From: an uncultured Pseudomonadota bacterium
GTDB taxonomy: Bacteria; Myxococcota_A; UBA796; GCA-2862545
NCBI GenBank assembly: GCA_913061235.1
Contig: CAJXTB010000037.1
Coordinates: 1-40,606 of the forward strand
Length of the DNA: 40,606 nucleotides
Direction: 5' to 3'
The notes beneath the pieces were generated by a model. It did not search any database. It was not told the origin of the DNA and worked only from the letters and a program-made list of their open reading frames with translations. Made by a program: the position numbers and the translations under genes. How positions within the stretch are numbered: position 1 is the first letter of the stretch; every line of letters begins with the position of its first letter. Positions 1-40,606 of this stretch are shown piece by piece.

Positions 1-42
1 CCTCTCTATTCGTCGGCAGCGTCAGATGTGTATAAGAGACAG
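1..42 (+). other. Nextera i5/Read-1 sequencing adapter (artefact)
   Basis: Positions 2-9 (CTCTCTAT) match an Illumina Nextera i5 index, 10-23 are TCGTCGGCAGCGTC, and 24-42 are the 19-bp Tn5 mosaic end AGATGTGTATAAGAGACAG. This is library adapter left in the assembly, not genome. Real sequence starts at 43. Reading frames crossing it give the artefact peptide ending LLYTSDAADE. Confidence 0.98.
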
Positions 43-512
43 CCTTGGAGCGTATGGTCGGTGACGTCCCAACGGACGTGCGCGACGCGTTCGTTAGTGC
101 ACCCGTGGTGGGCGTTCGTCGTGCGGCTGTTGACGGGGGATTCGTCATTCGCAATGTGGTGGGTGTCGACCGCAGCCGCAATGCGGTCGGAGTCGCACTC
201 GACATCTTTCCCGGCGACATGTTGCGGTTTCATATTCGCAACCCAGTGAGTGCGCGGGAGCAGCTCATCCAGCTCCTTGAGCCGGTGAATCGTGCGGCCG
301 GCGCCGTCGTCATCTCCTGTATTGCGCGCGGCGAAGAGTTCTTTGGCGAGCGCAACCATGATGCAAATGTGGTCCACAGCGTCTTTCCAGACATGCCCTT
401 CGGTGGCTTCTTCGCGAACGGTGAGCTGGGACCTGTCGCCGGACGCACGTGGACGCACGGCTACACGACGGTCCTCGGACTGTTCCGTGAAAAGACCCCG
501 TCGAAGGGCTGA
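43..512 (+). CDS. FIST C-terminal domain protein, 5' truncated
   Basis: The frame is open from the adapter junction to TGA at 510-512, so only the C-terminal ~155 residues are present. The pattern fits the FIST_C domain: an internal vision of V-D-x-x-R-N-A-V-G-V-A-L-D, then G-D-M-L-R-F-H-I-R, a Cys-containing ISCIARG segment, FPDMPFGGFFANGE, and a closing GYTTVLGLFR. FIST proteins are soluble small-ligand sensors that are often linked to histidine kinases or diguanylate cyclases; the ligand here is unknown. The apparent TTG start at 45 is not credible because the gene continues past the contig end. It ends 10 bp from the convergent DUF808 gene. Confidence 0.8.
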
Positions 513-522
513 TGCCAGTCCG

Positions 523-1515
523 TCAGTGAGCCGGAGCGGTTTCGTCTTCGTCGTTGCCCCACGGGCGTAGGGCCCACAGCTTCTGGGGAATACCGGTGGC
601 GCCCATGGCGACCAAGACGGCACCCACGACGATTCCGATGGCGATGTCGATTCCCGCGCTCGCGAAGTAGTGCGCCACGCCGTTTTGGATGGGCTCGAGT
701 AGGTGATGTACCCACTCGTACGCTGTGTGAATGCTGGACAACAAGATGTGCCCGCCGACCATGAGCATGGCCACGGTACCCACCCATGTGATGACTTTTA
801 GGATGATGGGTGCGGCACGAACAATGAGCAGGCCGATGCTCTCTCGGGCGCCGCCTTTCTTGGCAAGCCACTCACCAAAGTCGTCGATCTTGACCAGACC
901 GCCCACAATGCCGAAAACGCCGATCGTGATGATGATGCAGACTGCGTACAGCACCAGGACCTGCATGAGGAACGTCTCCTCGGCGACCTGTGACAGGGTC
1001 AACGCCACGATCTCGGCGGACAAGATCAAGTCGGTGCGAATCGCTCCCTTGACGCGCTTGTTCTCGAACTTAACGAGGTCTTTGGCACCTTTGCTGGCAG
1101 TAACGACCTTTTTCCCGTCTTTTTCGACGACTTTTCCGTGGGATCCAGGGGCGTCGTCGTGGTCGTCGGCATGGTCATGCGAGAAGGTGTGAACAACCTT
1201 ATGAACGCCTTCGTACGCCAAAAACAAGCCACCGCACATGAGGATGGGAGTGATGGCCCAAGGCGCTACGGCGTTCAGGAGCAGGGCAGCCGGGGCCAGG
1301 ATGATGGTCTTGTTGATCAACGAGCCGCGCGCGACCTTGAGGACGACGGGGATTTCCCGCTCCCGTGCAAAGCCTAGGGTCTGCTCGGCGGTGACAGCCA
1401 TATCGTCGGTGACGAGTCCGGCGGACTTCTGGGTCGCTGAGACGGTCAGCGTGGCAACGTCATCCGCAATCGCGGCTACGTCGTCGAGTAGGGCCAACAG
1501 ACCTGCACTGGGCAT
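523..1515 (-). CDS. DUF808 (YedI-like) inner-membrane protein
   Basis: This 330-residue protein belongs to the DUF808/YedI family, whose function is unknown. The N-terminus (MPSAGLLALLDDVAAIADDV) and the following T-x-K-S-A-G-L-V-T-D-D-M-A-V-T-A-E-Q segment are family hallmarks. Several hydrophobic segments follow, around residues 70-105, 170-210 and 235-310. A charged His/Asp stretch (HTFSHDHADDHDD) near residue 115 is likely cytoplasmic or metal-accessible. The start at 1515 is preferred over the longer open frame to 1641 because GGAGG lies 5 nt upstream, the family starts there, and the extension would overlap the divergent gene at 1621. A TAGGAC box a little further upstream is a weak promoter candidate. 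Confidence 0.88.
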   Translation of the reverse strand: MPSAGLLALLDDVAAIADDVATLTVSATQKSAGLVTDDMAVTAEQTLGFAREREIPVVLKVARGSLINKTIILAPAALLLNAVAPWAITPILMCGGLFLAYEGVHKVVHTFSHDHADDHDDAPGSHGKVVEKDGKKVVTASKGAKDLVKFENKRVKGAIRTDLILSAEIVALTLSQVAEETFLMQVLVLYAVCIIITIGVFGIVGGLVKIDDFGEWLAKKGGARESIGLLIVRAAPIILKVITWVGTVAMLMVGGHILLSSIHTAYEWVHHLLEPIQNGVAHYFASAGIDIAIGIVVGAVLVAMGATGIPQKLWALRPWGNDEDETAPAH

Positions 1516-1578
1516 ACAACCTCCGGCGGGCGTCCTAATGCATTCTTTGCGGTGCCGTCTCGTGGTCACCCGATGCAA

Positions 1579-1584
1579 TAGACT
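1579..1584 (+). promoter_or_regulatory. candidate -10 box TAGACT
   Basis: TAGACTG lies 36 nt before the ATG at 1621, in the gap between divergent genes. The same heptamer occurs just before the genes at 3774 and 12078. No convincing -35 box is visible at 16-18 bp spacing, so this rests on recurrence only. Confidence 0.35.
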
Positions 1585-1620
1585 GTTGCCGGTGATCGAA
1601 TAGCTCGAGAGGGAACCTGC

Positions 1621-3714
1621 ATGACTGACGAAGAAACCCAACCGACTAGCGGTGTCTGGCGCTGGTTTAAGAGGCTAGGGGCGGGCGCTGCAGTGACGGG
1701 TCTTCTCGGGGTCACTCTGATCGGCGGCGGCATTTGGTACTGGCGCCATCAAGTGAATGCGCGTCATGCACTGGCGGAGGCCGCGCAAGTCGACCGTGCG
1801 AATGAGGCGTTCTCGCCTGTGTTTGAGAAGTTTGCCGAAGCTCATCTGGAGCCCACGTACGACATCGACAAGACCATTCGAGTCATTCACGAGCTCGACC
1901 GCGCGCTCTCCCACAAGGATTCACTTGAGGGCTACCTGCAGGAGCTGGCCACCCAGGACTATCGGGACGTCGCCCCGGAGGTTTTAGACGCTCGCAAGGA
2001 GATCATGGAGGTCTTGCTGAAGCTGTACGCCAAACAGGTGGAGTCCGGCGATCAGCAGGCCATGTGGGAGATGACCAGTGAGCTTCTCCTGACAGCATTC
2101 AGCGTGGTGGATTTTGACGGTGGACTCGACGCCGTCGGCCCCACAGCCGGCCTGTCCATCGACCGCGAACAAGCGCAGGAACTGTTGCGGGACATGCGCC
2201 AAGAGCAGCACGACCACCGCGAGCTGGTGCGCGACATGGCGCAGCTGGAGACCGAGCTTCTCTCCGCCATGACCGACTATTCAGAGGTCTACTACCGGTA
2301 TATGGATGAGTGGGATGACTTGTCGGTCATGCGCGACCGTGCGTATCTGGCAGCCCACAACCAAGACTGGGTCACAGTCGCAGATGCGGCGACCATCGCT
2401 GTCGAGAAGGCGCCGCAAGAGCGTGAAGCACACTTGTTGTTGGCCATGGCCAAGATTGAGCTGGGCGGTGCGGAGAGCGATGCAGAAATTCTCGGCCTGT
2501 TGTCCGACTACATCGAAGACCATCCAAGCAGCACAGCGCCCGCGTTTCAGCTGATGGGCATTCAGCACACCAACATGGGACGCACCGATGAAGCCCGGCT
2601 CGCGTTCCAGCAGTCGGCTGCCTACTACCCGCGCCAGGCGGAAGAGCTGACGGACATGCTCGACCCGTACACCATGCGGTCGTTCTTGCGAAAGTCCCGC
2701 GAGGGCGGGTTTATTTTGGAGTTGTACAAGAGCACCATGTTGGGTGCCGGGTACTGGAGTCCGGACCTTCAGCTCGCCGAGTTGTTGTTTGAATCTGGCG
2801 ACATTGAAGCCGGCAAAGAAAAGGTCTTGGACCACTTCTCACGGCGTCGCAATCAGCAGCAATGGGACTTTGTGCTGAGCGACATCCAGTACTGCTACGA
2901 TCTACTGGGTCCGCGGTTCTGGGAGATTTTCCCTGAGGACCACTACTTGGACTTGGAGATCTCAAACACGACCTTCGGCTCGAGGCTGTCTGTCGGTGTG
3001 AACAACCGAAGCGACAAGACCCTACGGAATGCGAGCCTGCTCTTGGCGCTGCAGTTCACGGATATGTACGCTACTGACTACGAAGTCATGGCCGCTGAAC
3101 GTACGATTCCAGCCGTCCCTCCACATGAAATCACCGACTTTGGCAAGGTGGATGTTGAGCTGGACCTGTTTGGTGGCACCAAGACCGTGGACGACATCGT
3201 CCGCCACCGCGCAATCTTGATCACCAATGAGGCCGTTCTGTGGGTCGACACGGACGAGTACAAGATCGAGCGCGCTGAGGCTGAGCGCGAAGCACGCGTC
3301 GCGGGGGACGTCCCTGGTCGCCCCATCACTGTGGCGGACTCACCGACCGAGCGTTTTCCCGAGTACCAAACGACTGTCGACACCATCATCGCGGGTGTAG
3401 CGGATGCGGTGAGCGTGGAAGTTGAGAGCAAGTATGGGCGTGACAATGTGCTCATTGAGCTGCCGAAGGAGCTGTCGCTGCTTCGCCCATTGTTCCGGCT
3501 AAAGTACGGCGACGAGGTCTTGGCGGCTCAGGACAACGTCATTGAAGGCGACAGCATCCAGCTGCGCTTTGCCGGTGTCGACAACTTCGACTCGGAAGAC
3601 ATTGACCCGAACGACCTCGAGTTGTTGGTGGCATCTCCGTTCGGGGACATCGTCATCAACTGGGTCAGCGATGGCACCGTGAGTTGGCGCTTCGCCGGCG
3701 TTGAGCGCGAATAG
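1621..3714 (+). CDS. membrane-anchored TPR protein, function unknown
   Basis: A 697-residue protein that I do not recognise as a named family. Residues ~22-42 form a single hydrophobic helix after a short charged N-terminus, so it is probably a bitopic inner-membrane protein with a large extracytoplasmic part. Residues ~50-230 are acidic and helical. Residues ~240-345 show tetratricopeptide-like repeats, with A-x-x-A-x-x-x-x-P-x-x-x-x-A-x-x-x-L-A and G-R-x-D-E-A-R-L-A-F patterns. The rest looks beta-rich. GAGAGGGAA upstream of ATG is the ribosome-binding site. It is followed after 59 bp by the first exchanger gene and may be a scaffold for that unit, but a TAGACT box in the gap allows separate transcription. 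Confidence 0.7.
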   Translation: MTDEETQPTSGVWRWFKRLGAGAAVTGLLGVTLIGGGIWYWRHQVNARHALAEAAQVDRANEAFSPVFEKFAEAHLEPTYDIDKTIRVIHELDRALSHKDSLEGYLQELATQDYRDVAPEVLDARKEIMEVLLKLYAKQVESGDQQAMWEMTSELLLTAFSVVDFDGGLDAVGPTAGLSIDREQAQELLRDMRQEQHDHRELVRDMAQLETELLSAMTDYSEVYYRYMDEWDDLSVMRDRAYLAAHNQDWVTVADAATIAVEKAPQEREAHLLLAMAKIELGGAESDAEILGLLSDYIEDHPSSTAPAFQLMGIQHTNMGRTDEARLAFQQSAAYYPRQAEELTDMLDPYTMRSFLRKSREGGFILELYKSTMLGAGYWSPDLQLAELLFESGDIEAGKEKVLDHFSRRRNQQQWDFVLSDIQYCYDLLGPRFWEIFPEDHYLDLEISNTTFGSRLSVGVNNRSDKTLRNASLLLALQFTDMYATDYEVMAAERTIPAVPPHEITDFGKVDVELDLFGGTKTVDDIVRHRAILITNEAVLWVDTDEYKIERAEAEREARVAGDVPGRPITVADSPTERFPEYQTTVDTIIAGVADAVSVEVESKYGRDNVLIELPKELSLLRPLFRLKYGDEVLAAQDNVIEGDSIQLRFAGVDNFDSEDIDPNDLELLVASPFGDIVINWVSDGTVSWRFAGVERE

Positions 3715-3746
3715 AACCCGCCTTCGTCAGAGCTAGCGCAATGCCA

Positions 3747-3752
3747 TAGACT
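3747..3752 (+). promoter_or_regulatory. candidate -10 box TAGACT before exchanger operon
   Basis: ATAGACTG occurs 21 nt before the ATG at 3774, with TTCGTC 18 bp further upstream as a poor -35. It would give a short leader carrying the AGAGG ribosome-binding site. Confidence 0.35.
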
Positions 3753-3773
3753 GCCGCCCGACCCAGAGGCCGC

Positions 3774-5009
3774 ATGTCCACCACCATTACTCTCGTTGTC
3801 GTCGTTGCGTTCAGCTTCGTCATTGGCGAGTTCATCCAGCGCCTTGCCACGCGTCGCGGGTTGCTGTTGTCCGGTGCTGAGTACCTAATCGTCGGTGTCT
3901 TGGTGGGGCCGTTGGTCAGCGGAATCGTCAGCACGGACTCGCTGGTTGTCATTGAGCCGGCCATGTGGCTTCTGATTGGTTTGGTCGGGTTCACCAAGGG
4001 GCTGCGATTGCGCCACGCGGTGTCCGATGGTGGTGTGACCTACCTGATCGCAGCCACTCTTTTGTCGCTTGTGAGCATGGCGGTCATTGGCGCGGCCGGA
4101 TTCGGTCTGCTTCAGTGGCTAGAGCCCGAGACGGCGCTCTTAGACATGATTCTGCCGGTGGTGGTCTTTGGCACGGCGGGCTCCGTGGTCAGCTCGCGCT
4201 TTGTGAACCTTGCTGCCGAGCGCTTTCGTGCGCGTGGTCCGCTGACGCGATTCTTGTCGACGTCGGCTGACTGGGGCAACACGCTGGCGGTGTTGGTGGC
4301 AGGCGGCGTGATGGACTGGCAGCGGAGCAAGTCCCCCATTGAAGTGTTGGAAGTGTCCCTTCCCGGCGAGTTGTGGGCGGTCGCGAGCTTGCTGATCGGT
4401 GTGTTTGCTGGGGTCCTGTTCTGGCTGTTCCACCGAGACAAAGATGACGATGAACGTACATTTCTGGCCACGGTTGGCGTGGTTATCTTTGCCAGTGGCA
4501 TCGCCTCGGCAGTTGGGTGCTCTCCGCTGCTAGTCGGCTTGCTCGCCGGTGTGACGGTGTCCATCATGAGCCGCCAAGCAGATGACTTGAGCGACAAGCT
4601 CTCGACCCTCCAGCGGCCTTCCGGCATTGTCTTGATGATTTTCGCCGGAACTCTGTGGGTCCTACCGACCATGGTGGGCTGGGCCGGCGTGTTGACGTAC
4701 TTGTTGACCCGAACTCTGGTGCTTTGGGTGGTGCCGCGGCTCGTGGTGCGTCCTCTGCTCGGGTCCGTTGCGGCTGGCTGGCTCGGGGCGGGCATGCGGG
4801 GGCAAGGCGTTGTGCCGGTGGCCTTGGTGCTGTCCCTCATTCTGGTTCATGAGGAGCATGCACAGGTGATGAGCGTGGTTCTTGTGTGTGTCTTTGTGCT
4901 TGAGTTCGGAGCGGGCGCTGCGCTGCGCCGACTTCTGGGAGATGCGGGAGAGCTGGGGGTTGTCCAAGAACCGGCCTCTCCGGCCACCCGTTCGGGAGGT
5001 GCGGCATGA
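3774..5009 (+). CDS. CPA2-type cation/proton exchanger membrane protein
   Basis: This 411-residue protein is almost entirely hydrophobic with about 11-12 predicted membrane helices. The layout matches the Na+/H+ exchanger (Kef/NapA-like) fold: an early Y-L-I-V-G-V-L-V-G-P segment, which is the classic helix-2 signature, and an internal F-G-T-A-G-S-V-V-S-S stretch at the position of the core ion-binding helices. There is no C-terminal TrkA-N or other soluble regulatory domain. The likely role is exchange of Na+ or K+ for H+ across the inner membrane; the ion cannot be read from sequence. Its stop overlaps the next start by 4 bp (ATGA, 5006-5009), so the two exchangers are translationally coupled and may form a heteromer. 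Confidence 0.8.
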   Translation: MSTTITLVVVVAFSFVIGEFIQRLATRRGLLLSGAEYLIVGVLVGPLVSGIVSTDSLVVIEPAMWLLIGLVGFTKGLRLRHAVSDGGVTYLIAATLLSLVSMAVIGAAGFGLLQWLEPETALLDMILPVVVFGTAGSVVSSRFVNLAAERFRARGPLTRFLSTSADWGNTLAVLVAGGVMDWQRSKSPIEVLEVSLPGELWAVASLLIGVFAGVLFWLFHRDKDDDERTFLATVGVVIFASGIASAVGCSPLLVGLLAGVTVSIMSRQADDLSDKLSTLQRPSGIVLMIFAGTLWVLPTMVGWAGVLTYLLTRTLVLWVVPRLVVRPLLGSVAAGWLGAGMRGQGVVPVALVLSLILVHEEHAQVMSVVLVCVFVLEFGAGAALRRLLGDAGELGVVQEPASPATRSGGAA

Positions 5010-8000
5010 GGCGCATACTCGTACTGGTTGCTGCTCTTGGTGCCATGTGGTTCTTGGGTGGCTTGGAACAAGCCCCAGATGCCGGTCTGCTGCACCCTCT
5101 GACTCTGGCCGCGATTGGCTTTGTGGTCTTGGCTGCCTTCACCGTTGGCGAGCTTGGTAGCAGCCTTGGACTGCCCAAGGTCACAGGCTACATCGTCGCG
5201 GGTGTGCTGGTCGGTCCGCAGGCGGGCAAGCTGATGTTTGGGGATGGCTCATCGGGGATTCTGTCCGAAGCCGTCGTCGACAACCTGACCGTGTTCAATA
5301 CGCTGGCGTTGGGTCTGATTGCCATGACCGCCGGTCTGGAGCTGAATCTCAAGGCGATTGCTCGGGTGTGGAAGAGCCTCACGTCGATTGTCTTTCTAAA
5401 GATTCCGCTCTTGCTTGTGATGGTTGGCGGCGCATTTGTTGCCATTGAGACCTTTGCGCCTAGCCTTGGACTTCCGCCGATAGCGATTGTTCCCGTGGCC
5501 CTGATTGTCGCAGTCTTGGGCATTGGAACCTCGCCCGCTATCGCGATTGCTGTTGTGAATGATAGCGGTGCTAAAGGCCGATTGACGGATTTGTTACTCG
5601 CGATTGCTGTCGTGAAAGACTTGGTCGTTGTGATCAGCTTGGCGATTGCTCTGGCTATCGACAAGACGCTGCTCGTTCCCGGCGTGACCCTCGATGCGCA
5701 GGTGTTGGTGCACGTGGCGCAAGAGCTGGGAAACAGCATGCTTGTCGGCGCGGTGTTGGGCCTGTTGCTGACGGCCTACGTTCGCTTCGTGAACAAGCAG
5801 ATGTTGCTGTTCGTGTTGCTCACCATTCTGGTGGCCGCCGAGATCAGCGCGGTCTACCACCTCGAGCTGCTGCTGGTGTTCATTGCTGCTGGCTTCTTGG
5901 TCCGCAACTTCACGCCCTATGAGCATGAGCTGCTCCACCCGCTTGAGCGAATTGCCCTGCCGGTATTCGTGGTGTTCTTCACCACAGCGGGCGCCAAAGT
6001 CGACCTCATCACCACGTGGAGCATTCTTCCACTTGCGCTGGCGTTGTTCGCGGTTCGGATTTTCGCCTACTACATCGCCGGTCGTCTCGGAAGTGTGATT
6101 GGCGGGGAGAGCAAGGCAATACAGGACAATGCGTGGCTGACCTTCTTGCCACAGGCAGGTGTGACGCTTGGATTGGTAGGACTGGCGGCGAATGCATTGC
6201 CGGACCTTTCCAGTCAGATCAGTGCCATTGGTCTAGCATTGGTGACGCTGAACCTGATGGTCGGGCCGGTCACCATGGGGCTGGGCCTCAAGTGGGCAGG
6301 GGAGACCCGAGGCGCCACCGTTGGCGACGCTCCAGAGTCGGAAGACGTGGCCATTCCGCGTGAGCTCACCGAAGAAACCTCCGAGGGGGCGTACGACGGC
6401 CCGGTGCGTTCGCCAGCTGCCTTGGTTGCGCCGCTAGGCGGTGGTGAGATCACCGGTACGCTTGAGGAACTCGCGAAGCGCCTGAATGACGACATCGCAG
6501 TATTCTTTGAAGATGTAGCCGCACCCGCTGCCGTCGCGGTTCGAGACGCCGCATTGTCGCGCGTCTCGGTTGCCAACGACGTTGAGACCTTGGTCAGCGC
6601 TGCCCTCAAGCCCATGCTGATGCCGAAAGCCGGATGGGACGACCATGTCATGGCCCTGTACAAGCAGATGGCCGGCAAGGTTCAAGCGCTCCCCGAGCGG
6701 GCGCAGATGGTGGCGATTGAGACGCCAGCCCACCACGCCACTCGCGCAGCGGACTCCGGGTTCTTGGGGGGATTGAGACGGTCTGGCGCTCAGCTCTTGT
6801 CGCTGACCGATAGGCGAACGCCGCCTCTGCGAATGCATGCTCGGTGCGCGATAGAAGGCCGCTTGGCAGTGGGAATGCACGAGCTGTTTGACTCTTGGTA
6901 CCGCAATCAAGCTCACGTCCTGGAGCTGCTCCTACGGGCTATCGAGCATGAGGAAGACTCCCAGATCTGCCGAGAGCGCGTCGCACAAGCAACCCATGTC
7001 TGGTTGCGCCGTGAAGAGGAGGCACTGCGCCGGGTTGTGGCGGAGGGGATTGCCGGTGTGGTCGCTGATCTATTGGAGTACGCAAGTCCTATGGGGCACC
7101 CGCGCCGGCCTCGTTTCTCACGCGTTGAGCCGCTGGTCGAATCCAACATGCGAAGCATCGCAACGGACGTTGGCTTGTGGCGAGACGCTGTCGGTGCGAC
7201 CTCGGAACACGTGCAAGCGGCCACCCTTGTGGCGGTTGGAGACGCCCGGACGCGAGCTATGTTGACCGACTGGGGTGAGTCCGCTCTAGACGAGGTCCGG
7301 GCGTCCGCAATCCCTCGCATTGAGGACACGATTGCGGCGCTAGAGAGCTTGTATGCACGCCTGGATTCGGACGACAATGACGTGGACTGGGAAGTGGAGG
7401 TCAAGCGGGCTTTTCCGGTGTCGAAGCGCCTGGCACTTCGTGCGGATGGCGCGAACTTCAGGCAGCGCACCCAGCCCCAGTCCCTGCAGAATGTGATGTT
7501 GCCGTTGGTGGAGTCTGCGCCAAGCCGTCTGCGTGTTGTGGGTGTGCGTCGGGCGTCGCGCCTGGACCATCCGCGCGAGCTGCTGACGAAGCACATTCCA
7601 ATGGCTCAGCGCCTGCGGGCCATTCTTCTCGACGAGCTGGTTCCCGAGTGTGGGCGCGCGTTGGCTCCGCTTAAGTCCCGCATCACAGGCCTACATCGCA
7701 GTATTGCGGAAGGCGTTGAGGTTGCGAGCTTCGGTGTTGCTGAGGCCCTGCGTTCATCCGCGGAACCCAATGACCTTCACGGTCCCATTCGCCGTGCCAT
7801 CGTGCGTCTGAAGACCGAACACGAAGACCTCATTGCGGCCATTGACCAAGCACGGCTGCGTCTTCGTGGCGAAGAGGATGACACGCGCAACGCCTTGGAC
7901 GCTCTGCTCGACGTTCAAGGGGTCGGCGCTGACCTGGTTCAGACCGGTGTTGCCGCCACGCGTCGCTCTGTGCGTTCGTGGCTTGTTGGTCTGCGCTCAT

Positions 8001-9205
8001 TCGTGACCGGCGTCGGTCGGCGCGCCCGCTCGGTTCAGGCCGAGATTCTGGACCATCCGTGGATTACCGACCGCGCAGTGCGGTTGGGGCACGCCAAGGT
8101 AGACGGCGACGCTATGCGGCATGCCGTGTATGAATCGCTGCCGTCCCGCGAGCTGGGTGCTGGCCTTGTGAACCTGTTTGCGGCTCGCGCGGTGGATGAC
8201 CGTCGCCTGTTTGTCGCGCACAAGTCGGCACTCGAGCGCCTTGGACTGCTGTTGTCTCGTCCAGAAGACCATGCTCGATTGGCGGCCCTGGTCGTCGGTC
8301 GCCGTGGAAGCGGTCGTACGTCGCTGCTGAACATGCTTCAGCTGCGTGCTCGTGAGCGGCAGGTCATTCGGGTGGACGACGCCTCGCATGACCGGACCAT
8401 GGGGCTCATTGCGGTCTTGGCGACGGAGCTGCACACTGCGCCCGTCGAAGAAGAGGTGTTGGAAGCGCTGACTCGGATTCGTCCGCTCGTGCTTGTCGAC
8501 AACCTAGGCCGCTTCCTGGCGCCTACCTTTGAGAGCACTGACCGGCTTGACTGCGTGTTGGGCTTGGTCGCTGCCTCCAGCTCCCACGGGACTGAGTGGG
8601 TCGTCACCATCGAAGCCTCGCTGCTGCATCGCCTTGAAGATGTCCTGTCCGTCACCCGCGTCTTCAATCAGCGCGTGGACCTGGAACCGGTGGGCTGGCG
8701 CGACCTGCGAGAGGTCATGCGTGCACGATTCCGCCTGGGTGGACTCTCCTGTCGTCACGACTACTTGAGCCGCATTGAGGCTGTTCTTCCTGGTGAGCCG
8801 GAGGAGCGCTACTTCAAGCGGCTGACAGAGGCGAGTGGCGGAAATCTGTCATCGGCGATGCACGCGCACCGTGGTGCTCTGACCGTGACAGATGAAGAAT
8901 CCGTGTTTTCCGTATCGAGGCCGCATGCTGTGACGTTGCCGTTCGTCGGTGACCTCTCACCGGTTTCGCGTGCCACTCTCGCGGTGTTGTACTCGTATGG
9001 ACCCATGACCCGCGCCCAGCTGGCACACGGCCTGGGACTCGACCAGGGAGCGCTCTTCCGACACCTGCAAGCGCTGCGAGAGAGTGGCTTGTTGTCGGAT
9101 GTTCATCATGAGGGTGCACTCATCACCATTCCAGCGGGACTGCTGGCGAGTGTGCGAACCGAGCTGGTCTTGCACCGACAGATCACCGAAGAGGGGGTGC
9201 GATGA
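5006..9205 (+). CDS. exchanger-P-loop ATPase-winged helix fusion
   Basis: A 1399-residue fusion. Residues ~1-430 are a second Na+/H+-exchanger membrane domain (GYIVAGVLVGPQAG helix-2 signature; G-I-G-T-S-P-A-I-A core). Residues ~440-1060 form a long soluble, mostly helical region that I cannot assign. Residues ~1070-1310 are a P-loop ATPase: Walker A GRRGSGRTS at ~1098-1106 and Walker B LVLVDN with Asp ~1165, resembling STAND/Orc1-Cdc6-type AAA proteins. Residues ~1332-1365 form a winged helix-turn-helix (AQLAHGLGLDQGALFRHLQ). Known CPA2 exchangers end in TrkA-N domains, so an ATPase here is unusual. ATP-dependent gating or assembly of transport is an inference. It overlaps both neighbours by 4 bp. 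Confidence 0.8.
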   Translation: MRRILVLVAALGAMWFLGGLEQAPDAGLLHPLTLAAIGFVVLAAFTVGELGSSLGLPKVTGYIVAGVLVGPQAGKLMFGDGSSGILSEAVVDNLTVFNTLALGLIAMTAGLELNLKAIARVWKSLTSIVFLKIPLLLVMVGGAFVAIETFAPSLGLPPIAIVPVALIVAVLGIGTSPAIAIAVVNDSGAKGRLTDLLLAIAVVKDLVVVISLAIALAIDKTLLVPGVTLDAQVLVHVAQELGNSMLVGAVLGLLLTAYVRFVNKQMLLFVLLTILVAAEISAVYHLELLLVFIAAGFLVRNFTPYEHELLHPLERIALPVFVVFFTTAGAKVDLITTWSILPLALALFAVRIFAYYIAGRLGSVIGGESKAIQDNAWLTFLPQAGVTLGLVGLAANALPDLSSQISAIGLALVTLNLMVGPVTMGLGLKWAGETRGATVGDAPESEDVAIPRELTEETSEGAYDGPVRSPAALVAPLGGGEITGTLEELAKRLNDDIAVFFEDVAAPAAVAVRDAALSRVSVANDVETLVSAALKPMLMPKAGWDDHVMALYKQMAGKVQALPERAQMVAIETPAHHATRAADSGFLGGLRRSGAQLLSLTDRRTPPLRMHARCAIEGRLAVGMHELFDSWYRNQAHVLELLLRAIEHEEDSQICRERVAQATHVWLRREEEALRRVVAEGIAGVVADLLEYASPMGHPRRPRFSRVEPLVESNMRSIATDVGLWRDAVGATSEHVQAATLVAVGDARTRAMLTDWGESALDEVRASAIPRIEDTIAALESLYARLDSDDNDVDWEVEVKRAFPVSKRLALRADGANFRQRTQPQSLQNVMLPLVESAPSRLRVVGVRRASRLDHPRELLTKHIPMAQRLRAILLDELVPECGRALAPLKSRITGLHRSIAEGVEVASFGVAEALRSSAEPNDLHGPIRRAIVRLKTEHEDLIAAIDQARLRLRGEEDDTRNALDALLDVQGVGADLVQTGVAATRRSVRSWLVGLRSFVTGVGRRARSVQAEILDHPWITDRAVRLGHAKVDGDAMRHAVYESLPSRELGAGLVNLFAARAVDDRRLFVAHKSALERLGLLLSRPEDHARLAALVVGRRGSGRTSLLNMLQLRARERQVIRVDDASHDRTMGLIAVLATELHTAPVEEEVLEALTRIRPLVLVDNLGRFLAPTFESTDRLDCVLGLVAASSSHGTEWVVTIEASLLHRLEDVLSVTRVFNQRVDLEPVGWRDLREVMRARFRLGGLSCRHDYLSRIEAVLPGEPEERYFKRLTEASGGNLSSAMHAHRGALTVTDEESVFSVSRPHAVTLPFVGDLSPVSRATLAVLYSYGPMTRAQLAHGLGLDQGALFRHLQALRESGLLSDVHHEGALITIPAGLLASVRTELVLHRQITEEGVR

Positions 9206-10395
9206 TGCGGGTATTCCTTCTAGTATTCGGACTGATGGCTTGCGGTGGTGACGGACATGCTCCTGCCCACGACGACGGTCATGGTGGGGCAACTCACGGC
9301 GACGACTCTGCCCTTAGCCACGACGCCGGTCGCGGTGATGACGGCGGACACACAGCGACCCAGGACGACGGACACGGCACGTCACGCGCCACGTCTCATG
9401 GCGTCTTGCCACCGCCTCCCACACTACCTGGAGACGTCGCTGGCGTGCCCGGTGGGTTCCTCCCGGCAATCTCGACAGAGGTTCCACCGCCGGGTCCAGA
9501 CTCTGTCGCCGTAGCCACAGCCGCTGACCGTGCTCGGGTTGCGGGGCGAAAGCCACCAATGGCCGCTCATGCGCCGCTGGTACCCGTTGAACCGCTCTCT
9601 GCGGTGCTCCCGGTAGGTCCGACTGGACCCAATGTTGTGGTGGTCAAAGAAGGGCCGCTGCTGCCGACCATCGACATGCGGTCGCCACTGACGACCGCAC
9701 GCAGTGTCTTGTGGCGCTTCTTGCTCGGCATGGTTGTGTTGGTCGGCGTTCATGCGCTTGTGGCCCGTGCGCGTCGTCGTCTTCCGAAGCTGCAAGATGA
9801 CCTGCTGTTGGTTCAGCTGTTCAGCGTCATCTTTACGTTGCTAGTGACGGCCGCGGCCATCATTCAGGCCCTTGAGCATGCCTCGCCAGTTGTTGCCGGT
9901 GGGTCGCTGGTGGCCATGGGCTTGGCCGTCGTGTTCGTTGGAGCGCGCTTCCTGCCCCGGTACATCGAAGGGTTGTATTTGATGCTCGGACCCACCGTTC
10001 GGGTGGGTGACTGGGTGAGCTTCGGCGAAGACAATGGGACCTTGGCCGAAGTGGGACTGATTCGACTGACCTTGGTTCGTGAAGATGGTCGGCGCGTCAG
10101 CATTCCCGTCGCATCGCTGGGTGGGGCACGGTTTAGCGTTCAACCCCGTGACCATAGCTCTCCAGTAGATGTCATCGTCCCGGCTGGCAACATGCCTGAG
10201 CAGGTGCGTGCGCAGATGCTCGTCGCCGCCCAGATGTCCCCGTACCGAGACCCAGAGACCCCCGTCAGCGCCGTTGTGACCGGCCAACAGCTCCGTGTTC
10301 ACTTTGTGGCTTGGAGCCCGGACGTCGTCGAACATGCTGTCCGACATCTACGGGCGAGTCGCAGCCGCATCGATGAGCGCCACTCGCTGGTCTAG
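9202..10395 (+). CDS. MscS-like channel with lipoprotein N-terminus
   Basis: A 397-residue protein starting at an ATGA overlap with the fusion gene. The N-terminus is a short hydrophobic signal ending in a lipobox-like LMAC-GG. Next comes a ~45-residue stretch very rich in His, Asp and Gly (repeats of DDGHG), then a Pro-rich linker to about residue 155. Three hydrophobic helices (~168-250) lead into an MscS-type beta domain (VRVGDWVSFGEDNGTLAEVG and DGRRVSIPVASL). A mechanosensitive or osmotically gated pore in the inner membrane is the likely role. The His/Asp stretch could bind metal or sense pH outside the membrane. The lipid anchor is a prediction; the signal could instead be an uncleaved helix. 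The stop codon shares CTAG with the convergent gene. Confidence 0.78.
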   Translation: MMRVFLLVFGLMACGGDGHAPAHDDGHGGATHGDDSALSHDAGRGDDGGHTATQDDGHGTSRATSHGVLPPPPTLPGDVAGVPGGFLPAISTEVPPPGPDSVAVATAADRARVAGRKPPMAAHAPLVPVEPLSAVLPVGPTGPNVVVVKEGPLLPTIDMRSPLTTARSVLWRFLLGMVVLVGVHALVARARRRLPKLQDDLLLVQLFSVIFTLLVTAAAIIQALEHASPVVAGGSLVAMGLAVVFVGARFLPRYIEGLYLMLGPTVRVGDWVSFGEDNGTLAEVGLIRLTLVREDGRRVSIPVASLGGARFSVQPRDHSSPVDVIVPAGNMPEQVRAQMLVAAQMSPYRDPETPVSAVVTGQQLRVHFVAWSPDVVEHAVRHLRASRSRIDERHSLV

Positions 10396-10838
10396 AGCGC
10401 GCGAACCGCTGGATGCAGGCTTCGGTCCAGCCGGGGCACTGCGTAGCGGCGGAAGCTCTGGGAGGTCGTGGCGTGCTCAATGGCTAGCTGTGCCAAGGGC
10501 AGCGCCTGCTCTGGGGGAAGGCTGTCGAGGTTGTCGAGCATGATGAGGCCGTAGCCGGAGCGGGTGTCGTCGCTGATCCAGCGGATAGCGGCGTCGTGGG
10601 CAACGGTATCGACGCTGATCAGCTCACTGACGCAGTGAGCGGCACGGGTACCCACCCAAGGTGGCATGGTCACGGTCTCAGCGGTCTCGACCAGCGCTGG
10701 GACAACGGTGGACAGCGAACCTAAGGCGTGGATGGCGTCGCAGTCAGCCCCCGCGTGGCGGGGTGTGAAGGCGGTAGTGATGTCAGCGGTCAGCGGTTTG
10801 GCTTGAGCGACTGACAACAGGGCGATGAGCCAGATCAT
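10392..10838 (-). CDS. small exported protein, function unknown
   Basis: This 148-residue protein begins with a short signal peptide (MIWLIALLSVAQA) and has two Cys residues (in GADCDAIH and AAHCVSE) that could form a disulfide. I do not recognise a family; the helical pattern resembles short HEAT-like repeats. The start at 10838 is chosen because AAGGA precedes it and the signal peptide begins there; the open frame runs further to 10877 but would overlap the upstream gene. It lies 22 bp downstream of the metallopeptidase lipoprotein on the same strand and is probably co-transcribed, so a partner or chaperone role is possible but unproven. Confidence 0.65.
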   Translation of the reverse strand: MIWLIALLSVAQAKPLTADITTAFTPRHAGADCDAIHALGSLSTVVPALVETAETVTMPPWVGTRAAHCVSELISVDTVAHDAAIRWISDDTRSGYGLIMLDNLDSLPPEQALPLAQLAIEHATTSQSFRRYAVPRLDRSLHPAVRAL

Positions 10839-10860
10839 GAGCGTGTCCTTGTCGGTGTCA

Positions 10861-11958
10861 TCAGTTGGCCCACACACTGCGGTGCATCACACCGCGCTGG
10901 GCTGGTGTCATCTCGGTCTGAGGCGTGCAGGCGGTGCGCGAGCAGACTGGGACCGGGTACATCAGATTGCGGCTGTATGCGGCTTCACAAGAGGCTTGGG
11001 TGTCGCACTCGGGGGTGTCATCGAGGGCGTCCCAGGTGTCGAATGTCAGCTCTACCGGGTGGAACAGGCCAATGAAGTGGCCGACTTCGTGGGCCATGGT
11101 CTCGGCCAGCAGCACAATTTCCTGTTCGCTGAACAGCAAGTCGCCGCCGCCGTTGTCGATGGCTGACAGGACCATCACCGAGCGGTCGCTGGGCAGAATG
11201 GGGCCAGGAACACCACCGGCAAAGCCTTGGATACCCGGATTGTCGGCAATGCGTTCGGCAATCACCACGGTGACCTCGCCAACATCCGACTCGCTGGACA
11301 GCAACTCGAACAGCTCGCCGCTGCTCTCGCCGGGTGCGCCGACGGGCTCGGTTGAGGCGTTGGTGTCGAAGCGGACGGTGAGGTTCAACCCAAAGTTGGC
11401 GTACAGGCCTTGCCACTGGGCGACCGCTGCTTCGGTTGCGCGAACGACTTCTTCATCTTCTCCAACGGAACCGACGAAGACCACTCGGGCGCGAACGTCT
11501 CCAGCAGTGAAGTCACTGTCTTGCTTAAAGGCCACGCGAATGGTGCTGTCGACACCTGCATCAAACAGGTCCTCGGCATCGATAATGCCAACATCTGTGC
11601 GCCATTGACCGGCGGTGAGCGCACCGTCTTGTTCGCGAATCGGCCAGTTCAGGGACACGGTCGACAGGGTGAACTGGCCGCCGGTGAGGCGTCGCTGGGC
11701 CTCGGAGACAACATCAATGTCGAACACCGTCTGTTTGTCCGAGTCTGTGACGTCGAGGAACACAGCGCGTTGCGGTGCCTCGGGGTCAATCGTGACCAAG
11801 AACGCCGTCTCTCCTTCGAGTACGTCGAAGGCTAAGCGGTGCTGTCCGTTTAGATTGCTGGTTCGGGTCGTGTCGAGCAGGCGCAGGCCCGACGACTCAC
11901 TCTCCGTCCAGTCTTGGCCGCATCCCGCGACCATGGCCAAGAGCCACAGGTGCCTCAC
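10861..11958 (-). CDS. pappalysin-like zinc metallopeptidase lipoprotein
   Basis: A 365-residue protein with a signal peptide and lipobox (LAMVAGC), so it is likely anchored to the outer membrane or surface. Residues 290-300 hold the extended zinc motif HEVGHFIGLFH, with ligands His290, His294 and His300 and catalytic Glu291. Downstream come LDDTPECD, a Cys pair and NLMYP as a Met-turn, the order seen in the M43 pappalysin (cytophagalysin/ulilysin) metzincins. The C-terminal TPAQRGVMHRSV also fits that family. The first ~180 residues are a beta-rich region of unknown role. GGAGGA precedes the ATG, and TAGGCT upstream resembles the local -10 motif. The substrate is unknown. Confidence 0.82.
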   Translation of the reverse strand: MRHLWLLAMVAGCGQDWTESESSGLRLLDTTRTSNLNGQHRLAFDVLEGETAFLVTIDPEAPQRAVFLDVTDSDKQTVFDIDVVSEAQRRLTGGQFTLSTVSLNWPIREQDGALTAGQWRTDVGIIDAEDLFDAGVDSTIRVAFKQDSDFTAGDVRARVVFVGSVGEDEEVVRATEAAVAQWQGLYANFGLNLTVRFDTNASTEPVGAPGESSGELFELLSSESDVGEVTVVIAERIADNPGIQGFAGGVPGPILPSDRSVMVLSAIDNGGGDLLFSEQEIVLLAETMAHEVGHFIGLFHPVELTFDTWDALDDTPECDTQASCEAAYSRNLMYPVPVCSRTACTPQTEMTPAQRGVMHRSVWAN

Positions 11959-12053
11959 ATGTTCCTCCGGTGCACAACCCTAGCCTACGGTCTCGGGCTG
12001 TGCTTGAACGCCAGACAGTACGCCGCAACTCCCTCGCCGAGCAGATGTTGCGG

Positions 12054-12059
12054 TAGACT
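12054..12059 (+). promoter_or_regulatory. candidate -10 box TAGACT before ggt-like gene
   Basis: GTAGACTG lies 18 nt before the GTG start at 12078 in a divergent intergenic region. It is the third copy of this heptamer in front of a gene in this window. No clear -35 box is visible. Confidence 0.35.
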
Positions 12060-12077
12060 GATGAGCTGGGAGGGGTC

Positions 12078-13673
12078 GTGACAGCGGTAACTGGAAGGAA
12101 TGGAGCAGTTGCATCTGGGCATCCGGCGGTATCGGAGGCTGCAATCGATGTTCTTCGGGGTGGTGGAAATGCGGTGGATGCGGCTGTTGCGGCAGCGTTC
12201 ACATCGTTTCATGCCGAGCCGTTGCTGACGAGCCCTGCTGGTGGTGGATTTGCAGTCGCTGTGGTTGATGGGGAGCCGCTAAGTGTCGACTTCTTTGCGA
12301 CAGCACCGGGACTCGGCGGCCCGAAGACGCCTTGGACTCCCCCCGAGGGTTCGTTCTTCCCGGTTGATGTGGACTTCGGCAAGGCCGTTCAGGAGTTTCA
12401 CATTGGGCCAGGTTCCATCGCGGTCCCGTCGGCCGCGAATGGTCTGCTGACGTTGCAGGAGCAGTGGGGTCGACTTGGGCGAACAGAAGTGCTGGAGCCT
12501 GCGCGCCAAGCCTGTCTGTTCGGTACGCGGCACAACCGTATTGGAGTCACCTCAGTACACCTGCTGTGGCCAATCGTGGACAGCACGGACGCGCTGCGCC
12601 GAACCTTTGTCGAGGCAACGGGAGAGCCGCTTGCCCTTGGCAGCACCTACCGCAACCCGGACCTTCTGCGCTTCATGGACGCCTGCGTTGAGCGAGGCGC
12701 CTTGGTGTTCTGTGAAGGAGAGGTGGCCGAGGCCATTGTGGCGTGCATGTCCGAGCATGACGGGCCGCTGTCTCTGGCAGATCTCGCTGCCTATACGGTA
12801 CAGATGGGGGCACCAGTCCGCGGGCGTTGCTCGGATGCCGAGCTGCTGTTGGCGGCGCCACCGACCGTTGGCGGCATGTGGCTCGCATACGCCATGGCGC
12901 TGCTGGAAGGCCTTGAAGTGCCCGAACCTGGGTCCGCGAGAGACGTGCAGCTTCTGGCTACGGTGTTTGCGGTGACCGAGCGTGCGTTGGGCGAGATTGT
13001 TGGAGCGGCAACGCCGAGTCGGGGCCACGCGTGGGAACTGTTGGACTCCGAGCGGGTGGTCTGGGGGAGGAATGAGGTAGAGCGGCGGCTCATCACCGGT
13101 GAGTTTGGACCGCCCGATGCCCTCGACAATCTGCACGGCAGCACGACTCACGTGTCCGTCGTCGACCGCTGGGGCAATGCGTGTTCGGTGACGGTATCGA
13201 ATGGAGAGAGCAGTGGTCTCGTGGTTCCTGGGTTCGGTGTCTTTCTGAACAACTTCCTGGGTGAAGCGGACATCAACCCGCTGGGTTTCCATCGTTTTGC
13301 ACCGGGAGTTCGTCTAGGCAGCGCCATGTGTCCCATGCTTGCCAGAACGCCAGACGGCGCTGTGATGGCCACGGGGAGTGGGGGAAGCAGCCGCATTCGC
13401 TCGGCGCTGACCCAGGTGACGCGCAACCGCATTCGCCACGGGATGGACCTGCCACAAGCCGTCGCTGCGGACCGGGTCCACGTGTCGCGGACGGGTCTGC
13501 TGCTGGAAGCTGAGACAACGCTCCGAGACGTGGCGCACCGGTTCCCACAGGCAACGACCTTCGAAAGTCAGAGCATGTATTTTGGCGGGGCACATACGGT
13601 GATTCGTCACGCTGACGGTCTGTGCGAGGCGGTCGGGGACTCACGTCGAACAGGGTGCGCCCTGGCCTTTTGA
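12078..13673 (+). CDS. gamma-glutamyltransferase family Ntn-hydrolase
   Basis: This 531-residue protein aligns by eye with gamma-glutamyltransferases: GGGNAVDAAVAAAF near the N-terminus, SPAGGGFAV, and the autocleavage/nucleophile motif TTHVSVVD with Thr356 as the predicted new N-terminus of a ~176-residue small subunit. GSGGSSRIRSALTQV near residue 435 fits the late Gly-rich motif. Two features are atypical. No signal peptide is visible, whereas classical bacterial GGTs are periplasmic. The conserved Arg that grips the glutamyl carboxylate (DFRE in classical enzymes) is Phe73 here (DFFATAPG). The substrate may therefore not be a gamma-glutamyl compound. The GTG start has GGAGGGG just upstream. 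It is divergent from the metallopeptidase gene. Confidence 0.85.
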   Translation: MTAVTGRNGAVASGHPAVSEAAIDVLRGGGNAVDAAVAAAFTSFHAEPLLTSPAGGGFAVAVVDGEPLSVDFFATAPGLGGPKTPWTPPEGSFFPVDVDFGKAVQEFHIGPGSIAVPSAANGLLTLQEQWGRLGRTEVLEPARQACLFGTRHNRIGVTSVHLLWPIVDSTDALRRTFVEATGEPLALGSTYRNPDLLRFMDACVERGALVFCEGEVAEAIVACMSEHDGPLSLADLAAYTVQMGAPVRGRCSDAELLLAAPPTVGGMWLAYAMALLEGLEVPEPGSARDVQLLATVFAVTERALGEIVGAATPSRGHAWELLDSERVVWGRNEVERRLITGEFGPPDALDNLHGSTTHVSVVDRWGNACSVTVSNGESSGLVVPGFGVFLNNFLGEADINPLGFHRFAPGVRLGSAMCPMLARTPDGAVMATGSGGSSRIRSALTQVTRNRIRHGMDLPQAVAADRVHVSRTGLLLEAETTLRDVAHRFPQATTFESQSMYFGGAHTVIRHADGLCEAVGDSRRTGCALAF

Positions 13674-13744
13674 CGGGTCGGATAGCGTTCTTTCTGTCAA
13701 GGGGTTGCGCTCAAAATTACCGTGTGCAGGCGGTTTTCGAGACG

Positions 13745-13759
13745 TTCTGCGACACAGAA
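13745..13759. promoter_or_regulatory. small inverted repeat upstream of lon
   Basis: TTCTG-N5-CAGAA is a perfect 5+5 dyad in the 158-bp gap before lon, ~73 nt from the start codon. TTGACA at 13766-13771 follows but has no good -10 at the right distance. A protein-binding site is possible; no CIRCE or HAIR heat-shock operator was seen. Confidence 0.25.
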
Positions 13760-13831
13760 TCTGCATTGACACGGCTTGCGCAGTGGTGAGGTGAAGAAGC
13801 AACCGACGTTCTTGCGTCAGGAGGCCTTCAC

Positions 13832-16195
13832 ATGGCGGACGTCCGCATCTCTAGCATTCCCTCTAATCTTTCCACCACCCTGCCTGTCATGGCACTACGT
13901 CGAGGCGTCCTGCTTCCTGGAGCCGTTGCTACCTTCAACGTGGGCCGACCTGTCTCGCGTTCAGCGCTTGCCAACGCCGTTGACGAACACCTCATCATTG
14001 CCGCTCAGAGCGCTGCTGCGAAGAGTCCCACCCCGGCAGACTTGCTGCCTGTCGGTGTCATTGCGCGAATCATCAAGCGTTCTCCAGGGCCACGCGGCAC
14101 CGAAGCCATTGTTGTTCAAGGCCTGGCTCGCGTCCATCTGGCAGACTTCCCGTCGATTCATCCCCACCTGTGCGCACGGTGGAAGTCGGTTGAAGACGCA
14201 ATGCCAGACACCCCGCACGCAAGCGAGCTTCTGGCGGCGATTCGCCGGTCCGTTGAGCAGACCGCCAAGGCGCTCGACGCCGAGGCGCAGGTTCAGCAGA
14301 TGCTTGAGCAGGTCCAGTCCCCAGACATGCTGGTCGACGCGATTGCGGCCTTCATCACCGCTCCGCAAGAGTGGAAGAAGGAGCTGTTGGTGACGACGGA
14401 TGCGTTGGCCCGTGCCGAGCGTGTTCTCGACCAAGTGGTCCAGCAGGGCGAGGTCATCAAGGCGCGTCGCGACATTCAGGAACGTGTGGCCAACAGCACG
14501 CGCAATCTGCAGCGGGAGCACTTTCTACGCGAGCAAAAGAAGGCCATTGAGAAAGAGCTCGGGGAGTCCGAAGACGGCGATGACCACCTCGAACAGCTGC
14601 GCGACCGCCTGGCAGATGTTGACCTTCCACCGGCTGTACAGACCGCTGTAGACCGCGAGTTTAAGCGCCTCGGCCGCATCAACCCACAGTCCCCTGAGCG
14701 AAGCGTCGCGGTGGATTGGCTGGAGTGGGTCGCGGAGCTGCCGTGGAACGAAGACTCGGGGTCAGACGTTGACTTGGGTCAGCTGGAAGACGCCCTGGAT
14801 GACAGCCACTACGGCCTAGAAGACGTCAAGCGCCAGGTGAGCGAGTACCTCGCTGTGCGCAAGTTGGCTGGAACGGGTCGTGCCGATGTGCTGCTGCTTG
14901 TCGGACCTCCAGGTGTTGGAAAGACGAGCATTGGGCAGGCCATCGCCGATGCGACCGACCGCAAGTTGGTTCGCATTGCGCTGGGCGGTGTGCGGGATGA
15001 AGCGGAGCTGCGAGGTCACCGTCGTACCTACATTGGTGCTCGTCCTGGACGTGTAGTCGAAGGGCTGCGCCGTGCGGGCAGCGCTGACCCCGTCATTCTG
15101 CTCGATGAGATCGACAAGCTCTCCAACTCGAACATGGGCAATCCCGCCGCAGCACTGCTCGAGATCTTGGACCCGGAGCAAAATCACCACTTCGTCGACC
15201 ACTACATGGAAGTACCGATTGACCTGTCGCGAGCGCTATTTGTAGCCACGGCCAACGACGTCTCCTCCATTCCTAGACCGCTGCGTGACCGGATGGAAAT
15301 CCTGGAAATCGCTGGGTACACACCCACCGAAAAGCGGGTCATCGCCAAGCGGCATCTACTGGCCAAGGTGGCCAAGAACACCGGACTGGAAGAGTCTGAT
15401 GTTCAGCTGACGGATGGCGCCATCGATGCGGTCATTGCGGGTTGGACGCGTGAGGCAGGGGTGCGTCAGCTGCAGCGTCAGCTTGGTCGCGTGTACCGTG
15501 CGGCTGCGGTGCTGAAGGCGAAGGACTCACTGACTGAGACGCTCGTAGTAGATGCCGACGATGTGGAGACCTACCTCAAGCGCCGTCGTTTCCGTATCGA
15601 AGACCACGATGCGCCCACACGTCCGGGCATTGCGACCGGGCTGGCGTGGACGCCGGTGGGGGGAGATGTGTTGTATGTGGAAGCGTCCACCTTGCCGGGA
15701 ACCGGTCGGTTGGTGCTGACAGGGCAGCTGGGCGACGTCATGAAGGAGTCTGCTCGTGCGGCGTTGACCTACGTGCTGGCACACAGTGAACGGCTTGGGT
15801 TTCCGACCGATGCTTTCGAGGGCAAGGACGTCCACATTCATGTGCCTGCCGGCGCGGTGCCGAAGGACGGTCCGTCTGCGGGTGTGACCATCTTCACGGC
15901 GTTGGCGTCCCTGTTCAGTGGGCGACAAGTGCGTTCGGACACGGCAATGACCGGGGAGGCGACGCTGCGTGGGCGAGTGCTGCCGGTTGGCGGCATTGAA
16001 GCCAAGGTGTTGGCGGCCCATCGACGCGGTCTGACGCGTGTGTTGTTGCCGAAGGCCAATGGGCCAGACCTGGAAGATGTGCCTGCTGAAGTGCGCGACG
16101 CCATGGACATCGTCTTGGTCAACTCGATGGAGGAGGCCCTCGCACACGCGCTAGTCGCTCCCGAAGCTGCGTCGGCGGTGTCCGAAGCCGCCTAG
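13832..16195 (+). CDS. lon: ATP-dependent Lon protease
   Basis: A 787-residue LonA protease, close to the usual ~780-820. An N-terminal substrate-binding LAN domain starts at ~residue 8 (P-V-M-A-L-R-R-G-V-L-L-P-G). A coiled-coil region follows, containing QREHFLREQKKAIEKELGE. Walker A GPPGVGKT is at ~358-365 and Walker B is VILLDEIDKL. The C-terminal serine-lysine protease domain has the nucleophile in KDGPSAG (Ser682) and the general base in GGIEAKVLAAHR (Lys725); the 43-residue spacing matches E. coli Lon. It degrades misfolded and regulatory proteins in the cytoplasm. AGGAGG precedes the ATG at good spacing. It appears monocistronic. Confidence 0.97.
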   Translation: MADVRISSIPSNLSTTLPVMALRRGVLLPGAVATFNVGRPVSRSALANAVDEHLIIAAQSAAAKSPTPADLLPVGVIARIIKRSPGPRGTEAIVVQGLARVHLADFPSIHPHLCARWKSVEDAMPDTPHASELLAAIRRSVEQTAKALDAEAQVQQMLEQVQSPDMLVDAIAAFITAPQEWKKELLVTTDALARAERVLDQVVQQGEVIKARRDIQERVANSTRNLQREHFLREQKKAIEKELGESEDGDDHLEQLRDRLADVDLPPAVQTAVDREFKRLGRINPQSPERSVAVDWLEWVAELPWNEDSGSDVDLGQLEDALDDSHYGLEDVKRQVSEYLAVRKLAGTGRADVLLLVGPPGVGKTSIGQAIADATDRKLVRIALGGVRDEAELRGHRRTYIGARPGRVVEGLRRAGSADPVILLDEIDKLSNSNMGNPAAALLEILDPEQNHHFVDHYMEVPIDLSRALFVATANDVSSIPRPLRDRMEILEIAGYTPTEKRVIAKRHLLAKVAKNTGLEESDVQLTDGAIDAVIAGWTREAGVRQLQRQLGRVYRAAAVLKAKDSLTETLVVDADDVETYLKRRRFRIEDHDAPTRPGIATGLAWTPVGGDVLYVEASTLPGTGRLVLTGQLGDVMKESARAALTYVLAHSERLGFPTDAFEGKDVHIHVPAGAVPKDGPSAGVTIFTALASLFSGRQVRSDTAMTGEATLRGRVLPVGGIEAKVLAAHRRGLTRVLLPKANGPDLEDVPAEVRDAMDIVLVNSMEEALAHALVAPEAASAVSEAA

Positions 16196-16279
16196 TCGGG
16201 CCATTCGTCTGTCGATTGCCTCTGGGCGTCCCTCGCATCTCGCTCGCCGGGTTAGCAAGCGGCCCCGGAGGCTCTCTGT

Positions 16280-17044
16280 ATGCGGTGTTGGCTACTACTC
16301 CCTGTGTTGTCGGCTTGCGCCGGTCACACTTCCCTCTCGTTCGACGGCCAGAAGCCAGACGTTCGGACCTCCGTTATTGCCGTTGCCGAGCCTGTGTTTC
16401 TACAAGACCTCCAGGTTCCGGATGAAGGCGATGAGATCTGGGCCGGAAGCTACGTCGGCAACGTCCTGTTCTCCGGTGGCTTTCACGTTGTGGAGCGAGA
16501 TGGCGGGCTTGAGAATGTGTCGCTGTCGGTGGAGCAGTCGCAGCAAGAGCGGTACCGCACCCAGGTTCAGGACGTCGTCAGCCAGTGTGTGTTCGACGGC
16601 ATGGGCCGTGAAGGCCGGGACTGGGTTGCCGCCGACCTAGACGTTCAGCCTCCCATCCCAACGCGACGGAATGTTCGCGGAACGGACAAGATCGATGGTC
16701 GCGACAACCAGCCGCTACCGCGGTTCAGCTTGGCTGCTGCCCCCTGGGAAGGCGGCGCACCGGTTCCCAACGGCGCCGATGCTCTGCTCGTTCCCTACGT
16801 CATTCACTACTACGCGCACAACGGTGGCTGGTTCTTGGGCCAGACCTACGGAACGTCTTCTGGCGCTCGTTCGCGAGTGTTCTGGGCATTGTACACGGCG
16901 GATGGCGCGGCGATTGGCTGGGGTGACCACCAAGCGCGGACCGCAGACCACGGTAACTACTCGCCGAATAGTCAGCAGATTCAAGACTTTCTCATTGAGA
17001 CGGAAGAAGGAGTCTGCAAGACCCTCAACCGTAAGCTGCCTTAG
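16280..17044 (+). CDS. putative lipoprotein, function unknown
   Basis: This 254-residue protein has a short signal peptide ending in a lipobox (LLPVLSAC), so lipidation at Cys13 is expected. The rest has no family that I recognise. It contains few cysteines, a conserved-looking aromatic segment (Y-V-I-H-Y-Y-A-H-N-G-G-W-F) and a region suited to beta strands. GGAGG lies 9 nt before the ATG and supports this start. It follows lon by 84 bp and converges on another lipoprotein gene across the bidirectional terminator at 17076-17111. Confidence 0.7.
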   Translation: MRCWLLLPVLSACAGHTSLSFDGQKPDVRTSVIAVAEPVFLQDLQVPDEGDEIWAGSYVGNVLFSGGFHVVERDGGLENVSLSVEQSQQERYRTQVQDVVSQCVFDGMGREGRDWVAADLDVQPPIPTRRNVRGTDKIDGRDNQPLPRFSLAAAPWEGGAPVPNGADALLVPYVIHYYAHNGGWFLGQTYGTSSGARSRVFWALYTADGAAIGWGDHQARTADHGNYSPNSQQIQDFLIETEEGVCKTLNRKLP

Positions 17045-17075
17045 ACGAGAAAAGAGCCCGTTTTTTAGACGCAAG

Positions 17076-17111
17076 AAAGCCCGCCAACCGGCGAACCGGA
17101 AGGCGGGCTTT
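17076..17111. terminator. bidirectional rho-independent-type terminator
   Basis: AAAGCCCGCC (17076-17085) pairs perfectly with GGCGGGCTTT (17102-17111). Inside the loop CCGG-CGAA-CCGG (17088-17099) forms a second helix. A/T tracts on both sides allow use from either strand, which suits the convergent genes ending at 17044 and 17128. Confidence 0.85.
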
Positions 17112-17127
17112 GCTGTTCAGAACGCGC

Positions 17128-17586
17128 TTACTGTGCGTTCGGAACCGGACGGTCACCAATGCGGACGCCGTGTGCTTCGACGGTCGCGCAGCGCGTGCCG
17201 AACATCAGGAATGGAGCCAAGGCGATGCCTTCCCACGAGGTGTGGACGCGGGGCTCGAGGAGGTGCGTTGCTTCTGGGATGCGCTCGAGAGCGTGGTACA
17301 GCGCGCGGCTGGACTCAGGCGGGCCACCGAGGAACGGGACGCTACCGAGGATGGCGTCGAGCGGGCTGCCCGAAGCTGCGCTGATGCTGGCGCCTTCGTT
17401 CTTGAACAAGTGTCCCCAGTCGATGAAGACGTAGGTTCCACATTCTTCGTGGTTCGTGCGAGCGAGGACTTGGTAGTCGGCGCTTGCGAAGCGTGGGTTG
17501 AAACCAGGGATGGTCTGTGACTTGAGGTTACAAGCGGTGAGAGCCAGGAATCCGGCTGCGAGGGCTGCAACGGCTGCGATACGCAT
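17128..17586 (-). CDS. putative lipoprotein, function unknown
   Basis: A 152-residue protein with a clear lipoprotein signal: MRIA, a hydrophobic Ala/Leu core, and lipobox LTAC with Cys19 as the lipidated residue. The mature part holds two further Cys residues (EECGTY and GTRCATVEA) likely to form a disulfide in the envelope. The end reads V-E-A-H-G-V-R-I-G, and the middle (ALYHALERIPEATHLLEPRV) is helical. I do not recognise the family. TTGGAG precedes the ATG, and a good sigma70-type promoter (17618-17646) stands upstream, so it is probably expressed on its own. Confidence 0.72.
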   Translation of the reverse strand: MRIAAVAALAAGFLALTACNLKSQTIPGFNPRFASADYQVLARTNHEECGTYVFIDWGHLFKNEGASISAASGSPLDAILGSVPFLGGPPESSRALYHALERIPEATHLLEPRVHTSWEGIALAPFLMFGTRCATVEAHGVRIGDRPVPNAQ

Positions 17587-17617
17587 AATGATTTCTCCAA
17601 GGGGGAATTAGCGCGCG

Positions 17618-17646
17618 TTCCTATGACATCCCTGGATCTGTGTCAA
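17618..17646 (-). promoter_or_regulatory. sigma70-type promoter TTGACA-N17-TAGGAA
   Basis: On the minus strand, TTGACA (17646-17641) is followed after exactly 17 bp by TAGGAA (17623-17618). Transcription should begin near 17611, ~25 nt before the lipoprotein ATG at 17586. The -35 box overlaps the stop region of the kinase-like gene at 17643. This is the best consensus promoter seen in the window. Confidence 0.65.
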
Positions 17647-19286
17647 CGGCCCGAGGCCGACATTGCGAAGGCCGGGGCGTGCACAACGGCCTCTGGATCC
17701 GCCGCAGCTACAAAGTCGACGCGGACGATGAGTGCCCTGTCACTGGGGCACCACGCCTTTACCATGCCGCCCATAGCGACCAAGAGTGCCTTGGCGGTGG
17801 AGAGGGTGACGCTAGTGACGTCGGCGTGGGGGTGCTGCCTGTTGGTGTGCAAGACGCCGACCAACCCGTTGTGCAGCATGGCTGCTGATGGGCTGCTTCT
17901 CCGGGTCATTACGACGGTTCCAATGCCACCGGCGTACGAAACTTTGACCGCAACGTGCACGCCGCCGGTAATGTCGTCCAGCCCCACGGTCATGAGGGTC
18001 GTCAATGCGCCGATGAGCCGCGCTCGGTCGGCATGGATTTGACAGGGGTGGCTCACTAAGACTGGGCCAGAGAGAAAGACGTCGCGGTGAACTTCGTGGC
18101 TGGCTTGAAGAGCCTCGCGCACGGCGTCTTCAAGGTCAACGTCCACCATGTCGAGTTCCACGTCTCCTTGGGTGACGCTCTGAAGCTCTAGCAACTGGTC
18201 GACGAGCTGTTCGAGGCGGGCACTGCTGCGGTCTGCCATGGACATCATACGAGTCGCTAGGTCTGGCAGGTCACCGAACGCGCCGCCAGAGACCAGGCGG
18301 TGCACACCACGAATCGATGCCAGCGGTGCACGAATCTCTTGGGACGCCGCATTCAAGAAGTCCTGGGCACGTGCGTCAGCCTCTTTTTGCGGTGAGATAT
18401 CGTGTATGGAGCCGACGATTCGGCGCAGGGTTGCGTCGGGGCCCAGCCGCACACTGCCGCGAAGGCGTACCCAGCGTGGTTGTCCCGCCGCCGTCACCAT
18501 CCGGCACTCCACGGTTGCCGGTGTGTGGTTGACCACCGCCTCGCGAAGAGCACGTTGCACCCGGTCTCGGTCTTCCGGCCAGATCACGTCGGACGACATG
18601 AAGTCTGTAGGCAGCGGGGGAAACTGAGAGAACCCGTCGTAGCCGAGCACCTGGCGGAACCGTGTTGAGTAGGTGCACTCGGTGGTGAGGATGTCGATCT
18701 CGAACATGCCGGCCTGGCCGTCAGCGGTGGCGAGAGACAGCCGATGCTCGACATCGCCCGCCCAACGTCTCGCCCAGCGTAGCTCAATGGCCAGCCAGCT
18801 CAGGATGGCTGCACAGCCAATGATGGTGGGCGGCAGTAGAAGTGCCAGAGCCACCTGACCTTGAACGAGGGATGTGACGGACAGCATGGCAGCCGCGAGG
18901 CCGGCGCAGGTCATTGTGACGATACGGGTTGTCGTAATCGATGAAATAGACAGGACAATGGCTGTTAGGAGGATGCCAATGGACGTCGCTGTCGGGTCGG
19001 TGGGTGACAGAACGACGCATGTGCCTGCGGTAAGGCCGGTGGCCAGGAATGGCGCGAAAAGGCGGCTTGTAGAGTTCGATATGAGCGGTTGGGCACCTGC
19101 GCTCAGCAGAGGAAGCAGCGCCATGAATCCAGGCAGCAACCGAACAGCAAGGGGAAGGGGCGTGGCAGCGCAGGCATGCCAAATGGAGATCACGCCAGCA
19201 GCAGCGAGAGGAAAAACAACGTCCGCCAACCCTACTCGTTGATGAGTGAGAAACGTGTCTTTCACCGCTTTCGTTGCTGTGCTCAA
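17643..19286 (-). CDS. PAS/histidine-kinase-like membrane protein, catalytically degenerate
   Basis: A 547-residue protein. Residues ~15-170 carry about six membrane helices. Residues ~180-305 form a PAS fold of the PAS_3 type (FRQVLGYDGF, then WPEDRDRV and the closing GSIHDISPQKEAD). A dimerisation helix follows with FLNAASQEIRAPLASIRG, which is the H-box FxxxxSHExRTPL with the phospho-acceptor His changed to Gln316. The ATP-binding region keeps its length, but the N-box reads ALTTLMTVGLDD without the expected Asn, and no DxGxG box is visible. It is probably a sensor without kinase activity. The start is TTG at 19286 with GAGG upstream; start choice is uncertain. It is divergent from the ThDP enzyme gene. 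Confidence 0.78.
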   Translation of the reverse strand: MSTATKAVKDTFLTHQRVGLADVVFPLAAAGVISIWHACAATPLPLAVRLLPGFMALLPLLSAGAQPLISNSTSRLFAPFLATGLTAGTCVVLSPTDPTATSIGILLTAIVLSISSITTTRIVTMTCAGLAAAMLSVTSLVQGQVALALLLPPTIIGCAAILSWLAIELRWARRWAGDVEHRLSLATADGQAGMFEIDILTTECTYSTRFRQVLGYDGFSQFPPLPTDFMSSDVIWPEDRDRVQRALREAVVNHTPATVECRMVTAAGQPRWVRLRGSVRLGPDATLRRIVGSIHDISPQKEADARAQDFLNAASQEIRAPLASIRGVHRLVSGGAFGDLPDLATRMMSMADRSSARLEQLVDQLLELQSVTQGDVELDMVDVDLEDAVREALQASHEVHRDVFLSGPVLVSHPCQIHADRARLIGALTTLMTVGLDDITGGVHVAVKVSYAGGIGTVVMTRRSSPSAAMLHNGLVGVLHTNRQHPHADVTSVTLSTAKALLVAMGGMVKAWCPSDRALIVRVDFVAAADPEAVVHAPAFAMSASGR

Positions 19287-19452
19287 AAAAAAGCCTCAAG
19301 GCGAGCCTACTGGCGTCGAGTTGGACCATAGCAGGAGCGTCGCCGAGCGCGACCCGACGGACCCGTGGACGTAAAATTTTTTTATCGATGGCGTCGATTG
19401 CTGTCGTTACGAAACCGGAATCCCTCAAACCTGACGAATCGTGAAACGACCT

Positions 19453-19472
19453 GCCCACGATATATCGTGGGC
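19453..19472. promoter_or_regulatory. perfect 20-bp palindrome, probable operator
   Basis: GCCCACGATA-TATCGTGGGC reads identically on both strands with no spacer. It sits in the 293-bp gap between the divergent kinase-like and ThDP-enzyme genes, 107 bp upstream of the latter. A dimeric repressor site is the simplest explanation. The rest of this gap holds an AT tract near 19369-19384 and a small ATCGA-N5-TCGAT dyad (19384-19398). Confidence 0.6.
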
Positions 19473-19579
19473 TGAGTCGGCCAAATTGTCTCGCTAGCGC
19501 TCATCCGATTTCATTGTAGGTTGTTGTAGAGCGTTGCAGTTGCACTCCCCGCGCGGCTTCGCTCGCCCTGGAGGTCGAA

Positions 19580-21295
19580 ATGGGTTCGTTAGCCATCGCC
19601 ATGGAAAGTATAGGTGCGCCCGCGATTCGCGAAGAGCGACGAAGCGCGGATGCAATCGTTGAAACTATGCTATCACTCGGTGTTGACCGGGTGTTCGGCA
19701 TTCCTGGCGGGGCGATTAGTGGTGTGTTTGATGCGATGATTCACTCACGAATCGACGTTGTCATCTGTCAACATGAACAGATGGCCGCCTACATGGCCTA
19801 TGGATACGCAAGGGCTACGGGACGTCCAGCTGCGGTTGCTGTTACCGCTGGTCCTGGGGTTTTGAATACACTTACAAGTGTTGCAGCCGCCTACAAAGAC
19901 GAAGTTCCGATGTTGGTCCTCGCCGGAGATGTTCGCACGCCAGTTGCGGGAATGGGGGCTCTTCAAGATGGTGGGGTCGACGGTCTAGACATCATCACCA
20001 TGATGAAAAGTATTACAAAGTTTGCGGACACTCTCAAGCAGCCGGAGCGTGCGGTAGCCTTGGTGTCCGACGCCGTAACAGCGGCAATGGCACACCCTCG
20101 CGGTCCCGCCTTCCTGCGCATGCCGCTGGACACGACTTTGGCGGTTGTTCCTTCAGAACCTGTGCGTCAGGCCGCTCTGGTGGAGACGGAACTGGACTAC
20201 GTGGCGTGTGATGAGATTGCGACCGCTCTCGCTCTTGCAGAGCGTCCTGCCATCTTCTTGGGAATTGGCGCGCGCACCGCAGAATTGGGACCCGGGGTCC
20301 TTCAGCTCGCCGAACGCCTGCGTTGCCCGGTAATTTGCGATGTCGAGGCGAAAGGTATGTTTCCAGAGGGACACTCTTTGTCGCTGGGATTGTTCGGAGT
20401 CGGAGGCAATGGTGCCAGTGCGGCCTACTTGCGCACCTGTGATGCGCTCCTGACGATTGGAGCTCGGCTCGACGACACAACCACCAACGGATTCTCCGCA
20501 CTGCTGCAGCCGAAAGATGGCTTTCTAGGACAGATAGACCATGATGCTCGGCGCTTGGGGCGCGCCTACAATCCGACAGTCTCCATAGCCAGTGACCTGC
20601 TAGCTGCGTTGACGGTCATTGAGTCTCGTGTGGTGTTCCCGACCTCAATCACTGTGATGAACCGAGAAGCCGCCATCTTGAAGGCTCGCAGCGTGACGGC
20701 CCCGCCACTGGGAGTCGTTCCGTCGTTGGCGCCTTTCGACCCTCGAAGCATCGTATCGGTCTTGCAGGACGCGATGCCAGCGGACACCATCTGGACCAGC
20801 GACATTGGCAATCATCTGTTGGCTGCCTCCCGCTACCTTCAGCTCGATGCGCCACGGCGCTTTCATGCGTCGGTCGGCCTAGGCGGAATGGGTTCGGGCA
20901 TTGGTGTTGCGATGGGACTGGCGATGGCGCATGACCGCGACCAGACGGTGGTAGGTATCTGCGGTGACGGCAGTCTGCGCATGGTTGGGTCGGAGATTGC
21001 TACGTGTGCCAAGTACAACATTCCGGTGGTCTTGGCCGTCTTCAACGATGCCCGATTCGGAATGGTCGCGCATGGCATGGACAAAGTGTACGGCCGAGTC
21101 GCCTGGTGTGACAGTCCCGATGTTGATGTGGTGAAGTTCGCGGAGTCCTTGGGCGCCCGGGCCGTGCGTATCGAGACGGTAGAGGACTTTGTCTTTGCCG
21201 CGTCATTGGTCGGGAAAGGGCCTCTGGTGTTGGACATCCCAATCGACCCGGACGTGCGCATCAGCAACCCACGCAACGAGACGTTGGCTCACTAA
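19580..21295 (+). CDS. thiamine-diphosphate enzyme, acetolactate synthase fold
   Basis: A 571-residue protein with all three domains of the acetohydroxyacid-synthase superfamily. The catalytic Glu66 lies in HEQMAAYMAYGYARATGRP, the N-terminal PYR domain continues with TAGPGVLNTLTS, a central Rossmann-like domain covers ~200-340, and the C-terminal PP domain has the ThDP/Mg motif GDGS (Asp463) ending in FND. The flavin-site and quaternary features of true IlvB cannot be confirmed, and the sequence around the active site (AYM, AVTAGPG) departs from the IlvB consensus. Another member, such as a carboligase or decarboxylase, is possible. No small regulatory subunit is adjacent. GGAGG 6 nt before ATG supports the start. 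A strong terminator follows at 21322-21356. Confidence 0.82.
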   Translation: MGSLAIAMESIGAPAIREERRSADAIVETMLSLGVDRVFGIPGGAISGVFDAMIHSRIDVVICQHEQMAAYMAYGYARATGRPAAVAVTAGPGVLNTLTSVAAAYKDEVPMLVLAGDVRTPVAGMGALQDGGVDGLDIITMMKSITKFADTLKQPERAVALVSDAVTAAMAHPRGPAFLRMPLDTTLAVVPSEPVRQAALVETELDYVACDEIATALALAERPAIFLGIGARTAELGPGVLQLAERLRCPVICDVEAKGMFPEGHSLSLGLFGVGGNGASAAYLRTCDALLTIGARLDDTTTNGFSALLQPKDGFLGQIDHDARRLGRAYNPTVSIASDLLAALTVIESRVVFPTSITVMNREAAILKARSVTAPPLGVVPSLAPFDPRSIVSVLQDAMPADTIWTSDIGNHLLAASRYLQLDAPRRFHASVGLGGMGSGIGVAMGLAMAHDRDQTVVGICGDGSLRMVGSEIATCAKYNIPVVLAVFNDARFGMVAHGMDKVYGRVAWCDSPDVDVVKFAESLGARAVRIETVEDFVFAASLVGKGPLVLDIPIDPDVRISNPRNETLAH

Positions 21296-21321
21296 GGGCC
21301 GTTTCGTCCGTCTCGAATTAT

Positions 21322-21360
21322 TGCGGCCGCGAAGTTGGGGAGACTTCGCGGCCGCATTTT
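21322..21360 (+). terminator. rho-independent-type terminator
   Basis: A 14-bp perfect GC-rich stem (21322-21335 with 21343-21356, core GCGGCCGCGAAG) and a 7-nt loop are followed by TTTT. It ends the ThDP enzyme transcript and separates it from the convergent pseudokinase gene. Confidence 0.85.
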
Positions 21361-21386
21361 GGTTGTGTTTGACGTGTCGGCCCCGA

Positions 21387-24300
21387 CTACTCGTCGGCGT
21401 CCATAAGTCCAAGGTCTTCGACCAGCTCGGCAAGGTCTCCGAATACGAACGGCACCCTGAGTACACGACCGTCGGTGTCGATGGTGGTGCCCCGTGCAAT
21501 GAGTTGAACGACGGGCTGAAGGATGCGTCGCTGAACGACGGGAACGTGGGCCTTCTCGACAAATGCGGCGAGGGCATGCCGGCCCAGAGATTGCGTGATC
21601 TGGTCAGGGTCGGTCAACTCACGAGCGGGAAGTCCGAGCTGGGCAATGGAAGCGGCGACTGTTGCACGTGTGCGGTCGTCCGAATGCACGATGAGCACCA
21701 CTTTGAGGTCGTCTTCTGCATTGAACGTGGGGAGTTGCTCGTGTGTGCTGAACGAAAGGGGCTCGTCACACGGCAAGTAGGCCATGAGAGTGGCGGAGTC
21801 ATCGGTTTGCTCGGAGTGCAGGAAGCCGCCCAGCGCGTGGACAATCTCCTCGCACACGCTCCAACCACCAATCGTCTCAAGGGGACCGGCGAGGCCATGA
21901 ACGGCGACTTCGACCAGAATGTGGTCACCTGCAGTGGCTCGCTTGAAGGGTGCCGTGTCCAGTTCGGATAGTTTTTCGGGACGGATACTAAGAGCCAGCT
22001 CCCCGCTGCCCGGGAGTAGGTCGCGGCCAGCGAAGACCAAGTTGACCGCTAGGAGCTGGAATCTGTCAGCGTTACCGCTGTATTCTAGGGTTTCGTCGAT
22101 GTACGTCGTGAACGCGACAGTGGTAGGCAGCGTCTCTTGCAGTGCGGGTAGCAGTGGACCGGCGATAGTGACAACGGCGACGTTCGCATTTGCTTTGTCG
22201 GGCACTACCTCTGGACTGGGGAGGGGAACGGGCGTCATGGGATTGATTTCGTCCGCCGAGCCCCACTGAGGAACGGTCAGGCCGAGTTGGTCCGCGTAGT
22301 TTCGGCTGGCGTCGTGATGGGCCTTTGCGTTGGTAGGGTCCGTGGCTTCGGTAAGGCTCGCCAGATGCAGGTGGGCCTGCATCATGGAGTGAGTCTCCCT
22401 GTGCACGGAGCTTGTCTCAATCACGCTCTCGAACCGTTTGCGGGCGAGTGCAGGACGCCCCCGCATCAAGTCGGCGCGGCCGGCCAGGATTCGCCAGTTC
22501 GCGAGCTGACCTGGAGAGCGACGAACAGACAGCCAGACCAAAAATAGCTCACGTCGGACAGCCCACCATTCGGAGGGACGCGACGCGCTGCGCGACAGCA
22601 GAATCTCCAGTCGCGACATCAGAGGTTCCATCATGAATGACAAGTTTGGGAACCGACCGATGCCGACGACACCTTGATTGGCTCTGGCTAGGGCATCGTT
22701 GGTGCGTCCCAAATACAACAGTGCGCGGGACAGGTAGCCGTAGGCGAGGGATACCGACAGGGAGCTGTCGTCTATGGCATCCAGTCGAGCCAGTAGAGAG
22801 TCCGTGAGCGCTTCTGCGCTTGGGTTTCCACTTCGGGCCAACAAAATGGCGCGCAATGCACCCGCCATGCAGATGGCATCTTGGGTTCGCTGCCGCACTG
22901 CGGCGACTTCACAGCGTCGGAGTCCTACCAAGATGCGGTCCATGTGGTCGCGATTGTAGGTGTGCATGGCACGGGTGAGCAGAGAGAGCACCCCTACGGT
23001 CATGTCGCCGGATGTTGAGAACGCACCGACGGCCTGGTCCATGGACGCCTGTCCGGCTTGCCACTCACCATCGTTGAACTCAATCAGGCCACGCATGTGG
23101 TGGACGACTCCGATGGCCCACGGGTCTTGGTGGGTGGTCGCCAGGTGGTTGGCCCGGTCGATGATGCGTTTCTCGAAGCGACGCAGGAGCGGGAACATGG
23201 TTCCAGCCGCCGCGAGACCCTGTGCAGCGAACATCAGCGCGGTTGACGCGTTGGGGGTTGCAAGTCCGCGCGCGTGTTTGGCGCCGCGGGACACATAGAG
23301 CATCAGCAGCGATGGGGTCGTGTTGCTGACGACGGCCGAAAGAACTGGGTACAACTGGCACAGTGCGTCTCGCTCTGCATCAGCGAGGGTAGGGCGGCGC
23401 CAGAGTGTTGCAACCGTCCACAGGGCGGTGAGTACGGCGGAAGAACCAGCCCGTGGGACAGGTTCCCCAGCCTGGCGTAGCGCCGCAGTGCCGAGGCGGA
23501 GAGCCAGCTTGGTTGAGCCGCGCCGGTAAAAGCCGTACACCGCCTTGCTGGCAATTTGAAGGCTACGTTCTATGGAACCGGCCCGTCCCATTGCGTCCAA
23601 GTAGCCTTGGATGGCATTTTCGGTGCGTCCAGACAGTAGGTCGATGTCCGCAAGACCTTCGACAGCGTCGACGTCTAGGTCTTCGGCTGATGTGCGCTCA
23701 CGAGCTCGTTCGTAGTGCCACTTAGAACGCTCAATACTGTAGACGTTCATCAACTGGCGGCCCGCTTCCACGTGCCAGCTGCACAGCTCCTCGTTCTTTC
23801 CGGGAGGAGTGGCGTGCTCTTCGTGCCACGCGAGCTGGGTCAGCTCACCCGTGTTTCGGCTTCGAAGCCAGCGTGCGATCTGCCGATGGGCCGACTGAAG
23901 GCGGCGCTGTCCGCTTGCGTCGCGGATCATGGTGGCCAACGCACTGTTCGGCACGCGTACGCGCCCGCCCGTTTCTTCAACGGCGACGCCGCGTGAGATG
24001 AGTCCGTAAGTGGCACGTCCAACCCGGTCGGCAGACCATGCCGTGACATCCGCGAACCATTGGCGGGTGACGGTGTTTGGTTGAATAGACGCGAGTAAGC
24101 CTAGATATCTAGCATCTAACGAGAGCTGGCGGTAGTGGTGAAGGAACAGGTCGACCACGCCCGTCGCGGTAGAGGGTGACCCTTCGAGAAACCAAGAGCG
24201 GCTGTCCGGACGGTATGCGAGAAACCCTTCGTTCGTCCACGCTTGGATGGTCGCCCAGACTGCCATCGGGATGCCCCGCGTGTGCTTCCACATCGTCTGC

Positions 24301-25709
24301 GCGAGGTCGCGCCGGGTCTCGACGTGGCCGGGGAGAGTCGCGCTCACCAAGCGTTCGATATCTGACACGGTAAATGCGGTCAGCGTGTACTGCGTGGGAA
24401 TCACGGTATCGAGCGTGTGCGGGATTGGCGATTTCGAGGACGCTACGACCATTGTGTAGTGGGAGACCGTCTCGTCGAGCAGGTACCGCAGAATGGTCAG
24501 GTCGGCCGGTGTGATCTCGTGAGCATCATCCAACAGCACAACAAGCGGCTGCTCCGGCGTTCCGACCGACCGGATGACGCTGGCAATCGTGGAGGCGTGG
24601 CGTACGAATTGTTCGTCCAGATGCAGAGCGGGCGGGCGGGTTTCCGCGCCGAGTAGCTGTGCCAGGCCGTTCGACAACGAGCCGATGAGAGAGGTGAGTG
24701 GACCTGCGGTATCTCGGATTCGTTGCGCCAGTACCTTTCGGTCTTCCGGGCTTGCAACCAGGCTTGCTTTGGCTAATCTGTCTAGCGCTCCGACAAATCC
24801 AGGGACACGAGCGTCAGCGGTGACGCCCAAGCTCGCTTCTACGGCGCGGCAAGGCGCATAGCGCCCGAGTTCGTCTTTCAATTGCTCAAGTAGGCGCGAC
24901 TTGCCCATGCCTTGGTCGCCGACCACCCCAATGACTTGGGCTTCGCCTCTACGGGTAGCTTCGAAGTGCTTGAGCATGGAGCGAAGGGTCGTTTCACGTC
25001 CGATGAACGGTGCGCGAGAGGGGAGAAGTTCGGCCAGCAACGTCTCGACAGGTTCGCGATTGAGTGCCCGGACCCTGTCTAAAAGCTGCTTTGCTGTCCT
25101 CGGCATGGGGCGAAGAATCGCTTTTGTGGAGAGATCGACGATGGAGTCGAACAGGGAGAGGAGCGATTGCATGTCATCACTGGCGCTTCCCCTGTGCAAG
25201 ATGTGCTGAAAGCCGGTGAGCGTCACTTTGTTGTGTGAGAGCATCACTTGATTTCGGTCGAACCCAACGCCGACAACACCGGCTTCGTGCAGACGCGCAA
25301 GCAGGTCTGTGAGGGCAGTGACTACAAGTAGAGAATCGCCGGGTGAAAGCGGCCCCGCGATGGGGGCGGAACTGTTTGCGTGGGTAAGGAGAAGGGTGCC
25401 GGATGGCTGGCTTACCCAGTGATGCACGTGCGATTGTGTTGTGTTGTCGACTGCCGCAGCAAGCCGCAGCTTTGAGGCGTTGGTGCCTTCGGCAACAAGG
25501 TGTTGAACGTGCAGGCGATGGTGTGGGGCTTCGCCAAGTCTTCGCTCAACATCGGAGACGACCAGGCTCCATTTTTCGGTGGAGAACTTCACGGGCTCCA
25601 CAACGCAGAACCGTCCTCCAAACAGGAGTACGCCCGGCTCTACCGTGAACGGGTCGACTGCATCACCAACATCAAGTTGCGTTGGTACTGGGAACATGGC
25701 CGCGCTCAC
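21387..25709 (-). CDS. giant pseudokinase-AAA-TPR-GHKL-receiver-like protein
   Basis: A 1440-residue protein with the layout of hybrid Ser/Thr-His kinases. Residues ~20-190 look like a protein kinase, but the catalytic loop reads GVGFDRNQV (no HRD) and the DFG position is TGF (165-167). Residues ~235-480 form an AAA_16 ATPase with intact Walker A GDQGMGKS (Lys270) and Walker B VVLLDDAHE (Asp394/395). Residues ~600-1150 are TPR-like helices. A GHKL-like segment follows (NLVFAGRDLLPG at Asn1223, IVHALGGFL), with no H-box and no DxGxG. The last ~105 residues resemble a receiver domain without the phospho-accepting Asp. Only the AAA module appears able to use ATP. The start is GTG at 25709; ATG at 25697 is an alternative. 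Confidence 0.82.
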   Translation of the reverse strand: MSAAMFPVPTQLDVGDAVDPFTVEPGVLLFGGRFCVVEPVKFSTEKWSLVVSDVERRLGEAPHHRLHVQHLVAEGTNASKLRLAAAVDNTTQSHVHHWVSQPSGTLLLTHANSSAPIAGPLSPGDSLLVVTALTDLLARLHEAGVVGVGFDRNQVMLSHNKVTLTGFQHILHRGSASDDMQSLLSLFDSIVDLSTKAILRPMPRTAKQLLDRVRALNREPVETLLAELLPSRAPFIGRETTLRSMLKHFEATRRGEAQVIGVVGDQGMGKSRLLEQLKDELGRYAPCRAVEASLGVTADARVPGFVGALDRLAKASLVASPEDRKVLAQRIRDTAGPLTSLIGSLSNGLAQLLGAETRPPALHLDEQFVRHASTIASVIRSVGTPEQPLVVLLDDAHEITPADLTILRYLLDETVSHYTMVVASSKSPIPHTLDTVIPTQYTLTAFTVSDIERLVSATLPGHVETRRDLAQTMWKHTRGIPMAVWATIQAWTNEGFLAYRPDSRSWFLEGSPSTATGVVDLFLHHYRQLSLDARYLGLLASIQPNTVTRQWFADVTAWSADRVGRATYGLISRGVAVEETGGRVRVPNSALATMIRDASGQRRLQSAHRQIARWLRSRNTGELTQLAWHEEHATPPGKNEELCSWHVEAGRQLMNVYSIERSKWHYERARERTSAEDLDVDAVEGLADIDLLSGRTENAIQGYLDAMGRAGSIERSLQIASKAVYGFYRRGSTKLALRLGTAALRQAGEPVPRAGSSAVLTALWTVATLWRRPTLADAERDALCQLYPVLSAVVSNTTPSLLMLYVSRGAKHARGLATPNASTALMFAAQGLAAAGTMFPLLRRFEKRIIDRANHLATTHQDPWAIGVVHHMRGLIEFNDGEWQAGQASMDQAVGAFSTSGDMTVGVLSLLTRAMHTYNRDHMDRILVGLRRCEVAAVRQRTQDAICMAGALRAILLARSGNPSAEALTDSLLARLDAIDDSSLSVSLAYGYLSRALLYLGRTNDALARANQGVVGIGRFPNLSFMMEPLMSRLEILLSRSASRPSEWWAVRRELFLVWLSVRRSPGQLANWRILAGRADLMRGRPALARKRFESVIETSSVHRETHSMMQAHLHLASLTEATDPTNAKAHHDASRNYADQLGLTVPQWGSADEINPMTPVPLPSPEVVPDKANANVAVVTIAGPLLPALQETLPTTVAFTTYIDETLEYSGNADRFQLLAVNLVFAGRDLLPGSGELALSIRPEKLSELDTAPFKRATAGDHILVEVAVHGLAGPLETIGGWSVCEEIVHALGGFLHSEQTDDSATLMAYLPCDEPLSFSTHEQLPTFNAEDDLKVVLIVHSDDRTRATVAASIAQLGLPARELTDPDQITQSLGRHALAAFVEKAHVPVVQRRILQPVVQLIARGTTIDTDGRVLRVPFVFGDLAELVEDLGLMDADE

Positions 25710-25982
25710 GGGCTGTCCGTGCGCGACTCTTCCTGTGACCGATACGAACCCAACACTGATTTGTCTCCTGATGCTGGCTTACCATGCTTGGTAGGCCCTC
25801 ACCGTTGCGAATGCGTCGAGTCCTATCCGAAACCGCACTCACTCTCCGCTCATCGGACAGTAGCTGCTGGACTTGAGGGTCTTTTTGAGTGCTTGTGTCG
25901 TTTGTCTGTCACCGTCATCGAGATGGGACGTAACAACTCATTGTCAATGGCTGTGATAGTTCAAGGCGCTCGGAGGCCATCG

Positions 25983-28385
25983 ATGGCGAAAGTGAATGGT
26001 TGCATTGCGGTGTTGGTTGGACTCCTGTCTTGGGGGGGAGCCATTGCTGGTGAAGGAACTCCCGAGCCGGTCGTGGACTTGTCCGCTGTTGCCGCAACGG
26101 CCTCCGTCCGTCCGTTGAATCTGAACGATGAACCTCACGAAGCCAAGGCTTCTCTGCTGTTGGACCAGACTCACCTTGTTCCCGGGCAGACCGTCCGTGT
26201 GGGGGTTCATCTCGATCCGGACGATGGCTGGCATGCCTACTGGAAGTCGCCGGGTGAAACTGGTGAACCCATGGCGCTGGACTGGACCTATCCGAATGGA
26301 TTCACACCGGGTGAAATGGCATTTCCGGTACCGGTTCGCTTTGACGACCAAGGCATTGTCTCCTTTGGCTACGAACAGAACGTACTGCTGTACACGGACA
26401 TTGTGGTTCCCCAAGATCTGGCTGCGGGAACTCACACCATTGCGGTGGATGCTGGATGGTTGGTCTGTCAGTCACAGTGCATCAAGGGCGAAGTCTCACT
26501 GAGCACACAGATCTCAGTGGCCGACGCCAGCGAGCCCACCCCTTGGGCACCTCTGTTCGACCACTACGCGTCGATGCACCCGGCCCCGCTCGCTTCTGTG
26601 GACACGGTTGCCGTTGAGTCCGCACTCTCACAGAGCGCGATTGTCCCTGGCGATTCCTTCCAGGCTGTGTTTCGAGTGGTTGCGACGAGTGACCAGCCGG
26701 TGTCGTTGGACATTGCAGAGGGGCAGGGCACCTGGCCGGCATTCACTCCGATTTCAGACGCAAGCTCCATGTGGGTAGAGCCTTCCGAAGTCACCACGGC
26801 AGACGACGGCAGCACGCTGATTGTCATGACCGTGGAGTCGTACGAACTGGATGAACTACCCGAAGGCGCTGTGATTGGCGGTTTGTTGCAGCTTCAGGTG
26901 GGCGACGAGCACATTGCGACAGAAGTCACCATCCCTCTGCCCTGGGTGGCTGCCGGGACCGAGACACAGGTGTCGACGTCGCCTCTGTTCGCTCTTGCTG
27001 GTGTAGAGCTCGCCGGTGCTGATGCTGTCGTCGAGCCCACAGAGCAGAGCGTCCCGGCGGTCGGGAGCTCCGAACCCGCGGCTGACCTGACCCTGACCCA
27101 GCGATTCAATGGCTGGTTCAGTACGCTGTCTACCACCGCACAGACCTTGGTCATGCTGGTCGGTGCGTTTGCAGGCGGCATGATTCTGAACATCATGCCG
27201 TGCGTCCTTCCGGTTCTTGCCCTCAAGTTGTTCGGTTTGGTCCACCACTCCGGTGCAAGCGCGAGCACACAACGCCGCGCTGGTATTGCGTATACGGCGG
27301 GTGTCTTGGTGTCGTTTTTGGCCTTGGCCATCGGCATCGTGGCCCTACAAGCCGCAACGGGAGCCGCGGGGTGGGGCGTGCAGTTCCAGTCGCCCATCTA
27401 CGTAGTGAGCCTGTCTACGGTCGTCTTCCTGTTCGGCCTGTCCATGTTTGGCGTGTTCGAGATCCCGGCCATCGGGGGCAATGCCGCGGCCAGTGCCACG
27501 GCCCGTGATGGTGTTGGCGGCGACTTCATGTATGGCGTGTTTGCCACATTGCTGGCCACCCCGTGCTCGGCACCGTTGCTGGCCCCTGCTGTCACCTTTG
27601 CCTTCTCCATGCCCAGTGCCTTCGTGCCGGTGTTCTTCCTGGCGATTGGTGCGGGTCTGGCCTTCCCGTTCTTGGTCATTGCCTTCATCCCGGCACTCTT
27701 CCGCATTCTGCCCAAGCCTGGCGCGTGGATGGAGACCTTCAAGCAAGCCATGGGCTTTGCGTTGGTCGGCGCCGCTGTCTGGGTTGCCTACCCGCTGCCC
27801 GCACTCATCGGCAGCCAGGCCTTTGTGATGTTCCTGGCCTTCCTCACCGTCGCTGGTGCAGCGGCGTGGGTCTTTGGACGCTTCGCTAGCGTCGCGGAAT
27901 CGGGTAAACGACAGGCTGTCGTGGGGGCCATTTCGCTCGGCATGATCGCTGTCGGCGGCTTCGCCTTCTTGACCTTCGAGTACGACAACACCGAGACCTG
28001 TGACGACAACAGTCTCGCCGCTGATCTCGAGTTCGCCGAAGAAGTCCCGTGGCAAGCCTTCTCAGAGGAGCGGCTCGCGTCCGCATCTGTTGAAGGCCCC
28101 GTGTTTATCGACTTCACGGCAGACTGGTGTGTCACCTGTAAGGTCAACGAGCGCGTTGTCATCAACACGGAGCCCGTTCGTCAGGCCATGGCCGACTGCG
28201 GAATCATCCCGCTCAAGGCGGACTGGACCCGCAGAGACGAGGTCATCACCGATTGGCTGACTCGCTATGGTCGCGCTGGCGTTCCGTTCTACTTGTTCGT
28301 GCCCGAAGGTGGCGGTGAGGCAGTTCCTCTGCCGGACCTTCTGACGTCTGGGTCGTTGCTGGACACGTTCGCGCAGGGCTGTTGA
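25983..28385 (+). CDS. dsbD: DsbD/ScsB-type thiol:disulfide interchange protein
   Basis: An 800-residue protein. A signal peptide (MAKVNGCIAVLVGLLSWGGAIA) is followed by a large periplasmic domain with GWHAYWKSPGETG and WLVCQSQC (Cys162, Cys166), as in ScsB-type proteins. A CcdA-like membrane domain of about eight helices holds the redox pair IMPC (Cys407) and TPCSAP (Cys528). A C-terminal thioredoxin domain carries WCVTC (Cys716, Cys719). It should pass electrons from cytoplasmic thioredoxin across the membrane to periplasmic disulfide or peroxide-handling partners. The open frame extends to 25500, but GGAGG 6 nt before 25983 and the signal peptide fix the start. The 273-bp upstream gap holds a TACCA-N4-TGGTA dyad near 25781. 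Confidence 0.93.
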   Translation: MAKVNGCIAVLVGLLSWGGAIAGEGTPEPVVDLSAVAATASVRPLNLNDEPHEAKASLLLDQTHLVPGQTVRVGVHLDPDDGWHAYWKSPGETGEPMALDWTYPNGFTPGEMAFPVPVRFDDQGIVSFGYEQNVLLYTDIVVPQDLAAGTHTIAVDAGWLVCQSQCIKGEVSLSTQISVADASEPTPWAPLFDHYASMHPAPLASVDTVAVESALSQSAIVPGDSFQAVFRVVATSDQPVSLDIAEGQGTWPAFTPISDASSMWVEPSEVTTADDGSTLIVMTVESYELDELPEGAVIGGLLQLQVGDEHIATEVTIPLPWVAAGTETQVSTSPLFALAGVELAGADAVVEPTEQSVPAVGSSEPAADLTLTQRFNGWFSTLSTTAQTLVMLVGAFAGGMILNIMPCVLPVLALKLFGLVHHSGASASTQRRAGIAYTAGVLVSFLALAIGIVALQAATGAAGWGVQFQSPIYVVSLSTVVFLFGLSMFGVFEIPAIGGNAAASATARDGVGGDFMYGVFATLLATPCSAPLLAPAVTFAFSMPSAFVPVFFLAIGAGLAFPFLVIAFIPALFRILPKPGAWMETFKQAMGFALVGAAVWVAYPLPALIGSQAFVMFLAFLTVAGAAAWVFGRFASVAESGKRQAVVGAISLGMIAVGGFAFLTFEYDNTETCDDNSLAADLEFAEEVPWQAFSEERLASASVEGPVFIDFTADWCVTCKVNERVVINTEPVRQAMADCGIIPLKADWTRRDEVITDWLTRYGRAGVPFYLFVPEGGGEAVPLPDLLTSGSLLDTFAQGC

Positions 28386-28403
28386 TTCACGGCGGAGCGC
28401 CAA

Positions 28404-30230
28404 TCACCGCGGCTTCGCGAGAATCTCCAGTAGGTCAGTACCAAACCGTGACAGCCGCGTAGGGCCGATTCCTGGTAACGCTCCCAGCTCGGTGAGCGTT
28501 GTTGGCCGGTCCCGCATCATGGCGTCTAACGTGGCGTTCGGGAAGACCTGGTAGGGCTTCCAGTTGCGCTTTCGTGCTGCGCGCTGGCGGTAGTTGCGCA
28601 GGGCGTCGTGTAGCGGTCCCTTTGACCCACGGCGTGGCTTTGGCGGTCCGTCAGACTTCACTCGCACGGGCTTGTTGGGCAGCCATACGGTTGGGTATTT
28701 CTTGCCTTTCTTCGCCAGTCGCCCGTCGGCCAACATGGTGTCGATGGTCGCGAGTACCGCCAGTTCTGGAATGCTCTTGAGCAGGCCGAAGTGTGGATTG
28801 CCTGGGATTCCTCTCTTCTTCGCTGCTTTCGCTTTACTGCCGCGCAGACCCAGGGCAATGAGTCGTCGTCCAACGGGCCGCTTGAGAGCCCCGACGAAAT
28901 CGATGACCGCCTGTTCCTGACTGTCGTCCAGGTCAACCGAGAGGTCTGCTCGTCGCTTTTCTACCCGCTCTGTGCGCTTTTCCGTGCGAATAGCCTTCCA
29001 TGCGGTCGCTGCGGCTTGCACCGGCTCTGGGTCTACACAGACGTCGCACAGACCGCACGGGGGGAGCTGCTCACCGAACCAGTCTCCAAGGATGGTCTGA
29101 CGGCACTGTGTTCCGACTGCGTACTCATGGAGCGCCCACCAGGCGGCTTCGGCACCGGGACCGGGTCTTGAGCCCCACAGTCGCTTCTGGGTGAGCGCGT
29201 CTTTCGCCGAGTACAACAAGACGCACTGTCCTGGAGCACCGTCCCGTCCCGCTCGGCCCGCCTGCTGAAGGTAGGCTTCGAGCGACCCGGGGGCTTCGCC
29301 GTGAATGACTACGCGTACGTCCGGACGGTCCATACCCATGCCAAAGGCTGACGTCGCAACCAGGACCTTCGCAGCCCCACTCTCGTACCTGGCGACGGCG
29401 GTCTGTCGTGCGCCGACGGTACGACCTGCGTGGTACCAATCGGCCATGATGCCGGCTTTTCGCAGGCCCTGTGCGACAACTCGGGTGCGCTTGCGGGTAG
29501 CCACGTACACAATGGCTCGACCCGCGATGCGTGGAAAACCAGCGTCTTTGAGCACGTCGATACAGGCGGTGACGCGGTCTTTGTCGCCGTCCCGTAACTG
29601 TACGGACAATGCCAGGTTGTCGCGTGCGATGGAGGCGTGGATGTCCACCGGGTCGGCGAGGTCTAGCGAGCGTGCAATCTCCGCTGCCACACGCCCCGTG
29701 GCGGTCGCTGTGAGCGCAATACATGGAATGTCGAAGCCGTCTCGCAGGGCTCCAAGCGTCTGGTATTCGGGGCGGAAGTCGTGCCCCCACTCGGAGATGC
29801 AGTGGGCTTCATCCACCGCCAAGTACGCGAGGCCGTTTCGAGCAACGCGCTTTCGGAACGACGTGCTCTTCAGCCGCTCGGGGCTCGCATAGATGAGTGC
29901 TGGCCCCTCGTCGAGTAGTCGGTGGGCCTCGGCACGTGCGTCGCCGCGCAGACTTCCGTGCATAGCGACCGCTGGGATGCCCTTGGCGCGAAGGGCTGCG
30001 ACTTGGTCGTCCATGAGTGCCACGAGAGGGCTGACAACGAGCGTTGCGCCGCGTCCCTCTGCGTGGGCTCGAACGGCGGGCAGCTGAAAGCACATCGACT
30101 TGCCGTAGCCGGTCGGAAGTCTGACCAGAACATCGCCGCCACGTTCAAGCGCTACAATCGCCTCGCGCTGGGCGTCGTGGAGGGAAGGAAGGTCGAACCA
30201 GTGCTGCAAGGAGGCGTCAAGAGAGGGCAT
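28404..30230 (-). CDS. recQ: ATP-dependent DNA helicase RecQ
   Basis: A 608-residue RecQ helicase. Walker A is PTGYGKS with Lys44, the DEAH box is at 140-143, and TATAT and QQAGRAGRDG are motifs III and VI. The RecQ-specific zinc cluster uses Cys376, Cys392, Cys395 and Cys398. A winged-helix region follows, then a basic linker (~510-540) and a C-terminal HRDC domain (~535-605, YQVFPNATLDAMMRDRPTTL). It unwinds DNA with 3'-5' polarity in recombination repair. It converges on dsbD with only 18 bp between stops. The start at 30230 lies back-to-back with the dihydroorotase-like frame, so the two probably share a compact divergent promoter region. Confidence 0.96.
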   Translation of the reverse strand: MPSLDASLQHWFDLPSLHDAQREAIVALERGGDVLVRLPTGYGKSMCFQLPAVRAHAEGRGATLVVSPLVALMDDQVAALRAKGIPAVAMHGSLRGDARAEAHRLLDEGPALIYASPERLKSTSFRKRVARNGLAYLAVDEAHCISEWGHDFRPEYQTLGALRDGFDIPCIALTATATGRVAAEIARSLDLADPVDIHASIARDNLALSVQLRDGDKDRVTACIDVLKDAGFPRIAGRAIVYVATRKRTRVVAQGLRKAGIMADWYHAGRTVGARQTAVARYESGAAKVLVATSAFGMGMDRPDVRVVIHGEAPGSLEAYLQQAGRAGRDGAPGQCVLLYSAKDALTQKRLWGSRPGPGAEAAWWALHEYAVGTQCRQTILGDWFGEQLPPCGLCDVCVDPEPVQAAATAWKAIRTEKRTERVEKRRADLSVDLDDSQEQAVIDFVGALKRPVGRRLIALGLRGSKAKAAKKRGIPGNPHFGLLKSIPELAVLATIDTMLADGRLAKKGKKYPTVWLPNKPVRVKSDGPPKPRRGSKGPLHDALRNYRQRAARKRNWKPYQVFPNATLDAMMRDRPTTLTELGALPGIGPTRLSRFGTDLLEILAKPR

Positions 30231-30282
30231 GGCGAGGCGGGGAAGTGAGCCACAGACGGTCTACGTGGATAGTATGCCGGCT

Positions 30283-31653
30283 ATGTCAGGGGACCTCACC
30301 ATACAACAGGCTCGGCTTGTGCTGCCGGACCGCTGCGTAGTCGGCGACCTGTTGATTCGCGACGGCACCATAGCCGCCATTGCACCCAGGATTGACTCAC
30401 CCGAGGGTGAAGTCATCGATGGGACCGGTCTGGTGTGCATGCCCGGGGCAATCGATGCCCAGGTTCAGTTCCGAGACCCCGGTCAGACTCACAAAGAGGA
30501 CCTGCGTACGGGTAGTCGTGCCGCAGCCTCGGGTGGCGTGACCGCTTTTCTGGACATGCCGAACACCCATCCCGCCACGACCAGCATCGCGGCACTCGGT
30601 GACAAGCTCACTCGTGCGGCAGAGGTCTGCTCCGTTCACTACGGCTTCTTTATTGGTGCGAACGAGTCGAACTTGGCAGAAGTCATCTCGGCTGACCGAG
30701 CCTGTGGCATCAAGGTCTCGCTGACCTCCAAGAACGACAACTTGGCGATTCGCGACCCCGAGCTGCTCGAGCAGGTGTTCGCTACGTGCAACAAGCTCGT
30801 CGCCATTCACGCCGAAGACCCTGTGCGTCTCGCTGAACGTCGCTTGCTGTATGCAGACTCGCATGACGTCGCGGACCATCCACGCATTCGTGATGTGGAG
30901 AGCGCGCTTAATGCCACGACACGGGCCATCAAGCTCGCGCAGAAGCATGGCACCCGGCTGCATGTTCTGCATGTCACGTCAGAAGAAGAAGCGGACTTAT
31001 TGGCCCAGACTGGCAACGACCGAATCAGCGCAGAGGTGTGCATTCAGCACCTGTTGATGGACGCTGAGACTGCCTACGCCCAGCTCGGCACCTTTGCCCA
31101 ATGCAACCCTCCGATTCGTTCAGCACGTCACCGAGACGCCCTGTGGCGGCACCTGATTGCCGGGACCTTCAGCTTGGTGACGAGCGACCACACGCCGCAC
31201 ACGCGCGATGAAAAGGAACGGGAGTACCCGGATAGTCCCAGTGGCATGCCCGGTGTGGAGTGGACGCTGCCGTTGTTGCTCGACCGCGTGAATGCCGGCG
31301 CCTGCTCGCTGAATGATGTCGCTCGTTGGGTGTGTGAGGGGCCTGCGCAGACCTACCGAATTCCCCGAAAGGGTCGACTTGAAGTCGGGTTTGACGGAGA
31401 TGTGGTGCTCGTCGACATGGCTGAGCAGCGGGTCATTACCCACGAAATGGCACGAACGAAGGTGGGTTGGTCGCCGTATGCGGGTCGCTCGGTTCAAGGC
31501 TGGCCGGTGGTCACCGTCGTCATGGGTGTTCCCGTCTATCGAGATGGGCAGATCATCGATTCCGTTCGTGGGAGCCAGCTTACCTTCGGGCGAAACGAAC
31601 TGGGACATCATCGGACGGACCAAGGCTCGGTGCGCTCCTGGCAGTCTGGATAG
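30283..31653 (+). CDS. dihydroorotase-like amidohydrolase with altered metal motif
   Basis: A 456-residue protein of the class I dihydroorotase/amidohydrolase family (dihydroorotate to carbamoyl-aspartate in pyrimidine synthesis). It keeps FRDPGQTHKEDL, MPNTHP, AIHAEDP, LHVLHVTSEE and TSDHTPHTRDEK. The strand-1 metal motif HxH is Gln60-Val-Gln62 (DAQVQFRDPG), and the usual FMSSSTGN-like loop after GIKV reads SLTSKNDN. Some family branches have QVH here, but QVQ removes both ligands, so activity is doubtful. ATG 30283 is chosen by family length; the frame is open from 30229. It heads a probable operon with peroxiredoxin 26 bp downstream. Confidence 0.82.
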   Translation: MSGDLTIQQARLVLPDRCVVGDLLIRDGTIAAIAPRIDSPEGEVIDGTGLVCMPGAIDAQVQFRDPGQTHKEDLRTGSRAAASGGVTAFLDMPNTHPATTSIAALGDKLTRAAEVCSVHYGFFIGANESNLAEVISADRACGIKVSLTSKNDNLAIRDPELLEQVFATCNKLVAIHAEDPVRLAERRLLYADSHDVADHPRIRDVESALNATTRAIKLAQKHGTRLHVLHVTSEEEADLLAQTGNDRISAEVCIQHLLMDAETAYAQLGTFAQCNPPIRSARHRDALWRHLIAGTFSLVTSDHTPHTRDEKEREYPDSPSGMPGVEWTLPLLLDRVNAGACSLNDVARWVCEGPAQTYRIPRKGRLEVGFDGDVVLVDMAEQRVITHEMARTKVGWSPYAGRSVQGWPVVTVVMGVPVYRDGQIIDSVRGSQLTFGRNELGHHRTDQGSVRSWQSG

Positions 31654-31679
31654 GGCTTGGGAAATCCAAGGAGCCCGAA

Positions 31680-32147
31680 ATGCTAGACGTTGGCGATACC
31701 CCAGAGAACTTCGAGTTGAGCAATCAAGCCGGTGAGCCCGTCGCTTGGGCCGATTTTCGTGGCAAGCCGGTCGTTGTGTTCTTCTACCCAAAGGCGAGTA
31801 CGCCCGGATGTACGACGGAAGCGTGCGCGTTCACGGATTTGTCCAAGGACTTTGCCGACCGTGGCGTAGCGGTTGTCGGCATGAGCGCAGACACCGTCAA
31901 GCGCCAGTCCAACTTCGCGACCAAGTACAGCCTGTCGATGCCCCTGTTGGCAGACACCGAAAAGGAAGTGCTGGAGGCCTGGGGCGTCTGGGGTGAGAAG
32001 AAGAACTACGGTCGCACCTACATGGGCATCCATCGCTCGACTTTCTTGTTCGACAAGAACGGAACGGTGGCCTTCGCCTGGCCTAAAGTGCGCGTGAAGG
32101 GACACGCTGAGGCCGTCTTGGCCAAGGTGGAAGAGCTCGACATCTGA
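31680..32147 (+). CDS. bcp: peroxiredoxin Q/Bcp, thiol peroxidase
   Basis: A 155-residue atypical 2-Cys peroxiredoxin of the PrxQ type. The motif YPKASTPGCTTEACAF has the peroxidatic Cys44 and, five residues on, the resolving Cys49, which is diagnostic of the PrxQ alpha-2 subgroup. It reduces H2O2 and organic hydroperoxides using thioredoxin in the cytoplasm. The open frame extends upstream to 31467 inside the previous gene, but AAGGAG 8-9 nt before ATG 31680 and the family length fix this start. It is 14 bp from serA and therefore part of the same likely transcript. Confidence 0.95.
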   Translation: MLDVGDTPENFELSNQAGEPVAWADFRGKPVVVFFYPKASTPGCTTEACAFTDLSKDFADRGVAVVGMSADTVKRQSNFATKYSLSMPLLADTEKEVLEAWGVWGEKKNYGRTYMGIHRSTFLFDKNGTVAFAWPKVRVKGHAEAVLAKVEELDI

Positions 32148-32161
32148 CAGGGGAACCCTCC

Positions 32162-33388
32162 ATGCGCGCGCTATTTGCAGATTCTCTGAACCCGGTGGCT
32201 CGCGACACGCTGCTCGCCGCGGGTTGGGACGTCTTTGACGAGCCGAAGCTGTCTGGCGACTCACTGACTGAGCGGCTGCGTGTGCTCAATCCAGATGCTC
32301 TGGTTGTCCGCTCTACCAAGGTCCTGGCTGAGCATGTACACGCGGCGCCGGGACTCGGTCTCGTCGTGCGTGCGGGTGCCGGGGTCAACACCATTGATCT
32401 GGCCACATGCTCGGACCGCGGCGTGTACGTGGCCAACTGTCCAGGCAAGAACGCGATTGCGGTCGCGGAGCTTGTGTTCGGCCTGATGATTGCTCTCGAC
32501 CGCAACATGGTGCCCGCAGCGTCTGAGGTTCGAGGCGGTCAGTGGCGAAAGTCGCACCACGCCAAGGGAGCCCGAGGCCTGTTTGGACGCACGTTGGCGA
32601 TTGTTGGCATGGGCCAGATCGGTGAAGCTGTCGCCTGGCGTGCTCGGGGCTTTGGCATGAACGTGCGTGCCTACTCGCGGTCCCTGGACCCCAAGCGCGC
32701 CCGTTTGCTACGAGTCAAGCACTGCACCTCGCCAGAGCAAGCAGCGCATGGCGCGGACGTCTTGTCTGTACATCTGGCCTGCACCGATGACACACGTGGA
32801 TGCATCAACAAGGCCGTGTTTGACGTGCTTCCGGAGGGGGCCATGTTCATCAATGCCGCACGTCATGAGGTGGTGGACGAAGACGCTCTACTCGACGCTG
32901 TTCAGAACCGCGGACTGCGAGCGGGACTCGATGTCCTGTCGGTCGAGCCCAAGGGCAGCACGGACGTCGCCCATCCACTTCTGTCGCAAGACGGTGTGGT
33001 TGTGACGCCTCATCTTGGCGCTTCCACCTTGCAAGCGTCCGAAGCAGTCGCTGTGTCTGTTGCCGACATTTTGAGCGAGTGGGCCCTGACAGGGCGCGTG
33101 TCGACTGCGGTGAACATTGCGGGCCAGGAAGGTCGAGATGGGGTGCTCGTTGTGCGTCACCTGGACCGTGTTGGGGTTCTCGCTGGCGTATTGGCCGAGC
33201 TGCGGGGGGGAGACGTCAACGTGGGAGAGATGGAGAACATCACCCTGTCGGGACGCAAGGCGGCGATTGCCCGTATAGCAGTTTCGGGTACGGTTACCGA
33301 AGACCTGATCAAGCACGTTGAGGCCGTCGAGCATGTCCTTTCAGCCTCGTATGCATCCGCCAAGGGCGCTGCTCCTGTTGTTGGTTAG
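32162..33388 (+). CDS. serA: D-3-phosphoglycerate dehydrogenase
   Basis: A 408-residue NAD-dependent 2-hydroxyacid dehydrogenase. The substrate domain has VRSTKVL and VVRAGAGVNTID. The Rossmann motif GMGQIG binds NAD. The catalytic triad is Arg in INAARHEVVDE, Glu in LSVEPKG, and His in VTPHLGAST. A C-terminal ACT domain (~residues 325-400: HLDRVGVLAGVLAELRGGDVNVGEM) suggests serine feedback control. It oxidises 3-phosphoglycerate, the first step of serine synthesis, and serC 19 bp downstream performs the second. AGGGGA precedes the ATG. No serB (phosphoserine phosphatase) is visible in the window. Confidence 0.94.
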   Translation: MRALFADSLNPVARDTLLAAGWDVFDEPKLSGDSLTERLRVLNPDALVVRSTKVLAEHVHAAPGLGLVVRAGAGVNTIDLATCSDRGVYVANCPGKNAIAVAELVFGLMIALDRNMVPAASEVRGGQWRKSHHAKGARGLFGRTLAIVGMGQIGEAVAWRARGFGMNVRAYSRSLDPKRARLLRVKHCTSPEQAAHGADVLSVHLACTDDTRGCINKAVFDVLPEGAMFINAARHEVVDEDALLDAVQNRGLRAGLDVLSVEPKGSTDVAHPLLSQDGVVVTPHLGASTLQASEAVAVSVADILSEWALTGRVSTAVNIAGQEGRDGVLVVRHLDRVGVLAGVLAELRGGDVNVGEMENITLSGRKAAIARIAVSGTVTEDLIKHVEAVEHVLSASYASAKGAAPVVG

Positions 33389-33407
33389 AAACCCTGCGAG
33401 GTGACCT

Positions 33408-34487
33408 ATGGCCCGATTGCACAACTTCTCCGCTGGACCCGCACTGCTTCCTCTTTCCGTTGTGGAAGAGGTACGCGACAACCTCGTTGATTTTGAGGGT
33501 TCCGGCCTCGGAGCCATGGAGTATTCGCACCGTAGCAAGCGGTTCGACGCCGTTGTCGCGTCTGCTCAAGAGCGCCTGCATCGGTTGCTCGGCTTGGCAG
33601 ATGACCAAGAGGTTCTGTTCGTTCACGGCGGTGCCAAGAGTCAGTTCTACTTTATCCCGATGAACCTGCTGAATGGCGGTCAAGCTACCTACCTAGACAC
33701 CGGAGTGTGGGCCAAGCTCGCCGAAGTCGAGGCGAACCGGTATGGAACGGCGAATGTGCCGTTTAGTAGCGCTCAATGGAACTACAATCGGGTCCCCGAG
33801 GCGGGTGAGTGGGGCGCGTTGCCAGATGGTACGGCGTACCTGCACTACACGTCCAACAACACCGTCGCCGGCACCCAGTACCAGTACACACCGGAATCTG
33901 GTGATGTGCCGCTCATCTGCGACATGTCGAGCGATATCTTGTCCCGCAAGATCGATGGTTCCGCCTACGACTTGATCTACGCCGGAGCCCAAAAGAACCT
34001 CGGACCGTCGGGACTGTGCGTGGTGGTCGTCCGAAAGGGGCTGCTGGAGCGGTGCTCACCGGACCTGCCCCCCATGCTGTCGTACAAGGTCTACAGCCAG
34101 AAAGGCAGTATGTACAACACACCCAATACTTGGGCCATTTACGTGATGGAACGTGTACTTGCGTGGATTGAAGAACAAGGCCTAGACGCTGTTGAAGCAC
34201 GGAACATTGCCCAAGCGACTCGCTTGTACGATGCGATTGATGCTACGGACTTCTGGCAGGGCCGGGCCGAGTTGGGCAGTCGCTCACACATGAATCCCAC
34301 GTTTTCTACCGGAACTCCTGAGCTTGACACTGAGTTCTGGCAGTGGGCCGAGCAGGGTGGGCTCGTTGGGCTTAAGGGGCACCGGAGTCTCGGAGGACTC
34401 CGAGCGAGTATGTACAATGCGCAGACGGATGTGGCGGTAGATGCCCTGATATCTGCAATGCAAGAATTTGAACGTACGCGCGGATAG
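33408..34487 (+). CDS. serC: phosphoserine aminotransferase
   Basis: A 359-residue class V PLP aminotransferase. It opens with HNFSAGPALLP and MEYSHRS, both SerC signatures, and has HGGAKSQFYFIPMNLL for phosphate and cofactor binding. The PLP lysine is Lys196 in YAGAQKNLGPSG. Length matches the family (~360). It converts 3-phosphohydroxypyruvate and glutamate to phosphoserine and 2-oxoglutarate. Position directly behind serA makes the assignment firm. GAGG upstream supports the ATG at 33408. A DUF1292 gene follows after 18 bp. Confidence 0.96.
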   Translation: MARLHNFSAGPALLPLSVVEEVRDNLVDFEGSGLGAMEYSHRSKRFDAVVASAQERLHRLLGLADDQEVLFVHGGAKSQFYFIPMNLLNGGQATYLDTGVWAKLAEVEANRYGTANVPFSSAQWNYNRVPEAGEWGALPDGTAYLHYTSNNTVAGTQYQYTPESGDVPLICDMSSDILSRKIDGSAYDLIYAGAQKNLGPSGLCVVVVRKGLLERCSPDLPPMLSYKVYSQKGSMYNTPNTWAIYVMERVLAWIEEQGLDAVEARNIAQATRLYDAIDATDFWQGRAELGSRSHMNPTFSTGTPELDTEFWQWAEQGGLVGLKGHRSLGGLRASMYNAQTDVAVDALISAMQEFERTRG

Positions 34488-34505
34488 CGCAAATTGGAGG
34501 GTCAC

Positions 34506-34862
34506 ATGGCCGGTGGAAATGGTGAAGGACACGTTGACGAGCTCGACGAAAGCCAAGAGATCGACGGTGAAGACTTAGTGACCTTGGTCGACGAAGACGG
34601 CAACGAACACGAGTTTGTGGTTCTTGCGGTTGTGGAGATGGAAGGCGACGAGTTCGCAATGCTCTCCCCAATTGAGCAGGTTGAAGACGAAGAGACCGCA
34701 GAGCTTGAGCTGTTCTTGTTCACGTACAAGGAAACAGAAGAAGGCTACGTCGAGTTCGGTGAGATCGAAGACGACGAGGTCTACCAGGCTGTTCAAGCCT
34801 ACTGTGCCACTCTGTTGGACACAGAAGACGCGGAAGACGGCCCGGAAGTCGCTGAAGCCTAG
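34506..34862 (+). CDS. DUF1292 acidic protein
   Basis: A 118-residue, very acidic protein. The core (VTLVDEDGNEHEFVVLAVVEMEGDEFAML, then ELELFLFTYKE and DDEVYQAVQAY) fits DUF1292, a small beta domain seen in Firmicutes YrzB-like proteins and in other bacteria. Its function is unknown. The ATG at 34506 follows GGAGGG at normal spacing; an in-frame TTG at 34494 lies inside that ribosome-binding site and is not the start. It is the last gene of the five-gene unit and is followed by a run of hairpins. Confidence 0.82.
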   Translation: MAGGNGEGHVDELDESQEIDGEDLVTLVDEDGNEHEFVVLAVVEMEGDEFAMLSPIEQVEDEETAELELFLFTYKETEEGYVEFGEIEDDEVYQAVQAYCATLLDTEDAEDGPEVAEA

Positions 34863-34879
34863 GCCTTAGGCGTAGCGGA

Positions 34880-34902
34880 CTGCTCGGCTAGCCGGCGAGC
34901 AG
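34880..34902 (+). repeat. hairpin with nested palindrome
   Basis: CTGCTCG (34880-34886) pairs with CGAGCAG (34896-34902), and CGGCTAGCCG (34885-34894) is itself palindromic. It lies just after the DUF1292 stop and is the first of three hairpins in a row; it lacks a T tract. Confidence 0.5.
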
Positions 34903-34924
34903 CGATCGGCCTTCAGCTATCAGA

Positions 34925-34970
34925 GCCCGCGGAGCGGGCATGTTCGACCCGCCACCATCGTGGCGGGTCG
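34925..34970. terminator. double hairpin, probable terminator
   Basis: GCCCGC-GGA-GCGGGC (34925-34939) is followed by an 11-bp perfect stem CGACCCGCCAC/GTGGCGGGTCG (34945-34955 with 34960-34970, CATC loop) and a TCTTGCTTT tail. It ends the serine operon and separates it from the convergent DUF1015 gene. Confidence 0.72.
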
Positions 34971-35064
34971 TCTTGCTTTGGCGGCCGAGAAATTTGTTCC
35001 CCGAATGCCGGTGAAACCGACTCGGAAAGCCGAAAACTGTACGCGCACCGGTCAACGACCCGGG

Positions 35065-36306
35065 CTACTCGACAGGAGCGTTGTCGTCGAACCCGTCCGG
35101 TCGCAACAGTCGGCTGACTACGCCTTCGCGTAGCTTTGGCTCGAACCAGGTGCTCTTGGGCGGCATGACCTCCCCGGCATCCGCTACGCGGAGCAGCTGT
35201 TCCATGCTGGTTGGGTACAGATGGAAGGCCACAAGGCCGGTACCGTTCTGTACGCCTTCGACCAAGGCTCCGGGCCCGCGAATTCCGCCAACGAAGTCGA
35301 TGCGCTTGCTGGTCCGTGGGTTGTCGATGCCGAGGATGGGGGCCAGAAGTAGGTCTTGAAGGATGGACGCGTCAATGCTCTTGACTGGGTCCTTGATGTC
35401 GACCTTGTCTTCGTGCGGCTCCAGTAGGTGCCACTTGCCGTCGATGTACATGGTGAAGGTTCCACGAACCGGCGGTCGTGGCCCGTCTGCGTCTTCAATG
35501 TGGAAGGACTCAGCGACCTTTGCCATGAAGGCGTCTTGGTCGTGGCCATTGAGGTCGTGCACAATGCGGTTGTACGACATGATGTACAGCTCGTCGTCCG
35601 GGAAGAGGCCAGCCAAGAACGTCTGGGCATCCTCGGTCCCGAGCTCGTCTCCAGCCCGTGCGCCTGCCGCACTGCGGTGGTGGCCGTCTGCGATGTACAG
35701 GGCGCCTGCCTTGCGAAAGGCTTCGCGGATGTGCGGCGTGTCGACATCAGCGGCCCGCCACAGCGTGTGCTCGACACCGTCTGTGGTTGTGATCCGCCAG
35801 CGTGGCGTGAGTGACGAGATGTCGTCGGCAATGGCCTTGAGCTGGGCGTTCTTGCGGTAGGCGATGAACACAAGGCCAACCTGTGCTTCCAGCGTAAGAA
35901 GATGACGCGTGCGGTCCTCTTCTTTGTCCAAGCGGGTGAACTCGTGCTTCTTGATGCGGCCGCGCTTGTACTCATCGACCGAACAGCCGGCGATAAAGCC
36001 CGTCTGCATATGGTCACCCATTCGCAACCGGTAGACGTAGTACCCGGGGATTGCGTCTTCCACGAGAAGGCCTTGCTCCAAGAACCGGCGAAGGCTCGCG
36101 GCACCTGCTTCGTAGGCTTCGTCGCTGTGGGAGTCGGTGCCTACTGGCAGGTCGACTTCCGGGCGGGTGATGTGGACGAAACTGCGCGGATTGAGCGCCA
36201 AGTGGCGGGCCTCCGCGTCCGTAAGGGTGTCGTACGGAGGCGCGATGACCTCCCCAGCTAGAGCGTCAAGGGGGCGTACTGCGCGAATCGGATGGACGTC
36301 TGCCAT
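35065..36306 (-). CDS. DUF1015 protein, serine-pathway associated
   Basis: A 413-residue protein of the DUF1015 family. Signatures are the N-terminal IRAVRPL with IAPPYDTL, then GCSVDEYKRGRIKKHEFTR, a metal-like YIADGHHRSAAG, and DFVGGIRG near the end. The family has no settled biochemical function. From general knowledge it often sits beside serA and serC in other bacteria, and here it faces them across a terminator, which points to serine or phosphoserine metabolism by association only. TTGGAGGAG before the ATG at 36306 supports the start. Confidence 0.85.
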   Translation of the reverse strand: MADVHPIRAVRPLDALAGEVIAPPYDTLTDAEARHLALNPRSFVHITRPEVDLPVGTDSHSDEAYEAGAASLRRFLEQGLLVEDAIPGYYVYRLRMGDHMQTGFIAGCSVDEYKRGRIKKHEFTRLDKEEDRTRHLLTLEAQVGLVFIAYRKNAQLKAIADDISSLTPRWRITTTDGVEHTLWRAADVDTPHIREAFRKAGALYIADGHHRSAAGARAGDELGTEDAQTFLAGLFPDDELYIMSYNRIVHDLNGHDQDAFMAKVAESFHIEDADGPRPPVRGTFTMYIDGKWHLLEPHEDKVDIKDPVKSIDASILQDLLLAPILGIDNPRTSKRIDFVGGIRGPGALVEGVQNGTGLVAFHLYPTSMEQLLRVADAGEVMPPKSTWFEPKLREGVVSRLLRPDGFDDNAPVE

Positions 36307-36463
36307 ATCTCCTCCAAGGGTGCGACTCGTAGCCCAGAATCCTCGGGAAGGCTCACCGCCCCGCGACTGCGGCCCCTCTGTGTTTTCACACCCACCGGAG
36401 GGGACGCTGCGACCGTGATCATCGAGGGGACAGGGCGCGGAGAGGTGACGTGGAGTAGGTTGC

Positions 36464-36490
36464 CTCCTCTCTGTGAAGGCCTAAGAGGAG
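36464..36490 (+). promoter_or_regulatory. hairpin covering the FHA-gene ribosome-binding site
   Basis: CTCCTCT (36464-36470) is complementary to AGAGGAG (36484-36490), which is the ribosome-binding site 9 nt before ATG 36500. The 13-nt loop would leave a stem that hides the site and could reduce translation. The remaining 193-bp divergent gap shows no clear promoter. Confidence 0.45.
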
Positions 36491-36499
36491 TGCTGACCG

Positions 36500-39400
36500 A
36501 TGGCAGTGTCTGACTGGATTGCAAACATCTTTCAATCCGACCAAACCCGTGGCTTGTCCGGCGGTGCCGCCGGTCTTGTGGCGCTCGACGACAGCAACCC
36601 GTACTACAACTACCGCTTGCGCCGGCATTCGGCGGATGGAGACCTGGTCTCCGAGCCCGGGTTGATCTGGTACACATCCGCCTACGCGGCACGTCGGGGC
36701 GGCCTTGGCGTACACATGGAAGGCAACACGGATGGCCAGCTCATCGGCGTGACCGATGTGCTGATGATTCTGTCCCATGCGGACTACTCACGAGCCATTC
36801 AGTCGGATCCAGAGTGGTTTGCCAGTGCAACAGCGGGTATTCGCGAGGCGTTTGCCGAGCTGTGCGAGCGTGACGGTCTCTCCTTGCCCCACCCGAGCCG
36901 TGAGCTCGGCGTTCGCTTTCTGTGCGATGGTTCGGGCGAGATGGGCGGCCAGTCCTTGAATCTGCCCGCCGGCGAATTTGTCACGGGACTCCTGCCGAAC
37001 TTGTACACGGGACCCGTTGCGTCGAGTACGCCGGTTGTGGGGGTTCTGATCAACCTGCCCGGTGTGTGGGAAGGCTACCAAGAGGTCGGTCGCCTTTACG
37101 ATGACCAGATCCTGTTCACTCTCGGCGCGCATTGGCTGGATAACTTCAGTCACCCAAGCCTTGAAGAGTCGGCGTTGTACCGGCTTCAACGCTACCCAGA
37201 TGGTAGCTTCGTCCACCTCATCAATCCCGACCTTCAAGATCGCTTTCAGGTCACCTCTACCGACCAAGACGGCGCCTCTGTCCTGACGATTGCAACGTTG
37301 ACTGGCGAGCCGCTGGCGTACATGGTCCTTGCGGTAATCGAGGCGGAGGAAGCCACCCCAGATGTGGCCCCGCCCATGATGCTGGACGATGAAGTGCAGC
37401 TGTCTCATCGCCCAGCCAGCTCGCTGTACGGCAACAAGACCATCATCCCAGACGCCGTTGGTGAGCGCATCTTCACGCTACAAGAGCGGGGCGCATTGCT
37501 GCAGAAGGTCCACTTTGGCGCTTTCATGGACGGCTATGATGTCTATGTAGATGCCCGTGGTCAGATGGGGACCGGCATTGATGACGCCTCCGCTGTCTTT
37601 GAGGTACGCCGTCGCAGCGTGGACTTCCGCTCCCTTGTTCAGGGAGCTCAGGTTGGCGGTCAACCTGTCGACGTAGACGCCCCGGTTCCAATCGTGGGCG
37701 ACACCATTATCGAGGTTGCCGGCCAGCGCTTTGACTACCGCGACCTACGTGAAGCGGATGTCGAAGGGTGGCCGTATGTCGGCGAAATCCGTCGTCCGGC
37801 GAGCTCTACCTACATGATGTGGGGCGACCAGTACCGCATGGGTCGGTCTCGTGAGTGCCGGGTCACGCTGCCAGATGAGCCGCGCAACGACAATATTCGC
37901 TGGAAAGCGGACGTTGGTGAGGGCGCTACAATTCGTGCCCGCTCGGGCGATATCCCGAAGTCCAACTTCTACACCGACAGCATCATGGTGGCCTCAGAAC
38001 ACGCTGAGGTGGACCTGAATGAGGAGTCGGCGGTCCTTCACTGCACCGCACGTCACTGCTTCACCTTCGTGCGCCGTGACGGGACATTGCTCCCGTTGTA
38101 CCCAACGAAGAGTGAAAAGACCCCAACGCAGATGACCCTTGAGCCTGGCGACGAAGTGCTGATAGGAAACTGCTTGTTCCACGTTGGCTTCTCGCCAGCG
38201 GGCGAAGCGGTCATGCCTGCCCCCGCACCGAAGCTCGCGTTTACGGCTTCGGATGACTTGGTCCGGGCTGTCGAAGAGCCGGACATCGCCGCACTGGATC
38301 AGACTCGCCTAGATGCCTCCGAGGTGGATGTCGAGATCGAAGCCACCCCACAGCCTGCCATGATGCGTGCCTCTAGGACCCCGTCACTGTCGGATGCCCC
38401 AGTTCCTCGCCGGTCCGTTGGTCCAGGTGTGACCAGCAAGCCGCTTGCCGGAGACGCCTTCTCCCGCGAGCTCGTGAAGCAGCGCCAGAGCAAGTACTAC
38501 GACGCGCCTACTGTCTTGTCAGATGGGAGCGATCTACCGCCGGGCCTGTTGGATGAAACGCCACCACCAGCACCGCGCGCCTCACCTCCACCTCCCCCGT
38601 CGTCCGATGATGCGGGCATTGGTCGTGTGGTTGCTCGTGCACCGTCTGATCTGGCCGACTTGCCGGACCTCCCCGACTTGCCGCCGCCACCGCCTGCGGT
38701 AGCCGACGATGAGGGCGAAGACTGGGGACCCCCACCGATTCCAGGTGGAGATTTCGACATTGCCCCGGACGTTCCTGTAGCTGCCCTGCCGCCGTTCCCG
38801 CTCAGCGATGCCCCTGAAGTCGCCGCTGAGGGCGACGGAACGCGAACAACCCACGTTGAAGACGAACCGATTGCCGACCTTGAGATGGAGTTCGAGGATG
38901 ACGGTGGCCCGCCTATTCTGGGGCTGTTGCCCCCACCCGATGACCTAGAAGAAGCGGGTGAGGTTGTTGCAGTGAGCGACTCTGACGCTCAGTTTGAGCT
39001 GTCCCGCCGCATGCAGGTTGTTCAGGTAGGCTGGATGGTCAAGGGTCAGTTCACCGGTGGTAATCACACTGGAGCGGACCTGGTCATTCCCGAGAACCGC
39101 ATCGAAGATGACCAGACCTTCGCGCCGACCGACTATTTCTCGCTCTCGGTCCGCGGTCGTAAGGCGTCCATGACAATCCTCCAGGCATCCGAGGTGGTGG
39201 TCGACGGTGACCCGGCGGCAGATGGCGAGCTTGACCCAACGGGCAAGGCCATCGACATCATCCGCCGTGATGACCTGGGCGATGAAGACTTCGTGGTTCG
39301 AATCGCGCTGGCCCAGGACAAGCGTCTTCCAGACCCGCGGGCGCGCTTGCTGGGCATTGACGTAGCGGACCCGCTCGCGGCGGCGCTCTTCACGCGTGGC

Positions 39401-39649
39401 CTGCCTGCTGGAACCGAGCGCCAACTCACCTTGGGTGCGGTCAGTGTGACGGCTCTTCATGACGGTGATGAGGTTGTGTTGTCGAACTACTTGTCGTCGT
39501 ACAAGCTGGCGGATGGCTTCCGGCCATTCTTCGTGCAGAAGGGCGAAGACAAGTACAAGACTGCCCCCGAAGATGGCGTAGAAATTCGCCTATCAATCGG
39601 TGACCGCCTGGTCGTTGATGCCTCTGTCTTTGAGATTGTCGAGGGATAG
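36500..39649 (+). CDS. large FHA-like scaffold protein
   Basis: A 1049-residue protein. Residues ~1-290 are a globular region that I do not recognise. An FHA-like domain spans ~440-575: YRMGRSRECRVTLPD has the Gly-Arg-Ser core (448-450), and SEHAEV (499-504) stands where the S-x-x-H phosphopeptide motif is expected, about 28 residues further on than usual. Residues ~650-830 are a low-complexity linker rich in Pro, Asp and Leu (PPPPP runs and DLPDLPDLP repeats). A second beta-rich region (~840-1045) may be another diverged FHA-like fold. FHA domains bind phosphothreonine, so it probably works with the PPM-type protein encoded 3 bp downstream. No kinase gene is nearby. Confidence 0.65.
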   Translation: MAVSDWIANIFQSDQTRGLSGGAAGLVALDDSNPYYNYRLRRHSADGDLVSEPGLIWYTSAYAARRGGLGVHMEGNTDGQLIGVTDVLMILSHADYSRAIQSDPEWFASATAGIREAFAELCERDGLSLPHPSRELGVRFLCDGSGEMGGQSLNLPAGEFVTGLLPNLYTGPVASSTPVVGVLINLPGVWEGYQEVGRLYDDQILFTLGAHWLDNFSHPSLEESALYRLQRYPDGSFVHLINPDLQDRFQVTSTDQDGASVLTIATLTGEPLAYMVLAVIEAEEATPDVAPPMMLDDEVQLSHRPASSLYGNKTIIPDAVGERIFTLQERGALLQKVHFGAFMDGYDVYVDARGQMGTGIDDASAVFEVRRRSVDFRSLVQGAQVGGQPVDVDAPVPIVGDTIIEVAGQRFDYRDLREADVEGWPYVGEIRRPASSTYMMWGDQYRMGRSRECRVTLPDEPRNDNIRWKADVGEGATIRARSGDIPKSNFYTDSIMVASEHAEVDLNEESAVLHCTARHCFTFVRRDGTLLPLYPTKSEKTPTQMTLEPGDEVLIGNCLFHVGFSPAGEAVMPAPAPKLAFTASDDLVRAVEEPDIAALDQTRLDASEVDVEIEATPQPAMMRASRTPSLSDAPVPRRSVGPGVTSKPLAGDAFSRELVKQRQSKYYDAPTVLSDGSDLPPGLLDETPPPAPRASPPPPPSSDDAGIGRVVARAPSDLADLPDLPDLPPPPPAVADDEGEDWGPPPIPGGDFDIAPDVPVAALPPFPLSDAPEVAAEGDGTRTTHVEDEPIADLEMEFEDDGGPPILGLLPPPDDLEEAGEVVAVSDSDAQFELSRRMQVVQVGWMVKGQFTGGNHTGADLVIPENRIEDDQTFAPTDYFSLSVRGRKASMTILQASEVVVDGDPAADGELDPTGKAIDIIRRDDLGDEDFVVRIALAQDKRLPDPRARLLGIDVADPLAAALFTRGLPAGTERQLTLGAVSVTALHDGDEVVLSNYLSSYKLADGFRPFFVQKGEDKYKTAPEDGVEIRLSIGDRLVVDASVFEIVEG

Positions 39650-39652
39650 CGC

Positions 39653-40420
39653 GTGCGCATCAGCACTGGGGCTGCCTGCTATGGCACCCCAAACCTTGAT
39701 AACTATCTGTTGGCGTCAGCTGACCGCGTCATCTGGCGGGTCGGCAGCGATGCTGTGTGCACCACCCAGCTTGGGGAGGGGCACCTCATTGGTGTTGCTG
39801 CAGGCGAAGGTGTGCAGACCGGTGAACTAGCGTCGTTCTCAGCGGTGCGTGTTCTGGCAAAGCTGTTTGGGCCCACCATCCCGCGCAAGCCGCAGCGCGT
39901 TCTGCTTCGCTATCTCTGTAGAGCCCACGACGCGCTGTTCGCTCAGGCGACCGAGTCGGGGCAGGTGCTTGGTACGTCCATTGCGGTGCTCTGGTCACCC
40001 GTGCTGGGCGAGCTGGCGTGGGCCCAAGTGGGGGACTGTCGCATTGTCCGGCTGCGCGATGGGCGGGTGTCGCAGCTGTCGATTGAGCACACACGTCAGG
40101 CCTTTGCACAGCGCAGTGGTCGGTCAGCCAAGGTAGACGCGGACGCAGTGATTCAGCGGTTCATCCAAGGGTCTGCTGGATTGGGCGACGATGCTGCGCT
40201 TCACCTGGAGTCTGGCCTAGACGTTGGCCATGAGGTGATGGCGCGAGGAGACCGCTACTTGCTGTGCAGCGCTCCTGTTTGGCGGTCGTTGGAGGTCGAA
40301 CAGCTGCGTCAGTATCTAGGCGAAGCGACGGCGCAGCGGGCGGCGGACCGGTGTGTGACGTCGGCGTATCGGGGGGGGCACCGAGGCTGCCTGACCGCTG
40401 CGGTGTTGTTCACCGACTAG
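39653..40420 (+). CDS. PPM/PP2C phosphatase homologue lacking metal aspartates
   Basis: A 255-residue protein with the PPM fold order: N-L-D-N near residue 15, G-V-A-A-G-E-G then G-E-L-A-S, L-G-T-S-I-A-V, a clean W-A-Q-V-G-D-C-R-I-V-R-L strand, D-R-Y-L-L-C-S-A-P, and a final GGHRGCLTAAVLF. In active enzymes three of these read DG (here A50-G51), SDG (here S206-A207-P208) and DN (here R244-G245). Three of the metal-binding Asp positions are therefore gone, and it is probably a pseudophosphatase or phosphoprotein binder. The start is GTG with GAGGGA upstream, 3 bp after the FHA gene. Its TAG stop overlaps the minus-strand gene at CTAG. Confidence 0.72.
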   Translation: MRISTGAACYGTPNLDNYLLASADRVIWRVGSDAVCTTQLGEGHLIGVAAGEGVQTGELASFSAVRVLAKLFGPTIPRKPQRVLLRYLCRAHDALFAQATESGQVLGTSIAVLWSPVLGELAWAQVGDCRIVRLRDGRVSQLSIEHTRQAFAQRSGRSAKVDADAVIQRFIQGSAGLGDDAALHLESGLDVGHEVMARGDRYLLCSAPVWRSLEVEQLRQYLGEATAQRAADRCVTSAYRGGHRGCLTAAVLFTD

Positions 40421-40562
40421 ATACCGGGTGTCAGAGTCGTGGTGAAGGTGACCGAGTAGGTCTCGCTTCTTGCGAGGGACAACGCCGTCAATCGTGTATC
40501 GACGCAGGCGCGTTGTTCGCTGGACAAGCCTGTCGCCGGGTTCACAAGGGCCTCATCAATAC
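40417..40562 (-). CDS. C-terminal fragment of unknown protein, cut by contig end
   Basis: The minus-strand frame from the right adapter junction to TAG (40419-40417) is open for 47 codons and reads IDEALVNPATGLSS, a Cys (RACVDTRL), then a beta-like end (SVTFTTTLTPGI). A Cys just before an amphipathic segment and a closing V-x-F-x-x-x-L resembles the C-termini of AgmX/PglI-type myxobacterial proteins, but that is a weak recollection. The frame matches a CTAG stop overlap with the convergent PPM gene, as at 10392-10395, which supports it being real. Confidence 0.45.
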
Positions 40563-40606
40563 CTGTCTCTTATACACATCTGACGCTGCCGACGAATAGA
40601 GAGGTG
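40563..40606 (-). other. Nextera i5/Read-1 sequencing adapter (artefact)
   Basis: This is the reverse complement of the left-end adapter: Tn5 mosaic end CTGTCTCTTATACACATCT (40563-40581), GACGCTGCCGACGA (40582-40595), the same index as ATAGAGAG (40596-40603) and GTG from the P5 arm. Genome sequence ends at 40562. Confidence 0.98.

Follow-up and report, generated by a model that had tools for sequence, protein, structure and literature searches.

Genes and domain architecture of the locus

The window, that is the whole stretch of 40,606 nucleotides of DNA that was analysed, contains three consecutive genes on the forward strand which encode an exchanger-like protein termed CPAx, a large fusion protein, and a channel of the MscS family (Table 1). 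The fusion ORF overlaps both neighbouring genes by four bases, which is a usual sign of translational coupling. The first-pass annotation gave the coordinates of the fusion ORF and missed the operon partners that flank it; the actual unit is an operon, a system both larger and more unusual than first described, and it is the second exchanger and the MscS genes that carry most of the functional signal.

Table 1. Features of the operon in the window and proteins of related architecture at other loci
Feature	Position	Strand	Basis or remark
CPAx, second exchanger-like subunit (predicted), 411 aa, ~12 TM	3774..5009	+	hhalign to fusion exchanger domain
Exchanger::stalk::AAA+::winged-helix fusion protein, 1399 aa	5006..9205	+	single open ORF; ATG overlaps CPAx stop
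Exchanger domain, residues 1-435	5006..6310	+	PF00999, AF2 model, NapA fold match
K204-D205, CPA ion-binding motif position in TM5	5615..5620	+	alignment
Helical stalk, residues ~481-1015	6446..8050	+	AF2 secondary structure; helices up to ~84 residues
AAA+ fold (predicted), ORC/Cdc6-like, residues ~1051-1310	8156..8935	+	Foldseek, VIA on predicted model
Walker A GRRGSGRTS, residues 1098-1106, K to R	8297..8323	+	sequence, alignment
Walker B LVLVDN, residues 1161-1166, one acidic residue	8486..8503	+	sequence, alignment
Winged helix, residues ~1316-1366	8951..9103	+	Pfam, AF2; recognition helix net charge 0
MscS-family channel, 397 aa	9202..10395	+	PF00924; ATG overlaps fusion stop
Type B proteins	L137 6448-11031 (window genome, C30), L051, L139-L151, L183		
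SLC12-like fusions (type C)	L174, L187-L195, L152		PF00324; intact Walker A; mostly MscS next

That a cation/proton exchanger is fused here to an ATPase-type module and a winged helix, as had been read from the sequence, is confirmed by the single ORF, by Pfam and by the folds predicted with AF2. Na_H_Exchanger (PF00999) matches residues 43–415 of the fusion (E 5e-20; 72 bits versus a gathering threshold of 26), and the AF2 model of the exchanger domain (pLDDT 87.7, pTM 0.85) is a NapA-like bundle with one extra N-terminal helix. Its best fold match is NapA 5bz2 (Z 36.3, rmsd 3.4 A over 373 residues); further matches are SOS1 (Z 34.5) and KefC (Z 26.8). With its PF00999 domain, NapA-type fold and TM5 carboxylate (D205), the fusion appears to belong to the CPA cation/proton exchanger superfamily. 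Assuming a NapA topology, the NapA-like fold with the one additional N-terminal helix would leave the C-terminus facing the cytosol.

For the C-terminal part, the AF2 model (pLDDT 77, pTM 0.48) shows a run of long helices that leads into an AAA+ fold and then a winged helix. The profile and structure searches proposed in the first-pass annotation bore fruit at the level of structure, with an AAA+ fold and a winged helix recovered by AF2, Foldseek and VIA, but the Pfam matches are weak, i.e., sub-threshold AAA_22/AAA_16 matches at residues ~1075–1164 and a winged-helix match, including MarR/ArsR profiles, at residues ~1316–1364. The top Foldseek matches are ORC/Cdc6/RuvB (E 4e-6), and VIA matched ORC2 1w5t (Z 14.3, rmsd 6.0 over 315 residues), with many AAA+ proteins tied and NLRC4 also among the matches. 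Judged by the predicted model, this part of the fusion has an AAA+ fold. The helical stalk has no Pfam match and no clear PDB relative by sequence. A TrkA_N/KTN domain is not found in the fusion by Pfam; in the relatives, TrkA is encoded by a gene of its own.

Pfam yields no convincing match for CPAx. Its family aligns over the full length with the exchanger domain of the fusion (hhalign 99.8%, 410 columns) and matches NapA structures weakly (E 4e-4); hence, CPAx appears to be a second exchanger-like protein. The MscS gene product matches PF00924, the MscS beta domain (E 1e-5; 26 bits versus a gathering threshold of 20.2). Its N-terminus (window 9202–9460) combines a signal/lipobox-like LMAC with a His/Asp-rich stretch, a potential metal-binding segment; in other MscS partners, the secreted N-terminus is instead rich in Pro/Glu/Asp. 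Upstream of the operon, a gene at 1621–3714 shows weak TPR matches and is widespread in Myxococcota, where 43 of 71 genomes of the class have it; it was rejected as a part of the system, as in relatives it is found on contigs other than that of the fusion.

Distribution and conservation of the operon

The search for homologues suggested by the first-pass annotation yielded the same exchanger-AAA+ join in 51 distinct Myxococcota fusion proteins from independent assemblies (counted after removal of duplicates); 46 of these have a detectable exchanger part, the others being divergent or cut by contig ends. In related genomes, the join is contained in ORFs of about 1400–1550 aa, with approximately one copy of the fusion per genome. 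A search of the phylum added further fusion families, including closed genomes. The range outside Myxococcota was assessed solely by a narrow-pattern scan of the contigs of 84,980 species, which returned 42 loci titled Myxococcota, Deltaproteobacteria or unnamed MAGs; one of these is labelled Oligoflexia, and its genes are the same as those of a contig (G039:C156) from the window's own order.

Since the same fusion recurs at 51 distinct loci, it is not a misassembly; the exchanger-AAA+ fusion is real. There is virtually no chance that an assembly artefact or read-through joined two genes—the assembly is not clean, with sequencing adapters at both contig ends, but these are confined to positions 10–42 and 40563–40595, and the homologues from independent assemblies, two of them in closed genomes (L167, L169), already refute this reading. 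The adapter is an untrimmed Nextera transposase adapter, matching exactly on the reverse strand at the first position and on the forward strand at the second, and it creates the tail CLLYTSDAADE of the ORF at 6–623.

Within this family, the fusion of the window is the most divergent member, on a branch of 2.03 whose position, basal in the fusion clade, is weakly supported. Its identity to relatives is 27–37% in the exchanger and 16–20% in the C-terminus; given the long branch and the low C-terminal identity, it may have drifted in function.

The conserved neighbours that had been looked for were also found, and they are ion-transport genes. The usual operon in relatives is CPAx–TrkA–TrkH–fusion–MscS, an order which is kept across the 51 distinct loci wherever the contig extends far enough to show it. 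CPAx lies upstream of the fusion in most relatives, and an MscS gene follows in 39 of the 41 loci with room downstream. The window contains a reduced form, CPAx–fusion–MscS without TrkA and TrkH, which is also present at L041 and in a distant family (L167–L169, L178, L179); TrkH is encoded elsewhere in the window genome. At two further loci (L049 4342–6905 and L050 2049–4594), unfused pairs of a CPAx-like and an exchanger gene occur without the C-terminal controller, possibly representing the ancestral state.

Ion-site and P-loop motifs, and the module on other membrane proteins

In TM5, the ion-site pair is most commonly KD in the family, with NN in some clades and AD also among the members. 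The fusion of the window reads KD, and the adjacent CPAx reads GN, without a carboxylate. Both exchanger subunits were scored at 58 loci, with gapped positions taken as absent; in these raw counts, which ignore the kinship of the sequences, the fusion keeps the carboxylate at 52 loci, and at least one subunit has it at 57, both lacking it at one locus. CPAx lacks the carboxylate at 18 loci where the fusion keeps it, the window included, as would be expected of an unequal pair. The pattern is consistent with an unequal exchanger pair, of which one protomer may be inactive.

The Walker motifs of the window protein had been described as intact, which is wrong for Walker A: GRRGSGRTS carries R at the position of the catalytic lysine and departs from GxxxxGK[ST]. 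In Walker B, LVLVDN, the first acidic residue is present and the second position is N, so that this motif deviates from hhhhD[DE]. With these motifs, a normally working ATPase is not supported for the window protein, in which hydrolysis is probably weak or absent. Going by the motifs, the fusion falls outside the definition of an active AAA+ or STAND ATPase despite its AAA+ fold.

Conservation of both Walker motifs across genomes, which the first-pass annotation had set as a test, did not emerge among the exchanger fusions. GxxxxGK[ST] is intact in 9/63, the Walker A lysine being kept in 41 and replaced in 22, and the acidic Walker B residue is kept in 51/63, then mostly followed by G (DG/EG); intact P-loops persist in several clades, and L116 and L173 are examples of exchanger fusions that have one. 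From these counts, the P-loop of the exchanger fusions appears to be retained as a fold while its catalytic residues decay.

A similar helix-AAA+-winged-helix C-terminal module is present on two further types of membrane protein. In type B proteins (~1200 aa), the AAA+ part and winged helix are joined to a signal peptide, a coiled stretch and multiple TM helices; an MscS gene follows in 18 of the 19 loci with room, and Walker A is intact in 6/20. Type C proteins (about 1600–1830 aa) start with an SLC12/amino-acid-permease domain (PF00324 with E 2e-41 to 9e-46, and a trace of PF03522), have MscS as the next gene at 9 of 11 loci, and are the only type in which Walker A is intact throughout (11/11). 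The wider family hence does contain an AAA+ module with an intact Walker A, and the exchanger fusions have the appearance of a lineage in which hydrolysis is being lost. Besides its type B protein, the window genome encodes unfused SLC12-like proteins. A very divergent relative at L170 (4448–10583) is a multi-TM protein of 1350 aa with an intact P-loop and NACHT/AAA matches; the gene before it encodes a multi-TM protein of 435 aa, and the one after it a protein of 260 aa with no more than a trace of an MscS match.

Ion and turgor homeostasis as a candidate function

The reading which we favour, and hold to be slightly more likely than not, is that the three genes form a module for ion and turgor homeostasis. 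A CPA-type exchanger of two unlike homologous subunits and an MscS channel would be placed under a shared cytosolic controller, the C-terminus of the fusion, which would act as a sensor and switch the exchanger. CPAx and the membrane domain of the fusion would constitute a heterodimeric cation/proton exchanger, and the stalk with its ORC/Cdc6-like AAA+ fold and winged helix would act as the cytosolic controller. Most likely, the AAA+ part would sense the state of the cell by binding a nucleotide or a partner, and the stalk would relay how this part is assembled or folded so as to turn the exchanger and perhaps MscS on or off. Gating of the exchanger by the AAA+ part, already put forward in the first-pass annotation, is something we infer. 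Ion release by antiport would be balanced with emergency release through MscS and, where the genes are present, with Trk uptake. The Trk and MscS neighbours and the likeness to Kef make K+ the probable cargo, and the upkeep of ion content and turgor the probable purpose. Counting against such a module are the lack of TrkA and TrkH in the operon of the window and the KD/NN/AD ion motifs, which differ among members. Due to the degenerate Walker A in the window and in most exchanger fusions, an ATP-driven switch may be absent there.

Several known systems resemble parts of this arrangement. SOS1 and SLC9C1 also have long regulatory C-termini; to our knowledge, these are cyclic-nucleotide-binding-like or other domains, not AAA+. 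The best fold matches of the exchanger domain, NapA and SOS1, belong to the NapA/NhaP/NHA2/SOS1 Na+/H+ antiporters, from which the fusion differs in reading KD in TM5. Like ORC1/Cdc6, RuvB and STAND NTPases, the fusion has an AAA+ core followed by a winged helix; unlike them, it is tethered to a transporter, with an eroded Walker A and no replication context, and it ends after the winged helix, where a STAND NTPase usually continues into repeat sensor domains. STAND-family matches in the relatives are sub-threshold only. The downstream gene shares PF00924 with MscS/MscK, but it is a near-constant partner of a controller protein and, in the exchanger operons, has a long secreted low-complexity N-terminus. 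Components of Trk K+ uptake, TrkA and TrkH, lie between the two exchanger genes in most relatives and are absent from the operon of the window. Kef exchangers are under the control of a KTN/RCK domain at their cytosolic C-terminus, the ligands of which are nucleotides and glutathione adducts (PMC10224563), and it is in the place of this domain that the AAA/STAND-type module stands, as had been anticipated. The fusion shares with Kef/CPA2 (KefB, KefC) a CPA exchanger with a C-terminal cytosolic regulatory domain and a K+ context; in contrast to Kef, it has no KTN/RCK domain but a stalk, an AAA+ part and a winged helix, and its operon adds a second exchanger subunit and MscS. By analogy, it would work like a C-terminally regulated CPA exchanger, but it is not a Kef.

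The strongest rival holds that the AAA+ part is a dead pseudo-ATPase, the stalk and winged helix merely scaffolding the exchanger pair, MscS (and Trk) in one complex without nucleotide-driven switching. The scarcity of intact Walker A motifs among the exchanger fusions, the frequent loss of the lysine, including its exchange for R in the window, and the strong operon conservation, which suggests a complex, all speak for it. For a pure scaffold, however, the acidic Walker B residue and the lysine that most fusions keep would be superfluous, and intact P-loops are found in several clades as well as in each of the 11 SLC12-type relatives; we regard a mere scaffold as unlikely, albeit worth serious consideration.

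A role in anti-phage defence or abortive infection, with a STAND/AAA+ sensor and membrane ion flux as effector, is improbable. It is prompted by the AAA_16/AAA_22/nSTAND-like profile matches and by the frequency of STAND and AAA+ sensors in conflict systems, but exchangers and MscS are unmentioned in the two surveys of STAND conflict systems (PMC7159879, PMC8195603). The window protein matches no PADLOC defence model, the weak matches (E 3e-4 to 2e-2) being to generic winged helix and P-loop only, no defence genes occur among the window ORFs read, and the occurrence of roughly one copy in each genome, within a conserved operon that includes Trk genes, argues further against defence.

Lower still do we rate a membrane-tethered DNA-binding or initiator-like protein, whose AAA+ part and winged helix would anchor or read DNA and couple the ion state to transcription or replication: the nearest folds are indeed ORC/Cdc6 and RuvB and the winged helix matches MarR/ArsR profiles, but the recognition helix has a mean net charge of 0 over 64 sequences, and AAA+ plus winged helix is also the layout of STAND/NLR proteins (NLRC4 being matched), where it does not bind DNA.

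Beyond the homeostasis module favoured for the three genes, a wider reading, somewhat less likely than not, is that of a new class of bacterial control system. In it, one cytosolic stalk-AAA+-winged-helix controller would have been plugged, in the course of evolution, onto three or more dissimilar front ends (CPA exchanger, SLC12-like cotransporter, coiled-coil membrane sensor). Its regular pairing with MscS would allow an AAA+ machine to match active ion transport to mechanosensitive release. A search of the open-licence literature turned up no description of AAA+ or STAND proteins with an exchanger or MscS in one system, which speaks weakly for novelty. As a rule, bacterial exchangers and mechanosensitive channels are investigated separately, with exchangers gated by small ligand-binding domains, KTN for instance. 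If exchangers or SLC12-like transporters are indeed joined to MscS by an AAA+ controller, turgor control would have a machine of its own for integration, and the repeated decay of the ATPase motifs would allow a direct test of how an ATPase turns into a pseudo-ATPase regulator.
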